Positions 1 to 64,000 of a DNA stretch of 64,000 nucleotides are shown in pieces. The stretch is from Desulfitibacter sp. BRH_c19 (lineage in GTDB: Bacteria > Bacillota > DSM-16504 > Desulfitibacterales > Desulfitibacteraceae): positions 186,001 to 250,000 of the forward strand of contig LOER01000046.1 in NCBI GenBank assembly GCA_001515945.1. Reading direction: 5' to 3'. Numbering within the stretch: position 1 is the first letter of the stretch; every line of letters begins with the position of its first letter. The notes beneath the pieces were generated by a model. That model ran no database searches. It saw nothing but the letters and a program-made list of their open reading frames with translations, and was not told the DNA's origin. The position numbers were made by a program, and so were the translations under genes.

Positions 1-539
1 GGGATTACTCTTACACCATCAGGCAATAAGGTAGGCTGACTAATATCGGCATATTCCTTGCTTTCATCTGTGAATCTAATGGGATATTCCTGCTTTGTTT
101 TTTCATCAAACCAATGGGAATAAATCCATCTTCGGTCAAGTCTAGCAATGCCCATGGCACTCGCACCATACATCTTGGCAGCTTTTTTCAGAGCAACAGT
201 TGTCTCCCTTTCATCAGTAACCTTCTCTTTGGCTTCTTTAATACTTTTAATATCATAATTCCAACTGTTAGCATTTTGATCACACAAATTAGCATTAAAG
301 CCTATTTGTTTAAGATAGTTCAAAGATCCCATGAAAAAACCATAGTCAAATGGCGAGTACCCAGGAGTGTTTTTTTTCACATAGTCACTCATTGTGTTAA
401 CAATTTGTAATTCCAGATTCTTTGACTCTTTATCCCAGTATCCTCGGATATTCAAATTGTATTTTTGATTATATCTCCTATATGTTTCATCCACATTATA
501 TAATTGTGCTGTTGTGGTATTTAGCTGGTGAATATTCAG
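1..539 (-). CDS. Partial second reductive dehalogenase (RdhA-like), cut by window edge
   Basis: Minus-strand translation of the first 540 bases gives an uninterrupted N-terminal half of a reductive dehalogenase-like protein. Recognisable pieces are an N-terminal YRRYNQKYN...RGYWD stretch and, further on, AKMYGASAMGIARLDRRWIYSHW, the region preceding the corrinoid-binding core of RdhA proteins. The catalytic and 2x[4Fe-4S] part lies beyond position 1. It follows the response regulator gene by about 28 bp, so it is probably co-transcribed with and controlled by that two-component system. No twin-arginine signal peptide is present and no ATG/GTG/TTG follows the good AGGGGG site: the frame opens at a TAG near 549, the best-spaced codon is a CTG (539), and the first usual start is a GTG at 494. 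It may be a cytoplasmic, truncated or decayed paralogue. Family assignment is firm; the start is not. Confidence 0.72.
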   Translation of the reverse strand, partial: MNIHQLNTTTAQLYNVDETYRRYNQKYNLNIRGYWDKESKNLELQIVNTMSDYVKKNTPGYSPFDYGFFMGSLNYLKQIGFNANLCDQNANSWNYDIKSIKEAKEKVTDERETTVALKKAAKMYGASAMGIARLDRRWIYSHWFDEKTKQEYPIRFTDESKEYADISQPTLLPDGVRVI

Positions 540-566
540 GTGAATTACCCCCTAATATATTTACTA

Positions 567-1250
567 TTATGATAACATTTTATAGCCAATAGTAGGTATT
601 GTTTCAATATATCCAGCGTCACCATGATATATATTAAGCTTATTCCTAATTCTTGCTACACATACCCGTAAATAATGTGTTTCATCCTTGTACTCAATAC
701 CCCATACTTTAGTTAGTAAGTCTTCGTGAGTTAACATACAGCCCTTATTCTTTGCCAACTCAGTTAATAATTTAAGTTCTGTAGGATTTAGTTTAACTAT
801 CTGATTATTAACCTCAATTTTGTAGCTAACTAGGTTTATACATAAATTGCCAACCTTAATTAAGGGTTCATTCTCCACCCAATTATTTTTCGATCTACGC
901 AGAACTGCTTTAATCCTCGCTAACAAAATATCAATATCAAAGGGCTTGGTTATGTATTCATCAGCACCCAATTCTAAGCCTTTAATTGCATCACTTGTAC
1001 TATTCTTTGCAGTAATCAAAATAACAGGTACTTCTGAAAAGTTCCTGATTTTAGTTAAAAATTGATAGCCATCAATTTCTGGCAGCATAACATCCAAGAG
1101 AACTATATCTGGCAAATGTTTGTCATACATAATTAAGGCTTCATTTCCATCAAAAGCTGTAAAAACCTCATATTTACTAATCAATAGGTTGGCCTTAATG
1201 AACTTCATTATTTTATGCTCATCTTCCACTATTAATATCTTTTCTTTCAT
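567..1250 (-). CDS. OmpR-family two-component response regulator
   Basis: Receiver domain (about residues 3-115) with the acidic pair E9/D10, phospho-acceptor D53 in DIVLLDVMLP and the conserved KPF lysine near 102, followed by a winged-helix Trans_reg_C DNA-binding domain (about 130-227, ending IETIPTIGYKM). Length 227 is typical for the OmpR/PhoB class. It lies one base downstream of the histidine kinase, so the pair is one unit, and directly upstream of the partial rdhA. Two-component regulators of this type control rdhAB operons in several organohalide respirers (RdhRS), so a role in sensing a halogenated substrate or redox state is a reasonable inference. The DNA target is unknown; repeats upstream of rdhA are candidates. 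Confidence 0.93.
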   Translation of the reverse strand: MKEKILIVEDEHKIMKFIKANLLISKYEVFTAFDGNEALIMYDKHLPDIVLLDVMLPEIDGYQFLTKIRNFSEVPVILITAKNSTSDAIKGLELGADEYITKPFDIDILLARIKAVLRRSKNNWVENEPLIKVGNLCINLVSYKIEVNNQIVKLNPTELKLLTELAKNKGCMLTHEDLLTKVWGIEYKDETHYLRVCVARIRNKLNIYHGDAGYIETIPTIGYKMLS

Positions 1251-1251
1251 C

Positions 1252-2793
1252 TCAATACACCAACCTTTGCTTATTTACATGGATGGTAAAGAAAAAGGTA
1301 GTCCCCTTTCCCACTATACTTTCTGCCCAAATACTACCATTGTGTGCTTCAATAATTCCCTTACAAATGGCTAGACCTAGACCACTACCAATTTGCTCTG
1401 TACCTTTACTGTTTAGCTGATAAAACTTTGAAAATACTTTTTTAAGTTCTTCCTTAGAAATGCCAGGACCCTTATCTCTTATAAAAAAAATGACCCTATC
1501 ATTTTGTTTTGCTGCGGAAATAAAAATTTCCGATACTTCTTCTGTATTACGATGACCATATTTTACAGCATTATCAATTAAATTCATAAATACCTGCAAA
1601 AGCCTTTGCTCATCAATCTCAATGATTTCTTCCCCATTTGCTATAACGTGTTTAAGGTTAATTTGCTGTCTATAGGAAGTTTTTGCCCTAACAACTACTT
1701 TTTGCATCAGTTTATCGATGGTAACTAATCCTTTTTCTAATTTCAAAACACCTGCATTAATTTTAGACACGTCTAATAATTTTTCAATCATTATATTTAG
1801 ACGGTCACATTCATCATATATATCTTGCAGAAATGTATGTCTTATGTCATCTTCCCAGACTACACCCTTTCTTAATAAAGAGCTGACATTTCCCTTTATA
1901 CAAGTTAATGGAGTTCTTAATTCATGACCAACAATTCCAATTAAGTCATTTTTAAATTTTTCTATCCCCTTGTGTTTAGTAATATCTATAATTAAAAATC
2001 CATAGCTTAATATTTCTTGCGTATTACCTCTTATTTGAAATTTTGTTACTTTCAGACTTCTACTTTCCTTGGTTTCTAATTCAAAGGAATATATATTGTT
2101 TTTGATTACTTTGCTTGTTTCAAGGTAAATTTGAGTCTTAATTTGGTCTTTACTTAATTTTATAATTTGATTGATAAAGTCCTCTAAGTCTTTAAACACA
2201 ATACTTTCTTTTATGCCTAGTAAGTTATTAACAGCGGCATTACTATAAATTATCTGAGTGCCTCCAATAATAATTATACCTTCCGTTAAACTATCTAATA
2301 CAGAATTAAAACAATCATTCAAGGTGTTTATCTTCTCTTTTGCAAGTTCCATCTCCAAGGACAATGCTATCTGATTAATTAAAACTTGTAAGAGATTAAG
2401 TTCATCATCATCAATTGGTTTTTCCATATATACTGCCATGAAGAAAATACCATGTATTTTGTTCTCTAACCAAAATGGTAAAGCAACAGCATACAGATTT
2501 TTAGTAATAGATTGTTCGATTAAGGTAACACCGCTGTACCCCCGTAAAGCTTTAATCACACAATCCAAAGAAGCCATATCTTCAAATAGGTCCATCTCTA
2601 TTCCTGAATTTATTTGAGCTAAAGGCAACAATTTTCCATTATTATTCTTAATTGCTAAAATTCCAATTGGTGCTTTCCAATGATCAATTATCATTTTTAA
2701 TAGATCTTTTAATACACAGGTACAGCTTGGAGAACGTACTAACATATTTGAAGTGTCTTTTAAAAATTCCATTGTTATACTCATTTTATTCAA
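1252..2793 (-). CDS. Sensor histidine kinase with GAF-like and PAS-like input domains
   Basis: 513 residues with no clear transmembrane segment, so probably a soluble sensor. Residues about 20-150 look like a GAF domain, about 160-270 like a PAS domain (LTEGIIIIGG...YSNAAVNNLLG). The HisKA domain carries the phospho-accepting H290 in GHELRTPL; the ATPase domain shows the N box around N408 (NLIDNAVKYG), DKGPGIS and GSGLGLAI. Start is a TTG (2793) with GGAG seven bases upstream; an ATG three codons in is the alternative. It forms a pair with the adjacent response regulator and sits in the dehalogenase cluster. A cytoplasmic GAF/PAS kinase fits sensing of a small ligand or redox signal, but the ligand cannot be read from sequence. 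Confidence 0.9.
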   Translation of the reverse strand: MNKMSITMEFLKDTSNMLVRSPSCTCVLKDLLKMIIDHWKAPIGILAIKNNNGKLLPLAQINSGIEMDLFEDMASLDCVIKALRGYSGVTLIEQSITKNLYAVALPFWLENKIHGIFFMAVYMEKPIDDDELNLLQVLINQIALSLEMELAKEKINTLNDCFNSVLDSLTEGIIIIGGTQIIYSNAAVNNLLGIKESIVFKDLEDFINQIIKLSKDQIKTQIYLETSKVIKNNIYSFELETKESRSLKVTKFQIRGNTQEILSYGFLIIDITKHKGIEKFKNDLIGIVGHELRTPLTCIKGNVSSLLRKGVVWEDDIRHTFLQDIYDECDRLNIMIEKLLDVSKINAGVLKLEKGLVTIDKLMQKVVVRAKTSYRQQINLKHVIANGEEIIEIDEQRLLQVFMNLIDNAVKYGHRNTEEVSEIFISAAKQNDRVIFFIRDKGPGISKEELKKVFSKFYQLNSKGTEQIGSGLGLAICKGIIEAHNGSIWAESIVGKGTTFFFTIHVNKQRLVY

Positions 2794-2861
2794 TTCCCCA
2801 CTCCAAAAATATTATTGTATCTTATCTTCTTTTCTATAACACAGAAATCCTTTATTAAAGA

Positions 2862-3710
2862 CTATTTTCTGCCAATACTCAGGGACATATTTGGACATTT
2901 CTCTACACACACAAAGCAATTGGTGCAATTTTGTATTTTTTCTAACTTTGGTTCAGCGTTCCATTGGCAATTTCTTTGGCAAATATTGCAGCTGTTTAGG
3001 CAAGTATTTTCATCTCTCTTAAGCCTAAACAAGCTCTTCTTAGCAAAAGCTGAAAGCAATGCACTAGTGGGACATAAATAATTGCACCATAACCCTCTCT
3101 GCCATATGCCATCAAGCAAAATTATCAGTAAAAAAAACATTATGCCCTGCCAGAAAACTATTGCAATGGATAAATATTGTAAAGCTCTACCTAGTACAGC
3201 GTAGGGCAAAATATAATTAAAAATAGGAAATCCTAAAAAGGTAACAGCTATACCAGACAATAAAATTACATAACGGAGATTGGAATTTGTAATAAGTTGA
3301 GGTTTATCTTTTTTAAACCCAATTATATCTGCCAACCAATTAGTAGCTTCTCTGATAGTATTAACAGGGCAAAGCCAACTACAAAATACCCTGCCAAATA
3401 ATAAGGCCAATAAAATTGGTAAAGAAACAGCAAAGAAAAAACTTAGATTCAAAGGATGATAATCCAATATCACCTGTAAGGCAGCTAAAGGATCTAAAAA
3501 GGTGTAACCACCAAAGGTGATTGCCCAATAAAAACCACTAAAGCCTTCCGCTAAATTCAAGAAATTATATCCAAGCTTAGATAAACCCTCTGTATAATCT
3601 ATAAGGGTTTGGATAACCTGTCTTTTATAAATTGCTATTAAAGGTGTCATGAAAATAAAAAGCAGAGCACCGATTTGGGTGATTCTCCGATAAGTTAATG
3701 GCTTCACCAT
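2862..3710 (-). CDS. NapH-like polytopic membrane iron-sulfur protein
   Basis: 282 residues with about five hydrophobic membrane segments and the twin CxxxCP motifs of the NapH/CcoG/RdhC-adjacent family (CSWLCPV near residue 112, WCNYLCPTS near 212), then a C-terminal ferredoxin part with CLNSCNICQRNC and CTNCFVCVEKCP. In nitrate and nitrous oxide respiration such proteins oxidise menaquinol and pass electrons to a partner ferredoxin of the NapG type. Here the partner gene lies 19 bp upstream, and both lie just downstream of rdhB. I infer a quinol-to-dehalogenase electron route parallel to NapGH. It lacks the FMN-binding domain expected of RdhC/NosR, so it is not a plain RdhC. Confidence 0.85.
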   Translation of the reverse strand: MVKPLTYRRITQIGALLFIFMTPLIAIYKRQVIQTLIDYTEGLSKLGYNFLNLAEGFSGFYWAITFGGYTFLDPLAALQVILDYHPLNLSFFFAVSLPILLALLFGRVFCSWLCPVNTIREATNWLADIIGFKKDKPQLITNSNLRYVILLSGIAVTFLGFPIFNYILPYAVLGRALQYLSIAIVFWQGIMFFLLIILLDGIWQRGLWCNYLCPTSALLSAFAKKSLFRLKRDENTCLNSCNICQRNCQWNAEPKLEKIQNCTNCFVCVEKCPNMSLSIGRK

Positions 3711-3729
3711 TAATCCCCCATTTAGTATA

Positions 3730-4338
3730 TCAGATTGTTTTATTAAACTTATTTACATCAATTGGCATACTGATTGCTCTAGGTGGACAAACGGGAACAC
3801 ATAAGCCACAGCCATAACACTGAACTTTATCTATAATCGGTCTGCCTTTGCCATCCTTTTTAATAGCTTGACCTTTGATTGGACAGATATCGTAGCACAA
3901 CAAACATTTCAGATTATCTCTTTTATAAAGAATACACTGCTCTCTTTTTAGTTGAGCTACACCTAGGTTTATTTGGTTTGATCTAGGATCAATTTCTCCA
4001 TAGCTACCAAAGCTTAAAGTCGTAATTACTGGAGTAAGTGCCTCAGTTGGACAAATATTTATACAACTCATACATAAGGTACATTTATCTGGCTTAGCTA
4101 GTATTGGAGTATGAGCTAAGTTCCCTTTGGCGGCAAAATTAAATTCTATCGCTTTGGTCGGACAATCTTGACCACACTGCATACAACGGATGCATCTCTT
4201 GATAAAATCCTCTTCTGGCAATGCTCCAGGTGGTCTTAAAGGCAAAGTATCTTCCACAGTAAAAGGTAAAGGTGAAATTAAATAAAAACCTCCAAAAACA
4301 CCCAGATATTCAAGAAATCTTCTGCGAGAAACCTTCAT
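3730..4338 (-). CDS. NapG-like TAT-exported ferredoxin with four [4Fe-4S] clusters
   Basis: 202 residues. The N-terminus (VSRRRFLEYLG) is a twin-arginine signal followed by a hydrophobic stretch, so the folded protein is exported with its clusters. Four ferredoxin motifs are visible: CIRCMQCGQDCP, CTLCMSCINICP, CLLCYDICP (with an upstream Cys) and CYGCGLCVPVCP. This matches the MauM/NapG family. It is followed by the napH-like gene and preceded, after a short palindrome, by rdhB. Its likely role is to carry electrons outside the membrane from the NapH-like protein towards RdhA or the tetraheme cytochrome. That link is inferred from gene order only. Confidence 0.88.
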   Translation of the reverse strand: MKVSRRRFLEYLGVFGGFYLISPLPFTVEDTLPLRPPGALPEEDFIKRCIRCMQCGQDCPTKAIEFNFAAKGNLAHTPILAKPDKCTLCMSCINICPTEALTPVITTLSFGSYGEIDPRSNQINLGVAQLKREQCILYKRDNLKCLLCYDICPIKGQAIKKDGKGRPIIDKVQCYGCGLCVPVCPPRAISMPIDVNKFNKTI

Positions 4339-4405
4339 TAGAATTCCCCTCCATTAGCCACCTCTAACTATTGCCCTAGTTTTGAATAATATTAAAATTA
4401 TCACA

Positions 4406-4427
4406 GGGTCAGACATGAGTCTGACCC
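4406..4427. repeat. Perfect palindrome between rdhB and napG-like gene
   Basis: Arms GGGTCAGAC and GTCTGACCC around a 4-base loop (atga) form a perfect 9-bp hairpin. There is no strong T-run, so it is more like a REP-type or mRNA-stabilising hairpin than a terminator. A related palindrome (arms GGGTCAGG/CCTGACCC within longer arms) lies at 61805-61838. It could set the ratio of rdhAB to downstream transcripts. Confidence 0.7.
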
Positions 4428-4465
4428 CTAATAAATAACAGTACATATATTTTTTAAAAATAAAA

Positions 4466-4774
4466 TTAACCAGCTGCCTTAGTATTAGCTTTTGACTTAC
4501 CTGTAAACTTTTGTACAATAGATGGTGTAAACCATGTTAAAGCTCCTAAAATTACAGCAGGAAGTCCCATAGCTATTAACACAAAATTAGCTGCAATAGG
4601 TTCTAATTCCTGTTGTAACCCTATATAATTCTCAACCGTCAATAAAAGCATTGCTACTGAACCTACTCCTAGCACCCATTGATACCACTGAACTGATAGG
4701 TTATTGTTTTTAACTTGAGAAATCAACCAATGTAACGCAAAACCAATAATTATGCCGAGTACTAACCAAAGCAT
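4466..4774 (-). CDS. rdhB: Reductive dehalogenase membrane anchor (RdhB)
   Basis: 102 residues with three hydrophobic segments (about 2-17, 33-48, 62-85) and a short charged tail, as expected for RdhB/PceB anchors. The WYQWVLGVG and ENYIGLQQELEP parts resemble the conserved WYxW and exoplasmic glutamate-containing loop of this family. It lies 43 bp downstream of rdhA. Its job is to hold exported RdhA at the outer face of the membrane. Nothing in it binds a redox cofactor, so another protein must supply electrons; the NapG/NapH-like proteins encoded next are candidates. Confidence 0.9.
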   Translation of the reverse strand: MLWLVLGIIIGFALHWLISQVKNNNLSVQWYQWVLGVGSVAMLLLTVENYIGLQQELEPIAANFVLIAMGLPAVILGALTWFTPSIVQKFTGKSKANTKAAG

Positions 4775-4817
4775 TCACTCACCCCCATTTATTATTAGGC
4801 TACAATTAATATGCTTA

Positions 4818-6212
4818 TCAGATTTTTCTTCCTCCACGACGGGTATCAATACCCATTTCAGCTAAATTCTCATTCTTCCACCAGCCCTCAGGATCCTTCA
4901 TAGGCTTCCCAGATTGAGCAGGAAATGCCTTATGGTCTCCAGCTACAAGTAATGAGTTAAAGACTGATGTTGAAGCAATTGTTCCTTTAACTATTCTGTG
5001 TAAGCTAGCATCATCATCAACAGCATAAGGACATGAAGAGAAGCAAATGCCACAGTTTGTGCCACAATCAGCTTGGAACTCACGGCATTTTACTGAATCT
5101 TCATAATAAGCCCTGTGACCTCCAGGGTTATTCCAAGGACCTCTGCCTTCCCAACTGGGGTCACGGTCTAAACTCAAGGCCTTTGATGGACACATCTCTG
5201 CACAAGTCATACAATCCTTACAAAAATCCATGACTCCAAAATTAATTGGTTTAGTTGGAGCTAAAGGTAGATCAGTAGTCAAAGCAGTTAATCTAACCAT
5301 AGGACCATATTCAGGGGTAATTACTCGGTTTAAACGTGACAATTCACCTAATCCAGCCATTACTCCAAAAGCTGGAGCAATACCAAAGCCATTACTGGTT
5401 GTAGGTCCATAGGAATTATAACCAAGCCCGTAAATAAACTCATGGATCTGAGTTAAAATAGTCCACAAACGAGTGTATGATAAAGTAGTTGTTTGAGAGC
5501 CTAAAACTGTTGGACCATATTTCATCGTTTCATTAGACATTTGTACAGTATATACAATCGTATATCTGGCCTTATCTGGAATAACTAATTTCTTTTCATC
5601 TTCATAGCCTACATCAACATTCTCAAATAAAATAGGTTTTTTCACAGATTTAGGTTCTTCTGCATAAACAAGCTTTCTTGTAGTTTCAGGTTCAAGCTCT
5701 ACAAAACCTACTGTTGCAGCTCCCATGTGCCTTAAAGCAATTCTAATCATGCGAGCATTCTCTTCAGGAGTACCTTCATATCTTGGTGTACCCCGTTCTT
5801 GAGGGGTTTTCGCTGATCTAGGTCCCATAAAATAGAATGGAGGCCTTCCAGCACCAACAGCATCCTTTAAAGCAAAATCCTTCGTAGTATAACCAGGAAC
5901 ATTTTCTAGCTCCCATTTTAACATATTGTCTTTTTTCAGTTGATCAAGCCTTTTAGTCTCTTCTGCACTACGATACTCATTAATACTACCTCTAACAGTT
6001 TTCCATTCTTCAAAACGTTTAAGATTTTTCCAGTCTATTTCTGTGGTTGGTTTGTCAACAGTTTTTACCCACCAGTAGCGATTAGGTACTTCCTTAGGCA
6101 ACGCATCTCCAGCAGCTAAAGCATGCTTGTCGAAACCGGTAGCAGCCAAAGTTATTCCTGCCCCTGTAAGACCCGCAGCTTTAATTAACTGCCTTCTACT
6201 TAATTCAGGCAT
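4818..6212 (-). CDS. rdhA: Respiratory reductive dehalogenase catalytic subunit
   Basis: 464 residues, standard length for respiratory RdhA. Twin-arginine signal at residues 5-25 (SRRQLIKAAG). Central corrinoid-binding/catalytic region with the conserved EFIYGLGYNSYGP segment around 258-270. First [4Fe-4S] motif C331-x2-C334-x2-C337-x3-C341; second site C376-x10-C387-x2-C390-x3-C394. Start ATG at 6212 has a strong GGAGGAAG site. The enzyme reduces organohalides at the outer face of the membrane with cobalamin and two clusters. The motif TMKYGPTVLGSQTT resembles ortho-chlorophenol-type CprA proteins as I remember them, but substrate cannot be assigned from sequence. Cluster partners are rdhB and the NapGH-like genes. 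Confidence 0.95.
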   Translation of the reverse strand: MPELSRRQLIKAAGLTGAGITLAATGFDKHALAAGDALPKEVPNRYWWVKTVDKPTTEIDWKNLKRFEEWKTVRGSINEYRSAEETKRLDQLKKDNMLKWELENVPGYTTKDFALKDAVGAGRPPFYFMGPRSAKTPQERGTPRYEGTPEENARMIRIALRHMGAATVGFVELEPETTRKLVYAEEPKSVKKPILFENVDVGYEDEKKLVIPDKARYTIVYTVQMSNETMKYGPTVLGSQTTTLSYTRLWTILTQIHEFIYGLGYNSYGPTTSNGFGIAPAFGVMAGLGELSRLNRVITPEYGPMVRLTALTTDLPLAPTKPINFGVMDFCKDCMTCAEMCPSKALSLDRDPSWEGRGPWNNPGGHRAYYEDSVKCREFQADCGTNCGICFSSCPYAVDDDASLHRIVKGTIASTSVFNSLLVAGDHKAFPAQSGKPMKDPEGWWKNENLAEMGIDTRRGGRKI

Positions 6213-6476
6213 ACTTTCTTCCTCCCCCTTGTTATAACATTATTATTTCATAGGATTAACCCTCTGAAATCATCTTAACTGACTAACTTGGCGTAGCTTT
6301 GCACAGGTTCAAACTTGCGTCAAATTCAGCGGGAGTGGGCTTTGAATTAGCAACTCATCGGCATTAAAATTCCGTGATTTGCGTCAATATCCCCCTGTAT
6401 TAAGATCTTATTTCAATATATCTAAATATATCATTCAAATACTTAAAATGAACATCTAAAATGTAGCAATTTGTAG
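6213..6476 (-). promoter_or_regulatory. Long rdhA leader with direct repeats of a near-palindrome
   Basis: The 264-bp gap upstream of rdhA contains two same-strand copies of TTGCGTCAA at 6315-6323 and 6379-6387, 64 bp apart (about six helical turns), each itself nearly palindromic. Between them AATTCA and TGAATT arms can form a hairpin. I do not see a canonical CprK dehalobox (TTAAT-N4-ATTAA), in keeping with a two-component system as regulator. The segment may be an operator for the neighbouring response regulator or a structured 5' leader. No known riboswitch could be recognised. Confidence 0.4.
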
Positions 6477-6992
6477 TTATTGAAATCTTTCCGTGGCCTT
6501 AACGGTATGACATTCGCGACAAGTAAACTCAAAAGCCTCATGAGATTTATGGCAGGTAATACAAGCTTCTCTTCCATGAGCTGGACTATGAGGGTTTATT
6601 AACTTATATTCATCCTTACTACCCACACGCTCGGCTAATTCCTCATAGGTTACCTTATGACAATCTAAACAGACTTTATCTTCTGGTAATTTAACTGGTT
6701 CATTTTCATTTAAGGTTCCATGACAATCTGTACAACTTACATTTTTATTTATATGAACATTATCCAAGTATGGAGAGTTGTTAACTTGAGCCATTATGTG
6801 ATCTATAGATCTTGCAGATTTTAAAGGTTTAGGTTCTATAAGCTCTACATCCTTAGGTTTTTCTTCTTCATTTTCTTTATCTGTGTTTTCAAGAGGTTTT
6901 GTACATCCTGAAATCACTAGAAAGACTACGATCGCTAATATAAAAATAATAGAGATTTTTTTGTACTTAATAGTATAATGTAAAATACACAC
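6477..6992 (-). CDS. Tetraheme c-type cytochrome lipoprotein
   Basis: 171 residues. N-terminal hydrophobic segment ends in a lipobox-like VISGC (near residue 30), then an acidic linker, then four CxxCH heme sites: CTDCH, CLDCH, CITCH and CRECH, with additional His residues that could be distal ligands. The pattern resembles the small tetraheme domain of flavocytochrome c/cytochrome c3-like proteins. It should sit on the outer face of the cell membrane. It is encoded upstream of rdhA on the same strand but separated by 264 bp, so it may have its own promoter. A role as electron carrier to the dehalogenase or another terminal reductase is inferred. Start is a GTG with AAGG seven bases upstream. 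Confidence 0.85.
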   Translation of the reverse strand: MCILHYTIKYKKISIIFILAIVVFLVISGCTKPLENTDKENEEEKPKDVELIEPKPLKSARSIDHIMAQVNNSPYLDNVHINKNVSCTDCHGTLNENEPVKLPEDKVCLDCHKVTYEELAERVGSKDEYKLINPHSPAHGREACITCHKSHEAFEFTCRECHTVKATERFQ

Positions 6993-7121
6993 TTCACCGC
7001 CTTTGTCGCTGACATAAAAATTATCTCTCTAAAAAAATTATAATTTAGTTTTTATAAATTAGCATGTTAAAAATATGTTAAACAAAACGTGAAAACATAA
7101 AAATAATATAAAAATAAAAGG

Positions 7122-7147
7122 AGGGTAACCTCGGATTAGGCTACCCT
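7122..7147 (-). terminator. Terminator hairpin after tatA
   Basis: AGGGTAACC and GGCTACCCT arms enclose a short loop; on the minus strand the hairpin is followed by a T-rich tract, on the plus strand by seven Ts. It lies 45 bp beyond the tatA stop and separates tatA from the cytochrome gene. Confidence 0.7.
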
Positions 7148-7192
7148 TTTTTTACATTACTCATACACATTATGAAATTTATTTCAATCTTT

Positions 7193-7387
7193 TTATTTTT
7201 CTTCTTTATCATTATCTTCTATCTTAACTGCATCCTCTACATCCTTCACGGATCCCCTAAATTCACTAATTGCTTTGCCTACTGACTTGCCAACCTGGGG
7301 TAGTTTTCCTGCACCAAAGACAATTAGCACAATTACTAGAATAAGACCCATTTCCCATGGGCCAATTGGTAATATTCCAAACATTTT
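7193..7387 (-). CDS. tatA: Sec-independent translocase subunit TatA
   Basis: Short protein with the classic TatA layout: one N-terminal membrane helix (MGLILVIVLIVFGAGKLP), the FGAGKLPQVGKSVGKA hinge and amphipathic helix, and a charged tail. Start chosen as the third ATG (7387), 12 bases after AGGGGG; upstream ATGs at 7405 and 7396 are possible. It forms the pore of the twin-arginine pathway that exports folded cofactor-containing proteins. Its location beside two TAT substrates (RdhA and the NapG-like ferredoxin) suggests it serves the dehalogenase cluster. No tatC is seen in the window. Confidence 0.93.
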   Translation of the reverse strand, partial: KMFGILPIGPWEMGLILVIVLIVFGAGKLPQVGKSVGKAISEFRGSVKDVEDAVKIEDNDKEEK

Positions 7388-7662
7388 AAAAATCATCCCC
7401 CTCATTTTAATTCATCTTAACCCTTACCCGTTTTTATAATTACTTCATCTTAAAAGTTTTCACCTAATGGAACATAATAACTTTAAATGTATTGTAGTAT
7501 ATATTTAAATTTTCTACAACTTCTTTATCAGTTAAAATTAAAATTATAATGGCTTGTACTTATAAAACAGGAAATATTGCAAATTTATCAATTGTGCAGG
7601 AAATTTGTAGAAAATAATCGAAGTTACTCTTATTAATAAATTTTCATAAGTGGGTGTATAAT

Positions 7663-8343
7663 ATGGCACAAAGTATTGTAACAATAAAAGGAACTCCTAA
7701 GTGTTTAGTAATACATATAGACACTAAATATGATTTTGCAGACATTAAATCAGCATTAAGGAAACACATCAACCATGCTAATGGTTTTTTTGTAGATGCA
7801 AAATATAGATTTCAAACATCTCCTGGTTCATTGACAAATGAACAGTATATAATTCTAGAACAAGTTTGTTCTGAATGTGGTCTGATCCCTATACCAAGTT
7901 CTGAAACTACTGTTCCGGAAAATAACACTTCTGGTGACGAACAAAAGGGCCTGGAAATGATCTTAGGTGTATCTGATGATGAACTAGAGCAACAAAGTCA
8001 CTTCATCTCTAAGAACATTCGTAACGGCGAAAAGCTCTCATTTAAAGGCAATGTAATATTACTAGGTGATATTAATCCTGGTTCTGAAATAGTAGCATCA
8101 GGAAATATAGTAGTGATGGGTTCTGTTAAGGGCATGGTCCATGCCGGTGCAGAAGGAGACCTTAATTCATTTATTATAGCTTCCATATTAGACCCATTGC
8201 AAATACGAATTGGTAAGCTTATTGCGTGTAAGCCTGAAAAAAACACTAGTATTAAAAAGCACACTCCTGAAATAGCACGAGTAGATAACAATCAGATAGT
8301 TGTCTTGCCATACTTAACAGGAGCTTTAGCACAGATTAGCTAA
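7663..8343 (+). CDS. minC: Septum site-determining protein MinC
   Basis: About 226 residues. N-terminal MinC_N-like domain (TIKGTPKCLVIHIDT...), a Ser/Thr/Glu-rich linker near 85-105, and a C-terminal right-handed beta-helix domain (FKGNVILLGDINPGSEIVASGNIVVMGSVKGMVHAGAEGD) that is diagnostic for MinC. It inhibits FtsZ polymerisation away from midcell. ATG at 7663 is preferred over an upstream GTG (7654), which would lie inside the GTGGG site. minD is not adjacent: the gene stands alone, followed immediately by a family-A repeat. Convergent with the next gene. Confidence 0.93.
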   Translation: MAQSIVTIKGTPKCLVIHIDTKYDFADIKSALRKHINHANGFFVDAKYRFQTSPGSLTNEQYIILEQVCSECGLIPIPSSETTVPENNTSGDEQKGLEMILGVSDDELEQQSHFISKNIRNGEKLSFKGNVILLGDINPGSEIVASGNIVVMGSVKGMVHAGAEGDLNSFIIASILDPLQIRIGKLIACKPEKNTSIKKHTPEIARVDNNQIVVLPYLTGALAQIS

Positions 8344-8346
8344 ATA

Positions 8347-8454
8347 GTGAACTCGTTCAGCCAAAGCTGAACATCGGGGAAGCAGATGGAGACTCTACTC
8401 CACCTGATTTAGAGCCCACTTATAGAAATGGGAGTCTTTAATATTTTGGATAAA
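8347..8454 (+). repeat. Family-A structured repeat, copy 1
   Basis: Begins GTGAACTCG four bases after the minC stop and ends AATATTTTGGATAAA. Contains hairpin 1 (GTTCAGC/GCTGAAC, loop CAAA), hairpin 2 (CAG-GGAG/CTCC-CTG type arms around ACTCTA) and hairpin 3 (GCCCACTT region). Four further copies exist at 18691, 20183, 24172 and 34514, all on the plus strand. Confidence 0.9.
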
Positions 8455-8461
8455 CCTTAGA

Positions 8462-8821
8462 TTAAATCTGGGGTTTATTTTTAAATTGAATAAACTTTTC
8501 TAGAGCCATATTTAACAAAGAAACCTTCCTGTTATCCAGTATTTTAATATTAGCATCATATTGATCTGCAATAATCTTTAGTTCATTTCCTGTCACTTTT
8601 AATTCAATTTTATTCAATGGAAAATTAATAGCTTTTACTCCACCAAAAAAGCTCTTTTTGAGAAGGTAGATACTTTTATTTGTCATAATAAGAGCACATT
8701 TTGTTGTAAGCTGTAAAGAAAATACTGTTACTTCTGTCATTTTTACACTATTTTTAAAAACCTTATCAAACTTTGGATATAAATTTTCTAAAAACTCATG
8801 CAAATGTTTCAACTCCCCCAT
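8462..8821 (-). CDS. Hypothetical protein with short PH-like domain
   Basis: 119 residues, no signal or membrane segment. The stretch KCALIMTNKSIYLLKKSFFGGVKAINFPLNKIE followed by short beta strands resembles the small bacterial PH (YokE-like) fold, which appears in many uncharacterised Firmicute proteins. There is no known catalytic motif. It is convergent with minC, separated by the family-A repeat, and divergent in function from the following carboxylase gene. Function unknown; fold call is tentative. Confidence 0.6.
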   Translation of the reverse strand: MGELKHLHEFLENLYPKFDKVFKNSVKMTEVTVFSLQLTTKCALIMTNKSIYLLKKSFFGGVKAINFPLNKIELKVTGNELKIIADQYDANIKILDNRKVSLLNMALEKFIQFKNKPQI

Positions 8822-8882
8822 GCTATTTCTATTCTATGTTTATTGTTCTTTGCCTTTAAATCATTAACCTTCTTTTAGATAT

Positions 8883-8909
8883 AAAAAAAAGCCCTACTTG
8901 ATGGGCTTT
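8883..8909 (-). terminator. Rho-independent terminator after the carboxylase gene
   Basis: On the minus strand AAAGCCC and GGGCTTT arms are followed by eight Ts, six bases beyond the stop codon of the upstream gene. Confidence 0.85.
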
Positions 8910-8914
8910 AATTT

Positions 8915-10321
8915 TTAAACTGGATGATAGGAGCTTTCTCCATTTCTAGGGCCTTCTAAGGCTATATTAAAATCTACCTTAACCTTTTCTGCCATTCTCT
9001 TTTCTAAAAATGGTTTTGCTACACTAGGAAATATTGCATAGGATAATATATCCTCTTCTTTTTCCATATACGGTGCTATTTCGTTTTTTGCCTGTTCTAA
9101 GCCTGGTTCCAATAAATCAGCAGGCCTGCACTCAATTACTTTTTCATCTCCTATTACCTTTCTGCGTACTTCTTCATTTATTCGAGCTGGAGGTTTTCCA
9201 TATAAACCCTTTAAATACGCCTTAACTTCGTTTGTTGCCATTTTATAGCGTTCACCTACCAAAACATTTAGTACTGCTTGACTACCAACTATTTGACTAG
9301 ATGGTGTTACTAGTGGTGGGAAACCAAAGTCCTCTCTCACTCTTGGAACTTCATCTAATACTTCCTGTAATTTATCTAAGGCATTTTGTTCTGCTAGCTG
9401 TGAATAGAAATTAGAAAGCATTCCTCCAGGTATTTGATATAGTAATACATTTGTATCTACACCATTTCCTGACATGTCAAATTGTGTATAGTTTTTTCTG
9501 ATGCCTTTAAAGTATTCTGCTATCTCTGATAACAGTTCTAGATCTAGTCCAGTATCATATTCTGTATCCTTTAGTGCTGCAACCATTGTTTCTGTTGCTG
9601 GTTGAGATGTGCTCATCGCAAGACTTGAAATTGCACAGTCTATTACGTCTACTCCAGCTTCTACTGCTTTTAAATATGCCATGGATGCCATTCCACTAGT
9701 ATAGTGGCAATGTAGCTGAATGGGAATTCCAACTTCTTTTTTAAGTCTTTTAACTAATTCATATGCCCCTGCGGGTGAGATCAAGCCGGCCATATCTTTT
9801 ATACAAAGGCTATCGGCTCCCATTTCCTTTAAAGTTGTGCCTAGGTTAACAAAATGATCTACATCATGAACTGGGCTAATTGTATATGATAGGGTTGCTT
9901 GAACATGAGTATTGTGCTCTTTAGCAACCTCCATTGTTTTGGCCATATTTCTTGGGTCATTTAATGCGTCAAATATTCTAAATATATCTATCCCATTTTC
10001 GGCTGCTTTTTTGACAAAGAGTTCTGCAATATCATCTGGATAGTGCTTGTAGCCTACTAAGTTTTGACCTCTTAGCAACATCTGTAGCTTTGTATTTTTA
10101 AATACTTTTCTAAATGTCCTTAATCTTTCCCAAGGATCTTCATTTAGAAAACGCATACATGTATCAAATGTAGCTCCTCCCCAGACTTCTAAGGAGTGAT
10201 AACCAACCTTCTCTAGCTTTTCTGCAATTGGCAACATATCTTCTATCTTCATCCTTGTTGCTAATAGTGATTGATGCCCATCTCTTAATGTTGTATCTGT
10301 AATTCCTACTTTTCTAGTCAC
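8915..10321 (-). CDS. Pyruvate carboxylase subunit B / oxaloacetate decarboxylase alpha (carboxyltransferase)
   Basis: 468 residues: carboxyltransferase HMGL-like TIM barrel (TDTTLRDGHQSLLATRM at residues 8-24, metal-binding HCHYTSGM near 205) and the conserved C-terminal PYC_OADA region. The biotinyl domain with the AMKM motif is absent, so a separate biotin carrier is needed. It transfers CO2 between biotin and pyruvate/oxaloacetate. No decarboxylase beta/gamma membrane subunits or biotin carboxylase are adjacent, so anaplerotic versus sodium-pump use cannot be decided. Good separate unit with its own terminator. Confidence 0.92.
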   Translation of the reverse strand: MTRKVGITDTTLRDGHQSLLATRMKIEDMLPIAEKLEKVGYHSLEVWGGATFDTCMRFLNEDPWERLRTFRKVFKNTKLQMLLRGQNLVGYKHYPDDIAELFVKKAAENGIDIFRIFDALNDPRNMAKTMEVAKEHNTHVQATLSYTISPVHDVDHFVNLGTTLKEMGADSLCIKDMAGLISPAGAYELVKRLKKEVGIPIQLHCHYTSGMASMAYLKAVEAGVDVIDCAISSLAMSTSQPATETMVAALKDTEYDTGLDLELLSEIAEYFKGIRKNYTQFDMSGNGVDTNVLLYQIPGGMLSNFYSQLAEQNALDKLQEVLDEVPRVREDFGFPPLVTPSSQIVGSQAVLNVLVGERYKMATNEVKAYLKGLYGKPPARINEEVRRKVIGDEKVIECRPADLLEPGLEQAKNEIAPYMEKEEDILSYAIFPSVAKPFLEKRMAEKVKVDFNIALEGPRNGESSYHPV

Positions 10322-10474
10322 CCTATTACACCTCCGATTAATAGTTCCAAGTATATTTTAACTAGAAGTTAATTCTATAGTACATTTAAGCGCTTGTTAA
10401 TGTTCCATTTGAGCATAGTGTATTCCTGCATATTTAGCAAAGAATACAATATACATTTCCAGAAGCATGGAAGT

Positions 10475-10544
10475 AAGAAGCAGGAAACAGGAGACCGAAT
10501 GCATCCATTTTTCATGCATCATACCTCTTGTATCCTGCCTCTTG
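10475..10544. repeat. Imperfect long inverted repeat after pyk
   Basis: Left arm AAGAAGCAGGAAACAGGAG and right arm (as reverse complement) AAGAGGCAGGATACAAGAG match at 16 of 19 positions, around an inner GATGCAT-like palindrome. It abuts the pyk stop codon. No convincing T-run; it could be a mobile hairpin element or a weak terminator. Confidence 0.6.
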
Positions 10545-10545
10545 A

Positions 10546-12294
10546 TTATAGGGCTTTTGTAACGCCTCTATAGATGATTCCCCTTGCTGAATCAATGGTT
10601 ATAGTAGAATTATCATCTAAACTCATTGCATTTTTACATCCTACTATCACAGGAACATTTATACTAATTCCAACAACGGCCGCGTGAGAAGTAATACCAC
10701 CTTCCTCTGTAATAATTGCAACTGCTTTCTCCATGGCTGGGACATAGTCTTTGTCAGTTCCATGGGTAACAAGTATATCACCCTGGGAAATCTTCTCAAC
10801 AGCGTCTTTGCCTGAGACTATTTTCTTAATCTTGCCTGTAACAATCTTGTTCCCTATTCCCGTTCCTCTAGCAACAATTTCTCCCACAATATGTACTTTT
10901 AGTAGGTTTGTTGTTCCAGGAACACCTACTGGTACACCAGCTGTAATTACAACTAAATCACCAAGTGAAATAATTCCTGATTCAAGAGTTCTTTGAACAC
11001 CTTCAGTAATCATTTCATCAGTACCATTTGTTTCTCTAACCAATATTGGATGAACAGCCCATACTAAGCACATTTTTTTTGCTACCTTTAGATATGGAGT
11101 AGCTGCAATAATTTTCGCTTTAGGTTTGTATTTGGATACCATACGAGCTGTAAAACCAGAGGCTGTAGGAGTAATAATTGCTGATGCATCCAGTTCCAAA
11201 GCTATATTGCATGTAGAATAACTAATTGCATCAGTAACTGTCCTTTGTGGAAGGAGGTCCTTTTTGCCAAGTATCTCTTCATACTTTAAGGCAGTCTCTG
11301 TTCTTTCAGCAATTTTAGCCATTGTTTTTACTGATTGAACAGGATATTTTCCAGCTGCTGTTTCTCCAGAAAGCATAACTGCATCACTACCATCAAATAT
11401 TGCATTTGCCACATCATTTGCTTCTGCTCGTGTGGGTCTTGGGTTTCTAATCATGGAATCAAGCATTTGTGTTGCTGTTATTACTGGTTTACCTGCCTTA
11501 TTGCACTTTTCAATTAATGTCTTTTGCACAAGAGGTACCTCTTCTGGCGGTATCTCTACTCCTAGATCACCTCTGGCTACCATAATTCCATCCGAAACAG
11601 TTAGTATTTCATCTATATTGTTAACTCCGGCTTGATTTTCTATTTTTGAAATTATATGTATATCTGCTCCATATTCCTCTAATATCTTTCTTATTTCTAA
11701 AACATCTGAAGCAGTTCTTATAAAGGAAGCAGCTATAAAGTCAACCTCCTGATTAATTCCAAACAGTATATCATCCACGTCTTTTTCAGTAATGGCAGGA
11801 AGATTCACATGAACTCCTGGTATATTGACACCCTTACGACTAGATATTTCTCCACCATTGAGTATTTCACAATGTATTTCAGTATCTATCACTTTTTTAA
11901 CCAAAAGTTCGATTAAGCCATCATCCAAAAGTATCTTATTACCAGGTGTTATATCTTTGTGCAATCCTTCATAGGATATGGATATTTTTTCAGGAGTCCC
12001 TTTAACTTCCTGAGTGGATAATACAATACTATTTCCTTCTTTTAAAGTAATCTTATCTCCTTCTATCATACCAGTTCTTATTTCAGGTCCCTTTGTATCT
12101 AGCATTATTGCTACTATTTTACCAGTCTCTTTTGCAGCCTGCCTAACCAGTTTAATTCTGTTTTCATGTTCTTCATGTGATCCATGAGAGAAATTCAACC
12201 TAGCCACGGTCATGCCCGCATCAATCATTTCACTTAATGCTCTAATATTCTCACTAGCAGGACCGATGGTACATACTATTTTGGTGTGTCGCAT
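10546..12294 (-). CDS. pyk: Pyruvate kinase with C-terminal PEP-utiliser domain
   Basis: 582 residues. Barrel and B domains of pyruvate kinase (TKIVCTIGPAS at the N-terminus, ARLNFSHGSHE, MVARGDLGVEIP, catalytic lysine in SKIENQAG), then the regulatory C domain, then an extra domain (about 490-582) with GGITSHAAVVGISINVPVIVGC, the PEP-utiliser phosphohistidine fold, as in Bacillus and Geobacillus enzymes. Converts PEP and ADP to pyruvate and ATP. Follows pfkA by 23 bp; the two form a glycolytic operon downstream of dnaE, an order conserved in Firmicutes. Confidence 0.97.
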   Translation of the reverse strand: MRHTKIVCTIGPASENIRALSEMIDAGMTVARLNFSHGSHEEHENRIKLVRQAAKETGKIVAIMLDTKGPEIRTGMIEGDKITLKEGNSIVLSTQEVKGTPEKISISYEGLHKDITPGNKILLDDGLIELLVKKVIDTEIHCEILNGGEISSRKGVNIPGVHVNLPAITEKDVDDILFGINQEVDFIAASFIRTASDVLEIRKILEEYGADIHIISKIENQAGVNNIDEILTVSDGIMVARGDLGVEIPPEEVPLVQKTLIEKCNKAGKPVITATQMLDSMIRNPRPTRAEANDVANAIFDGSDAVMLSGETAAGKYPVQSVKTMAKIAERTETALKYEEILGKKDLLPQRTVTDAISYSTCNIALELDASAIITPTASGFTARMVSKYKPKAKIIAATPYLKVAKKMCLVWAVHPILVRETNGTDEMITEGVQRTLESGIISLGDLVVITAGVPVGVPGTTNLLKVHIVGEIVARGTGIGNKIVTGKIKKIVSGKDAVEKISQGDILVTHGTDKDYVPAMEKAVAIITEEGGITSHAAVVGISINVPVIVGCKNAMSLDDNSTITIDSARGIIYRGVTKAL

Positions 12295-12317
12295 ATATAA
12301 AAGAACCTCCTTTTGCC

Positions 12318-13298
<981 letters not shown>

Positions 13299-13499
13299 TT
13301 AAATAGATAAAATGTTATTTATAATTTCATGGGCTTCTTCGGCTTCAGATTCTGGAACTAATATTTCTACCGCCTTTGACACGTTATCTGAATCATTGCC
13401 CAGTCCCCTTAGGTTTACCAAAAGGCCTTCGGCAATAAGCGCATCCTTTAGTTTTTCCGCTCTAGTCTTGTTTTGTGCGATATAGACAACAGTCCACAT
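13299..13499 (-). CDS. Small DUF2007-like protein upstream of pfkA
   Basis: 66 residues, MWTVVYIAQNKTRAEKLKDALIAEG then a Leu/Val-rich end (VEILVPESEAEEAHEII). The pattern of a short beta-alpha-beta-beta-alpha protein with IxVPExxxxxA resembles the DUF2007 'putative signal transducing protein' group. A short protein of this sort is common in front of pfkA in Clostridia. No catalytic residues. It may act as a regulator or protein-protein adaptor; function unknown. A second protein with a similar C-terminal pattern is encoded at 25943-26170. Confidence 0.75.
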   Translation of the reverse strand: MWTVVYIAQNKTRAEKLKDALIAEGLLVNLRGLGNDSDNVSKAVEILVPESEAEEAHEIINNILSI

Positions 13500-13528
13500 T
13501 TGGTACCCCTCCCCATTATTGATTTCGC

Positions 13529-13759
13529 TTAGGTTCCAGACTGGACACCACCGTACTCTGTTAAAATTTCAGCTTTTCCTCTAATCTTTATTGCTGATGT
13601 ATGTTCAGTAAATTGAGCTATCACAACTTCACCCTTATCAAGTTTTTCACTATGATGAAACTTGGTATCTTTGCCTCTTGTTAAACCAATTATTGTGACT
13701 CCATTTTCAAGGGCTTTAATAACAACATACTTTTGTTGTGTTTCCTGGGTGTTTTCCAT
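13529..13759 (-). CDS. mtrB: Tryptophan RNA-binding attenuation protein (TRAP)
   Basis: 76 residues, nearly collinear with Bacillus [55 protein letters not shown]. The RNA-contacting lysines and arginine of the KKR set (in SEKLDKGE and IKIRG) and the Trp-pocket HTSAI region are retained. TRAP forms an 11-mer ring that, when loaded with tryptophan, binds NAG-repeat RNA to control trp genes. Here it sits in a coaD-mtrB-pfkA-pyk arrangement, not with folE (mtrA) as in Bacillus. No trp genes or anti-TRAP are in the window. Identity is strong; its targets here are unknown. Confidence 0.95.
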
Positions 13760-13811
13760 TATATCACTCCTTATATCTAAATTTATACTCCCCCGTATTA
13801 CGCAATTAAAT

Positions 13812-14297
13812 TCACCTGGTATTCCTTAATTTCTTATAAAGAGCCTTTGCAACATCCGTTGGAACTAACCCTTCTATACACCCCCCTAAAGATGAAACCT
13901 GTTTAATTACACTAGAGCTAAGAAATAAATAATCACTAGAAGTCATTAAAAATACTGTTTCTAAATTTGGAGACAATTTTTTATTCATTAAAGAAAGTTG
14001 GAACTCATATTCAAAATCAGAGACTGCTCTGATTCCTCTAATAATGGTGCAACAGTTTTCCTCCTTTGCAAAATCAACTAATAGTCCAGTAAATGGTTTT
14101 ACTTCAACAGTAGGTAACTCCTTAAATTGAGATCTTAAAAGATCAATTCTTTCGTCTAAATTAAATAAGGTATTTTTAGCTGTATCTTCCGCAACTCCAA
14201 TAATTATCTTATCAAATAATTTTGCAGCCCTATTTGCAATATCCAAGTGTCCATTTGTTACTGGATCAAATGTGCCAGGGTATATAGCTTTACGCAT
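13812..14297 (-). CDS. coaD: Phosphopantetheine adenylyltransferase
   Basis: 161 residues, standard length. Nucleotidyl-transferase motif [10 protein letters not shown] at 8-17, [17 protein letters not shown] and C-terminal [13 protein letters not shown]. Transfers AMP from ATP to 4'-phosphopantetheine in coenzyme A synthesis. Located 14 bp after dnaE; in many Clostridia coaD sits near rpmF/ylbJ, so the placement here is unusual but the protein is unmistakable. Confidence 0.96.
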
Positions 14298-14311
14298 TTA
14301 ACTAGCCTCCG

Positions 14312-17300
14312 TCAATTATTTTGAAGTTCATATCTTAGTTTTAAATTTCTTAATGAATCTATCAATTCTTTATTATGATTTACCCAAAGATTTTTATCAA
14401 CAATTAATTTCTTGTTGAATCCAGCAAATTCTATATAAACAGGGATATCCCCGGAGTTACTTATTAATAACTTTTTTATGGATTCCAATACTTGTTTGTT
14501 AGAACTTTGGGTGCAGTAAATTATTAATGTCTGTTCAGAATCCTTTTCAATGGCTTTTATAGAACTTGCAATTACCTTCATCTCGTCATTTTGACAGCTA
14601 ATCCTTCCTTCAATCCTTATAACACTGTCTTCTTTTATTAACCTGGCAAACTGCACTAATACTGAAGGAAATATAAGGCAGTCTACCGATCCTGTGTTGT
14701 CTTCTAACGTGACATAGGCCATTGCTTCTCCTTTTTTAGTAACACTTCTTTTTATGCGAGATACTACTCCACCAATTACTACAGTTGAACCTTCCATGTT
14801 ATCAGTCAGTTCTTCTATGTTGTTTGATGTCTGACTACGCAAATTAGCCAGATATTCATTAATTGGATGACCACTTATATATAATCCCATTGTTTCCTTT
14901 TCCATAGCAAGTATATCTCTTTTACTAAATTCCTCCAAGTCTGGCATTTTTATTTCCCTAGCAAAATCTCCTCCACTCATATCGAAAAACGATAATTGAC
15001 CACTTTTTAAATCATTTTGGTTTTTCTGTCCTATCTCCATAGCTTTATCCATTATAGCAAGGAGCTGTGATCGAGGTGTATTCAGATAATTAAAAGCACC
15101 ACATTTAATTAAATTTTCAAGAACTCTTTTGTTCAAGCAACTAGAATCAACTTTACAGCAGAAATCAATTAAAGATGTAAAATTGCCGTTCTTTTGCCTT
15201 GAATTTATTATTCCTCTAATTGCACCTTCTCCTACATTTTTTACTGCAGCTAATCCAAAACGTATTTTATTTTCATGAACACTAAAATCAACAGCACTCT
15301 CATTTACATCGGGAGGAAGTATTTCGATCCCAAGCCTTTGACATTCTTCAATGTAAAATATATTTTTATCAGTATTGCCTATAATGCTAGATAATAAAGC
15401 AGCCATATATTCAGTTGGATAATTAGCTTTTAAATAGGCAGTTTGATATGCAACCAATGCATAAGCTGCTGAGTGGGATTTGTTAAAACCATATCCGGCA
15501 AAATATGCCATAAGATCAAATATTTCTTCCGCAATTTTCTCTTTGATAGTATTTTTTATACATCCCTCTATGAAAACCTGCTTTTGTTTTGCAATAATTT
15601 CTGGTTTTTTCTTACCCATGGCCCTTCTTAATAGATCGGCTTGTCCTAGTGAAAAACCTGCTAGGTCACTAGCAATTCTCATGACTTGTTCTTGATAAAG
15701 AATTACTCCATAGGTATCCTTTAAAATAGGCTCAAGTTTAGGGTGAAGGTACTTTACAGCAATTTCACCATGCCTGCTATTTATAAAATCATCAACCATT
15801 CCACTTCCTAATGGACCTGGCCTGTATAGGGCGACTAGTGCTATAAGATCACTAAATCTGTCTGGTTTCAAGTTCTTTAGGATAGCCCTCATTCCATCAG
15901 ATTCTAACTGAAATACACCTGTAGAATCTCCCCTGCCAAGCATTTCAAATGTCTTTATATCTTCTAAACAAATATCATCTATGGCAATATCTATTCCTTT
16001 ATTTTCCTTAAGAATTTCAACTGCATGGCCAATTACTGTTAATGTTCTTAAGCCCAAAATATCCATTTTAAGAAGGCCTATCTCTTCAACAGTTCCCATG
16101 GGAAATTGAGTAGTAACTACACCAGCTTCGTTGGCTTTTTGTACAGGAAGATAGGATATCATTTCTTCTTTGGAAATTACCACACCCGCCGCATGGGTAG
16201 AAGCATGACGAGGTAGCCCTTCCACTTCTATAGCTATATCCAAGAGTTCATGAACAGTATCATCTGACTCATATAGTTTTCTTAATTCAGTTGAGGTCTC
16301 GATAGCTCTTTGAAGAGTAATTCCCAATTCGTTTGGTATTAATTTAGCTACCTTATCAACTTCTGGCAGGGGAATATGTAAAACCCTGCCAACATCTCTT
16401 ACAGCGCCCTTTGCCGCCATTGTGCCAAAGGTAATTATCTGGGCGACATGTTCTTGTCCATATTTTGTAGAAAGATATTCTATTATCTCTCCTCTTCTTT
16501 CGTAACAAAAATCAATATCTATATCCGGCATTGTAACTCTTTCTGGGTTTAAAAATCGTTCAAATAAGAGATCATATTTTAATGGATCAATGTTAGTAAT
16601 TTTAAGAGCATAAGCAACTAAGCTACCTGCAGCTGAACCTCTACCAGGTCCCACAAGAATTTTTTGTTGTCTTGCATAATTTACTAAATCCCAGACTATT
16701 AAGAAATATCCTGGAAAATTCATTTTGTTTATAATGGATAGTTCATATTCAAGTCTATCTATAATTTCCTGTGAAACCTCAGAGTACCTCTCCCTTAAGC
16801 CCTGGTCACAAAGCTTCTTTAGATAGGTGGCTTCATCATAGCCTTCTGGAATAGAATAATCCGGTAGGTGAAACTCCTCAAATATGAATTCTAGATTGCA
16901 TTTTTCTGCAATCTCTAGGGTATTAGTAAGCGCTTCTGGTACCTCTGCAAACAGTAATTCCATTTCCTCATAAGATTTTAAATAGAACTCATCAGTTGGA
17001 AACTTTAGTCGTTTCTCATCATTTATAGTTTTAGCAGTTTGAATACACAGGAGTATATCATGAACTTTTGAATTCTTTTTTAATACATAATGTGTATCAT
17101 TGGTGGCTACCAAAGGAATCGAAAGTTCTCTACTCATATTAATTACTTCTCTGCAGGTTATTCTTTCTTCTTCCATACCATGGTCTTGAATTTCAAGGTA
17201 GAAATTATCTTGCCCGAATATATCCATGTACTCCTTTGCCGCATCATATGCAGCTTCTTTTTGACCCTTTAAAAGTAAGGAAGGTATTTCTCCAGCTATG

Positions 17301-17710
17301 CAGCCACTAAGGGCTATTAGACCTTCAGAATGCTCTCTTAAAAGCTTCTTATCCACACGAGGCTTGTAATAAAAACCAGATAAATAAGCATTAGATACTA
17401 ATGAAATTAAATTTTGATAACCTATTTGATTTTGAGCAAGAAGAACTAAATGGTATTGGTAAGCATCAAATCCGGGATCCTTTTGAGTCCTTTCCCTTGG
17501 TGCAACATACACCTCGCAACCAATTAAAGGCTTTATGCCATTATTTTTGCACTCTTTATAAAAATCAATAATCCCATACATATTACCATGGTCAGTAATG
17601 GCTAATGCAGGCATTGCTAATTCTTTAGCTTTTGCTACTATGGATTTGATTCTTGAGCTTCCATCAAGGAGGCTGTATTCAGTATGATTATGTAAATGTA
17701 CAAAGGACAT
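14312..17710 (-). CDS. dnaE: DNA polymerase III alpha subunit (DnaE type)
   Basis: About 1132 residues. PHP domain at the N-terminus (FVHLHNHTEYSLLDG), catalytic polymerase palm with PDIDIDFCYERRGE and GRGSAAGS, finger region, helix-hairpin-helix segment and C-terminal OB domain (TVVIGGVVSRIKRSVTKKGEAMAYVTLED). The ATG at 17710 is chosen because it has GGAGG six bases upstream; a longer frame from 17731 lacks a site. In low-GC Firmicutes DnaE works with PolC in lagging-strand synthesis. Divergent from ytrH/ytrI and followed by coaD. Confidence 0.97.
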   Translation of the reverse strand: MSFVHLHNHTEYSLLDGSSRIKSIVAKAKELAMPALAITDHGNMYGIIDFYKECKNNGIKPLIGCEVYVAPRERTQKDPGFDAYQYHLVLLAQNQIGYQNLISLVSNAYLSGFYYKPRVDKKLLREHSEGLIALSGCIAGEIPSLLLKGQKEAAYDAAKEYMDIFGQDNFYLEIQDHGMEEERITCREVINMSRELSIPLVATNDTHYVLKKNSKVHDILLCIQTAKTINDEKRLKFPTDEFYLKSYEEMELLFAEVPEALTNTLEIAEKCNLEFIFEEFHLPDYSIPEGYDEATYLKKLCDQGLRERYSEVSQEIIDRLEYELSIINKMNFPGYFLIVWDLVNYARQQKILVGPGRGSAAGSLVAYALKITNIDPLKYDLLFERFLNPERVTMPDIDIDFCYERRGEIIEYLSTKYGQEHVAQIITFGTMAAKGAVRDVGRVLHIPLPEVDKVAKLIPNELGITLQRAIETSTELRKLYESDDTVHELLDIAIEVEGLPRHASTHAAGVVISKEEMISYLPVQKANEAGVVTTQFPMGTVEEIGLLKMDILGLRTLTVIGHAVEILKENKGIDIAIDDICLEDIKTFEMLGRGDSTGVFQLESDGMRAILKNLKPDRFSDLIALVALYRPGPLGSGMVDDFINSRHGEIAVKYLHPKLEPILKDTYGVILYQEQVMRIASDLAGFSLGQADLLRRAMGKKKPEIIAKQKQVFIEGCIKNTIKEKIAEEIFDLMAYFAGYGFNKSHSAAYALVAYQTAYLKANYPTEYMAALLSSIIGNTDKNIFYIEECQRLGIEILPPDVNESAVDFSVHENKIRFGLAAVKNVGEGAIRGIINSRQKNGNFTSLIDFCCKVDSSCLNKRVLENLIKCGAFNYLNTPRSQLLAIMDKAMEIGQKNQNDLKSGQLSFFDMSGGDFAREIKMPDLEEFSKRDILAMEKETMGLYISGHPINEYLANLRSQTSNNIEELTDNMEGSTVVIGGVVSRIKRSVTKKGEAMAYVTLEDNTGSVDCLIFPSVLVQFARLIKEDSVIRIEGRISCQNDEMKVIASSIKAIEKDSEQTLIIYCTQSSNKQVLESIKKLLISNSGDIPVYIEFAGFNKKLIVDKNLWVNHNKELIDSLRNLKLRYELQNN

Positions 17711-17878
17711 GCTTAACCTCCATGTTTTCATCTAATTGCTACTTTAAATATTTTTCTTTAGAGATAAGCTGAATTCCTCTATATATTTGTAATCCTAAAA
17801 TATTTATTTTTGTTGCTTATATTAAAGCATAGATTTATTGGCAGAAAAATATATTTCTACAAGGGAGATGATATTACA

Positions 17879-18202
17879 ATGGATAGCTTTGGTGAAAAGT
17901 TTTTGCTAGTATTCTGTACATCTTTGGGTGTGGTAATAGGTGCATCACTAATAGGATCATTAGCTACTATTCTTACAGGTAATCCACCTATAAAAACAAT
18001 GCTAAAAATAGCTACTGACATTAAAATATGGGCTATTGCAGCGGGTATTGGCGGTACCTTTACTACCATAGAGATTTTACAAACAGGTCTTTTTGAAGGA
18101 CATTTTACAGTTGTTGTCAAGCAATTGCTTTATTTTGTAGCAGCCTTTTTTGGAGCTCAAATAGGTTACTCTATAATAGTCGCAGTTTCAGGTGGAAAAT
18201 AA
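17879..18202 (+). CDS. ytrH: Sporulation membrane protein YtrH
   Basis: 107 residues from the ATG at 17879 (GGGAG upstream; an upstream in-frame ATG at 17810 lacks a site). Three hydrophobic segments: VFCTSLGVVIGASLIGSLATIL, IWAIAAGIGGTFTTIEIL and LLYFVAAFFGAQIGYSIIV. This is the pattern of YtrH, a mother-cell sporulation protein. As in Bacillus, it is paired with ytrI next to dnaE, which supports the call. The stop overlaps the ribosome site of ytrI, so the two are co-translated. Confidence 0.9.
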   Translation: MDSFGEKFLLVFCTSLGVVIGASLIGSLATILTGNPPIKTMLKIATDIKIWAIAAGIGGTFTTIEILQTGLFEGHFTVVVKQLLYFVAAFFGAQIGYSIIVAVSGGK

Positions 18203-18203
18203 A

Positions 18204-18698
18204 ATGAAATTTTATTTCTTCTCAAGTAAACAAACCATACAAAGGTTCTTATCATTATTTATTCTAGGTCTTATCATCGGGTCTTCATTTACTGTATTTT
18301 TGATTGGTTATCAAATAGATCAACTAAGCCTTGAGAATGATAGCTTGAAACATAAACTGGAAACATCTGAAGAGGAAATCAAAGAGTTAAATGAAAGTCT
18401 AATAAACAGAAAGTATGTTGTAACTTCAATTGAACCTATTATTAGCTTGGCGAACGAAGATTTGACTTCCTATGATAAGGAAAGCTATTCATTAGAGATT
18501 GCAAAAATTATTAAGGAGTATTTATCCTCTCTCATAGGAAAGGAAATAGAGGATATTGATCATTCTCTAGTACCAGAAGTCCTTGAAAATAGGATGGTTC
18601 GTGTTGAAGATAAAAGTTTTGTTCTGGATGTAACCACAATCATTTTCTCTCAAAAGGTACTAGTATATGTAGTCGTGAACGACTACATAATGAACTAG
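18204..18698 (+). CDS. ytrI: Sporulation protein YtrI
   Basis: 164 residues: a single membrane helix (FLSLFILGLIIGSSFTVFLIGY) followed by a coiled coil (QIDQLSLENDSLKHKLETSEEEIKELNESL) and a soluble C-terminal domain, as in YtrI. The ATG at 18204 follows AGGTGG eight bases upstream; a GTG at 18192 is in frame. Acts with YtrH in spore cortex/forespore stages. The stop codon TAG lies inside a family-A repeat (copy 2), so the last residue and stop are supplied by the repeat. Confidence 0.85.
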   Translation: MKFYFFSSKQTIQRFLSLFILGLIIGSSFTVFLIGYQIDQLSLENDSLKHKLETSEEEIKELNESLINRKYVVTSIEPIISLANEDLTSYDKESYSLEIAKIIKEYLSSLIGKEIEDIDHSLVPEVLENRMVRVEDKSFVLDVTTIIFSQKVLVYVVVNDYIMN

Positions 18699-18850
18699 TT
18701 CAGCCAAAGCTGAACATCGGGGAATCAGATGGAGACTCTAATCCACCTAATTTAGCCAAATTGGGGACATTCCTGGTTCTATTCACAGGTGTGTCACCTT
18801 TCCTTATTTTGAAGTAGGGGTCTTATCGCATATATAATATTTTGGATAAA
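18691..18850 (+). repeat. Family-A structured repeat, copy 2 (with inserted second hairpin module)
   Basis: Starts TGAACTAGTTCAGCC, overlapping the ytrI stop, and ends TTTTGGATAAA. The middle is interrupted, after the second hairpin, by a module beginning TTGGGGACATTCCTGG and ending near TTTCCTTA, also present in copy 4. The 3' end (GAAGTAGGGGTCTTA...ATATAATATTTTGG) returns to the standard sequence, so the third hairpin lost its left arm. Confidence 0.85.
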
Positions 18851-18888
18851 TTAAAGACAGAAGGTTTTAGTAGATACCTTCTGCCTTT
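18851..18888 (-). terminator. Terminator after the small hypothetical gene
   Basis: Arms AAAGACAGAAGGT and ACCTTCTGCCTTT (one mismatch) around a 10-base loop, followed on the minus strand by TTTAATTT. Lies 5 bp beyond the stop at 18893. Confidence 0.75.
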
Positions 18889-18892
18889 ATCT

Positions 18893-19084
18893 TTAATAAT
18901 CTTTTATACTTGTCTTCTTTGCTTCCATGGGATTTTCCTCATTTTTGGTGTTTTCTACAAAGTCTTCTAGATGTGGCTGCCCTTCAATTGTAGACATAAA
19001 ACCTGAGCCAATTTTACCTTCTCTAAATTGATCACTTTGAGGGTGATTTCCCTTGTCATGCTTTTTAAACTTTTTATTTTTCAC
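18893..19084 (-). CDS. Small hydrophilic hypothetical protein
   Basis: 63 residues from a GTG at 19084 that has AGGAGG seven bases upstream; a longer ATG frame (19132) lacks a site. The sequence is lysine-rich at the N-terminus (VKNKKFKKHDKGNHPQSDQ) and acidic later. No membrane segment. The composition recalls small spore-core proteins and it lies next to an SASP gene, but no family was recognised. Confidence 0.6.
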   Translation of the reverse strand: MKNKKFKKHDKGNHPQSDQFREGKIGSGFMSTIEGQPHLEDFVENTKNEENPMEAKKTSIKDY

Positions 19085-19148
19085 AGATCTTCCTCCTAAA
19101 CATTTATCAAAAAACAGATGCAGGAAACCCAATTCATCTGCATGTTTT

Positions 19149-19325
19149 TTATCTAAATTGTTTCAATCTCTGTGTCATCAAGCCTCCTACCCTACCACTT
19201 TCAGCCGCAGTTAAGCCGGACCATCCTACGTTTTGTACCTTTTCCATTAATCCAAGTTCATCAACAATTTCCATTTTCAGTTGGATAAGTAAATCTTCTT
19301 TATCTTCGTTATCATTAAGTGTCAT
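19149..19325 (-). CDS. Alpha/beta-type small acid-soluble spore protein (divergent)
   Basis: A 58-residue frame that reads MTLNDNEDKEDLLIQLKMEI... then VDELGLMEKVQNVGWSGL, TAAESGRVGGLMTQRLK. The EL...GW..LTA..SG.VGG.M..RL arrangement matches alpha/beta SASPs, with the usual N(GS)VGG helix-turn replaced by SGRVGG. It has GGGAGGTGAT upstream of the ATG. Such proteins coat and protect DNA in the spore core. It is shorter than usual SASPs (60-75 residues) and may be a minor clostridial type. Confidence 0.8.
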   Translation of the reverse strand: MTLNDNEDKEDLLIQLKMEIVDELGLMEKVQNVGWSGLTAAESGRVGGLMTQRLKQFR

Positions 19326-19514
19326 TAAATGAGATCACCTCCCCTTGGTACTTATTATTACCAGGGAAGGTGAATATTATTAAATCTTAGATTTACTTAC
19401 TGCTCGTCATCCTACAGACATCTGTTGAATTATTCAATCCCGGTATTATTCAACATTTAATATCTAGAATTTACTACAACAGGAACTGTAGCATCAAATG
19501 CAATTGGTGGAGCA

Positions 19515-19543
19515 AAATAAAAATCCTGTCTTTAAGCAGGATA
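19515..19543 (-). terminator. Terminator after tRNA-Pro
   Basis: ATCCTG and CAGGAT arms around an 8-base loop, followed on the minus strand by TTTTTATTTTG. It lies 8 bp past the tRNA 3' end. Confidence 0.75.
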
Positions 19544-19550
19544 GTAACAA

Positions 19551-19627
19551 TGGTCGGGATGACAGGATTTGAACCTGCGGCCTCCGCGTCCCGAACGCGG
19601 CGCGCTACCAAGCTGCGCTACATCCCG
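19551..19627 (-). tRNA. tRNA-Pro (CGG anticodon), CCA encoded
   Basis: Minus-strand sequence folds as a cloverleaf: acceptor CGGGATG pairs with CATCCCG, D-arm GCGCAGCTTGGTAGCGC, anticodon stem CCGCG/CGCGG with loop TTCGGGA (anticodon CGG, read at loop positions 3-5), T-arm with GGTTCAAATCC. A discriminator A and CCA are encoded. 77 nt including CCA. Confidence 0.96.
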
Positions 19628-19677
19628 ATTTGTCCGATGACTAATGCCACTAGCTTGCACGGGTTCAGCTATGCCAG

Positions 19678-20166
19678 TTATCTAAAGTAAACTATTTTTG
19701 CCTCAATTATATCATTAATATTAAGCAAACCATAAGAAAAATACTTGCTTCGTCTTCTATCTGTAGGAGAACCCGGATTAAATAATAGCACATCTCCACT
19801 GAAAGTATTATATGCTTGATGACTATGCCCAAATATAATGCAGTCTACTAGCTCCCCTTTAAAGGCTTCAACTGCTCTTTGCAAAGTACTTCTACTATTA
19901 CCATCTCCATGAGTAATTCCAATTTTAAACCCCTTTACATCTATAATTTGCTTCCTAGGATACTTGCTGTATATTTCCCAACCATCCATGTTACCGGAGA
20001 CTGCCTTAACAGGTGCTAATGCCGCAAGTTCATCTAATACTGCTTCTTTGCATATATCACCTGCATGTATAATTAGATCTACCTTTTGAAAGGCATCAAA
20101 AACCTGCTTTGGTATTGTTTTAGCCCTATTGGGAAGATGGGTATCAGAGATTACACCTATTAACAT
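19678..20166 (-). CDS. YfcE/MJ0936-type metallophosphodiesterase
   Basis: About 162 residues from the ATG at 20166, which has GGAG nine bases upstream; an earlier ATG at 20181 has none. Metal-site motifs of calcineurin-like phosphoesterases are present: GVISDTH (D8, H10), HAGDI, GNMDG and GHSH. The family hydrolyses phosphodiesters such as bis-pNPP and is often manganese-dependent; physiological substrate is unknown. A family-A repeat lies 17 bp upstream of the start, so any promoter must lie within or beyond it. Confidence 0.9.
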   Translation of the reverse strand: MLIGVISDTHLPNRAKTIPKQVFDAFQKVDLIIHAGDICKEAVLDELAALAPVKAVSGNMDGWEIYSKYPRKQIIDVKGFKIGITHGDGNSRSTLQRAVEAFKGELVDCIIFGHSHQAYNTFSGDVLLFNPGSPTDRRRSKYFSYGLLNINDIIEAKIVYFR

Positions 20167-20182
20167 CTTAATCATCTCCATA

Positions 20183-20299
20183 GTGAACTCGTTCAGCCAA
20201 AGCTGAACATCGGGGAATCAGATGGAGACTATACTCCACCTGGTTTAGAGCCCCCTTATAGAAGTGGGCTCTAAACCCATATATAATATTTTGGATAAA
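20183..20299 (+). repeat. Family-A structured repeat, copy 3
   Basis: Full-length copy with GTGAACTCG start and TTTTGGATAAA end, three hairpins intact (third: GCCCCCTTATAGAAGTGGGCTC). It sits between two minus-strand genes, antisense to their transcripts. This is the only copy not placed behind a plus-strand gene. Confidence 0.92.
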
Positions 20300-20309
20300 C
20301 TACAAGTTA

Positions 20310-21155
20310 TTAAAAGCACTGTTGTTTAACTAATTCCTTATAATATGTATAGATAGCCCTAGTAACTGTTCCTGGATTACCGTCACCTATAATTAGATTA
20401 TTTATATGACTAACATAGGTTATTTCAAATGTGGTGCTGGTTACAAGAACCTCCTGTGCTGACCTTAAATCATCAATTAACAGTTTGTCTTCTTTGTATT
20501 GCAGGTTTCTATACTCTGCAATTTGTAGAACTATATCTCTTGTGATTCCTGCTAGTATTTTATTATATAACTTTGGAGTAACCAGAACTCCATCTATAAC
20601 TGCAAATAAATTACTACTGCCTCCCTCATTTACTGTACCATCAGTTTCACACATTATTGCTTCTCCAGCGCCCTCTTTTCTGGCTGTCTTTTTTGCCATA
20701 ATATTTGCAGTCAGATTTGTACTTTTTATCCAGCACTTTTTCCAGCGTATATCATCCACGGTTATCACTTTAATACCTTTAATTTCACGGGGTTCAGCTG
20801 ACCTGCGAATGGTTATGACAAGATTTGGTTCTGGAGCTTTTTCAAGCAAATGAGACCTTGGCGCTGCACCAGGTGTAACTTGCATGTATATGTTTGCATA
20901 TTTTAACTCAGCTCTATTAAGTAACTTTAAAATTTCTTTTTCGAGAAAATCAATGTCCCATGGAAAGCTTATTGCCATACCTATTGCACTTTTATTAAGC
21001 CTTTGTATATGAGGCCTAAGTGCAAAAGGTTTTCCATTATATACTTTTATAACCTCATATACTCCCTCACCAAATTGATATCCCCTGTCTTCAATATGCA
21101 CATAAGCATCATTAATATTAGTAATTACACCTTTTATGTAAGCTAACTCTCCCAT
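20310..21155 (-). CDS. D-amino-acid aminotransferase (class IV PLP)
   Basis: 281 residues, class IV aminotransferase fold. Motifs: GYQFGEGVYEVIKVYNG at the N-terminus, KSTNLTANIMAKKTARKEGAGEAI with the PLP-binding lysine region, and GTVNEGGSSNLFAV. The N-terminal RGYQFGEGVYEV and RWKKCWIKSTNL patterns fit D-alanine aminotransferase better than branched-chain aminotransferase. It would make D-amino acids (D-Glu/D-Ala) for peptidoglycan or spore cortex. It stands in a minus-strand run with trmL and nth. Confidence 0.88.
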   Translation of the reverse strand: MGELAYIKGVITNINDAYVHIEDRGYQFGEGVYEVIKVYNGKPFALRPHIQRLNKSAIGMAISFPWDIDFLEKEILKLLNRAELKYANIYMQVTPGAAPRSHLLEKAPEPNLVITIRRSAEPREIKGIKVITVDDIRWKKCWIKSTNLTANIMAKKTARKEGAGEAIMCETDGTVNEGGSSNLFAVIDGVLVTPKLYNKILAGITRDIVLQIAEYRNLQYKEDKLLIDDLRSAQEVLVTSTTFEITYVSHINNLIIGDGNPGTVTRAIYTYYKELVKQQCF

Positions 21156-21186
21156 GGGTAAATACCTCCCCTATAAATAAAAATGA

Positions 21187-21648
21187 TTACTTCACAAATG
21201 AGTTGAAATCATGCTGCCTTAATGCCTCGTAAGTAACTATAGCAACAGCATTTGAAAGATTTAAAGACCGGGAATCAGATATCATAGGAATTCTGATAAC
21301 TCTTTTCCAGTATTGTTTAAGGATGGTTTCAGGAATACCTCTAGTTTCAGGCCCAAAGATAAAATAGCTATCTTCAGGATATTTAGTATTATGGTAGTAA
21401 TATTCTCCCTTAGTTGATACAAAATATAAGTTGGCATCGGCCTTTTGCCCAATAAAGCTCTCCCATCCATCATATACATTTAGGTCAAGAAGGTGCCAAT
21501 AATCTAATCCTGCTCTTTTTACTTGCTTGTCATCTATACTAAATCCCAAAGGTTTTATTAAGTGTAAAGAAACGCCGGTAGCTGCACACGTCCTAGCTAT
21601 GTTGCCTGTGTTTTGCGGTATCTCCGGCTGATATAACACTATATTCAT
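21187..21648 (-). CDS. trmL: tRNA (cytidine(34)-2'-O)-methyltransferase TrmL
   Basis: About 153 residues, SPOUT methyltransferase fold. N-terminal MNIVLYQPEIPQNTGNIARTCAATG is diagnostic; the knot motifs FIFGPETRGIP and IPMISDSRSLNLSNAVAI are intact. It methylates the wobble ribose of tRNA-Leu. The ATG at 21648 is chosen with GGGGGG seven bases upstream; a GTG at 21663 is in frame. Confidence 0.95.
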   Translation of the reverse strand: MNIVLYQPEIPQNTGNIARTCAATGVSLHLIKPLGFSIDDKQVKRAGLDYWHLLDLNVYDGWESFIGQKADANLYFVSTKGEYYYHNTKYPEDSYFIFGPETRGIPETILKQYWKRVIRIPMISDSRSLNLSNAVAIVTYEALRQHDFNSFVK

Positions 21649-21679
21649 GCAAGTACCCCCCACTTCCTCCTAATTCTAA

Positions 21680-22315
21680 TTAAATATTTAAACTTTTTCT
21701 ATATCTACACAATTCAGCTACTGCACAGCTAATACAAGCTGGTTTCCTTGCATGACAAACCCTTCTGCCATGATATATTAACCAATGGTGTGCTTGCGAC
21801 CATTTTTCCCTGGGGATATTTTTCTGTAAATCCATTTCCGTAGCTTCAGGATTTTTTGAATTTGCTATGCCTATTCTATTAGATACTCTAAAAACATGTG
21901 TATCAACAGCAATTGCCGGTATGTTAAAAGCATTGGAAAGAACGACATTGGCGGTCTTTCTACCTACACCAGGAAGCTGAATTAATTCCTCCATTTTGTC
22001 AGGAACTACGCCCTTATATTTGTTCGTTAAAATCTTACTTGTTTCGATAATACTTTTGCTTTTATTTCTAAAAAGTCCAACACCTTGAATATCCTTTTCT
22101 AACTGAGATTGTTGTGCCCTAGCAAATGCTGTAGCATCAGGATATTTACTAAATAGTTCTCTTGTGATTTTGTTTACCTGAACATCTGTTGATTGAGCTG
22201 ATAGTATTGTGGCTATTAATAATTGGAATGGAGTTTGAAATTCCAGTTCCGTTTTTGCTTCTGGGTATTCATTTTCGAGTATTTCTAGTATTTTAGATAT
22301 TTCTGTTTTTTTCAA
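21680..22315 (-). CDS. nth: Endonuclease III
   Basis: About 211 residues from a TTG at 22315 with AAAGGGTGAT upstream (a GTG at 22339 is in frame). HhH motif LPGVGRKTANVVLSNAF with the catalytic lysine, catalytic Asp in VDTHVFRV, and a C-terminal [4Fe-4S] site CHARKPACISCAVAELC. Removes oxidised pyrimidines and nicks abasic sites. Divergent from the GH18 gene. Confidence 0.96.
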   Translation of the reverse strand: MKKTEISKILEILENEYPEAKTELEFQTPFQLLIATILSAQSTDVQVNKITRELFSKYPDATAFARAQQSQLEKDIQGVGLFRNKSKSIIETSKILTNKYKGVVPDKMEELIQLPGVGRKTANVVLSNAFNIPAIAVDTHVFRVSNRIGIANSKNPEATEMDLQKNIPREKWSQAHHWLIYHGRRVCHARKPACISCAVAELCRYRKSLNI

Positions 22316-22464
22316 GATATAATCACCCTTTGGATACACACCTATTCTTATAGTATACCCCTATTATGTGTAATTTGAAGAATATTTTCCAAAAATGTTG
22401 TACTGAAGTCTATAATAATATATGTCATAATATAAACAGGCTATATGGGAGAGGAGAAACTAAT

Positions 22465-24162
22465 ATGGAACCGCAAATTAACCAGGAAGTGGTTAGACCT
22501 AACCCCTTCCCTTATGCTATTGTAATTTTGATTTTTATTTTTGTTTTTGGAGGATTAGGTGTTTGGTATTACTACCCAAGCAGCAAATGGGTTGATAACC
22601 AATCACTTGATAGGCTAATTATAGATGAGGACCCTATCTCCACAGAAGATTATTCATGGGAAAACGATTCTTTATTAGTAAGCCTTGACTTGTTAAAAGA
22701 AAATTTTGATCCCTACATATATTGGGAACCGGAAAATAACAAAATGATCGTTACCACAAAAGATAAGGTTATTGAAATGAATAGTCAACAGCTGACTGCC
22801 TATATAAATTCAGAACCCGTACCATTGAGTATTCCATTTACATTACTAGATGATAAACCCTATGTGCCCTTGGAATTTCTAGCACCCTTATATGGTATTA
22901 CAATAGATAGATTAGAGTCTGGTATCACTGTAATTGATTATTTAGACCAGCCTATCTTAACAGGTATAGTTAAACAAGAAACTTTTTTAAGATCTGAAAC
23001 TGGCTATAGAAGCTCCCGCGTTCAAGACTTATTACCTGAGGAAGAATTATTAATATTTAGAGAAGAGGATGGATGGTATCAGTCAAGGAGTGCTGATGGG
23101 AAACTTGGTTACGTGGATAAAAACCATGTTTTTTTACAAGAAATTAAAGTTGCAAGCAATGAAAACAGTAGCATAACAAATCCCCCTTGGAAACCAATGG
23201 GAGGAAAAATTAATTTAACCTGGGATTATATTTCTAGACCACGTTACGATATGAGCAATTACGATTCTATACCTGGATTAAATGTTATTGCACCTAGGTG
23301 GTTTCATTTGGCTGATGGAGACGGAAACATAATTAATCACGGAAGTTTACCTTATATGGAGTGGGCTCATAATCAGGGTCTTCAAGTGTGGGCACTTTTT
23401 AGTAATAGTTTTGACCCTGAAATAACTACTGAAATGCTAAGAAACTTTGATAATCGTAAAAATGTTATAAACCAACTTGTAGTTCTTGCTGAGCTTTTTA
23501 ACCTAGATGGTATTAACATAGATTTTGAGAATGTTTACTATGAAGATAGAGATTACCTAACCCAATTTTTAAGAGAGTTGACCCCCATACTCCATGAACA
23601 AAATCTAACTGTTTCTATAGATGTAACAATTAGATCAACTAGCCCAAACTGGTCAATGTTCTATGACCGCCCCGAAATTAGTAAAATTGTAGATTATGTG
23701 GCAGTAATGACTTATGATGAACACTGGAGTTCTAGTTCTATTGCTGGTTCTGTCGCTTCCTTGCCGTGGGTTGAAAATGGTTTAATTAGAATGCTAGAAC
23801 AAGTTCCAAAGGATAAGCTACTTTTAGGTGTTCCATTTTATACTAGAGTTTGGGAAGAGGAGATGATGAACGACGGGACTATCCAAGTTAGCTCAAGGGC
23901 ACTTTCCATGGCTAATGCAGAAGAAATATTGAATACTAACAATGCCTTAATTGAATTAGATGAAACTGCTGGACAGTTTTTGGGCATCTATGATGACAAT
24001 AATATAACTTATAAAATTTGGCTTGAAGATGAGTTTTCAATGAAACAAAGAATAGAGTTGGTAAGAAAGTATGATCTAGCAGGAGTTGCTTCATGGCGTA
24101 GAGGTTTTGAAAATCCCCATATCTGGGATGTTATTAAGGAAGAACTTTCTAGAAGACCTTGA
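22465..24162 (+). CDS. GH18-family hydrolase with membrane anchor and SH3-like domain
   Basis: 565 residues from the ATG at 22465 (GAGGAG upstream). One N-terminal membrane helix (YAIVILIFIFVFGGLGVWYYY), a copper-amine-oxidase-like/stalk region with repeated PLEFLAPLYG pattern, an SH3-like segment (about 190-245: RSSRVQDLLPEEELLIF...DGWYQSR), then a GH18 barrel. Catalytic motif LDGINIDFEN (DxxDxDxE) is intact, as is MTYDEHW. It resembles spore or cell-wall GlcNAc hydrolases (YaaH/YvbX class), so a role in cortex or wall turnover outside the membrane is likely. Confidence 0.9.
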   Translation: MEPQINQEVVRPNPFPYAIVILIFIFVFGGLGVWYYYPSSKWVDNQSLDRLIIDEDPISTEDYSWENDSLLVSLDLLKENFDPYIYWEPENNKMIVTTKDKVIEMNSQQLTAYINSEPVPLSIPFTLLDDKPYVPLEFLAPLYGITIDRLESGITVIDYLDQPILTGIVKQETFLRSETGYRSSRVQDLLPEEELLIFREEDGWYQSRSADGKLGYVDKNHVFLQEIKVASNENSSITNPPWKPMGGKINLTWDYISRPRYDMSNYDSIPGLNVIAPRWFHLADGDGNIINHGSLPYMEWAHNQGLQVWALFSNSFDPEITTEMLRNFDNRKNVINQLVVLAELFNLDGINIDFENVYYEDRDYLTQFLRELTPILHEQNLTVSIDVTIRSTSPNWSMFYDRPEISKIVDYVAVMTYDEHWSSSSIAGSVASLPWVENGLIRMLEQVPKDKLLLGVPFYTRVWEEEMMNDGTIQVSSRALSMANAEEILNTNNALIELDETAGQFLGIYDDNNITYKIWLEDEFSMKQRIELVRKYDLAGVASWRRGFENPHIWDVIKEELSRRP

Positions 24163-24171
24163 TAAAGGTTG

Positions 24172-24289
24172 GTGAACTCGTTCAGCCAAAGCTGTACATT
24201 GGGAAATCAGATGGAGACTCTACTCCACCTGATTTAGTCATATGGGGGACATTCCTGGTTCTACTCACAGGTTTGTCCCCTTTCCTTAA
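24172..24289 (+). repeat. Family-A structured repeat, copy 4 (composite, 3' end replaced)
   Basis: Begins GTGAACTCG ten bases after the GH18 stop. First two hairpins are intact (one change: CTGTACATTGGG). After GATTTAG the standard third hairpin and tail are replaced by a GGGGACA-CCTG...CAGG-TGTCCCC double-stem hairpin shared with copy 2. The last 29 bases lie inside the coding region of the next gene. Confidence 0.85.
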
Positions 24290-24722
24290 GAGAAGTGTTT
24301 GATTCTTGCGGTTGCTCTGTTATTTTAAGAAGCTTCTCTTGCAGCTCAGGAACCTTTTTGATATTGATTGGTCTTCCTTCTTTATTTACAAAGGCATGTA
24401 CTGTCTGCCCCTCAACTATGGATGTCTGATTCTTCTTGAGATATATCGCATATTTAAAAACAATCCTGGCAGCGGAAAACTTTTCTACCTGGGTTTCCAC
24501 AATAATCTGATCATCATATCTAGCTGGCCTTAGATACTTGCAATAAGCCTCTACTACCGGGAAATAGATACCTTGTTTCTCCACTTTTGAATAGGGTAAA
24601 CCTAAGTGCCTGAAAAATTCTGTTCTACCAACTTCCATCCACTCAAAATAATTTCCATGGTATACTACTCCCATGGCATCTGTCTCTGCATATCTTACTC
24701 TAATTTCGGTTTCAAACTTCAT
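24261..24722 (-). CDS. YbgC-type acyl-CoA thioesterase (hot-dog fold)
   Basis: 153 residues, 4-hydroxybenzoyl-CoA thioesterase/YbgC family. RVRYAETDAMGVVYHGNYFEWMEVGR carries the catalytic Asp (ETDAMG) and the HGNYF motif. It hydrolyses short acyl-CoA thioesters. The last eight or nine residues (KERGQTCE) are encoded by the family-A repeat, so the native C-terminus was probably different. 11 bp separate its start from the upstream lipid kinase. Confidence 0.9.
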   Translation of the reverse strand: MKFETEIRVRYAETDAMGVVYHGNYFEWMEVGRTEFFRHLGLPYSKVEKQGIYFPVVEAYCKYLRPARYDDQIIVETQVEKFSAARIVFKYAIYLKKNQTSIVEGQTVHAFVNKEGRPINIKKVPELQEKLLKITEQPQESNTSLKERGQTCE

Positions 24723-24733
24723 AAACTCTCTCC

Positions 24734-25642
24734 TTAATTAACAAATACAGGCAAAATCCTTGGATGAATCTTAATATTCATTGGAAAAAGAGGCCCCTTC
24801 TCACCATCTATATCTGTGGCAATAGCTGATTCACATAAAATCTCAATAGGACCCGCTGATTGGAAATATATTAAGGATGAATCCCCAACATGCTCACCCC
24901 GAAGTATTTTTACAAACACCGATAAAAGCTTTGAAATAGATACCGACTTAAAGATCAATACATCAAATTTTCCATCAACCATAGATGCTGCAGGAGCAAG
25001 TTTCTTAAATCCACCTGCTATTGATCCATTTAGAATAATAAATAGCAGAATATCCGCTTCGACTTTCTGTTCTGCGCAGTTAATTCTTACTGGAATGGGT
25101 TTTAAGTTCGGCAATTTTTCAATTCCTTTAAGATAATAGGCGAGCCTTCCAGTTAAATTTTTTAATTTCACATTAGTTGTGTGTGGTACTTCAGTCATAA
25201 GTCCACCACTAGCTACATTTACAAAATAAATTCCATTGGTTTCTCCTATATCAATTCGTTCTACTTTTCTTTTTCCTATAACATCTATTGCACCAATAAA
25301 ATTTGTTGGTATTCCTAGATAATTGGCAATATCATTGGATGTTCCTACTGGAATTATTCCAAGGGGAATATCTGTTATCCCAGCTTTGAAGATACCATTT
25401 ACAACTTTATGAATGGTTCCATCTCCACCCGCGGCTACAATAGTATCAATACAATTTTTATAATTATGCAGTATAATATCAATTTCATCATTCTGACTAG
25501 TTCGATGAACAACAACCTGATATCCATTTTTTTGTAACTGGTGTACTACTGTATCCAAGTTTTCTTTAAAAGCTCCTTCACCTGCTACTGGATTGTATAT
25601 AAGCAATAATCTATTTTTTTGCAAAATATCCATTTCCATCAC
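24734..25642 (-). CDS. Diacylglycerol/lipid kinase (YegS/DgkB family)
   Basis: 302 residues. DAGK catalytic domain with LIYNPVAGEG, the nucleotide loop GGDGTIHKVVNG and PVGTSNDIANYLGIP, and a C-terminal DgkB-like beta domain. Phosphorylates diacylglycerol or a related lipid in membrane turnover. Adjacent to the thioesterase gene downstream. Could be YegS rather than DgkB in substrate; no residues decide this. Confidence 0.88.
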   Translation of the reverse strand: MMEMDILQKNRLLLIYNPVAGEGAFKENLDTVVHQLQKNGYQVVVHRTSQNDEIDIILHNYKNCIDTIVAAGGDGTIHKVVNGIFKAGITDIPLGIIPVGTSNDIANYLGIPTNFIGAIDVIGKRKVERIDIGETNGIYFVNVASGGLMTEVPHTTNVKLKNLTGRLAYYLKGIEKLPNLKPIPVRINCAEQKVEADILLFIILNGSIAGGFKKLAPAASMVDGKFDVLIFKSVSISKLLSVFVKILRGEHVGDSSLIYFQSAGPIEILCESAIATDIDGEKGPLFPMNIKIHPRILPVFVN

Positions 25643-25694
25643 AACATCCTTTAAAAATAATTTGCCAATATTAAGTATATTTCTTTTCTTTTAT

Positions 25695-25943
25695 TCACTC
25701 ATCTTTTATAACCCTAGCCTCCACATCAATAATATCCCCATTTTTATTCTTAACATCATGACTTGCAGATTTAACAAAGCCCCGAAAACCTAGCGCCAAG
25801 ATAATTAGGTCATCAATAATAAATGGGATTAAATCTGGTAAAAACCAGTAAGCAATTGGGAGTCCAACGTATATGAGCTTTTTGTATTGACCCACTTGGG
25901 GGTGATTTAATAAAAACCAGAAAACACGTAGAAACTTTTGCAT
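25695..25943 (-). CDS. DUF1232 (YkvA-like) small membrane protein
   Basis: 82 residues. KKLIYVGLPIAYWFLPDLIPFIIDDLIILALGF matches the DUF1232 pattern of a hairpin helix with LxPxDLIPxxxDDxxxL. Function unknown. The ATG overlaps the stop of the upstream gene by one base (TAATG), so the two are translationally coupled. Confidence 0.8.
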   Translation of the reverse strand: MQKFLRVFWFLLNHPQVGQYKKLIYVGLPIAYWFLPDLIPFIIDDLIILALGFRGFVKSASHDVKNKNGDIIDVEARVIKDE

Positions 25944-26170
25944 TAGTCCTCTAACTCCCTTAGAATTTTTTTAGCTATCTCCAACTGCTCTTTTGGTACA
26001 TGAATCTCGACACCCACGGCAGTTCCCATGTAAACTTTAACATATTGAGTTGCTCCCGGATAAACTTTTCGAGTAGGTATATCATGAGTCTCAAGTAGCC
26101 CAATAACTAATTCAGCTTCAATTTCACCACTTAAACTAGTAAGCTTAGCCCAACTTATATTATTACTCAT
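25943..26170 (-). CDS. DUF2007-like putative signal-transducing protein
   Basis: 75 residues: WAKLTSLSGEIEAELVIGLLETHDIPTRKVYPG ... GVEIHVPKEQLEIAKKIL. Matches the DUF2007 family, small proteins that occur beside membrane or metabolic genes; the name 'signal transducing' is not backed by function. Coupled with the following DUF1232 gene. Compare the related short protein at 13299-13499. Confidence 0.82.
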   Translation of the reverse strand: MSNNISWAKLTSLSGEIEAELVIGLLETHDIPTRKVYPGATQYVKVYMGTAVGVEIHVPKEQLEIAKKILRELED

Positions 26171-26194
26171 TTTTAAAAACCCCCTAAATTAAAA

Positions 26195-27550
26195 TTATGA
26201 CTTGGCAGATGTCCGTGCTTTTTTCAATGGCTTCCCTCTTAATGTCTTTGAATTATCTTCTAGGTACTTTAAATAGCATTCCTTAGTCATAAAAGATTTA
26301 TAATTACTGCTAATTTCTTTAGCAATTTTTCCATCATCATATAAAAGGTCAACAAGAGTAAATGCAAGCCCTTTGATGCTTTCTTTATAAGCTAGATTTT
26401 CATCGGCAACATTGAATTCCTTGGTATGCAAGTTACCTTCGGCTGCACAAATAAATGAATGTAGCCCAGGTTTCAGGTGAGTAATGTCACCGAAGTCAAA
26501 GGAAGCAGTTATTGAACCCATTTCGCATACCTTGTCTTTTCCAATTAAGATTCCCATGTTCTCAGAATAGATAGACATCAACTTTTGATTATTAACAAGA
26601 GGAAGATAACCTGCATCATTTTTTATTATAATATTTCCACCTACTGCAATAGCACCAGCTATCAGACAGCGATCTACCTTTTCCACGGCATTTTGCAAGG
26701 CCTTCACGGAAGAACCTCTTACTACTGTTTCCATAACAATTTCGTCAGGTATGACATTTACTGCATCTCCACCTTTTAATATAATACTATGCACTCTAAC
26801 CTTATCATCTTCCATAAAGGTTTCTCTTTGAGAATTTATATTATTTAAAGCTAACATTGCCATATTGAGTGCATTCACTCCCTGGTGAGGCGCAGCACCA
26901 GCATGGGATTCCTTTCCTAAATAGGTTACCCTTTTTGAAATAAATGTATTGCTTGTCATCCCAGCATATACAGAGTATGGATAATCCATAGGCATGATAT
27001 GGTTCATCAAAAGGATATCAATATCGTCAAAATGACCTTCATAAATAGCCTGCTGCTTACCGCTTTTATATTTTATAAGACCATTTTGTACTAATCTTTC
27101 TCTATATTCCAGGTCTACAAATTCTTCAGCAGGTACAGCCATAAAGCATACTTCACCTGCCAAGTAATCCATAGCTCCAGAATATTTCAGTCCTGTTGCT
27201 ACTCCCAATAATGACACTAATTGAGCAAAATGACCACATGCATGGGCAGCACCAGTATTCTTATCTGCAACAGGATGCTGATGACATATTATACTATCCA
27301 ATTCTCCTAAAAGAGCCACCTTAGGACCAGGTTTCTTCCCTTTGATAACACCCTTAAAACCCGTTAATGCAACCTTTTCTGAAGCTTTAATTCCTAACTT
27401 TTCTAATGCCTGCTTAACTAATGATGCAGTCTTTTCTTCTTTGTAACCAAGCTCTGGAGTGTTATAGAGGAGCTCTGCTATTCTTTTTAATTCACCAAAA
27501 CTGTTATCAATTTCAATAGCTATTTCATTCTTAATGTCTTCTCTATTCAT
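26195..27550 (-). CDS. M20-family metallopeptidase/amidohydrolase
   Basis: 451 residues, M20D type amidohydrolase. Metal-site segments ELDSIICHQHPVADKNTGAAHACGHFAQLV and PAEEFVDLEYR; dimerisation domain around 210-320 (YLGKESHAGAAPHQGVNALNMA). The long length and CGH motif recall AbgB/IAH-type peptidases that cleave p-aminobenzoyl-glutamate or N-acyl amino acids. C-terminal Lys-rich tail. The substrate is not predictable. Confidence 0.85.
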   Translation of the reverse strand: MNREDIKNEIAIEIDNSFGELKRIAELLYNTPELGYKEEKTASLVKQALEKLGIKASEKVALTGFKGVIKGKKPGPKVALLGELDSIICHQHPVADKNTGAAHACGHFAQLVSLLGVATGLKYSGAMDYLAGEVCFMAVPAEEFVDLEYRERLVQNGLIKYKSGKQQAIYEGHFDDIDILLMNHIMPMDYPYSVYAGMTSNTFISKRVTYLGKESHAGAAPHQGVNALNMAMLALNNINSQRETFMEDDKVRVHSIILKGGDAVNVIPDEIVMETVVRGSSVKALQNAVEKVDRCLIAGAIAVGGNIIIKNDAGYLPLVNNQKLMSIYSENMGILIGKDKVCEMGSITASFDFGDITHLKPGLHSFICAAEGNLHTKEFNVADENLAYKESIKGLAFTLVDLLYDDGKIAKEISSNYKSFMTKECYLKYLEDNSKTLRGKPLKKARTSAKS

Positions 27551-27698
27551 GAAATTGTCCCCTTTAAAATTATACTATGAATAATATCATTTTATCTTGT
27601 TTTTATTTTAACTGATTTTTTAAATATAAAGATGTATAATAAACAAAGTACAATATGTTAACCGTGCTTATGAATTTGGCTATTTTGGAGGTATTTAC

Positions 27699-27998
27699 AT
27701 GGTTAAAAAAATAACTATAAGTTTAGACCGTATTCTTTGGAAGTGGTGGGTTGGTAAGGACAGTAATCATCAGGAAGCTTTTGACGATCTAATAGACACC
27801 ATACTTATAAATTTGGAGGATTTAGACACAACTCCTTGGAAATCTTCAATGATGCAAGAATTAACTTTTGAAGTACCTGATGATAAACTTCAAATAATAA
27901 ACAACTCAAAGAATGCCCTTTCTTTGGAGGAGTATTTAAATGGTTGCCTAAAGTTTTTCAGAGCAGAAGAAGAAAAAATCAGAAGCCTTTTTAGTTAA
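27699..27998 (+). CDS. Hypothetical protein
   Basis: 99 residues beginning at an ATG with GGAGG upstream. Acidic and Trp-rich (ILWKWWVGKDSNHQEAFDDLIDTILINLEDLDTTPWKS). No membrane segment, motif or family recognised. Its stop overlaps by four bases the stop of the convergent hydrolase gene, so both 3' ends are defined. It has its own upstream region and may be lineage-specific. Confidence 0.6.
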   Translation: MVKKITISLDRILWKWWVGKDSNHQEAFDDLIDTILINLEDLDTTPWKSSMMQELTFEVPDDKLQIINNSKNALSLEEYLNGCLKFFRAEEEKIRSLFS

Positions 27999-28834
27999 GC
28001 TAAGCTTTTATTCAACCAGTCAATTATCAAGTCTGCAACCTTTTCTGGATTTTCTATAAAAAGCAAATGAGTGCTACCTTTTACAATTTCTAGTTTGGAA
28101 TTGGGTAAAATCCGAACTGCTTCTTTTGCTAATAATATTTCATTTATATTTTCCTCTTTTTCTCCCACAATTATTAATACTGGTTTTTGAGTTTTATGGT
28201 CTTTATTAGATTTTACCTTTGTTAATTCAGCAATTGTCTTCATGTCAAAAGTCGTTACTATCCTAGGATCTCTTAAAAGTTTTTCATATGTAGTATTAAT
28301 TCCTGGATTCATTTTAGGCTTTAAGGCTTCTTTTAATGGACTAACTCTTTTATTGGGTGTTATGATACCCATAAATCTAAAATAATTAACAAAAAACCTA
28401 TCAATAATGTTGGCATATGTACCAGGATAACGTATAGTGTGAGATACACAACAATAAAGAACAGGGTTATCAATTAATGCTTCAAAAGCAAACTGCCCTC
28501 CCATGCTATGCCCCACAACAGCATATTTGCTATTTGGGAATCTGTTAGTTGTATACTTCACCATTTCATTAATCTGTTTTAATATGTTGTTGGCCTGTGC
28601 CTTTCCCCTTTGTCCTTCACTACGCCCCCAACCTATGTAATCAAATGATACTACATTAAAATTACCCTTTTCATTTAGTCTACTTAAAAATTTCCTATAG
28701 GATTTAGCATAGACTATGTTTCCATGGAGAAATAAAATAGTTCCAATGGGTTTTCCATTTGCTGGATATATATCTATATGTATTTTCTGACTATTAATAC
28801 TAATGGTGTCTTGCTGTATTTCATCTATTGCCAA
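27995..28834 (-). CDS. Alpha/beta hydrolase (lysophospholipase-like)
   Basis: 279 residues. GHSMGGQ nucleophile elbow near residue 109, oxyanion-hole HGN at the N-terminus (LFLHGNIVYAKSYR), a lid region and a C-terminal catalytic His in STHLLFIENP. Similar to Serine aminopeptidase S33/monoglyceride lipase families. Ends convergently with the small hypothetical gene with a 4-bp overlap. Substrate unknown. Confidence 0.82.
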   Translation of the reverse strand: MAIDEIQQDTISINSQKIHIDIYPANGKPIGTILFLHGNIVYAKSYRKFLSRLNEKGNFNVVSFDYIGWGRSEGQRGKAQANNILKQINEMVKYTTNRFPNSKYAVVGHSMGGQFAFEALIDNPVLYCCVSHTIRYPGTYANIIDRFFVNYFRFMGIITPNKRVSPLKEALKPKMNPGINTTYEKLLRDPRIVTTFDMKTIAELTKVKSNKDHKTQKPVLIIVGEKEENINEILLAKEAVRILPNSKLEIVKGSTHLLFIENPEKVADLIIDWLNKSLA

Positions 28835-28954
28835 GTTAATTCTCCTTTCTGGGGCCTTGCGCCAGTATTTCTAGGATTTGCAATGTGTATAAATATCAAT
28901 CATTTAATGCTTTATTACTAATATCGCCAAAAGTTAAGTTTCTGTTGGTGTAAT

Positions 28955-28984
28955 AAAAAACGCCTAACCATAAGGATAGGCGTG
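28955..28984 (-). terminator. Terminator of the cold-shock gene
   Basis: ACGCCTA and TAGGCGT arms around a loop, followed on the minus strand by TTTTTT. Lies 12 bp past the csp stop. Confidence 0.85.
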
Positions 28985-28996
28985 TTGTCTGTGGAT

Positions 28997-29197
28997 TTAG
29001 ATTTTGGAAACGTTAGCAGCTTGAGGTCCTTTTGGTCCCTCAGTCACTTCAAATTCTACTCTTTGTCCTTCTTCTAATGATTTAAAACCATCTCCACCAA
29101 TTGCTGAAAAGTGTACGAATACATCCTTTTCACCTTCTACTTCAATAAAACCAAAACCTTTTTCATTGTTAAACCACTTTACTGTACCTTGTTTCAT
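28997..29197 (-). CDS. Cold shock protein CspA family
   Basis: 66 residues: [36 protein letters not shown]1 (KGFGFI) and RNP2 (VFVHF) are both intact. Binds single-stranded nucleic acid as an RNA chaperone. Strong start with AGGAGG. A consensus promoter and a long 5' leader lie upstream (29198-29242), as is usual for csp genes whose mRNA leader controls translation. Confidence 0.97.
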
Positions 29198-29242
29198 AAA
29201 TCGTAATTCCTCCTATTTCTTTGCCTATCGGCGAATATGGCA

Positions 29243-29271
29243 ATGATAACATAACATTTTCCATTTGTCAA
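29243..29271 (-). promoter_or_regulatory. Sigma-A promoter of csp
   Basis: On the minus strand TTGACA (29271-29266) and TATCAT (29248-29243) are separated by exactly 17 bp, ahead of the csp start by about 46 bp. Excellent match to the housekeeping consensus. Confidence 0.8.
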
Positions 29272-29289
29272 TTATTTCGAACTTTTTTA

Positions 29290-29739
29290 TCAATTTTTTA
29301 GTTCATTTAATTGTTTTAGTAATATTTCTAAGTTTTTTTTAAATCTTTCATCATCTTCTTTCTCCCTTGGAGATGGACCTTTTGTTCTACCCCCAACCTT
29401 TCTTATTTGGGCTTTTAAGTGCCTTTCCTCTAACATGAAATCGATTTTATCCTTTGAATATATATATCCCTTTGGTCCTATACAATTAGCTCCTTTGGAT
29501 AGTACCAATGAGGCCAATCCCCAATCTTGGGTAACTACTATGTCACCTCGATTAGTTTTGTTAATTAAAGCAATATCTGTTGCTTGCGGTTCATTACCTA
29601 CAATTATTTTCTCAATCCCATTAATTTGATGATTAAATGAGGATATTACTAAAAGAGATACATCATATAAATCTGACATTTCTACTAAAATCATCATAGC
29701 CTTTTTGGGGCAAGAGTCTGCATCTACAAGTATTTTCAT
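29290..29739 (-). CDS. YaiI/YqxD (DUF188) family protein
   Basis: 149 residues. MKILVDADSCPKKAM at the N-terminus, VTQDWGLASLVLSKGANCIGPKG and a basic end (KVGGRTKGPSPREKEDDERF) define the family. The fold is PIN-like with conserved aspartates, so a nuclease activity has been suggested; function not established. Eight bases separate it from the upstream methyltransferase, so they may be co-transcribed. Confidence 0.9.
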   Translation of the reverse strand: MKILVDADSCPKKAMMILVEMSDLYDVSLLVISSFNHQINGIEKIIVGNEPQATDIALINKTNRGDIVVTQDWGLASLVLSKGANCIGPKGYIYSKDKIDFMLEERHLKAQIRKVGGRTKGPSPREKEDDERFKKNLEILLKQLNELKN

Positions 29740-29746
29740 ATGTCTA

Positions 29747-30487
29747 TTACTTTTCCCCTATGAAAAATACATAGCTGTAGTAATCTCCAAATTTAACGAA
29801 GTAGTCAATTTCAGTCTGCAATTCCTCTAATTGTTCTTGTGCTGTAGAATTCTTTACAAATTTCTGCTGAAAATAATTAATATGCTTATACATAGGTTTG
29901 TAATAATTATCCCAGAAACCATCCTTGCCCATTTCAAAATGCCCAATATTTTTTAGACCTGCTTTTTCCATAGATTTTACATTTTCCTTAATTCCCGTCA
30001 TGTCAGGATAGTTCTCTTTCCAATACCAAAACACCTCATCTGGTGGACTATCCTTAATCCATGTAAGTTCAGATACAACTATTTTACCTCCAGGTTTTAA
30101 AAACTTCTTTAAATAGGATAGGCCTTTAAAAAATCCAACATTATGGATAGAGCCTTCTGACCAGATAACATCGAAAAATTCGTTTTCAAAATTTAAGTTA
30201 AGCATTGAGGTGTTATAAAGAGAAATTTTATCCCTGAGATTTAAGTCCGCTGCTCTTTCTTCAAGTATTTTTAAAGAGTTACTATCAGCATCCACGGCAA
30301 CAACCTCTACAGGATACTCCTCTGTTAGTATAATGGTAGCATTCCCAGTTGCACATCCTGCATCTAGCACCTTGCTCTTAGCAGGTAAACTTTTTAAGCC
30401 GGCGATTTCCGCTGCCTTTAGTGTATAGTCCTTACTGCCGGGTACCTGCCTGTCCATCTTGAAAAAAAGTTCTTTAAATACTTTCAT
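29747..30487 (-). CDS. Class I SAM-dependent methyltransferase
   Basis: 246 residues. SAM-binding motif I VLDAGCATGNATIIL, acidic end of beta2 (VVAVDADSNSL), FFDVIWSEGSIHNVGF motif IV region and KPGGKIVVSELTW. The SEGSIHN and KPGGKIV parts resemble UbiE/MerR-like small-molecule methyltransferases. Substrate unknown. Confidence 0.85.
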   Translation of the reverse strand: MKVFKELFFKMDRQVPGSKDYTLKAAEIAGLKSLPAKSKVLDAGCATGNATIILTEEYPVEVVAVDADSNSLKILEERAADLNLRDKISLYNTSMLNLNFENEFFDVIWSEGSIHNVGFFKGLSYLKKFLKPGGKIVVSELTWIKDSPPDEVFWYWKENYPDMTGIKENVKSMEKAGLKNIGHFEMGKDGFWDNYYKPMYKHINYFQQKFVKNSTAQEQLEELQTEIDYFVKFGDYYSYVFFIGEK

Positions 30488-30673
30488 TTACAACAACCTC
30501 CTTACCCTTATGTTAAATTAGAAATCCATTAACCATTAATCAGTACTAGGTGTCAAATAATTAAGATATAGTTAAGGTCCATATAACATTCTATATTATT
30601 ATTTGCTATACCTTCATTTTTTAGTAATTTCAAACAAAAAACCTGTAGATTATCATCTCGGGTGATTAAATAC

Positions 30674-30700
30674 AAAAAAGAGCCATCATAGATGACTCTC
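30674..30700 (-). terminator. Terminator of the Cys-rich coat-like gene
   Basis: GAGTCATC and GATGGCTC arms, 4-base loop, then TTTTTTG on the minus strand, just past the stop at 30713. Confidence 0.85.
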
Positions 30701-30712
30701 TCTGTATTAAAT

Positions 30713-31363
30713 TTAAAAGCATTGCTCTGGCGGTAGTGGAGGGCAAACGCCAGGTAAGGTAACACATGGTGCAGGTACGCAAAAGCCAAAGCTAGGAACT
30801 AACAGCTGTACAGTTAAGATAGACTTAACTACTAGACATACCTGAATGTCACAGGAAATTGAGTATTCTAGAACCTCATCATCTTCTTCTACATCAGTAA
30901 CAACACAATTGCAAGCTAATAATACACTTTCAGTACAGTCTATACTTACACCCTCAGGGGCACATAATGTAACTGTTTTACTGAATGTAAAAATTCTTTC
31001 TATTTCATTATCTTCACCATTTTCTGCTTCTGGGTTAATAAGGGTGACTGGGACATTTACTGAAAGCACTATTGTGAAAAATCCATCCCCTACTGATGTA
31101 CGGCTGATTTCATTACAGGTAATATCAGACCCCTCAGTTAACGCACATTCTACAGGATCTCCCTGCTCAAGACCTGTTCCAAACTCATCCGAATCAGTTG
31201 ATACTTCTCTTGTTCTATCATCGATTTGGAAGCAACTATCATAAACCTTATCTACCACAATACACTCAATTCTATCAAAGGGTGGGCACACAGGCAAACC
31301 TGTGTCAGGATCAATGGGACACTGTCCCGGTTGAATTTGATTTTGTTTTACTTTTTTTGACAT
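30713..31363 (-). CDS. Cys-rich spore-surface-like hypothetical protein
   Basis: 216 residues, no signal or membrane helix. Pro/Cys-rich ends: N-terminus PGQCPIDPDTGLPVCPPFDRIECIVVDKVYDSCFQ, C-terminus FCVPAPCVTLPGVCPPLPPEQCF, with a beta-rich middle containing CAPEG, CTESVLLACNC and CDIQVCLV. About 14 cysteines in total. The central part recalls a DUF3794-like beta sandwich found in spore coat proteins of Clostridia. I infer a disulfide-linked spore surface protein. It has its own terminator, and lies divergent from an unknown beta-rich protein gene. Confidence 0.65.
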   Translation of the reverse strand: MSKKVKQNQIQPGQCPIDPDTGLPVCPPFDRIECIVVDKVYDSCFQIDDRTREVSTDSDEFGTGLEQGDPVECALTEGSDITCNEISRTSVGDGFFTIVLSVNVPVTLINPEAENGEDNEIERIFTFSKTVTLCAPEGVSIDCTESVLLACNCVVTDVEEDDEVLEYSISCDIQVCLVVKSILTVQLLVPSFGFCVPAPCVTLPGVCPPLPPEQCF

Positions 31364-31543
31364 GTTGCACTTTCCTCCTTTAGATTTTTGGTTTAGTTAA
31401 ACTATCTAGTGTATTCTATTAAAATTTGCTGGTATTGGTTACAGCTTTGGCATAAAATATCTAAATTTTTTATCATAGTTCAAAGAATAATGTATATTAT
31501 TTAAGGTAAAGAAATACAAGTTTTATTTTAAATGAAATGAAAT

Positions 31544-32509
31544 ATGGTGATGATTATGACAGTATTTATAAACCCAAAATCTGGGGATACCTGGAATTTT
31601 TCATTTAAGCACAGTACCCTAAACTTTACTTTCTGCTTTAACGGAAAGCAGCATAATAATGTTCTTGATTATCGTGTAGCATACAACGGAACAAATATGC
31701 CTTTAATTGTTACTAAATACAATCACTATCAGCTTAACGTATACCAATGGCAAATAAATCACTGGATATTGAAAAAGTTTCAATTTAAAGAATATATTAC
31801 TGGCTTTTTTGTTTCCAAGATTGATAATAATCAATCCCATTTGCTAATAGAAACTGCATATGGTCATAATAAAGAAGCTTTTCATTTCTTTAATGTAGAT
31901 AACAATTGGTATAGAAAGTCTCTTCCAATACCAAACTGTAAAATATTTGATCTAACCTTTCTTTCAGAGAAACATCTACTCTTCTTAACCGTTTTTTGCA
32001 AAAAAAACAGAGTATTATTAACCTATAGTTGGAATGGCGATACTCAGGAGTGGGAAGAAGCAGGTTTCAGTTTTGATATCCCTACTGGAACCATACTTGC
32101 TCTTGGATATACAAGAAGCTTAGTACATCTGGTAACACTTGTAAAAGACCATTACTACAAGCTCAATTACACAGAACTCAATAGGAATACTAATAGTTCT
32201 AGAGAGTCTAATATTATAATGCTTCCAGCCTTCTTCCCTAAAAAATGTTATTTAATTCAAGACAATAACATAATGGCGATATTTTCTACAAATTTGATAA
32301 ATGGACATTTCTTTTATTTGAAGGACGGTTCAAGGTGGATAGAGTCTTCTATTAGCCAAATATCTTCTTATAAAAATATTGCTGGTGTTTATAATACTAC
32401 AGGTTACATTTCTTCAAGTCTGGCCTTTAATGAACTCTTTAACATAGAATTGAAATCTCCCATAACATTAAAAGCATCAAACATAATTAAGCTATCACAA
32501 AAGAGATAA
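31544..32509 (+). CDS. Beta-rich hypothetical protein
   Basis: 321 residues of repeated Trp/Tyr/Phe-containing beta strands (YQWQINHWILKKFQF, YSWNGDTQEWEEAGFSF, YLKDGSRWIESS). Regular spacing of WxxxxxxW strands suggests a beta-propeller-like fold. No signal peptide. Start could be the first ATG (31544) or one at 31556. Spore genes on either side hint at a spore function, but no family was recognised. Confidence 0.6.
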   Translation: MVMIMTVFINPKSGDTWNFSFKHSTLNFTFCFNGKQHNNVLDYRVAYNGTNMPLIVTKYNHYQLNVYQWQINHWILKKFQFKEYITGFFVSKIDNNQSHLLIETAYGHNKEAFHFFNVDNNWYRKSLPIPNCKIFDLTFLSEKHLLFLTVFCKKNRVLLTYSWNGDTQEWEEAGFSFDIPTGTILALGYTRSLVHLVTLVKDHYYKLNYTELNRNTNSSRESNIIMLPAFFPKKCYLIQDNNIMAIFSTNLINGHFFYLKDGSRWIESSISQISSYKNIAGVYNTTGYISSSLAFNELFNIELKSPITLKASNIIKLSQKR

Positions 32510-32526
32510 TTAGAGATTATATCTTT

Positions 32527-32556
32527 GAAAACCATACAGGTTTTTAACATTTTTTT
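32527..32556 (+). terminator. Weak terminator after the beta-rich gene
   Basis: AAAACC/GGTTTT stem with a 5-base loop, then a T-rich stretch with TTTTTTT. Short stem, so uncertain. Confidence 0.4.
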
Positions 32557-32852
32557 CAGAATCTATTTATATATCTATATCCCATGACAGACAGCTTATA
32601 TACTATATATTCCAAACTAGTCTCAAATTGATTATATGTTACAGAAAGCTTTTTCTGTTGATAAGGTCCAAAACTTTCCACTCCTTTAATAGTTCTAAGA
32701 GCGTTAGTAACTCCTTCATAATCAGTTAAAGTATTCATGTTCGCAATTGTCATATTAATTGTTATAAATGCATTATGAATACTTGAATGCTGCTGATTTT
32801 TTTCTTCCATTATCTCAGCTAACTTTCCAAGTCTATTTTCATACCAGCTCAT
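32556..32852 (-). CDS. Small HMA-like protein lacking CxxC, member 3 of a trio
   Basis: 98 residues from the ATG at 32852 with GAGGTGG upstream (a longer frame starts at 32888). After a helical start, INMTIANMNTLTDYEGVTNALRTIKGVESFGPYQQKKLSVTYNQF...YIVYKLSVMGYRY follows the beta-alpha-beta-beta-alpha-beta order of heavy-metal-associated (HMA) domains, with GMxCxxC replaced by NMNTLTD. No cysteine is left. The first of three adjacent related genes in low-to-high order (the last in transcription). Function unknown; a protein-interaction or dimer fold rather than metal binding is likely. Confidence 0.6.
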   Translation of the reverse strand: MSWYENRLGKLAEIMEEKNQQHSSIHNAFITINMTIANMNTLTDYEGVTNALRTIKGVESFGPYQQKKLSVTYNQFETSLEYIVYKLSVMGYRYINRF

Positions 32853-32926
32853 TTTGAGCACCACCTCATTTATTAATTTAGAAATCAATTAACCAGGCAC
32901 CCTGCCTGTTATTTTTTGTTAGTGCA

Positions 32927-33214
32927 TCATCCACCCTTGACTTTTATTGCCGGTTTATTATTGTAATTTTGTAGTTTGTAGCCTAGCTTAAGAATCAAGT
33001 AGCCAATAACGCTACCATCTATGATATTCGGGTAGTATTTAACAGAGATTATTTTCTTATTGGTATATATTTCTACATCCTTAATTCCCTCATGTTTTGT
33101 TAATTCTCGTTTAATAACTTGCCCATCATATAATGTATTCATATTTCCGATACGCAGTCTAATTTCTGCTGTTGTATAAGACTTAAAATCCTGTACCTTT
33201 TTATACATGGACAT
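32927..33214 (-). CDS. Small HMA-like protein lacking CxxC, member 2
   Basis: 95 residues, ATG with GGGGG seven bases upstream. AEIRLRIGNMNTLYDGQVIKRELTKHEGIKDVEIYTNKKIISVKYYP...IGYLILKLGYKL is the clearest HMA-like pattern of the trio: beta1-NMN-alpha1 (metal loop changed to NMNTLYD), GIKDVEI beta2, ISVKYYP beta3 and a final LGYKL. No Cys. Shares IGNMNTL with member 3, so they are paralogues. Function unknown. Confidence 0.65.
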   Translation of the reverse strand: MSMYKKVQDFKSYTTAEIRLRIGNMNTLYDGQVIKRELTKHEGIKDVEIYTNKKIISVKYYPNIIDGSVIGYLILKLGYKLQNYNNKPAIKVKGG

Positions 33215-33259
33215 AATAGTACCCCCTTGATTTAATAAGCAACTGCTTATGTTTTACTT

Positions 33260-33532
33260 TCAGCCACCTTCTCTTTTAAATTCTATACCTTTTAGCTGAA
33301 ACTTATAGTCCATATAGGTTGGTGTAATTAGATACTCATAGTAGGTTATAATTACTTTTTCACTTGCTGGCACAACCTCTATTCTTAAGGTATTTAAGCC
33401 AATGCATTCATAAATTTTTTGTTTAATATGGTCATCAGATGCTCCATTTATGATATAACACACTTGTCTTGCATTTTCATGATTTAGCTTTTCGTTCCTA
33501 GCATCAATGTAGATTCTTTGCTTTGGCTTCAA
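33260..33532 (-). CDS. Small HMA-like protein, member 1 (first gene of trio)
   Basis: 90 residues from a TTG at 33532 (GGGGTG seven bases upstream). RIYIDARNEKLNHENARQVCYIINGASDDHIKQKIYECIGLNTLRIEVVPASEKVIITYYEYLI...FQLKGIEF has the same beta-alpha-beta-beta-alpha-beta outline, with GLNTLRIEVVPASEKVIITYY like HMA beta2-beta3. Two cysteines remain but not as CxxC. More divergent than its neighbours. The three genes are on one strand with 45- to 70-bp gaps, probably one operon. Confidence 0.55.
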   Translation of the reverse strand: MKPKQRIYIDARNEKLNHENARQVCYIINGASDDHIKQKIYECIGLNTLRIEVVPASEKVIITYYEYLITPTYMDYKFQLKGIEFKREGG

Positions 33533-33802
33533 GTCATCTCACCCCTCTTATTCTTAATTTCTGATAGAACCCAGCATTATTAACTTGCTATTCCAGTATA
33601 TTAACTTCACTTAATAAAGGTTACACTCTGGTAAATTAAGACATGCCCCTAAATAATTGCAATTTTGGGAGACTTAGTCTTTAATATAAAGATAACCATA
33701 ACATTCTATCTAGATATAGCGAGTTAAGCATTTTGTATGTCCCAATATATTAGATATAATATCAATATATATAAACATAATAAATTATCAGGAGGTAATA
33801 CC

Positions 33803-34513
33803 ATGAACAGTTTACTTAAAAAAGCATTTTCTTTTCTTGTTATCACAGTTTTGCTAATGCAAATACCAACAATGGCTTATGCATCATGGGGATTGCAAAG
33901 AATACTTGATCAGCAAAATCAAGCTACAACATCTGCACCTGTTACTACACAGCCGCCTAAAGATACTCAGGTTACAACTCCAGCCCCTTCAAGCAACCAA
34001 TCTACTGCAGATTATATTCGCAATCTGCGTAGAAATCCAACAACCCAGCAAAACAATGCTAATCCTACTCCTAGTAACCCATCCCCATCTAATCCTAGGC
34101 CTGAAACACCTCCGAGCAACCAGCAGGGAGCAATGACGAGTTCAGAAAGCATGATGCTTAATTTAATTAACAAAGAAAGATCTGAAAAGGGCTTAAAACC
34201 ATTACAATGGCATTCTGGACTTGCTGGTTTGGCTAGATTAAAAAGTCAGGACATGGTGGACAATAATTATTTTGCACATAACTCGCCAACCTACGGTTCT
34301 TTTTATCACATGGTAAGCAATGCAGGTATCTCTTATCGACAAGTAGGAGAAAATCTAGCAAAGGCTAGAGACGTAAGTAAGGCCCATGTACTTCTAATGG
34401 CTAGTGAAGGCCATAGAAATAATATTTTAAGTTCACATTTTACCCATATAGGAGTTGGAATTTTATCTGACAGATATGGTATCGTTGCAACTCAATTATT
34501 TATTGCTCAATAA
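33803..34513 (+). CDS. Secreted CAP-domain (YkwD-like) protein
   Basis: 236 residues from the ATG at 33803 (AGGAGG upstream; the longer frame from 33737 has no site). Signal peptide (LLKKAFSFLVITVLLMQIPTMAYASW), then a Pro/Thr/Gln/Ser-rich linker (about 35-110), then a CAP/SCP domain: NLINKERSEKGLKPLQWH, DMVDNNYFAHNSP, VGENLAKARD, SEGHRNNILSSHFTHIGVG. Catalytic-like His and Glu residues are kept. Related to spore-coat-associated YkwD/SafA-neighbour proteins. Secreted or coat-located; activity unknown. Confidence 0.9.
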   Translation: MNSLLKKAFSFLVITVLLMQIPTMAYASWGLQRILDQQNQATTSAPVTTQPPKDTQVTTPAPSSNQSTADYIRNLRRNPTTQQNNANPTPSNPSPSNPRPETPPSNQQGAMTSSESMMLNLINKERSEKGLKPLQWHSGLAGLARLKSQDMVDNNYFAHNSPTYGSFYHMVSNAGISYRQVGENLAKARDVSKAHVLLMASEGHRNNILSSHFTHIGVGILSDRYGIVATQLFIAQ

Positions 34514-34631
34514 GTGAACTCGTTCAGCTAAAACTTAACATCGGGAAATCAGGTGAAGACTCTACTCTACCTGATTTAGAGCCCACTAATAGAAGTGGGG
34601 GTCTTAACCCATATATAATATTTTGGATAAA
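34514..34631 (+). repeat. Family-A structured repeat, copy 5
   Basis: Starts at the base after the CAP-gene stop (TAA-GTGAACTCG) and ends TTTTGGATAAA. First hairpin is weaker (AGCTAAAACTT) but second (TCAGGTGAAG...CTCTACCTGA) and third (GCCCACTAATAGAAGTGGG) are intact. Confidence 0.9.
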
Positions 34632-34650
34632 ACAAAAATTGCTTAAAACC

Positions 34651-34689
34651 AAAAAAGGGTCTACTTTTTAATAAAAGTAGGCCCTTTTC
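34651..34689. terminator. Bidirectional terminator
   Basis: GGGTCTACTTTT and AAAAGTAGGCCC arms around a short loop, with A-run on the left and T-run on the right. Ends transcription from the CAP gene on the plus strand. Confidence 0.85.
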
Positions 34690-34789
34690 TATATATTGGC
34701 ATAATAATATTATTATTAAATTTCCTACTCTTAACACAGTTTTTTTTACCCTGCATAAGATATACCAAAATTGATAAGGTGGGAAAGTC

Positions 34790-36112
34790 ATGGGTAATGT
34801 TATATGGAATAATAAAGAAATTCTGGAGTTTGAAAGTAATTACAAAGAATTCTTGATAGCTTCATGCAACTCAAAAAATATCAACTATATTTTAGATACT
34901 GACAATGTAGTTATATTCCCTGCATTATATGATAAAACCATAATACTTAAAATGCTGAGTGAACATGAGGAATTAAAGGAAACTATTAAAACTATAGAAA
35001 ATTCACTTACAAGTGAAGGAGCTACAGTTTTAATTGATGGTGGAGAAACTGATAAACAATCTCTGGGGTACCTGGATGCACAAATTTTATTATCTTTTTC
35101 CTTTTCGAAAAATAATCCCAATCTAACTATTTATTTGCCTTTTAGTGACCAGGAAATTAGCCTATCTCTCATAAAAAAACTCCTAAGACATTTAAATCTT
35201 TTAGACAGAAATATAACCTACAAGGTAGCAAGCTTTTGGGGCAAAATTACTGCAACTAAATATTGGAACTATTTATATGGTAATCCAACCCCAACAATGG
35301 TTTTTGAACTAGGAATTCCTAGTCTACCTGATAAATTTCTAAGTAACTTTGGAGACAGTCTGTTAAAAAGCCTTGTCGAAGAGTTTAGTTATAAACCTAA
35401 CAACGAAGAAATAGAGAGTGTTGTTAAATACTTTAATGATGTAACTCAAAGGTTATCTGCTGACACATCTTTATCTAAAGAACAGCATCAGTTAAATGAA
35501 CTTCTAGCTAAACTAGAACTACAAGAAGCTGAATTAGATGCATTAAAAAGATCTTATATAGAAACAGAAGAAATAATAAAAGAAATAAATACAGAAAAAA
35601 ATCAAGAAAAAGTTGAACTTAATGAGAAAATGCTAATTGTAGACAATCAAACACAGGAAGAACAAAAACCTAACAAAAAAAATAATCTTGGAACTAATAA
35701 AAACAGAAAAACTCGCAAAAAGAAGGAGACAAAAGCCAAAAAGCTATACATGCCTATAAGTAAAAAAGAGCAGTCAAATCTTTACAAGTATAATCATTTG
35801 CCTTATCCGGTGAGGATCCCTGAAGGGGGTCCAGTATATGAATTTATGAGACCTAATCGTGAGACTAAAAGCATAGATTTACCTACTTCCTTAACACCAA
35901 AAAACATGTGGGGGTCTCAAAAAATTTCTAGTAAAAATTATAATTATCAGGTGCCTATCAGCACCTTCCGTTTACCGGGAAATAATACAAACGTGGGTAA
36001 TACACATTCTAAGGATATGGAGCAGAAGAAAGAAATTGAAGATATTAGCTCTCAAGAAATAATAGAAAGCATGAAGGATATCAATACTGCCCAAGAAACT
36101 AATGAAAAATAG
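34790..36112 (+). CDS. Unrecognised coiled-coil protein
   Basis: 440 residues. The N-terminal 210 or so residues form an alpha/beta part (TVLIDGGETDKQSLGYLDAQILLSFSFS ... TMVFELGIPSLPDKFLSNFGDSLLKSLVEEF) that faintly recalls an N-acetylmuramoyl-L-alanine amidase (Amidase_3) layout but lacks clear zinc ligands. Then a coiled coil (about 230-270, LNELLAKLELQEAELDALKRS), a Lys-rich basic stretch (KKNNLGTNKNRKTRKKKETKAKK) and a low-complexity tail with YNHLPYPVRIPEGGPVYEFMRP. Strong terminator follows. It lies between spore genes, so coat or cortex role is possible. Confidence 0.55.
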   Translation: MGNVIWNNKEILEFESNYKEFLIASCNSKNINYILDTDNVVIFPALYDKTIILKMLSEHEELKETIKTIENSLTSEGATVLIDGGETDKQSLGYLDAQILLSFSFSKNNPNLTIYLPFSDQEISLSLIKKLLRHLNLLDRNITYKVASFWGKITATKYWNYLYGNPTPTMVFELGIPSLPDKFLSNFGDSLLKSLVEEFSYKPNNEEIESVVKYFNDVTQRLSADTSLSKEQHQLNELLAKLELQEAELDALKRSYIETEEIIKEINTEKNQEKVELNEKMLIVDNQTQEEQKPNKKNNLGTNKNRKTRKKKETKAKKLYMPISKKEQSNLYKYNHLPYPVRIPEGGPVYEFMRPNRETKSIDLPTSLTPKNMWGSQKISSKNYNYQVPISTFRLPGNNTNVGNTHSKDMEQKKEIEDISSQEIIESMKDINTAQETNEK

Positions 36113-36116
36113 AAGC

Positions 36117-36155
36117 CTATAGGATACTCCTTTTGTGAGTGTCCTATAGTTTTTA
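36117..36155 (+). terminator. Strong terminator after the coiled-coil gene
   Basis: CTATAGGATACTC and GAGTGTCCTATAG arms (one mismatch) with a 7-base loop and TTTTT tail, 5 bp after the stop. Confidence 0.9.
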
Positions 36156-36361
36156 ACGGACTGCAGTAAATGTAAATTATAACGTTAAGGTACACATGGA
36201 TTAGAATTATCATAGTATATCTTGAAATACACTTCTTAAATCATGACAGCTTCATTGCACAAAGAGGATAATTTGAACTCAAAAGAAACAAGAAAACCTA
36301 AGGAGGGTTTGAAATAAACAACTTTTATAAAATCCAGAACCCGAAGCAAGGACTTTTTACC

Positions 36362-37687
36362 TTGGAAGTTTTCGTCCAAGGATCACACAAAAAACAGCTT
36401 TTCTTAAACAATTCTCAGTTAGAGATGTTCAATCTCACCCCAGGTCAAGAACTAATCTTACAACTTGGAGTTATAGACTCCTTAGTAGAAGTAGCAATAC
36501 AAAATAGTCAGCGTTCAACTGATACTCTTTATATGACAGAAACGCTACTTGCTGACTTTTATTATTACCAAGGTGAACCTTTAAAGCTGATTTATAGTTC
36601 AAATAGCAAACTGATTTTAGGCCCTAGTTTAGGTTTGACTTTAACGCCTCATTCATGGAGTAATATTGACAAAAGTACTGCGATAAAAAAAAGAGCTCTT
36701 CTGGCCTTAGAAAAAGGTGTTCTCTTTTATTGCTTTCGCCTTAAGAACGTGGACTGGAAAAACAATTTAGTGGAAGCATACTGTTTAAATCCTAATAACT
36801 ATAACTGGGTTAAGAAAAATGTTCCTGTTCCTCATGTTATCTATGACAGGGGTTCACATCCCGGGCCAAAAACAGTAGAAAGTTACAATAACCAAGGAAA
36901 GGTTAATAACATTCAATGGATTAATACTACACGTACCTTTGGTAAGTGGGAAACTTTTCAAGCCTTTAGGTCTTTTAAAGACACTAGTAAATCCCACCCC
37001 GAAACAGCCTTCTTTACTTTACCAAACTTGAAAGAATTCTTGAAAAAATATATGTACACTTTTATTAAGGATACTTATGGCAGGGGTGGTAAAAAAGTTT
37101 TTAGGATAGAAAAAGTAAAAAAATATTATCTATGTAAGGCAGGAGGAAATCAAATTAGAAGCTGGAAATTTGCCAATATAGAGACTCTTTATTCTTTTTT
37201 GTGTAATACTCTTGGAAAGAATCTTATTATTCAGCAGGGAATTTTTTTGGCTGAGATAGATGGAGGTCCCTTTGATATGCGTGTTTTAGTTCAAAAAGAC
37301 ATCAATAGCGAATGGATTATCTCCGCCGTGAACTTCCGGATTGCTAAACCAGGAGCTATCGTGACTAACTTCGCTGCTGGCGCTAGAGACGTCTTTCTTA
37401 CACCTGGGGAGGATTTACTTCATCCTGGCCTTTCTTGGGAAGTACTATCAAATCTTTCATCAAAGGCAGTTTACGCCTTGGAAAATTCCTTTGGAAGCTT
37501 AGGAGAAATAGGCTTGGATATAGGGTTAGATAAAGAAGGAAAACTATGGATTATTGAGGCTAACAGCCGGCCTAGTAGCATCGCATACAGAACAGCCACC
37601 AAAGAAAAAAGTAATCAAATATTCGGCTTGCCAATAGACTACGCTACATCCCTAGTGAAACACCTGTATAATAATTCACACAATTAA
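36362..37687 (+). CDS. YheC/YheD-type ATP-grasp spore protein (long form)
   Basis: At least 441 residues. N-terminal beta domain (about 1-110: FVQGSHKKQLFLNN ... SKLILGPSLGLTL), then an ATP-grasp domain with VPVPHVIYDRG, KDTYGRGGKKVFRI, and IGLDIGLDKEGKLWIIEANSRP for Mg/ATP binding. Matches YheC/YheD of the Bacillus endospore coat. The frame stays open upstream to an ATA at 36314 six bases after GGAGGG (INNFYKIQNPKQGLFTL), but the first ordinary start is the TTG at 36362, with AAGGA nine bases before. Forms an operon with the next YheC/D gene (17-bp gap). Confidence 0.85.
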   Translation: MEVFVQGSHKKQLFLNNSQLEMFNLTPGQELILQLGVIDSLVEVAIQNSQRSTDTLYMTETLLADFYYYQGEPLKLIYSSNSKLILGPSLGLTLTPHSWSNIDKSTAIKKRALLALEKGVLFYCFRLKNVDWKNNLVEAYCLNPNNYNWVKKNVPVPHVIYDRGSHPGPKTVESYNNQGKVNNIQWINTTRTFGKWETFQAFRSFKDTSKSHPETAFFTLPNLKEFLKKYMYTFIKDTYGRGGKKVFRIEKVKKYYLCKAGGNQIRSWKFANIETLYSFLCNTLGKNLIIQQGIFLAEIDGGPFDMRVLVQKDINSEWIISAVNFRIAKPGAIVTNFAAGARDVFLTPGEDLLHPGLSWEVLSNLSSKAVYALENSFGSLGEIGLDIGLDKEGKLWIIEANSRPSSIAYRTATKEKSNQIFGLPIDYATSLVKHLYNNSHN

Positions 37688-37704
37688 TTAGGAGGATAAC
37701 AAAA

Positions 37705-38802
37705 ATGTTAAGAAATAAACCTGTCGTAGGAGTAGTTGTTAACAAAACTTCTATAAATAAGCTTTTAAAGCAAGAACAAGTATCACAAATTAAAGATTTA
37801 ATAAAAGCTAACAAACATGCAAATACAACTTTATTTTTTTTTACCATTAAGAATGTTGATATTGTAAAGAAACGGATAATAGGCACTTATTATAATGATA
37901 AAAAAGGTCTCTGGGAGAAAAAACAGTTTCCTTACCCAGATTTCATTTACAGAAAAAGCAGTAATTTAAGAACTCAAAAAAAATTAGCAGCTACCTTTGA
38001 GAAACAGCTCCGAAAAGAAAATATTCAATCATTGAACTACATATATGGATTTAATAAATGGAAGGTTTATAACAGTTTATCTAAAGATAAGGATTTTCTT
38101 CAGTATTTACCATTAACACTTATGTATAAGAGACCAAATGACTTAAAGAAACTTTTTGCAATAAGCAATAAAGTTTATCTAAAAGCTTGTCGAGGTGGAA
38201 AAGGCAGGCAAGTTGTTTGTGTAAGCAAATTGCCTAATGGAAAATATGAATTCAGTTGTTTTATTGAAAAATTGTATGTCGAAAAAATAGATGATTTCAA
38301 TAAGCTTATTAAAAAAATTCTAGGATTTTTTGGCTCAAAAAAATTTGTGGTTCAACAAGCAATTGATCTTATAACAATCGGCAAAAGTATTGTGGATCTC
38401 CGTGCAGAAGTACAAAGAAATGGTAGTGGAGAAATAACAGTAACAGCCATTCCTGTTCGTGTTGGTCGTTACAATTCACCCATCACCACACATGCTAAGA
38501 GCTATACCTTTGATTACTTTTTTGAAGAAATTATGAAATACTCTCAAGAGGAAATTGAAAGTCTAAAAACTAAGGTAAATAACTTCCTAATTACTGCCTA
38601 CAGGTCCATAGAAAGAATTTATGGGCCAAGTGGTGATATAGGAATAGACATTGGTCTGGATAAAGAAGGTCGCTTATGGTTTATTGAATGCAACGCTCGC
38701 TCTTTAAAAGTGTCACTTAATAACGCATATGACAAAGAGACAATCAATCAATCATATTTAAACATACTAGAATATGCTAAGTATTTGTATTCCTTACGCT
38801 AA
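37705..38802 (+). CDS. YheC/YheD-type ATP-grasp protein
   Basis: 365 residues, ATG with AGGAGG. Lacks the N-terminal beta domain of its neighbour. VGVVVNKTSINKLL start, then ATP-grasp with KVYLKACRGGKGRQVVCV (P-loop-like lysine region), VQQAIDLITIGKSIVDLRAEVQRN and IGIDIGLDKEGRLWFIECNAR (metal ligands E/N). About half identical by eye to the product at 43946-45058. Convergent with the hemerythrin gene, overlapping it by 9 bp. The family is associated with spore coats; substrate ligated is unknown. Confidence 0.88.
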   Translation: MLRNKPVVGVVVNKTSINKLLKQEQVSQIKDLIKANKHANTTLFFFTIKNVDIVKKRIIGTYYNDKKGLWEKKQFPYPDFIYRKSSNLRTQKKLAATFEKQLRKENIQSLNYIYGFNKWKVYNSLSKDKDFLQYLPLTLMYKRPNDLKKLFAISNKVYLKACRGGKGRQVVCVSKLPNGKYEFSCFIEKLYVEKIDDFNKLIKKILGFFGSKKFVVQQAIDLITIGKSIVDLRAEVQRNGSGEITVTAIPVRVGRYNSPITTHAKSYTFDYFFEEIMKYSQEEIESLKTKVNNFLITAYRSIERIYGPSGDIGIDIGLDKEGRLWFIECNARSLKVSLNNAYDKETINQSYLNILEYAKYLYSLR

Positions 38803-39348
38803 GCCTTTTTCCAGTTCTTCTAGTAAATCTATGTAATTTTTCTGTATTTTCTTTGAAGTAGCACTATTTTCCACTTCTCGAGAATATTCTTCTACATACT
38901 CTCTCCCAGCTTGAGAGAGATTTTTTTCTGCAAATACATAGATAACATTATCCTCTTTATCAATATGCCGGTTTAACAAATCTGTGTAGGCTATGGCGTT
39001 TCCGATAATATCTAGTCTGGCATCCATGTTTCCATTTTCCACTTCACCTACAGCCCTCTCAAGATTTTGAATAAATAACCTACCACTATCATGTTCAATG
39101 AACATACCTGTAATTGAGCTTTTAGCAGCATTATTATCTACTTCCTGATTTACTCTTTTAAAAAGAATATCTTCCTCTTTACTGTGATGATGCTTGTCAG
39201 CATAGTTTCTAACAAAATCAATAGCTTTATAGAAATCAGCATAGTTTATCTGTTTATGATTTAATATTTTTAAGCAATACTTCCTAATTACGGTAAGCAT
39301 TCTTTTAATGTAGGTATGTTCATGTACCATTAGGTCTATAGACTTCAT
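38794..39348 (-). CDS. Hemerythrin-like protein
   Basis: 184 residues. HHE-type metal motifs: VHEHTYIKRM, DKHHHSKEEDILF, EHDSGRLFI and LNRHIDKEDNVIYVFAE supply five or six His and acidic ligands for a di-iron site. Such proteins bind O2/NO or store iron and appear often in anaerobes for oxygen or NO defence. Its ATG lies a base after the stop of the 42-residue gene. The preceding DUF1858 gene is on the same strand, so redox/iron-sulfur repair functions cluster here. Confidence 0.88.
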   Translation of the reverse strand: MKSIDLMVHEHTYIKRMLTVIRKYCLKILNHKQINYADFYKAIDFVRNYADKHHHSKEEDILFKRVNQEVDNNAAKSSITGMFIEHDSGRLFIQNLERAVGEVENGNMDARLDIIGNAIAYTDLLNRHIDKEDNVIYVFAEKNLSQAGREYVEEYSREVENSATSKKIQKNYIDLLEELEKGLA

Positions 39349-39349
39349 C

Positions 39350-39478
39350 TTAACTATCCTCCAATCTAACTATTCTATTTGTTTTTTTCCCTGAGGAATA
39401 TTCTGCAGTATATTCATACCTTTGAGGCAAGGACTTTACAAAGGACTTGATCCATTCATCTCTCAAAAACGCACTCAA
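39350..39478 (-). CDS. Small basic protein upstream of hemerythrin
   Basis: 42 residues: MSAFLRDEWIKSFVKSLPQ...KKTNRIVRLEDS. Starts with TTG at 39478, GGAGG six bases upstream, and the stop is one base before the hemerythrin ATG, with the hemerythrin ribosome site (GGAGG) inside its last codons. The tight overlap supports a real coupled gene. No family recognised. Confidence 0.55.
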   Translation of the reverse strand: MSAFLRDEWIKSFVKSLPQRYEYTAEYSSGKKTNRIVRLEDS

Positions 39479-39491
39479 GGTTATGCCTCCC

Positions 39492-39677
39492 TTAATCCTT
39501 ATTAAGACTCTTCAAAATCTTCTCAACCTCTAAACCATGTACTTTGGCTGCATCCTCTATACTCTCCATCTGGGAAGAAGGACAACCTAGGCAACCCATT
39601 CCAAACTCAGCAAGAATTTTAGTAGCTTCTGGTTTTTTCCTCAATACATCTCCAATTAACATATCCTTTGTAATCAC
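39492..39677 (-). CDS. DUF1858 small Cys-motif protein
   Basis: 61 residues from a GTG at 39677 (AAGGGG upstream; a longer ATG frame from 39716). MLIGDVLRKKPEATKILAEFGMGCLGCPSSQMESIEDAAKVHGLEVEKIL matches DUF1858, with CLGC. The family is found fused to or near hybrid cluster and hemerythrin (ScdA/RIC) proteins, which fits the next genes. Likely part of an iron-sulfur repair or NO stress unit. Confidence 0.88.
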   Translation of the reverse strand: MITKDMLIGDVLRKKPEATKILAEFGMGCLGCPSSQMESIEDAAKVHGLEVEKILKSLNKD

Positions 39678-39856
39678 TAATATAATCCCCTTTCTATCTG
39701 AGTTTTTAGTAATCAAATCATAACTCCATTCCTATTATTCAACCATTTGACACTACATATCCATTTTGTTTTATACAATATTTGTCTTATGTTCAATTAT
39801 TTCCAGAGTTTTAAGATACCCAATACTAATAGAAATTCCTCTAGATTCCATCTTAT

Positions 39857-39904
39857 GAAAAAAAGAGTTCACAAGTCTCATTTACTGGGACTTATGAACT
39901 CTTC
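39857..39904 (-). terminator. Terminator of the cbi operon
   Basis: AAGAGTTCATAAGTC and GACTTGTGAACTC arms give a long stem, then seven Ts on the minus strand, directly after the cbiO stop. Confidence 0.9.
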
Positions 39905-40660
39905 TCATTTCCTTGTGCTGCATATTGGACAATTCTGCATGCTTAATGGCTTTTCAAGTCCACACTCTTCTAACATTTCCTGATCATTAAACAAGTCAAG
40001 TGTGGAGCCATCTTTAATTATCCTGCCATCCTTGATAACAATTGTTCTCTCACATAAATCCAGAACCAAATCTAAATCATGGGTGGCAATAATTTTAGTA
40101 TGTGAAAAGCCAGAAAGAAGATCTATTAATCGGCGTCTTGATTTTGGGTCTAGTGACGAAGTGGGCTCATCCATAACCAAGATGTTGGGCTCCATAGCCA
40201 GTACTGATGCAATTGCTACTGCTCGCTTTTCGCCTCCTGATAGCTTATACGGAGGTCTATTAATTAAGTGCAGGGCACCTACTGTTTCAAGCGATGCCTT
40301 TACCCTTTTATCAACCTCATCCTCAGGCAGTTTATAATTTCTGGGTCCAAAGGCAACATCATCATAAACAGTAGTCATAAATAGTTGATCATCTGCATCT
40401 TGAAAAACCATTCCTACACTTTGGCGTATCATTGGTAATGTCTTTTTAACCACGGGAATTTCCCCTACACGTACTTCTCCCTCAAGTGGCAACAGGACAC
40501 CCACCAAATGCATCAATAAAGTAGACTTGCCTGCGCCATTTGCTCCAACAATACCTACAGATTCCCCATGGATAATTTGAAAATTAATACCATTTAGAGC
40601 TACTCTTCCATCGGGATACTTATATTTTAAATTATTAACTTCAATGATATGATGGCTCAT
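39905..40660 (-). CDS. cbiO: Cobalt/nickel ECF transporter ATPase
   Basis: 251 residues. Walker A GANGAGKSTLLMHL, Q-loop VFQDADDQLFM, signature LSGGEKRAVAIA, Walker B ILVMDEPTSSLDP and H-loop ATHDLDLV are all intact. CbiO/NikO-type energy-coupling ATPase. Its ATG overlaps the CbiQ stop by four bases (ATGA). Acts with CbiM and CbiQ for Co2+ or Ni2+ import, here possibly for the corrinoid needs of dehalogenase and other B12 enzymes. Confidence 0.95.
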   Translation of the reverse strand: MSHHIIEVNNLKYKYPDGRVALNGINFQIIHGESVGIVGANGAGKSTLLMHLVGVLLPLEGEVRVGEIPVVKKTLPMIRQSVGMVFQDADDQLFMTTVYDDVAFGPRNYKLPEDEVDKRVKASLETVGALHLINRPPYKLSGGEKRAVAIASVLAMEPNILVMDEPTSSLDPKSRRRLIDLLSGFSHTKIIATHDLDLVLDLCERTIVIKDGRIIKDGSTLDLFNDQEMLEECGLEKPLSMQNCPICSTRK

Positions 40661-41469
40661 TTTCCTACTCCTGTCATTAATGTACCTATTAGATTTGAAA
40701 TATCAAAATATCTTACTACTATAAAAAATACTGACCAGCTTATAAAATATCCAATATCTTTTATATAAAACCTCTGTTCACTACCAGTATTAAACTCCCC
40801 TACAAACCCTCTGCAGCACATGGATTGATAAACTCGCTGTGCCCTTGTTATAGTCCTTAAAAGCAATTGACCTGTTAAAGGCCCCCAACTACTAAAGCGG
40901 ATACCCTTATCATATGGTGAACGAAGTGAATAACCTCTAAGAATTCTGGCCAGCTCCTCTATCAAAACTGATATGTATCTATATGTTAAGAGAAGCTGCA
41001 TAACAAATATTTGCGGTACCCTCATTAATCTTAATGAGAATGCTATTTTTGTCATTCCCGTTGTTGCTATCAAAATAAAAGCGGCAAGTATTGTCATGAT
41101 ACCTTTAAGCAAAAGCGATACAAAGGAAACCCAGCCAGCAGAAATAGTAATATCTGAAAAGATGACTATGGTATTTGTATCAAAGAATGGATTAAAAGCC
41201 CCAATACAAATTATGAAGGGCATTACGATTATCATTCTCTTAAGTATAGGAATAGCAGGAATCTCAGCTAATGCCATTATAGTTATGGGGTAAAAAATGA
41301 GAGGTATCAAGCCGCTAAGCTCATATTTACCAAAAGATACAGCAGTTATCAAGAACACAAAGGTTGTAAATACCTTCATGAGTGGATGAATTTTATGAAT
41401 AACTGTATCTTTTTCTGCTATTTCATCAAGAATTCTAATGTTATAAAATGAATCAATTATTTTAGACAT
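40657..41469 (-). CDS. cbiQ: Cobalt/nickel ECF transporter membrane subunit
   Basis: 270 residues with about five membrane helices. Conserved coupling helix RLMRVPQIFVMQLLLTYRYISVLIEELARILRGYSLRS contains the AxxxR/GxxxR type segments of CbiQ/EcfT that contact the ATPase. Overlaps CbiO by 4 bp and follows cbiM by 7 bp, so all three are co-translated. Confidence 0.95.
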   Translation of the reverse strand: MSKIIDSFYNIRILDEIAEKDTVIHKIHPLMKVFTTFVFLITAVSFGKYELSGLIPLIFYPITIMALAEIPAIPILKRMIIVMPFIICIGAFNPFFDTNTIVIFSDITISAGWVSFVSLLLKGIMTILAAFILIATTGMTKIAFSLRLMRVPQIFVMQLLLTYRYISVLIEELARILRGYSLRSPYDKGIRFSSWGPLTGQLLLRTITRAQRVYQSMCCRGFVGEFNTGSEQRFYIKDIGYFISWSVFFIVVRYFDISNLIGTLMTGVGK

Positions 41470-41476
41470 AAATCCA

Positions 41477-42514
41477 TCAAATCCTTTGTCTACGCCTCTT
41501 AACTGTGTGTAAACAATATCCCAACAATCCAGCTGCCAAAAGAGTTATTAATCCTCCTACCAATCCTGCTATACTAGTTCCTGCATCAACAATAGAAGCT
41601 GATACTTCACTTTCTTCTTGAGAATTATCTACGCTAGATTTAAAAGAATAATCCGGAAGAAAGGCAACTTTTTCCTGAATTGATTCCAATGTTTTATGGA
41701 TGCCGTTTTGTGCCTCCAACTCTTCAGTTCCCGAGACTTTATAAATAGCCCATTCTAGCCCATCTGGATGCTCTGATGCAAACCATGAGAATACAGCTCC
41801 AATTAATACTGCGGCAATGGCAATGGCTGCTATTGTTTTTTTAATAGAAAACACACTTGATTTGCCATTTCCAGCAGTCCTTTCAATTAGCTCAGGATGG
41901 GACTTCCAAACAAAGGATACTACTGTTGCTGTTACTAAGCCTTCAATAATTCCGATCGCAAAATGAATAGGCTGCATTAGAAGAACAAAGCTAGTAAAAG
42001 GCAGCTCTGTTTTTCCAGAAAACAATGTCTGGAGTACAACGCTAAAAGCCCCAAGCTGGAGTGCAATTACTGCTGACAACATAATGGCCATGAACAGCCT
42101 TGAAGATGAATATCCTTTACTCATAATGGGTCTATAGATTAATAGATAGCCAACAAAGCATGTAAAGAACCCAAGATTAAAAGAATTAGCTCCTAAAGCA
42201 AGCAGCCCGCCATCAGCAAAGAATAATGCCTGTATACTTAAAATAGATATCATGGTCAGAAAACCTGCATAGGGTCCAAGTAGAATTGCTAATAACATAC
42301 CCCCACCTAAATGCCCACTTGAACCTGTTCCTGGAATTGCAAAGTTAATCATTTGGACTGCAAATATAAAAGCTCCCATTACTCCCATTAAAGGAATTTT
42401 TTGTTCATCAATATTATCTTTTAGCTTTTTAACTGAATATGCAGCAACACCTGCTGTTGCCGCCAGCATGGTCACACCAACCACAGGCGATATTAAAGCG
42501 TCAGCCATATGCAT
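41477..42514 (-). CDS. cbiM: CbiM/NikM substrate-binding subunit with C-terminal PDGL domain (CbiN/NikN-like fusion)
   Basis: 345 residues. N-terminus MHMADALISPVVG carries the His-3 and surrounding metal-binding start of CbiM/NikM. Six or seven membrane helices through about 215, GTGSSGHLGGGMLLAILLG metal region. After about residue 235 comes a second part with ASEHPDGLEWAIYKVSG and a C-terminal membrane helix, resembling the PDGxE region of CbiN/NikN fused to the main subunit. So the transporter is a fused CbiMN with CbiQ and CbiO. Co2+ or Ni2+ cannot be distinguished from sequence alone. Confidence 0.9.
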   Translation of the reverse strand: MHMADALISPVVGVTMLAATAGVAAYSVKKLKDNIDEQKIPLMGVMGAFIFAVQMINFAIPGTGSSGHLGGGMLLAILLGPYAGFLTMISILSIQALFFADGGLLALGANSFNLGFFTCFVGYLLIYRPIMSKGYSSSRLFMAIMLSAVIALQLGAFSVVLQTLFSGKTELPFTSFVLLMQPIHFAIGIIEGLVTATVVSFVWKSHPELIERTAGNGKSSVFSIKKTIAAIAIAAVLIGAVFSWFASEHPDGLEWAIYKVSGTEELEAQNGIHKTLESIQEKVAFLPDYSFKSSVDNSQEESEVSASIVDAGTSIAGLVGGLITLLAAGLLGYCLHTVKRRRQRI

Positions 42515-42544
42515 AGCGATTCCTCCTAAAATTAGTTAGAAAAA

Positions 42545-42600
42545 CAAAAAACCGTGAAAACTTAAGTAACTGCTTTTCGCAGTCTATTCAGTCTCCATGG
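42545..42600 (-). promoter_or_regulatory. Probable transcription attenuator in the cbiM leader
   Basis: On the minus strand CCATGGAGAC (42600-42591) can pair with GTTTTCACGG (42561-42552) with wobbles and one mismatch, enclosing a perfect ACTGC/GCAGT hairpin, and is followed by TTTTTTG. This is a terminator-like structure in the 5' leader, about 35 bp before the cbiM start. TATAAT on the minus strand just upstream could be its -10 box. It is too short for a cobalamin riboswitch; a small metal-sensing RNA is possible. Confidence 0.45.
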
Positions 42601-42727
42601 CTAAATTATAATTTTTAATTTTACAATCTATGTTATGACATGCTTTTTCGCCTTTACTAAACCTACATGGTTTAATTGCTTAATAAAATTATATAATAAT
42701 AGACTATCAATGTCTAGAGATAAATTA

Positions 42728-43777
42728 TTAAAAGCCTGGATACATATCCCACCAGTCCCTGGTGTCCTGAAATCTTGTGAGCAAGTCATCTGCTATCTTT
42801 GTAAGCAGCTCTGTTAATTCTAACCTCTCTATCCATTCACTTTGTATAGAGCTTACTCCTAAATAAGCCCCTAAAATATTACCCGTAATAGCTCCCGTAC
42901 TATCGCTGTCCCCATCATGATTTACCGCCGCAATTACTGCCTTCTTAAAATCATCATTATATTTAATAGCGCAGTATAAAGAAATAGCTAGCGCCTCTTC
43001 ACCTACCCATCCTTCCCCAAGCTTTTTAATGGCATCATGTGCCTCTAGATCTGTTTGTGACAGTTCAAGTGCTGTAATAGTGATTCTTGTGCACTCCTCG
43101 TGTCCATTATATTGCACAGCTTGCTGTAGGGCATCTTCTACTGCTTCAGTTATTTCCATACCATCAATTATGCCTGCAATTGAATGCGCTAGAATACCTG
43201 CAGAAATGTATCCACTTGGATGCCCATGGGTCAAAGCTGCACATTCACAAGCTATTTTAAAGGCTTCATCTTTTGTAAAAAATAACCCTATGGGAGCTGA
43301 CCTCATAACTCCACCACAACCCTTACTATTATTTAAGGGCTTTTCAATTTCTCCCATCACACCGCTATTTAATGCTGTCAAGCATGTGTTACCAGGTCCA
43401 CGTCTAGCATAAAGATCCCCAACGTTAAGTAGCCAGCTATCTAATAACAATTTGTTATCTTCCTTTATAGTTAATTGGCCTTGGGTATGTAACCACCTTA
43501 GGTAAGCATTATGGACTACTGTTGGAATATGGCATATACTCTTGCTATTCCCCCTTGTATAAGCTCTTAAAAGTCCTTCGGAAGTAAAGATAGTCATTTG
43601 AGTATCATCTGTTATGTCTGCTTTGCCATTTTCCCCTACTATTAAATCTGTTATTCCTTCATTACTAAAGTGTCTTGTAATTTCCTCAAATTTCATGAAT
43701 TCAACTGGCCTGCCAAGGGCATCACCTATCGCTCCACCTAATAAACACCCTCTAAAAAATTCTTTATTTCTTTTCAT
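42728..43777 (-). CDS. ADP-ribosylglycohydrolase family protein
   Basis: 349 residues from the ATG at 43777 (GGAAGG upstream; a longer frame lacks a site). GAIGDALGRPVEFMKF near the start, DDTQMTIFTSEGLLRAY, and GDSDSTGAITGNILGAYLG supply the di-Mg ligands of the DraG/ARH family. Removes ADP-ribose from proteins (or from arginine). Gene lies directly upstream of the cbiM leader but probably in its own unit. Target unknown. Confidence 0.92.
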   Translation of the reverse strand: MKRNKEFFRGCLLGGAIGDALGRPVEFMKFEEITRHFSNEGITDLIVGENGKADITDDTQMTIFTSEGLLRAYTRGNSKSICHIPTVVHNAYLRWLHTQGQLTIKEDNKLLLDSWLLNVGDLYARRGPGNTCLTALNSGVMGEIEKPLNNSKGCGGVMRSAPIGLFFTKDEAFKIACECAALTHGHPSGYISAGILAHSIAGIIDGMEITEAVEDALQQAVQYNGHEECTRITITALELSQTDLEAHDAIKKLGEGWVGEEALAISLYCAIKYNDDFKKAVIAAVNHDGDSDSTGAITGNILGAYLGVSSIQSEWIERLELTELLTKIADDLLTRFQDTRDWWDMYPGF

Positions 43778-43820
43778 ATTAATACCTTCCTTTCGTAAGA
43801 ATTCACCGCGGCGAAAGAGT

Positions 43821-43908
43821 ATATACCCTTGCTGTAAAACTTTTCCAGATGATAAATAAAGAAAATCAGAAATAGTCACCAAAAGCTATACTACATAATA
43901 GAATAAAA
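43821..43908 (+). promoter_or_regulatory. Possible sporulation-type promoter region of the third YheC/D gene
   Basis: Contains ATATACCCTTGCTGTA, TCAGAAATAGTCACC and later CTACATAATAGA. The first two segments recur at 47867-47913 upstream of the sugar cluster (ACATACCCCTGCTGTA, TTCAGAAATAGT). CATAATA is like a sigma-K -10 box with CACC about 17 bp before, but the call is tentative. Confidence 0.3.
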
Positions 43909-43945
43909 TGAAATTAGGAAGGTAAATTAGACAGGGAGAGTTTAT

Positions 43946-45058
43946 ATGAATAATAATAATAGTTTGCCACAAGCTTACGCAAGACCTATTTTAGGTATCC
44001 TTATTAAGGATACCCATGCCAATAAGTTACTTAAAAAACAAGAACCACCCTTAAAATATCTAGAAGTAATAAAGGCAAATGAACAAGCGAAAATAACTAT
44101 CTACTTTTTTTCAAGTGGAAACTTAGATGAAAATGTAATAAATGGAATTATCTTTAACAAAAACTCAGGCAACTGGGAGATTCAACAATTTCCTTATCCT
44201 GATGTAATTTATAAATTATATGGCACAAAAAAGGAGGAAGGATTAGATAGGAAGCTTGCGAAACAGTTAAAAAAACGAAAAATTAAAACTCTAAATTACT
44301 TGTTTACCTTTAATAAATGGGACGTTTTGAAGCACTTGTCAAGACATGAAAATTTAGCACCCCATTTACCACATACTATTTATTATAATACATCAGATGA
44401 TTTAAAAAATATGCTAAATCTTTTTCCAAAAGTCTACTTAAAGCACTGTCAAAGTGGTCTCGGTAGAGGAGTAATCTGTATCTCCAAGTTACCCGAAGGC
44501 AGCTATGAATTTAGGTATTATATTAACAAGCTATATGTTCTAATAGTCAATGATTTCACTCGCTTAATTCGTGAAGTTCATAAATTTTATAGTAATAAAG
44601 AGTTTATAATCCAAGAAGCAATTGATTTAATCAAAATAGATAATAGCATAGTAGATATGAGAGCTGAATTACAAAAGAACGGTAATGGAGATATTATTAT
44701 ATCTGCACTTCCCGTTCGTATTAGTAATAGTAATGCACCAATAACAACCCACGCTAATTGCATGAAATTTGAGTCTTTTTTTAAAGGGTATATGAACTAT
44801 TCAGATGAAGAAATTTTCAAATTGAAAATTCGAATAACCCATTTATTAAATATTATTTATAAATGTATAGAGGATTGTTACGGATCTAGCGGAGAATTAT
44901 CCATTGATCTTGGCTTAGATAAAAGAGGGCATCTATGGTTTATTGAAAACAATTGTATATCAAGTAAAGTATCCTTTTATAAAGCATATGATAAAAATTC
45001 TATACATAATTCATACCTAAATTTATTGGAATATGCAAAATTCTTATATAAAACATAA
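43946..45058 (+). CDS. YheC/YheD-type ATP-grasp protein, third copy
   Basis: 370 residues. Close paralogue of the product at 37705-38802: PILGILIKDTHANKLL start, FNKWDVLKHLSRHENLAPHLP, KVYLKHCQSGLGRGVICISKLP, VQEAIDLIKIDNSIVDMRAELQKNG, IDLGLDKRGHLWFIENN. The C-terminal ExN metal pair is E-NN, and the usual following arginine is changed to CIS. It is the only gene in its transcription unit. Its upstream region shares motifs with the sugar cluster promoter. Confidence 0.87.
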   Translation: MNNNNSLPQAYARPILGILIKDTHANKLLKKQEPPLKYLEVIKANEQAKITIYFFSSGNLDENVINGIIFNKNSGNWEIQQFPYPDVIYKLYGTKKEEGLDRKLAKQLKKRKIKTLNYLFTFNKWDVLKHLSRHENLAPHLPHTIYYNTSDDLKNMLNLFPKVYLKHCQSGLGRGVICISKLPEGSYEFRYYINKLYVLIVNDFTRLIREVHKFYSNKEFIIQEAIDLIKIDNSIVDMRAELQKNGNGDIIISALPVRISNSNAPITTHANCMKFESFFKGYMNYSDEEIFKLKIRITHLLNIIYKCIEDCYGSSGELSIDLGLDKRGHLWFIENNCISSKVSFYKAYDKNSIHNSYLNLLEYAKFLYKT

Positions 45059-45091
45059 TCAACCCTGATCCTTATGATCCATTCTGATTAA

Positions 45092-46264
45092 TTATCCAAA
45101 AAATGTATTAATAAATCGTCTGATGACTTCTGCTCCACCAATAAAAGTACCCAAAGTGCTTCCTAAATTTGCAAAAACCACAACCAGTAAAACCCGTGTT
45201 ACCTTATTACGCCAAAAACCCTTTACTGTTTGAACATCCTCCGCCATATTTTCAAAATCTTCCACATTAGGTTTTCTAACTAGAGCTTCTGCTAATCCTG
45301 CAAACCATCCGGCTGCTAACAAAGGACTTAAAGAGCTAATAGGTGATACAACAAAGGCAGTTAAAATAGATAACGGATGGCCAAATGCTAGTAAAGTACC
45401 CAGAGCAGACAATGATCCATTCCAGAGAATCCAACTGACCATTTGATCCACACCCGCAGCTCTATCAACAGAAAATGTAGATACAATGACAGCTATTATT
45501 AATACTGCTATACCCCAACCTATTATTTTTGTTATCTTAGATCCTGGTGTAACCTTTGATAATTCTTCGATATCATTTTCTTTATATAATTCTTCTTTTA
45601 TGCCCGGAATATGCCCAGCCCCTAGTACCGCTACCACCTTGTTCCCAGGAGCTGTCTTAATCTTTTGGGCTAGATATTTATCTCTTTCATCAATTATAAT
45701 TGATTTAAAGTGTGGAAAAGACTTGGATAATTCATTTAAAGCTGAAGACAACATATCCTGAGTCTTCATTTCCTCCATTTGTTCCTCGCTAACTTCTTCA
45801 TCAATAAACATACTTAGGACAAGCTGAGAAAACAGTTTTATTTTCCCAAAAAAACCCAGTCCACGCCATAAACGCAGCATGGTAGTATGAATATCTCGGT
45901 CACCCAAACAAAGGGTAGCACCAAGCTCATTAGCAGATTCAATTCCTTGAATCATTTCTTGTCCTGGTTTAATGCCAAATTGTTTGGCTAACCTTTTCTG
46001 GTAGGAAGATAAAATCAGATTAACCAAAAGTATCAATGCTTTTCCCTGTTTAATAATCTGTATTACATCCATTTTTTTCGATTTATCAGGGTCCATAATT
46101 GATTGATACCTTGCTTGACATAACTCAACACAAACCGTATCTGGCTTTTCATCCTGAATAATATCTTTAACCTCATCAGCACTTTTTTTGGAAACATGGG
46201 CTGTCCCAATAAGGATTATTTCTTTTCCGTCTATTTCTAACTTGTGTACATTATCCGTGCTCAA
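45092..46264 (-). CDS. TraB/PrgY-family membrane protein
   Basis: 390 residues. EIILIGTAHVSKKSADEVKDII at the N-terminus and VAVLGAGHIPGIKEEL near 230 are the family GTAHxS and GxGH motifs; the C-terminal part has three or four membrane helices (ITKIIGWGIAVLIIAVIVSTF, LSALGTLLAFGHPLSILTAFVVSPISSLSPLLAAGWFAGLAEAL). The enterococcal relatives affect pheromone handling; the fold is like a metalloprotease domain. Function in this organism is unknown. Confidence 0.88.
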   Translation of the reverse strand: MSTDNVHKLEIDGKEIILIGTAHVSKKSADEVKDIIQDEKPDTVCVELCQARYQSIMDPDKSKKMDVIQIIKQGKALILLVNLILSSYQKRLAKQFGIKPGQEMIQGIESANELGATLCLGDRDIHTTMLRLWRGLGFFGKIKLFSQLVLSMFIDEEVSEEQMEEMKTQDMLSSALNELSKSFPHFKSIIIDERDKYLAQKIKTAPGNKVVAVLGAGHIPGIKEELYKENDIEELSKVTPGSKITKIIGWGIAVLIIAVIVSTFSVDRAAGVDQMVSWILWNGSLSALGTLLAFGHPLSILTAFVVSPISSLSPLLAAGWFAGLAEALVRKPNVEDFENMAEDVQTVKGFWRNKVTRVLLVVVFANLGSTLGTFIGGAEVIRRFINTFFG

Positions 46265-46353
46265 CTTATCACTTCCTAAATATTTCTGGTGAAATTACAT
46301 TATAACACCACATTATCATACCACATCTAGTATTTTTTGTAATGTTTCTTTAG

Positions 46354-47748
46354 TTAAAACTCACAGGATTTAACTGTTCTTGGAAAAGGTATAACATCTC
46401 TAATGTTACTCACTCCGGTGATATACATAATAGCTCTTTCAAAGCCTAAACCAAAGCCAGCATGCTTTACTCCACCATATTTTCTTAAATCCAAGTACCA
46501 GGACAAATCATTTTTTTTAATGCTGAACTCTTCCATTCTTTTTTCCAAAACATCTATTCTCTCTTCTCTTTGACTCCCACCTATTATTTCTCCCACCCCA
46601 GGGACTAATAAATCCATGGCTGCGACAGTATTCCCACCCTCATTTACCCTCATATAAAAAGCTTTAATTTCCTTCGGATAGTCTGTTACAAATACTGGTT
46701 TATTAAATACTATTTCTGTTATGTACCGTTCATGCTCTGTTTGTAAATCCTTTCCCCATTCCACAGGAAATTCAAATTGTTTCCCAGATTCTTTGAGCAA
46801 TTCTATAGCCTTTCCATAAGTTATATGTTCAAAATTTGAGTTTACTATCTTTAGCAATCTATCCTTTAAGCCTTTATCAATAAAATTATTAAAAAAATCA
46901 ACTTCTTCTTGGGCGTTTTCTAAGATATAGCTTACTATATATTTCATCATGTCTTCTGCCACTTTCATATTATCCTGAAGATCTGCGAATGCAATTTCAG
47001 GCTCTATCATCCAAAATTCTGCTGCATGTCTAGCTGTATTAGAGTTCTCAGCCCTAAAAGTGGGACCAAAAGTATATACATCTTTAAATGCAAGAGCAAA
47101 TGCTTCTGCTTCTAACTGACCACTTACGGTAAGGTTTGTTTTTTTGCCAAAGAAATCTTCAGAATAATCCACTTTTCCTTCCTCTGTAAGTGGAGGATTT
47201 TTCGAATCCAAGGTAGTGACCTTGAACATTTCACCGGCACCTTCCGCATCGCTTGCAGTAATTATAGGTGTGTTAACATAAATAAAGCCTCTTTCTTGAA
47301 AGAATTTATGAACAGCAAAAGCAAGCAAGGACCTAACTCTAAAAACTGCTGTAAATAAATTAGTTCTTGGACGTAAATGGGCTACTTCTCTCAAAAATTC
47401 TTTTGTATGTCTTTTGGGTTGAATAGGATAATTTTCTGGTGAGTCCCCTTCTAAAATGATTTCCGTTGCTTTTATTTCAAAGGACTGCTTTGCTTTTGGG
47501 GTTAGCATTAAAACTCCCTTAATTTTCACAGCTGACCCCACTCTAAACCGTGCTACTTCATCAAAATTTGTTAGGAATTCTTTTTCATATACTACTTGAA
47601 TGGTATTAAAATGAGTTCCATCATTTAAAGATATAAAACCAAATGATTTTTGATCTCGGTTACTTCTTATCCACCCCTCAAGTATCACTTCCTGATTAAC
47701 ATAATTAATAGTGTCTCCTATAAGTTGCCTTACCAACACTTTTTCCAT
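46354..47748 (-). CDS. asnS: Asparaginyl-tRNA synthetase
   Basis: 464 residues, class II synthetase. OB-fold anticodon domain at the N-terminus ([24 protein letters not shown]), motif 2 [24 protein letters not shown], motif 3 [27 protein letters not shown]. The order and GFGxGFER/PFPR ending fit AsnRS rather than AspRS. Start has AGGAGGGG. No T-box leader was seen upstream. Confidence 0.96.
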
Positions 47749-47981
47749 CTTAATTCCCCTCCTAATATTTTTAAAGTATTTAAATATATTAAGTTATAAG
47801 AAATTTTTAGCCTTTTTGTTATATCTACGGAAATTATACCTAAGTAAACCATTGCTGTCAAAGTAGACATACCCCTGCTGTACTTTCTGATACAAGAAGA
47901 CTTTCAGAAATAGTTATTTGTTATTAGCAAAAAAAATCTCACACCATATAATGAATTGAGGCAAAAGTAGGAGGGGTATCT

Positions 47982-48749
47982 ATGAAAGCAGTTATTCTAT
48001 GCGGTGGAAAAGGATTAAGAATGAGTGGTGATTCTAACTTCACTTGTAAACCTTTGGTCAAGATCGGTGAAATGCCAATATTATGGCATATCATAAAAAT
48101 TTATAAGTATTTTGGAATTACCGAATTTATTCTTTGTTTAGGATATCATGGTGCAGCTATAAAAGAGTATTTTATGAATTTTGATTGGAAAAATAATGAT
48201 TTTAAATTGAAGACTACTAACAATTTAAAAGAAATTCAAATTTTTAATAAGCTTGAAGACTTGAGTATTACCTTTATCGATACGGGTTTAGATACTATGA
48301 CTGGTGGCAGGATTAAAAGGATACAGAATTATATAGATGAAGATGAATTCATGTTAACCTACGGTGATGGTGTTTCCGATGTTGATTTAAATAAACTAAT
48401 TCAATTTCACCGAGAAAAGGGGAAAATCGCTACTGTTACTGGTGTGAGAAATAGATCATTATACGGAATTATAGATGTAAAAGACGGAATTGCTACCAGT
48501 TTTAAAGAAAAACCTTTACAAGATGGTTGGATAAACGGGGGGTTTTTTATTCTAAGAAAAGAGGTTTTTAATTATATCCATAATGATCAAACAATCTTTG
48601 AGAATGAACCCTTAACAGCCCTAGTAAGAGATAATCAATTGGCAGTTTATCAACATGAGGGTTTTTGGAAAGGTATTGATACTATTAAAGATTTACAGAT
48701 AATCAATGAACAATGGTCTAATAACAAGAGACAATGGATTAGATGGTAA
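47982..48749 (+). CDS. Glucose-1-phosphate cytidylyltransferase
   Basis: 255 residues. MKAVILCGGKGLRMSGDSNFTCKPLVKIGEMPILWHI has the nucleotidyl-transferase signature GGxGxR with the KPLVKIG active lysine. LTYGDGVSDVDL holds the metal Asp. Matches RfbF/DdhA, which makes CDP-glucose from CTP and glucose 1-phosphate. First gene of a surface-sugar cluster. RfbG/DdhB dehydratase and RfbH are not seen here, so the downstream use of CDP-glucose is unclear unless the SDR genes take it. Confidence 0.9.
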   Translation: MKAVILCGGKGLRMSGDSNFTCKPLVKIGEMPILWHIIKIYKYFGITEFILCLGYHGAAIKEYFMNFDWKNNDFKLKTTNNLKEIQIFNKLEDLSITFIDTGLDTMTGGRIKRIQNYIDEDEFMLTYGDGVSDVDLNKLIQFHREKGKIATVTGVRNRSLYGIIDVKDGIATSFKEKPLQDGWINGGFFILRKEVFNYIHNDQTIFENEPLTALVRDNQLAVYQHEGFWKGIDTIKDLQIINEQWSNNKRQWIRW

Positions 48750-48768
48750 GGAAACGGAGGTATCTGCT

Positions 48769-49722
48769 GTGAGTGGCAGTTTTGCCAATAAAAAGGTATT
48801 AATTACTGGAGCTAGCGGATTTATAGGATCCCACCTAGTTAAAAGAATGCTTGAAGAAAATGCCCAAGTTTCCATAATTGCCAGAGATGGGTCAGATTTA
48901 TGGAGGGTTCAGAGTCTAATAAAAGATTTTGCAATCTATAAGGCTGATTTAAGGGATTCGAGAAAAATTAATCTATGTATGAACAAAGTAAAGCCCGATT
49001 ATATTTTCAATATGGCAGCTTACGGTGTAGATGCAAGGCAAAAAGATTATTTTATAGCTGTTAACACCAATATCATAGGCACAATGAATATCCTAAATTC
49101 TTCGATTTCTACAGGATGTAAAAAGTTCTTAAATATAGGTACTTGTATGGAGTATGGAGATAAAAAAGAAATAATTAAAGAGGACTGTCACTTAGAACCA
49201 TTCAATATATATGGAAGCACTAAAGCAGCTACTACTTTGTTGGCACACCAAATCGCTGCAGAAAATAAGATAGATATTGTTACTTTGAGAGCTTTTGGCA
49301 TTTTTGGAGAAAACGAAGGAAGTCACAAGTTTTTTCCTCATATAATCTTATCAGTTTTAAATAAAGTAGATGTAAATTTGACTGGGTGTGAACAATATAG
49401 GGATTATTGTTACGTTGAGAATATAATTGATGGCTTTGTTTTGGCTGCTCATAATGACGCTATAAAAAATGAGATATTCAATATAGGTACTGGCATGATT
49501 TATCAGTTAAAATACTATGTCAACAAGGTTTATGAAAAAATGGAAGCTGTTAAGAAGCCTAATTATGGAGCTATACCTTACAGATCAGGGGAAGTCTGGA
49601 GGCCTCACCCCGACATTACTAAAATACAAAAACTATTAAAATGGAAGCCTAAAATAAGTTTAGAAGAAGGGCTCAATAGAACAATACTCTGGTATGAAAA
49701 AAACAAAGAAAAATATAAGTGA
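48769..49722 (+). CDS. NAD-dependent epimerase/dehydratase (SDR), CDP-sugar type
   Basis: 317 residues from the GTG at 48769 with CGGAGG eight bases upstream. Rossmann KVLITGASGFIGSHLV (GxxGxxG), active-site YGSTK triad, and RPHPDITKIQKLLKW near the end. Resembles CDP-abequose/paratose synthase-type reductases or UDP-galactose 4-epimerases. Follows the CDP-glucose gene by 19 bp. Exact substrate unknown. Confidence 0.85.
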   Translation: MSGSFANKKVLITGASGFIGSHLVKRMLEENAQVSIIARDGSDLWRVQSLIKDFAIYKADLRDSRKINLCMNKVKPDYIFNMAAYGVDARQKDYFIAVNTNIIGTMNILNSSISTGCKKFLNIGTCMEYGDKKEIIKEDCHLEPFNIYGSTKAATTLLAHQIAAENKIDIVTLRAFGIFGENEGSHKFFPHIILSVLNKVDVNLTGCEQYRDYCYVENIIDGFVLAAHNDAIKNEIFNIGTGMIYQLKYYVNKVYEKMEAVKKPNYGAIPYRSGEVWRPHPDITKIQKLLKWKPKISLEEGLNRTILWYEKNKEKYK

Positions 49723-49739
49723 AATGGGAGAGGAATTAT

Positions 49740-50807
49740 ATGTTAAAGGTCAGTTCCATAATTTTAGAAGATATTGAGATTATCTATAATGATTTAAAAG
49801 ATTATTTAAACGTAATAGAAGGAAGTACATGGTTAATTAGTGGAGGTGCAGGATTTCTTGGTAGTTACTTCCTTGATTTATTAAACTATTGTAATGAAAA
49901 TGTATTCAGCCTCCCTTGTAAAGTTATCTGTATAGAAAATTTCCTTTCAAGTACCCCTGAAAGGATTAAACATTTTAATAACAATAAATATATTCATATC
50001 ATAAATGCTGATATAGTAAGACCAATCCAGGTAGATGAAAATATAGACTATATCATCCATGCAGCAAGTATTGCATCACCAACCTTTTACCGAAAATACC
50101 CTATTGAAACCATTGAAGCAAATGTACTTGGATTAAAGAATTTATTAGACTTTGGAATGGATAAAAGTATTAAAAGCTTTCTGTTTTTCTCAACAAGTGA
50201 AATTTATGGAGACCCCACTAAAGAGAATATTCCTACACCAGAGAATTATAGTGGCAATGTATCCTGTACTGGGCCACGGGCTTGTTATGATGAATCTAAA
50301 AGGCTTGGAGAAACCCTGGCTGTCAACTATTATCGACAATATGGCTTGCCTGTTAAAATAGTTAGACCGTTTAATATATATGGACCAGGCTTGAGACTTG
50401 ATGACAAAAGAGTAATACCTGATTTTTGTAGTGATGCCTTATATAGAAAGAAGATTTCTATTTTGAGTGATGGATTACCAACAAGAAGTTTTTGTTATGT
50501 AAGAGATGCTTTAAGTGGCTTTGTAGCTTCTCTTCTTTCGGATCATAATGGAGAGTCTTTTAATATTGGAAATGATGAAAGAGAGATTAACATGATCGAT
50601 TTGGCAGAATTGATAGCCCAGATCGTAGGTGGTGTTGAAATTGAATATAAGAAAAGTAATGAAATGGACTATCTAACTGATAATCCTCAAAGAAGATGTC
50701 CTGATTTAACTAAAGCCAAAACCCTCTTGCCCTATCAACCAAAGGTAGGCATAGAAGAAGGTTTAAGAAGAACGCTAAAATGGTATAAAGAAAATCATGG
50801 TTTATAA
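49740..50807 (+). CDS. NAD-dependent epimerase/dehydratase (UDP-glucuronate decarboxylase-like)
   Basis: 355 residues from the ATG at 49740 (GGAGAGG upstream). Rossmann TWLISGGAGFLGSYFLDLL, active site ACYDESKRLGE with YxxxK and nearby Ser (STSEIYGDP), VRPFNIYGPGLRLDDKRVIPDF. The GPRACYDESKR segment is characteristic of UDP-xylose synthase/UGD-coupled decarboxylases. UDP-glucose dehydrogenase follows in the next gene, so UDP-glucose to UDP-glucuronate to a UDP-pentose is a plausible route. Confidence 0.86.
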   Translation: MLKVSSIILEDIEIIYNDLKDYLNVIEGSTWLISGGAGFLGSYFLDLLNYCNENVFSLPCKVICIENFLSSTPERIKHFNNNKYIHIINADIVRPIQVDENIDYIIHAASIASPTFYRKYPIETIEANVLGLKNLLDFGMDKSIKSFLFFSTSEIYGDPTKENIPTPENYSGNVSCTGPRACYDESKRLGETLAVNYYRQYGLPVKIVRPFNIYGPGLRLDDKRVIPDFCSDALYRKKISILSDGLPTRSFCYVRDALSGFVASLLSDHNGESFNIGNDEREINMIDLAELIAQIVGGVEIEYKKSNEMDYLTDNPQRRCPDLTKAKTLLPYQPKVGIEEGLRRTLKWYKENHGL

Positions 50808-50818
50808 GGAGGAGTTAT

Positions 50819-52183
50819 ATGAAAATCTCTATAATCGGTACCGGTTATGTAGGGCTGGTCACAGGAGTATGCTTAGCTTCTAAAGGGCATGAAGTTATCT
50901 GTGTTGATAAGAACCAAGAAGTAATAGATAAAATCAACAATATGGAAACACCTATTTACGAGCCGGGTTTAGAAAAGCTAATGGTAAAAGTAATATCAAC
51001 AGGGAACCTAGTTGCCACGACAGACTTAGAAAGCTCGGTGATGAACTCTGAAATTTCTATCATAGCAGTAGGTACCCCCATTGGTAATGATAAAATTGAT
51101 TTAAGCTATATTGAAAAATCCGCCTGGGAAATTGGATGCATATTAATGGATAAAGAGCATTATCACGTGGTTTGTGTAAAAAGTACAGTTATTCCAACAA
51201 CTACTGATACCCTAGTTAAAAATGTATTAGAAAGTGCTTCAGGAAAAAAGGCAGGAGACTTTGGGCTTACCATGAACCCTGAGTTTTTAAGAGAAGGAAA
51301 AGCTGTGGAAGATTTTATGTATCCGGATCGAATAGTAATTGGTTCCTACGATAATCGTAGCTTTGAAACAATGAAGCACGTGTATGAAGGATTTTTCGAC
51401 TCACCTATTATTAATGTGAATTTAAGAACAGCTGAAATGATAAAGTATACTGCTAATGCCCTTCTAGCAACATTGATTTCTTTTGCAAATGAAATTGGAT
51501 CTATATGTGAAAAAACAAAGGATATTGACATTAAAGAAGTGATGGAATCTGTTACCTTAGATAAACGTTTTAATCCTAAAATTAATAACCAACTAGTAAA
51601 CCCAGAAATGATTAATTATCTAAAAGCAGGGTGTGGTTTTGGAGGAAGTTGTTTTCCGAAGGATGTAAAGGCGCTAATCTCCTATAGTAAATGCTCAGGA
51701 TATCAGCCACAACTTATTGATGCCACTATAAGAATAAATATGGAACAACCCTTGAAAATCATAAATAGATTAGAAGAAAATTTACAGACCCTTGAAGGTA
51801 AAAAGATTGCCATTTTAGGCCTTGCATTTAAACCTGACACAGATGATATACGGGAATCACCAAGCATAGCCATTATCAATGGCTTACTAAAAAAGGGTGC
51901 ATTAGTGTACGGTGTGGATCCAATTGCCATTCAGAATATGCAAAAGATCATTCCAGAAGATCGGAAATCAGTATGGTACTCAACAAATTATAAAGAAGCA
52001 TTAAAAGATGCTGATGCTGCTATTTTAGTAACTTCATGGACTGAATTCATTGATATTCCTACAGAGGATTTTAGTCAGTTAATGAAAACACCGGTTGTAC
52101 TAGATGGCCGTAGAGTACTAAATAAAAGTGGATTAGAAGGTGCTGGAGTAGAGTACTTTGGTGTGGGTTATCTTATCTCTTAG
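50819..52183 (+). CDS. UDP-glucose 6-dehydrogenase
   Basis: 454 residues. Rossmann start MKISIIGTGYVGLVTGVCLASKGHEV, NPEFLREGKAVEDFMYPDRIVIG, catalytic Cys in AGCGFGGSCFPKDVKAL, and GLAFKPDTDDIRESPS. Oxidises UDP-glucose to UDP-glucuronate with NAD. Starts 12 bp after the decarboxylase-like gene. Orthologue of TuaD/Ugd in function. Confidence 0.95.
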   Translation: MKISIIGTGYVGLVTGVCLASKGHEVICVDKNQEVIDKINNMETPIYEPGLEKLMVKVISTGNLVATTDLESSVMNSEISIIAVGTPIGNDKIDLSYIEKSAWEIGCILMDKEHYHVVCVKSTVIPTTTDTLVKNVLESASGKKAGDFGLTMNPEFLREGKAVEDFMYPDRIVIGSYDNRSFETMKHVYEGFFDSPIINVNLRTAEMIKYTANALLATLISFANEIGSICEKTKDIDIKEVMESVTLDKRFNPKINNQLVNPEMINYLKAGCGFGGSCFPKDVKALISYSKCSGYQPQLIDATIRINMEQPLKIINRLEENLQTLEGKKIAILGLAFKPDTDDIRESPSIAIINGLLKKGALVYGVDPIAIQNMQKIIPEDRKSVWYSTNYKEALKDADAAILVTSWTEFIDIPTEDFSQLMKTPVVLDGRRVLNKSGLEGAGVEYFGVGYLIS

Positions 52184-52202
52184 GTAAATTATTAGGAAAG
52201 AA

Positions 52203-52616
52203 GTGAGTTTTATGGGGAGCTTGTGTGAGTTTATTTACATTGATCCTTATGAAGATAAAAGAGGAATTCTAAAAAAAATAATCATGAAGAGCCAGATACA
52301 AGATAGTAGTCAGATTGAGGAAGTATATTTGCTTTATTCTCACCAAAATAGTGTTAGGGGCAACCATTACCACAAAAAAACCTCTGAGTATTTCACAGTT
52401 GTTAGTGGGAAAGCACAAGTAGCTTTGAAGGATTTATCTAAAGAGGTTAGTGAAGGGTTTTATATATCTGCTAATGATAACATTGTTTTAAGGGTACCTC
52501 CCTATATGATACATGCTTTTAAAAATGAAGACAATGATCCTTTAATCATTCTTGTTGTGTCCTCAAAAGAATATAGTGAATTTGATACTGACACATATAT
52601 TGAAGAAATCCTTTAA
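52203..52616 (+). CDS. Cupin-type sugar isomerase/WbmD-FdtA-like protein
   Basis: 137 residues. DKRGILKKIIM, SVRGNHYHKKTSEYFTVVSGKAQVAL (HxH in RGNHYH), and VPPYMIHAFKNEDNDPLIILVVSS form a double-stranded beta-helix like the dTDP-sugar isomerase FdtA/WxcM group. Start is GTG at 52203 or ATG at 52212. Probably acts on a nucleotide-linked keto-sugar made by neighbouring SDR enzymes, but the sugar is unknown. Confidence 0.75.
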   Translation: MSFMGSLCEFIYIDPYEDKRGILKKIIMKSQIQDSSQIEEVYLLYSHQNSVRGNHYHKKTSEYFTVVSGKAQVALKDLSKEVSEGFYISANDNIVLRVPPYMIHAFKNEDNDPLIILVVSSKEYSEFDTDTYIEEIL

Positions 52617-52707
52617 CGAACAACTCTCCATGTTTCACATATACTGTATGAAGTACGCTTACCAATCCCAAAAATGAAGTCTAATTTAGTAAAAAGGGAG
52701 TATTAAA

Positions 52708-54570
52708 GTGAAACATTATTACTGTTCAACGTTTAGCAAAGATTATGTTTATAAAGGACTACTCTTATACAATTCCCTTCTGAAATGTGACGAAGATTTT
52801 CAGTTCTTTATGATCTGCTTGCACGATGATGTAAAGGTGCTTTTAGAAAAAATGAACCTAGAAAAGGCAACCCCTATAGCCTTATCTGACATAGAAAAGG
52901 TAGATAAAGAATTATTAAAAGTAAAAAACTCTCGTAATGATAAGGAGTATATTTGGACTTCAAAGGCTTCTACTATGCTTTATATATTAGGGAATTATAA
53001 CGCAGATCATATAGTTTGGTTAGATGGTGACACATATTTTTACTCAAGCCCTAACCCAATATTTAGAGAATGGGATAACTATTCAGTTCTACTAACAAAA
53101 GAAAAGTGGAAAGTAGTCAGCAGCAACGGGAACGAATCGAATGGAATATACAACACAGGATTCATTGGATTCAAAAATGATAAGCAAGGTTTGCGATGTC
53201 TTAGATGGTTTAGAAAAAAGTTAATTGAGTGGTGCTATGATGAAGTAGAAAATGGTCTTTGGAGTGACCAGTTTTATGCCAATGACTGGACTAATAAATT
53301 TAAAAACATAGGTGTAATTAAGAATATTGGAGTGAATTTAACGCCTGCTATAGTCCGAAAAAGTAAAGTAGAAAAAATTAATAATGAAATTTATGTTAAT
53401 AATCAAAGATTGATTTTTTATCATAGCTATGGTTTTAGATACTTCAATGGTAATGAATTTGATTTGTGCAGCTATATAATGAATTTATCCGATGATGTGA
53501 TAAAATGGATTTATTTGCCCTATATATATGCTTCTAAAGAAATTGTGAAACAGATTAACAATATATACCCTAATTTTTATAATGAAGATAGACCTAAAAA
53601 CAATTTTATAAGAAATTACTTTAATCTTAAACTTAATGAAGAAAATACTAAGAATTGCTATCAGCTATGTACCGTAATCACGAAAGATTATTTGGTGCAA
53701 GGGTTAGTCTTATATAATTCACTAAAAAGATATACTGCAAAATTTCATCTTTGGATATGTTGTGCTGATAATATAGCATACGAACTTCTCAATAAAATCA
53801 ACCTAGAAAATGTAACTATTATCAGCTTAGAAAATATCAAAAATGAAAAATTAATAAAGATTGAAAAACAAAGAAAGATTCACGAATTTTGCTGGACTTT
53901 AAAAGCTCCCTTTATTTCCTTTTTAATGAAAAATAACTACAATTTAAAATCAATTTTATATGTTGATGCTGATCTATTTTTCTTGAAAGATATCAAGACT
54001 ATATATGAAGAGTGGGGGAATCAATCTATCTACTTAACTCAACTATGGCTTAGCCCTAAGCCGGAAAGACGGAAAGGTAAATACTCCGCTGGCTTAATCG
54101 GGTTTAAACGTGATAAACATGGAAAAAAATGTTTAGACTGGTGGAGACGTAACTGTCTACGCTGGTGCTATGATAAATACGAAAAAAATAGGTGGAGTGA
54201 TCAGAAATATCTAGATCATTTGCCATCTATGACTTCTAGGATCAAAGTATCGGAAAATAAGGGAATCAATACTGGTCCATGGAGTATAAAAAAAGGGCAC
54301 AAACTTTACGCTGACAATAACGGAATATTTTTCAACGAATACCCCTTAATATGTTACCATTTTAGTGGTTTAAGAATTTTCAACGAAAAAGAATATGAAC
54401 TATGTAATCGAAGAAAGTTACCTGAAGAGTCACATTTTATATACGCTATATATATTGAGGAGCTAGCAAAGATAATTAAAGAAATTAAGAAAATCGATAA
54501 AAAATTTATAAATATAATTTCGTCTTCCCCAAACAACAATAAGCTTTATAATCATTTTACCCTTAACTAG
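52708..54570 (+). CDS. Tandem-duplicated glycosyltransferase (GT8-like)
   Basis: 620 residues. Two related halves (about 1-300 and 315-620). Half 1: KHYYCSTFSKDYVYKGLLLYNSLLK, WTSKASTMLYILGNYN, IVWLDGDTYFYSSP with DxD, and NTGFIGFKNDKQGLRCLRWFRKKLIEWCYDEVENGLWSDQFY. Half 2: QLCTVITKDYLVQGLVLYNSLKR, WTLKAPFISFLMKNNYN, ILYVDADLFFLKD, SAGLIGFKRDKHGKKCLDWWRRNCLRWCYDKYEKNRWSDQKY. Both halves keep a DxD pair, so both may be active. Last gene of the block before the RAYT insertion; the CRWCYD motif is common to these uncharacterised sugar transferases. Confidence 0.82.
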   Translation: MKHYYCSTFSKDYVYKGLLLYNSLLKCDEDFQFFMICLHDDVKVLLEKMNLEKATPIALSDIEKVDKELLKVKNSRNDKEYIWTSKASTMLYILGNYNADHIVWLDGDTYFYSSPNPIFREWDNYSVLLTKEKWKVVSSNGNESNGIYNTGFIGFKNDKQGLRCLRWFRKKLIEWCYDEVENGLWSDQFYANDWTNKFKNIGVIKNIGVNLTPAIVRKSKVEKINNEIYVNNQRLIFYHSYGFRYFNGNEFDLCSYIMNLSDDVIKWIYLPYIYASKEIVKQINNIYPNFYNEDRPKNNFIRNYFNLKLNEENTKNCYQLCTVITKDYLVQGLVLYNSLKRYTAKFHLWICCADNIAYELLNKINLENVTIISLENIKNEKLIKIEKQRKIHEFCWTLKAPFISFLMKNNYNLKSILYVDADLFFLKDIKTIYEEWGNQSIYLTQLWLSPKPERRKGKYSAGLIGFKRDKHGKKCLDWWRRNCLRWCYDKYEKNRWSDQKYLDHLPSMTSRIKVSENKGINTGPWSIKKGHKLYADNNGIFFNEYPLICYHFSGLRIFNEKEYELCNRRKLPEESHFIYAIYIEELAKIIKEIKKIDKKFINIISSSPNNNKLYNHFTLN

Positions 54571-54574
54571 CGAG

Positions 54575-54614
54575 GAAGCAAGGGGACGAAGCAAGGGGAC
54601 AGGTACGCTGCTTC
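54575..54614 (-). repeat. REP-like family-B hairpin at the 3' end of the RAYT gene
   Basis: Contains GAAGCAAGGGGAC twice (54575-54587, 54588-54600) and a right part ACAGGTACGCTGCTTC. It abuts the glycosyltransferase stop (54570) and overlaps the RAYT stop codon by two bases. Inverted in orientation relative to the copy at 55381. Confidence 0.85.
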
Positions 54615-55374
54615 ATAGCCTCCATAAGCGGTTTGGTGAAATTCCTGTCACTCTTGCAATCTGCCGTGTCGTTATTCCATCTACTTTTGTCAATTCTCTT
54701 AACATCTGTTCTTGCCTTTCTCTTGCTTCATCACAAAATTTTACTGTTTCAATTTTATATTGCTGCCTTATTATTTGCCGGAGCATATCATCACTAATAA
54801 CACTTTTTTTCTCAGCTATTTCTAGACAAGTATCATCATTTTGCTCTTTTGCATGCTTTTCAAATAATTGCTGTGCTCCTTCCGGTTTGTTTGAAAATAG
54901 GCTCATTATGTAGTCAGTATCTACTATTTTCTTTTCCATAATATATTCTTTATAGCTACTCCATTTATATGTTGAAATATCAGATGCAATTTGGGCTTTT
55001 ACCGGATTTTGATGTATGTACCTCAATACTGTCAATAGATAAGCGTCACTACACACAGATTCGCTTTTAAATCTTTCTTGAAATAAGTGTCCGCATCGCT
55101 CGTATTTTCTATTATACCAATAAACATAACTTGAACTAATTCTTTTCATTGATTGTGAGATGTCTTCCTTTTCTTCTTTAATCAGTAAATGTACATGATT
55201 ATCCATAAGGCAGTATCCAAATACTCTATATTCACATTTTTCCTTATAATAAGCTATTGTTTCAATAAATCTTTCCTTATCTACTGCTTCCTCAAATATA
55301 CTCTGCCGATTTATTCCTCGCAATATAATATGATATATTCCTGTTTCACTTTTCGCCCTCGCTACCCTTGGCAT
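54613..55374 (-). CDS. REP-associated tyrosine transposase (RAYT, Y1/HUH family)
   Basis: 253 residues. MPRVARAKSETGIYHIILRGINRQSIFEE is the RAYT start; the HUH pair is in DNHVHLLIKEE (HVH), and the catalytic tyrosine is likely in YIHQNPVKA or SSYVYWYNRKY. C-terminal helix-turn-helix segment ITTRQIARVTGISPNRLWRL. These single-strand transposases mobilise or domesticate REP hairpins. Flanked by inverted family-B repeats and inserted between a glycosyltransferase and an acetyltransferase gene. Appears intact. Confidence 0.92.
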   Translation of the reverse strand: MPRVARAKSETGIYHIILRGINRQSIFEEAVDKERFIETIAYYKEKCEYRVFGYCLMDNHVHLLIKEEKEDISQSMKRISSSYVYWYNRKYERCGHLFQERFKSESVCSDAYLLTVLRYIHQNPVKAQIASDISTYKWSSYKEYIMEKKIVDTDYIMSLFSNKPEGAQQLFEKHAKEQNDDTCLEIAEKKSVISDDMLRQIIRQQYKIETVKFCDEARERQEQMLRELTKVDGITTRQIARVTGISPNRLWRL

Positions 55375-55380
55375 CCCATC

Positions 55381-55442
55381 TCACCTCTTCCACCTATACT
55401 ACTGACTGAAAACAAAAGCAATGTACCTGTCCCCTTGCTTTC
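55381..55442 (+). repeat. REP-like family-B element upstream of the RAYT gene
   Basis: TCACCTCTTCCACCTATACTAC leader followed by AAAGCAATGTACCTGTCC and CCTTGCTTT. Same organisation as the solo copies at 60395-60505: a CACCTC...CTAC box, then hairpin arms of the AAGCAAGG/CCTTGCTT type. Confidence 0.85.
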
Positions 55443-55580
55443 CATACATCCATTATACTATACGGTAGATAATAAGAAAAATCAACATTTGAAACTTACT
55501 TTTACATATTTGAAAGCCTCTCTTGCCATAATAGAATCAGATAACCGTATGAAAATAACCGTTAAGTATGAGAGGTAAAA

Positions 55581-56183
55581 ATGGGTTTTCAAGAAATAGA
55601 TAATTACCTAGGAAAACTTAAAAGACATACTATAGGAAAACGAATCATGAGAGCTATAATCCTAATGTTTTCTCATTTAGGAGAGAGTTTTTTCCTAGGC
55701 CTAGGAAATAAGCTGCCTCGCAACTTGATTTCTGACCGAGTTTATTCTAGTTTCCTACGTCTAAGTGGAGTTAGCATAGGTTATCGATCCATAGTCTGGG
55801 GTCCTTTAGAAATCCGTCCTATTGGAGCGGCAAAAAACATCAGCATTGGTGACAAAGTATTTATCAACAGCGGGGTGCGTTTTGGCTGCCCTCCACCTGC
55901 GAAAATAATAATAGGCAATCATGTTGCCATTGGTCCAAGGGTTCTTTTTGAAACCCTAAATCATTCACTAACCTCTAATAAAGAAGGTTATCGCCCTGGG
56001 AAATCCAAAGGAATCACAGTAGAAGACTATGTGTGGATAGGAGCTAATGTCACACTACTCCCGAATTTAAAAGTTGGCAAGGGAAGCGTTATTGCGGCAG
56101 GCTCTGTGGTGACCAAAGATATTCCCCCATATTGCCTTGCAGCAGGAATTCCAGCCAACATAATCAAAAGATTAGATGAATAA
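55581..56183 (+). CDS. Left-handed beta-helix (LbH) acyltransferase
   Basis: 200 residues. Hexapeptide repeats from about 70 to 195 (ISIGDKVFINSGVRFGC, IIIGNHVAIGPRVLFE, ITVEDYVWIGANVTLLPNLKVGKGSVIAAGSVVTKDIPPYCLAAGIPANIIKRL) with the catalytic His in ETLNHSLTS. Maltose/galactoside O-acetyltransferase class. It acetylates a sugar, likely a cell-surface polymer made by the upstream cluster. Separated from that cluster by the RAYT gene, so it must have its own promoter now. Terminator follows. Confidence 0.9.
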   Translation: MGFQEIDNYLGKLKRHTIGKRIMRAIILMFSHLGESFFLGLGNKLPRNLISDRVYSSFLRLSGVSIGYRSIVWGPLEIRPIGAAKNISIGDKVFINSGVRFGCPPPAKIIIGNHVAIGPRVLFETLNHSLTSNKEGYRPGKSKGITVEDYVWIGANVTLLPNLKVGKGSVIAAGSVVTKDIPPYCLAAGIPANIIKRLDE

Positions 56184-56264
56184 AATGATCACCCATTTCA
56201 ATACTACTACTTTTATTTATAGCCATAATAAGTCCTTCATCACGGAATATACCTTTTAGATCAG

Positions 56265-56295
56265 TAATCCTATCATCTTGATAGGATTATTTTTC
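56265..56295 (+). terminator. Perfect-stem terminator after the acyltransferase
   Basis: TAATCCTATC and GATAGGATTA arms with a 5-base loop, followed by TTTTTCTT. Ends the sugar cluster. Confidence 0.9.
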
Positions 56296-56429
56296 TTAAG
56301 AGTATGAATTTTCAAGAGCACCTGTCCTTGTATGTGCTATGATAGGATTAGTAGCTATATTTGGTAATTTATTTGGAACAATTTTCCGTATAAATTCGTC
56401 TATCAAATAATAGGGAGGTGTAAACACTA

Positions 56430-57131
56430 GTGTCTATAATTAAATTAGAAAACATACATAGGCAATACAAGAGCGGTCAGCTTAAGGTGGATGCCCTTAG
56501 CAATATTAATCTTAGCATAGCCGAAAAAGATTTTATTTCTATTATGGGCCCTTCTGGTTCAGGAAAATCTACCCTTTTGAATATAGTAGGCTGTCTGGAT
56601 AGTCCTACATCAGGTTCTTATGAATTAGCAGGCAAACAGGTGGAAAAGTTGAACGACAGTCACCAGGCTGAAATCCGCAATCAATTTATTGGTTTTGTCT
56701 TTCAAAGTTTTCATTTATTAGCTGATTTAGATGCACGTGCTAATGTTGAGTTACCTTTAATCTATCGGGGCATAGCAAGTAAACATAGACGCAAACGGGC
56801 AGAAAAAGCTTTAGAGGCAGTAGGTTTAACAGAAAGAAGCAAGCACATGCCCTCACAGCTTTCTGGTGGGGAGCAACAACGAGTAGCAATAGCCCGTGCC
56901 CTGGTGGGTGAACCTGCAGTTATTCTAGCAGACGAACCTACAGGAGCATTGGATTCTAAAACTGGTAAAACTATTATGAATATTTTTCAAAAGCTAAACA
57001 GAGAACAGGGCATGACTATTGTCCAGGTTACCCATGAATATAGTATAGCTTGTCACAGTAAAAGGGCTGTCTACCTGTTAGATGGCCGCATTGAAAAGGA
57101 AGAGCTTCTGGAACAGCCATTCGATGCTTAA
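56430..57131 (+). CDS. ABC transporter ATPase (MacB/LolD class)
   Basis: 233 residues. Starts at GTG (56430) with GGGAGG upstream. Walker [20 protein letters not shown]-loop [21 protein letters not shown], signature [15 protein letters not shown], Walker [18 protein letters not shown]-loop VTHEYS. ATPase of a three-gene efflux system with the following adaptor and permease. 46-bp gap to the adaptor gene. Confidence 0.95.
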
Positions 57132-57177
57132 TACTACAAAGAGGAGATAAGGAATTTAGGAAAGAAGGGGGATTCTT

Positions 57178-58890
57178 ATGTTGCAGCGTGTTTTTATGAT
57201 TGTTGTTATACTGGCTATTATCTTGGGAGGTGGCTATTATGCTTATAAAGAGATAGTACCACCCCCCCAGGATTCTGATGCTAATGGACCTATTTACGCA
57301 ACTCAAGAAGTAGAAAGAGGAGACATTGCCGTGGGTGTGGAAACCGTTGGTTCTTTGCAGTCTACTGCAGGTGGTTCCATTCAAGTGCTTGGTAATAGAA
57401 ATGTTGATACCACAAATTATATAGTAGATGAAATATTTATACGCGACGGCGATGAAATAAAAAAGGGAGATGTTCTAATTAAACTCTCTGCACCAGATTT
57501 ACTAGATGAGATTGAACGAAATGAAGAACGACTGGAATCTGAAATAAATGATCTGGCCAATCTATTAAATATTGCAACTAATGAAATACATACAATTAAT
57601 GCAGCTGAAGGTATAACAATGCATGCACCAATAAATGGCCGAATAGTTAATTTAGAAATTGATGAAGGTGATGAAGTCAATCAAGGACAAACAGTTGCCC
57701 AGGTGGTAGAAGATTCTATTGTAAATTTAACTGCTAAAGTACTACCTGGACAATTTGCAGGCATAGAAGAAGGGCAACCTTGTTATTTAAGGTTTAGTCA
57801 GTTTGACTCAATAGTTGAAGGTAAAGTTAAAAAAGTTATTCCTGATTTGGTACCTGAAAGGGCCTCCGACCTTATAGATTCTGTGACAATGAAAGGTGAT
57901 AAAGATGAAACCAATTATATCAATGTTTACTGGGTTGAAGTGGAATTAAAGAATGAAGGCTTAATAAGACCTGACCTGATTGCTCAAGTTGGATTTATGC
58001 CGAGTGGATCTAGCCCAGAAAATTTTGATCCATACAATGCCAGATGGACCCGTTACTATGCCAAAGTAGAGGGTTATGCTAATGAAGAAAGAATACTTAG
58101 CAAGGCTGATGCTATTGTCACCCGAGTTTATGTTAATAATATGCAAAAGGTACAAAAGGGAGATCCTATAGTATCTTTGGCTGGAGAGGATGCTAGAAAT
58201 TTAATCAGGGAACACCTTGAAATTATTCGTCAGTATGAAGATGAGTTAAGACAAATGTACAGCAAACTAGATCAACTAGAAATAACCTCTCCCATGACTG
58301 GCGTGGTGGCATATATTAATGCAGAGCCAGGTGCTACTGTGCAAGCGGGACACTATCTTGGTCATATTTTTAATACAGAACAAATGGGAATGAATGTTCA
58401 GGTTGATGATATGCAGATATTAAATGTACAACAGGGGGCTGAAGTAAATATTACACTACCCTCTATGCCCGGAGAAACATTTTACGGGGAAGTATCTCAC
58501 GTATCCGCTGGAGGAACAGATCGGGATGGAATACCTATGTTCTATGTAAACATTGAACTAGAAGGGGGACCGGAGATGCGTCCTGGTATGCAGGCCAATG
58601 CCTATATTAAGGGAGGCAGTACTGAAAATGTTCTTTTAGCCCCAGTAGAAGCTGTGTTTGAAGAATATGGCCAATACAAAGTAGAGGTTTTGAAGGATGA
58701 TAATCAAATAGAAGTAGTAGATGTAGAATTAGGTCTTATGGATAATCGTTATGTAGAAGTAATCTCAGGTCTTAAAGAAGGCGACCAGCTAGTTGTAGGT
58801 AGTGCCGATGATATATTGCAAGGGCGGTCTATAGATAATAATTCACCCTTGCCTACCCAGTCAAATAATGGTGACGGCAGTCAAGATTAA
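57178..58890 (+). CDS. MacA/HlyD-type adaptor protein, unusually long
   Basis: 570 residues with a single N-terminal membrane segment (VFMIVVILAIILGGGYYAYKEI), two lipoyl/barrel-sandwich halves (INGRIVNLEIDEGDEVNQGQTVAQVV; YINAEPGATVQAGHYLGHIF), helical hairpin with coiled coil, and C-terminal beta barrels (VSHVSAGG...MFYVNIEL, VVDVELGLMDNRYVEVISGL). Typical MacA is about 370 residues; the extra length comes from what looks like a second adaptor half in the N-terminal 250 residues. Links permease to substrate outside the membrane. Confidence 0.88.
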   Translation: MLQRVFMIVVILAIILGGGYYAYKEIVPPPQDSDANGPIYATQEVERGDIAVGVETVGSLQSTAGGSIQVLGNRNVDTTNYIVDEIFIRDGDEIKKGDVLIKLSAPDLLDEIERNEERLESEINDLANLLNIATNEIHTINAAEGITMHAPINGRIVNLEIDEGDEVNQGQTVAQVVEDSIVNLTAKVLPGQFAGIEEGQPCYLRFSQFDSIVEGKVKKVIPDLVPERASDLIDSVTMKGDKDETNYINVYWVEVELKNEGLIRPDLIAQVGFMPSGSSPENFDPYNARWTRYYAKVEGYANEERILSKADAIVTRVYVNNMQKVQKGDPIVSLAGEDARNLIREHLEIIRQYEDELRQMYSKLDQLEITSPMTGVVAYINAEPGATVQAGHYLGHIFNTEQMGMNVQVDDMQILNVQQGAEVNITLPSMPGETFYGEVSHVSAGGTDRDGIPMFYVNIELEGGPEMRPGMQANAYIKGGSTENVLLAPVEAVFEEYGQYKVEVLKDDNQIEVVDVELGLMDNRYVEVISGLKEGDQLVVGSADDILQGRSIDNNSPLPTQSNNGDGSQD

Positions 58891-58929
58891 GAATATGTAC
58901 GGTAATAAGTACAGAAATGAGGTGATGCA

Positions 58930-60258
58930 TTGTTTAATAAATTATGGTCTTATCTTATTAGGTTTTGGTTTAGTGCCCAAATGGCCGCCCGGGGCATCAT
59001 ATGCAATCCCCTACGCTCAGGGCTTACTATTCTAGGAGTTATCATTGGAGTAGCTTCAGTAGTGAGTCTTATGAGTATTGGCGAGGGTGCTCGTCAAGCA
59101 GTAGTGAGCCAGTTTGAAAGCTTGGGTACCAATGTTATAACTATAGAAGCTCTTGATGAAATAGCAGAATTCGACCCGAAAATTGTAGTAGATCTGGTAG
59201 ATCGGGTAGACAGCTTAGAAATGGCGACCCCCGTAATAAATACTGAAGATGTGATGCAGTGGCGGCGAGACCGACATCTAGCAGATATTTTAGGCGTTAA
59301 TCAACAATTTCCGCAAATAAGGGATCATAACCTTTTATCTGGAAGATTCTTCACTACATTACATGTAGAACATCGTTCTCCTGTAGTAGTATTAGGTTAT
59401 AATGTGGCTGTTGAATTGGCAGGTGGACGCAATCCCGTAGGTCAGACCCTTTCCATGGATGGCCGCACGTTTCAAATATTAGGAGTTTTAGAACCCAAAG
59501 GAGAAAGCATGGCAGAAGGTATTGACAATAAAATTGTAATGCCCTATACAACTGCCCAGCAAATAGCAAATAAGCGTACTGTAGAAGCAATTTGGGGTAA
59601 AGCCGGATCTAACCAGGAGGCAGAATTAGCCCAAACCCAACTGGGACGAATCTTTAGTAGGGAGCTTGGATTTGGTGGCCCCTCACTTACCCCCGCTCCA
59701 CCCACAGATGTAGAAGGAATGCCTGGTGGAATGAAAGAGATGCCAGTAAACCCTGGCATGCCCCCTGGAGAAGATGATAATGAAGATGAAGATGATCTAC
59801 TTGCAGCTAAACCAGAAGATTTAATTGCCATTACTAATTTAAACCAATTAGTTAAAGAAGTGGATCAGGCCAATCAAATCATGACTCTCTTGCTAGGCGG
59901 TATTGCTGCAGTTTCTTTGTTAGTTGGCGGTCTAGGTATTATGAATATAATGCTAGTATCCGTAACAGAGCGCACCAAAGAAATCGGCGTCCGTAGGGCA
60001 ATAGGAGCAAAACAGAGCGATTTATTAGTACAGTTCATTTTGGAGGCTCTATACTTGAGTGCTATTGGAGCCATAGTTGGAATAATTGTTGGTATTTGGG
60101 GAACTAATATGTTTACTCAGTACGGTTTTGAAACGGCTATCAGCATGCAGGCTATCAAAATTGCTATTAGTGTGGCTTTAGGCTGTGGTTTGCTTTTCGG
60201 TGTCTACCCAGCTATAACAGCCTCATCAGTTCCTCCCGTTGAAGCACTACGTCGTTAG
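58930..60258 (+). CDS. MacB-type ABC permease with Met/Pro/acidic insertion
   Basis: 442 residues from a TTG with GAGGTGATG upstream. N-terminal helix and MacB_PCD domain (LTILGVIIGVASVVSLMSIGEGARQAVVSQ), C-terminal FtsX domain (LLLGGIAAVSLLVGGLGIMNIMLVSVTERTKEIGVRRAIGA). Residues about 255-300 are an insertion rich in Pro, Met, Asp and Glu (PGGMKEMPVNPGMPPGEDDNEDEDD), located in the extracellular domain. Together with its ATPase and adaptor it forms a MacAB-like efflux pump; substrate unknown. Confidence 0.9.
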   Translation: MFNKLWSYLIRFWFSAQMAARGIICNPLRSGLTILGVIIGVASVVSLMSIGEGARQAVVSQFESLGTNVITIEALDEIAEFDPKIVVDLVDRVDSLEMATPVINTEDVMQWRRDRHLADILGVNQQFPQIRDHNLLSGRFFTTLHVEHRSPVVVLGYNVAVELAGGRNPVGQTLSMDGRTFQILGVLEPKGESMAEGIDNKIVMPYTTAQQIANKRTVEAIWGKAGSNQEAELAQTQLGRIFSRELGFGGPSLTPAPPTDVEGMPGGMKEMPVNPGMPPGEDDNEDEDDLLAAKPEDLIAITNLNQLVKEVDQANQIMTLLLGGIAAVSLLVGGLGIMNIMLVSVTERTKEIGVRRAIGAKQSDLLVQFILEALYLSAIGAIVGIIVGIWGTNMFTQYGFETAISMQAIKIAISVALGCGLLFGVYPAITASSVPPVEALRR

Positions 60259-60300
60259 TACCAGTCAAAAAGCCGGCCCGAATAGAACGATTTTTCATAT

Positions 60301-60335
60301 AAAAAGCTGAGACTTAGAAGTTTCAGCTTTTTATA
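60301..60335 (+). terminator. Terminator of the MacAB-like operon
   Basis: AAAAAGCTGA and TCAGCTTTTT arms, with ACTT/AAGT inside, T-rich tail; 42 bp after the permease stop. Confidence 0.85.
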
Positions 60336-60394
60336 TGTATCCCAAGTTTGATGCAATTTTACCGTTTGATTAGGTCAAGGTTACCTTGGCATTG

Positions 60395-60505
60395 CACCTC
60401 ACATCTTCCACATTATACTACTTCCCTAAACAGAAGCAAGGTACCTGTCCCCTTGCTTCTCCTACTTCCCTAAACAGAAGCAAGGTACCTGTCCCCTTGC
60501 TTCTC
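60395..60505 (+). repeat. REP-like family-B element, tandem pair
   Basis: CACCTCACATCTTCCACATTATACTAC leader, then two exact 44-bp units (60418-60461 and 60462-60505). Each unit contains a perfect 10-bp inverted repeat AGAAGCAAGG / CCTTGCTTCT with a 9-base loop TACCTGTCC. Lies between convergent genes in the 315-bp gap 60259-60573, which otherwise holds only the terminator. Confidence 0.95.
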
Positions 60506-60573
60506 GGAGCATTTCTTTTCTTAATCATCATTTAACTGGAATTGAGGTAAGAATTCCCAACACACTGTTATGA

Positions 60574-61239
60574 TCAATTTTTTCGCCGATTAGTCCCCGT
60601 CAAGATCAAAAATAAAAACAATCCAATACCTATTAAAAAGAAGACCATTAAGGAAGCAATTGCGACATACATCTCACCAGTAGCAAAACGTGTGATGACA
60701 GCTGTAAATATACTAAAAAACAGTAATCCTATGGATAAAGCATAGCTTGCTGCGCGTATCTTGTTCATTGCATATTTATTATGGGTTTCTCTTGTCAGCA
60801 AGCTGTAAGTTATTAATACTCCACCTGCAACTATAAATATTCCGCTACCTGTAACAGCTACTGCATCTTCAGACATAAAATACAACATTGAAACCGTAAA
60901 TATCCCAAATAGCGCAAGCAAAACTCCGGCAATGATTCCAGCCGTTGAAATACGTGCTGTCATACTAGAATAAACCGATTGCTTAGCCGTATCCTGTCCT
61001 AGTTTACGCATATCATCAACCAATCCGCTTAAATCACCCATTGAAATTACTGCCTCTTTAAATGCCTGTTCATCTTCCATGCCTCGTGATTTATAATCTC
61101 CAATTTTTTCTTTCATGTTAGTCGTAAGCTCTTCCTTTAGATCAAATAATTGTTGACTTGCTCCAACTTCAAAGAATAAGTTATTAATATATTTTTTCAC
61201 TTTACTATCTATAGGATTTTGTTTATTTGTCATCATCAA
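60574..61239 (-). CDS. Membrane protein with permease-prefix domain, PadR partner
   Basis: 221 residues. N-terminal helical domain (SKVKKYINNLFFEVGASQQLFDLKEELTTNMKEKIGDYKSRGMEDEQAFKEAVISMGDLSGLVDDMRKLG) of the permease-prefix/DUF1700 type, then four membrane helices (about 95-215). Overlaps the PadR gene by 17 bp, a typical arrangement of regulator plus membrane protein. Function unknown, probably envelope stress or signalling. Confidence 0.8.
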   Translation of the reverse strand: MMMTNKQNPIDSKVKKYINNLFFEVGASQQLFDLKEELTTNMKEKIGDYKSRGMEDEQAFKEAVISMGDLSGLVDDMRKLGQDTAKQSVYSSMTARISTAGIIAGVLLALFGIFTVSMLYFMSEDAVAVTGSGIFIVAGGVLITYSLLTRETHNKYAMNKIRAASYALSIGLLFFSIFTAVITRFATGEMYVAIASLMVFFLIGIGLFLFLILTGTNRRKN

Positions 61240-61573
61240 GACCTCCTTTGATTAATTTATCTAGAATTTCCTTTGCAAAGTTCCAATCTTTTTTGTTTTG
61301 TTCATATCGTTCTTTTCCCTCTTCAGTTATACGATAATACTTGCGTCTACCTCCCTGAGTTTCATCACCCCAATAAGAGAGAATATAGCTTTCCTGCTCT
61401 AATCGACGAAAAGCCGTGTACAATGTGGCTTCCTTTAATTCATACTGATTGCCACTCAACTCAATAATTTTTTTGTATATCTCGTATCCATAACTATCAC
61501 CTTGGCGAAGTATATTTAAGATGATCGTGTCGGTATTTCCACGGATAAGATCAGTTGAAATTGTTTTACGCAC
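61223..61573 (-). CDS. PadR-family transcriptional regulator
   Basis: 116 residues. Winged-helix: STDLIRGNTDTIILNILRQGDSYGYEIYKKIIELSGNQYELKEATLYTAFRRLEQESYI, then ITEEGKERYEQNKKDWNF. LYTAFRRLEQ is the recognition helix region of PadR. Represses its own operon, usually in response to a membrane or toxic compound. The AGGAGG-containing region upstream is the likely operator. Confidence 0.95.
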   Translation of the reverse strand: MRKTISTDLIRGNTDTIILNILRQGDSYGYEIYKKIIELSGNQYELKEATLYTAFRRLEQESYILSYWGDETQGGRRKYYRITEEGKERYEQNKKDWNFAKEILDKLIKGGLDDDK

Positions 61574-61804
61574 AATTCCTCACCTCCTAAGGTAAATTTT
61601 AAGTCATATTACTGTGGCTGTCAAGTTACTTTGCTAAAAATATTATTTACGTTTTTCTTAATAATATACGTCACCAAATCTGTCTCACATAACTCATACT
61701 CACAACAGGCAACAACAAAAAGGGTTTCTATATTCGCTGTGGCTTTCGTAACAGTCAGTATTGGGATAGTGTTGCTGGGCAAGAAATAAAAAATATAAAG
61801 ATGC
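61574..61804. other. Gene-poor gap upstream of padR
   Basis: This part of the 342-bp gap 61574-61915 holds the padR ribosome site and probable promoter. A short plus-strand open frame ends ...VAFVTVSIGIVLLGKK at about 61790, with one hydrophobic helix, but it has no start codon with a site. It may be a gene remnant. Nothing else was recognised. Confidence 0.3.
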
Positions 61805-61838
61805 AAAGGGTCAGGTTTTGAATTAAACCTGACCCTTT
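61805..61838. repeat. Perfect 14-bp palindrome
   Basis: AAAGGGTCAGGTTT and AAACCTGACCCTTT around TGAATT. Related in its core (GGGTCAG/CTGACCC) to the palindrome at 4406-4427. REP-like hairpin; could also end the DUF4153 transcript, as there is no T-run on either side. Confidence 0.85.
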
Positions 61839-61915
61839 AGAATCTATATTGTAGGATGGGCCCCTTTTGGAGCACAAATTATAACGAATAATTAAATCTT
61901 ATAACGGAGAGTAAC

Positions 61916-63376
61916 TTAGTAAACTGTAAATAGTACTGAGAAATTTAGCCATTCTATCCTAGGCTGCCCGTTTCCTCCATCCTCTTTTCCATTGATATTC
62001 TGAAAAAGAAACATTACTTTTAGCTGCTCATTTTCATCCACAAAAGTCATATCTTTATTTTCCAAAACATTTTCTCCAATGTTAGCAGCATGAATATCCA
62101 AGGCTACTTGGGCAATGTCCTTCTCATATATAACTTGCCCTTCCTTAGATATTTTGATGATTTGTGAAGCATAGGAAACACTTAGTGACCCCTGTTTTAT
62201 CTCAAAAACATCATTTAACCCAAAATATGAAGGCGAAAAGTAATCATACTCTCGAATTTCAACCAATTCTCTAGTTTCCTTAGGGTGGTGGCTGAAGTTT
62301 TGACCACTATAACTATAAGTTAGGTCAAAACCGAAAACTTCTTGCATCTGATTTAAGGAAAAATCTTGGGGAACAACCTTCAGTTCAGTAAGACTATAAT
62401 ATCTATTAAAATATTGGACTATAGAGCTGATACTTATTTTATCAGTTTGAGAAATTTCTTCAGAAGGTACAATACTCCCATCTACAAGCATATTGTTATT
62501 AATTAGAAGCTTCTCCATTTGATTGTTCTGGCTGTATTTGGAGACAGCATAAGAACTACAAGGTCCTGAAACCACCAAAACGGCGATAATGGCAACGGAT
62601 ATAACTATCTTAATGTTCATGGTGTTCTTTTTAAATGCAAAGTAAAGCATACTACCTGTTATCCAAAGCCCTCCAACCATAACCAAATATCTATTTTCCG
62701 TGATCCCATAAGCATTAATCCGAATCCCCATGGCCACAAACATCATAAGCAATAAAGGCAAAATTAATTTAGGAAAATAAGCGATAAATGTTCGAGCCCA
62801 AGTATTTTTTTCTTTTAACAAATAAATGAAAAAAATAACTATAGTACTAACAAAGGCATACCAGAGAACCAGATGGGATACAATCCCTGCTGGCCAGTAA
62901 CGGATAACTATAATTTTGACAAAGTAAACATACAAAATAGCTGTGTAGACAGATAATAGAGGCATCACAATATATAACAACAAAATCTGAAGAAACTTGG
63001 GATAGTCCTCACTTTTATATGCTACCCCATAAGCTGGTATGCCAGCTAAAAAATAAGCAGGAGCAAAGATACCGGCCACCAATAACCAAAGATCAAAATA
63101 TACTTCCTCAGGTATACCGGCAGAAAACAAGGTATTAATAGTAAAAAGAATCGCAACTAATCCTCCGAAAAGAATTAATGAATAAGAATACGTTACAATA
63201 AAACCAGTAAAGAGCTTAATCACGTAAAGCTCAAAGCCATCTTCACGCCCCAAGTATGGGATAGCTATAAAAAGCAAATATAAAGCTAGGTTGAAGGCTA
63301 TGTACCTTGTTATTGACACCATATCCATGTCAGGAAGCAAAAAGTTATAATAGCCAACCAAGACTAGAGCCGCCAA
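61916..63376 (-). CDS. DUF4153 membrane protein, main part (frameshifted)
   Basis: 486 residues. Nine or ten membrane helices (GYYNFLL..., IAIPYLGREDG, VIKLFTGFIVTYSYSLILFGGL, LWLLVAGIFAPAYFLAGIPAYG and others) followed by a soluble domain with SLTELKVVPQDFSLNQMQ and REYDYFSPSYFGLNDVF. Matches the DUF4153 family. The frame begins at a TTG (63376) inside the family's membrane domain, and the N-terminal part is in another frame (63364-63633), joined by a 2-base slip. Function unknown. Confidence 0.75.
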   Translation of the reverse strand: MAALVLVGYYNFLLPDMDMVSITRYIAFNLALYLLFIAIPYLGREDGFELYVIKLFTGFIVTYSYSLILFGGLVAILFTINTLFSAGIPEEVYFDLWLLVAGIFAPAYFLAGIPAYGVAYKSEDYPKFLQILLLYIVMPLLSVYTAILYVYFVKIIVIRYWPAGIVSHLVLWYAFVSTIVIFFIYLLKEKNTWARTFIAYFPKLILPLLLMMFVAMGIRINAYGITENRYLVMVGGLWITGSMLYFAFKKNTMNIKIVISVAIIAVLVVSGPCSSYAVSKYSQNNQMEKLLINNNMLVDGSIVPSEEISQTDKISISSIVQYFNRYYSLTELKVVPQDFSLNQMQEVFGFDLTYSYSGQNFSHHPKETRELVEIREYDYFSPSYFGLNDVFEIKQGSLSVSYASQIIKISKEGQVIYEKDIAQVALDIHAANIGENVLENKDMTFVDENEQLKVMFLFQNINGKEDGGNGQPRIEWLNFSVLFTVY

Positions 63377-63633
63377 AGCATATACTTAATAGCTGTCGCC
63401 TTTTGCACAGCAATTCTTTCAAAGAACATTTTGATACACAAAGTCAGAGGAATACCTAAGGCCAGGACCATAGCCACATGGGCTAAAACGTCATCGCTTG
63501 GTTTAGTATGATTCATAAAAATTAAAAGCATGACAATGGCCAAGGCTAGAACTAAAGGTGCAGGAAACCTTCTTAGACTGGACACTAGCCGCAATAATAC
63601 GTCATTCATAACCCGCAATAACCTTTTTAGCAT
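63364..63633 (-). CDS. DUF4153 N-terminal fragment (frameshifted)
   Basis: 89 residues. LRRFPAPLVLALAIVMLLIFMNH and VLAHVAMVLALGIPLTLCIKMFFERI are the first two helices expected before the downstream frame. It ends KATAIKYMLWRL where the downstream frame reads ALAALVLVGYYNFLL. Removing AT from TATATG at the junction restores a single protein. Either a real frameshift or a sequence error. Confidence 0.7.
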   Translation of the reverse strand: MLKRLLRVMNDVLLRLVSSLRRFPAPLVLALAIVMLLIFMNHTKPSDDVLAHVAMVLALGIPLTLCIKMFFERIAVQKATAIKYMLWRL

Positions 63634-63689
63634 TTTTTACACCCCATTTGTTATAGACGTATACCGGACATAAATTTCTTTCATTACTC

Positions 63690-63755
63690 GTCATCTTATC
63701 CATATTGTACCACTTCTAGGAAACAGAATCTACATACCTCTCCCCTTGCTCCATA
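63690..63755 (+). repeat. REP-like family-B element, decayed
   Basis: CGTCATCTTATCCATATTGTACC leader, then AAACAGAATCTACATACC and TCCCCTTGCTCC. Same order as the copy at 60395 but the hairpin arms have drifted. Confidence 0.7.
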
Positions 63756-63910
63756 TACGAGTCTCCAGAAGGTCCCGTATCATTCTATAATTATGTGGTA
63801 ACTCAGGATTAATTCTAATAATAAAGCTAAAATCAATAATAGTGTTACAAATGCAACTATTTTTGAAACTATTTGCTAAGCCTCTTCGTCTAAATTAGTG
63901 GATGGCGAAA

Positions 63911-63953
63911 GAAGCAATGGAACAGAAGCTTTGTACCTGTCCCTTTGCTTCTT
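63911..63953 (+). repeat. REP-like family-B element, partial
   Basis: GAAGCAATGGAACAGAAGC and TTTGTACCTGTCCCTTTGCTTCTT; imperfect AGAAGC/GCTTCT arms. Plus-strand orientation like other solo copies. Confidence 0.7.
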
Positions 63954-64000
63954 ATGTTTTTAAGTAAATTACCTTGACTGACAAAGTAATATGGCTTACA

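Follow-up and report, generated by a model that had tools for sequence, protein, structure and literature searches.

The locus described here raises the question of why Desulfitibacter sp. BRH_c19 should carry, in a row and near spore genes, three small genes whose products resemble HMA domains and lack the cysteines with which such domains grip metal. The genes are located in a 64,000-nucleotide stretch of contig LOER01000046.1, the whole of which was analyzed and is referred to below as the window. An earlier note on this DNA had described three adjacent small genes and proposed that they represent a cysteine-free HMA family, and three consecutive minus-strand ORFs were indeed found there:

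32556–32852, minus strand: P1, a 98-residue cysteine-free HMA-fold protein with an MSWY N-terminus and an NMNTLTD loop
32927–33214, minus strand: P2, a 95-residue cysteine-free HMA-like paralogue of P1, with weak, sub-cut-off matches to HMA_2 and HMA
33260–33532, minus strand: P3, a 90-residue diverged HMA-fold protein with the motifs IDAR and ITPTYMDY

The order in the direction of transcription is P3, P2, P1, with intergenic gaps of 45 and 74 bases, and P3 would be the leading gene of the putative P3-P2-P1 operon. The start of P1 was assigned to the ATG at 32852 (MSWYE...), which is preceded by a GAGGTGG ribosome-binding site, and an upstream TTG was set aside in its favor. All three proteins are small, and no signal peptide or membrane segment was visible in their sequences. 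Elsewhere in the window, inspection of the translations by eye revealed a Tat-signal, two-ferredoxin-cluster protein resembling a reductive dehalogenase (4818–6212, together with 2862–4338), with NapH-like and ferredoxin-type genes downstream of it on the same strand.

The relationship of these proteins to HMA domains was supported by both sequence profiles and predicted structures. The P1 profile matched P2 at 7.6e-12 in a profile search, identifying the two as paralogues, and a joint P1/P2 profile (18 sequences) matched the HMA domains of copper ATPases and chaperones in the PDB with E-values of 1e-18 to 1e-10 (for example 1p6t, E=1.4e-18, and 1opz, E=9.6e-10). The sequence of P3 is too diverged to have produced a credible match in the PDB or Pfam; profile-profile comparison of P1/P2 with P3 gave a probability of 87.9% (E=3.2e-6). 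AlphaFold models were made of P1 (pLDDT 78.9, with the core near 90 and the first 30 residues about 60) and P3 (pLDDT 81.7), and the fold of P2 was assigned through its homology to P1. The two models had an identical order of strands and helices, the beta-alpha-beta-beta-alpha-beta arrangement of the HMA type, and their top Foldseek matches were HMA domains, of the MerP and CopZ type for P1 and the ATP7 type for P3, with target TM-scores against small HMA targets mostly of 0.7–0.88. The resemblance of all three proteins to HMA domains exceeds chance. Structure prediction and HMM searches, two of the checks suggested in the earlier note, returned ferredoxin-like, HMA-type models and profile matches to HMA domains, and one outcome it had named as contrary to its proposal, structures that are not ferredoxin-like, did not arise.

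No family in Pfam or NCBIfam names P1, P2 or P3 as such. In the Pfam scans, for which the cut-offs are 24.8 bits for HMA (PF00403) and 30 bits for HMA_2 (PF19991), the window's P2 scored 22.3 bits against HMA_2 (E=1.4e-4, its best Pfam match) and 15.1 bits against HMA, both below cut-off. P1 of the window had no match to HMA, and neither P1 nor P3 matched HMA_2; several Moorella-type relatives of P1 exceeded the HMA cut-off (35.4, 27.4, 25.8 and 24.9 bits). Membership in HMA_2 was rejected based on the P2 score and the lack of a PGRxR-type loop in P1–P3, and membership in the CopZ, CsoZ or MerP chaperones of NCBIfam was rejected based on missed equivalog cut-offs and the absence of CxxC, the best scores being 18.5 against 180 for the window's P1 (MerTP) and 30.2 against 77 for a Moorella relative (CsoZ). 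The open-access papers searched contained no description of HMA proteins in spores. The family can be called undescribed in the sense that it is unnamed in Pfam, NCBIfam and those papers, but HMA domains that lack the cysteines were already known, from HMA_2.

The place normally held by the metal-binding motif GMxCxxC is occupied in two of the proteins by a similar loop:

32721–32741, minus strand: NMNTLTD loop of P1
33125–33145, minus strand: NMNTLYD loop of P2

Alignment of NMNTL.D with GMxCxxC showed that G is replaced by N, M is kept, the first Cys is replaced by T and the second by D. The earlier note had assigned this loop and the HMA landmarks to the trio in general, with two of the proteins clearly sharing the loop. 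The loop holds for P1 and P2, but P3 is without it and has two lone cysteines (C25 and C43) that do not form CxxC; the landmarks GIKDVEI and ISVKYYP occur in P2 only, and LGY is found in P2 with MGY in P1. The claim of an HMA family lacking the metal-binding CxxC fared better, as the motif was present in none of the 56 proteins searched (32 of P1/P2 type from 23 loci and 24 of P3), and relatives retaining it, which would have spoken against the claim, were not found among them. In the 32 P1/P2-type proteins the equivalent of GMxCxxC is mostly [N/D]-[M/L]-x-[S/T/N]-x-x-D, with S, T or N at the first Cys position in 31 and D at the second in 30, the exceptions being one Y and two G. In a few relatives the conserved D is directly followed by a Cys (MKTDEDC).

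In the P1 model a helix spans residues 42–52, beginning directly after T41. With the helix beginning at this point, T41 and D44 would occupy the N-cap and N3 positions of a classical capping box, and the model indicates that the change from CxxC to [S/T/N]xxD in P1 likely created a helix N-capping box. The family is a clean example of a metal-binding fold that has lost its metal site family-wide, with a helix cap as the likely replacement. In a tree of 61 rows and 105 columns, P3 formed one clade and P2 its own clade (96/90) within the lineage of the window; many forks were poorly supported, and both a single loss and multiple losses of the cysteines would be compatible with this tree.

P3 has a patchy distribution, being present in 19 of 399 genomes of a phylum-wide sample. 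Its carriers include two Alkaliphilus species, Moorella stamsii, M. mulderi, M. sulfitireducens and M. thermoacetica, a Peptococcaceae MAG and other clostridial MAGs. A P1-type gene adjoins P3 in 23 of 24 loci, and P2 occurs only in the genus of the window, in Alkaliphilus and in a single related MAG; one further family has other extra copies. P2 is thus a lineage-specific duplicate and the trio a local form; based on the neighborhood counts over the 24 loci, what is conserved as a unit is the P3-P1 pair with the coat cluster described below. The search for the trio in other Clostridia, as had been suggested, consequently found a family conserved across several clostridial families, but as a pair. 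In one related family, an extra, more diverged P1-like gene without CxxC was observed away from the pair (L032:11110-11403, L064:5808-6131 and L066:13454-13786).

The neighbors of the three genes in the window, and the frequency with which they recur, are as follows:

30713–31363, minus strand: BMQ_0737-like spore coat protein, cysteine-rich (16 Cys in 216 residues), linked partner
31544–32509, plus strand: 321-residue unnamed partner, linked in 19 of 24 loci and carrying conserved Asp/Trp motifs
33803–34513, plus strand: YkwD-type CAP protein, a partner linked in 12 of 24 loci, apparently with a signal peptide
34790–36112, plus strand: 440-residue unnamed partner, linked in 21 of 24 loci
36362–37687, 37705–38802 and 43946–45058: three YheC/D-type ATP-grasp genes (an endospore-associated family), downstream of the cluster

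The location near spore genes was borne out by the YheC/D genes in the window and by the BMQ_0737-like coat gene, which is close to P3 in 22 of the 24 loci. In B. megaterium, BMQ_0737 belongs to the outermost layer of the spore (PMC4656864); the likeness of the window's protein to that family is distant (34.5 bits, where the cut-off is 71, with relatives at 31.5–35.7). Eight relatives are 57–86% identical to it, and all 16 cysteines are invariant in the nine aligned sequences. The 321- and 440-residue proteins had no match above cut-off in sequence searches of Pfam, NCBIfam and the PDB, and these two families are probably undescribed spore proteins. Gene order and orientation in the cluster differ between lineages across the 24 loci, and since the partners have been shuffled in this way, it is the linkage itself that appears to be kept. 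In both Alkaliphilus genomes and in locus L030, the pair or trio directly precedes the coat gene and shares its strand. SpoIVA was present in 18 of the 19 P3-carrying genomes; this co-occurrence adds little because SpoIVA is common (336 of 399 genomes in the whole phylum sample). The gene that comes after P1 in Moorella-type genomes, in the same orientation, encodes a D-aminopeptidase (M55) (L031:7850-8665 and L061:10676-11503).

The region upstream of P3 contains a candidate promoter:

33593–33622, minus strand: sigma-K-like promoter candidate AACC-N16-AATATACT, weak, with similar boxes in the same genus

Sigma-K-like boxes were present upstream of P3 in 14 of 24 cases compared with 1.3 in shuffles, using a loose pattern that was picked after looking. 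The signal had a z of 6.7 in 18 dereplicated sequences versus 4.1 for a reversed-motif control, a high background, and the clearest box was the Moorella-type GCATAGAATATA; the window itself fits the sigma-K motif poorly. Promoter models for sigma-E, F, G and A gave z values of no more than 2.8, below that of sigma-K. The sigma-K-like signal is only suggestive, and late expression of the P3-P1 genes in the mother cell is likely as judged from sequence. A further element in this intergenic region, GGGGCATGTCTTAATTTACC (minus strand, 33630–33649), has copies in the corresponding region of genomes G001 and G002, and a less exact one in G003; it is a possible regulatory site.

Since P1–P3 have no metal-gripping cysteines and are encoded inside a conserved spore-coat cluster, their role is probably to form part of the spore surface or help assemble it, and not to carry metal. 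The reading we somewhat favor is that the HMA fold has taken on a new use, without metal, as a module for protein interaction late in the assembly of the coat or exosporium. P3, P2 and P1 would be small HMA-fold proteins of the cytosol that no longer bind metal, in which the [S/T/N]xxD helix cap may hold the fold in shape without a metal. They would most likely be made late, in the mother cell, where P3 and P1 probably pair and P2 would serve as an extra copy in some lineages. As interaction modules, they may help the cysteine-rich BMQ_0737-like protein and its neighbors to assemble on the spore surface, whether coat or exosporium. The scaffold or nucleation module suggested in the earlier note is a role that we infer from genomic context. 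A bolder version, in which the metal-free family, with an obligate P3-P1 pair, would be a dedicated platform on which a cysteine-rich shell of clostridial spores is positioned or nucleated, is at present tentative and, in our estimate, doubtful. If it were true, the loss of the cysteines would also keep the platform out of the disulfide network of the shell.

The main rival to a structural role is that P1–P3 are cytosolic adaptors or inhibitors of a late-sporulation enzyme, such as YabG, a cross-linking enzyme or YheC/D. Ferredoxin-like domains frequently serve as adaptors, and the small size of P1–P3 and the lack of visible export or membrane signals would suit such a function, as would the closeness of YheC/D in the window and of a YabG protease gene to the pair in locus L032. 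However, YheC/D and YabG are inconstant neighbors, and the constant partners are the cysteine-rich coat protein and the two unnamed families. We regard an enzyme adaptor as a rather unlikely explanation.

Less likely still is that the proteins handle metal through other ligands (Asp, Thr, Asn, Met or scattered Cys) and deliver it to a spore enzyme or the coat. The HMA ancestry of P1 and P2 evident from the PDB profile matches is in keeping with this, as are the few relatives with a Cys after the conserved D, and delivery to a coat enzyme has a precedent in B. subtilis, in which Csp3 supplies copper to CotA (PMC9484137). In the same study, however, Cu-loaded CopZ failed to activate CotA, and a capping box of S/T/N and D is poor for Cu(I). 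Together with the uniform lack of CxxC and the finding that the cluster has no conserved metal enzyme or transporter across the 24 loci, these points leave metal handling very improbable. Equally hard to credit is that P1–P3 are ordinary conserved clostridial proteins located beside spore genes incidentally, which the patchy distribution might suggest, but against which stands their linkage to the same families across several families of Clostridia despite altered order and orientation.

The findings are of broader relevance: outside the well-studied genera, few of the components of clostridial spore coats have been catalogued. P3, P1 and the two unnamed partners represent a conserved, testable and undescribed set beside a cysteine-rich coat protein, and this set is present also in Moorella, whose spores are said to surpass in heat resistance those of every other known food-spoilage microorganism (PMC8745062). 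The main text of that M. thermoacetica spore proteome study reports only orthologues of known spore proteins.

Comparison with known systems helps to place the family. P1–P3 share the fold, the landmark spacing and the final G-Y with the HMA domains of PF00403 (CopZ, MerP, CopA and the ATP7 domains), and differ from them in having no CxxC, with S/T/N and D in its place in the P1/P2-type proteins, in the additional N-terminal MSWY segment of P1, and in being linked to spore-coat genes rather than to copper ATPases or CsoR. HMA_2, the best Pfam match of P2, is likewise of HMA type without CxxC, but its members in related genomes have the PGRxR-type loop. A parallel in possible mode of action, rather than a family relation, is provided by HIPP43 and Pik-1, plant HMA domains to which fungal effectors bind and in which the HMA fold is a protein-interaction surface; the biology is unrelated, and the plant HMA structures 8r7a, 8r7d and 6r8k were among the Foldseek matches. 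Lastly, the linked coat protein, with its invariant cysteines and distant likeness to BMQ_0737, resembles the cysteine-rich shells of spores (CsxA, ExsY/CotY and the BMQ_0737 outer layer), of which CsxA is known to self-assemble into a spore shell (PMC7333573). P1–P3 are not themselves shell proteins of this type, and any link to such a structure would be through its assembly.
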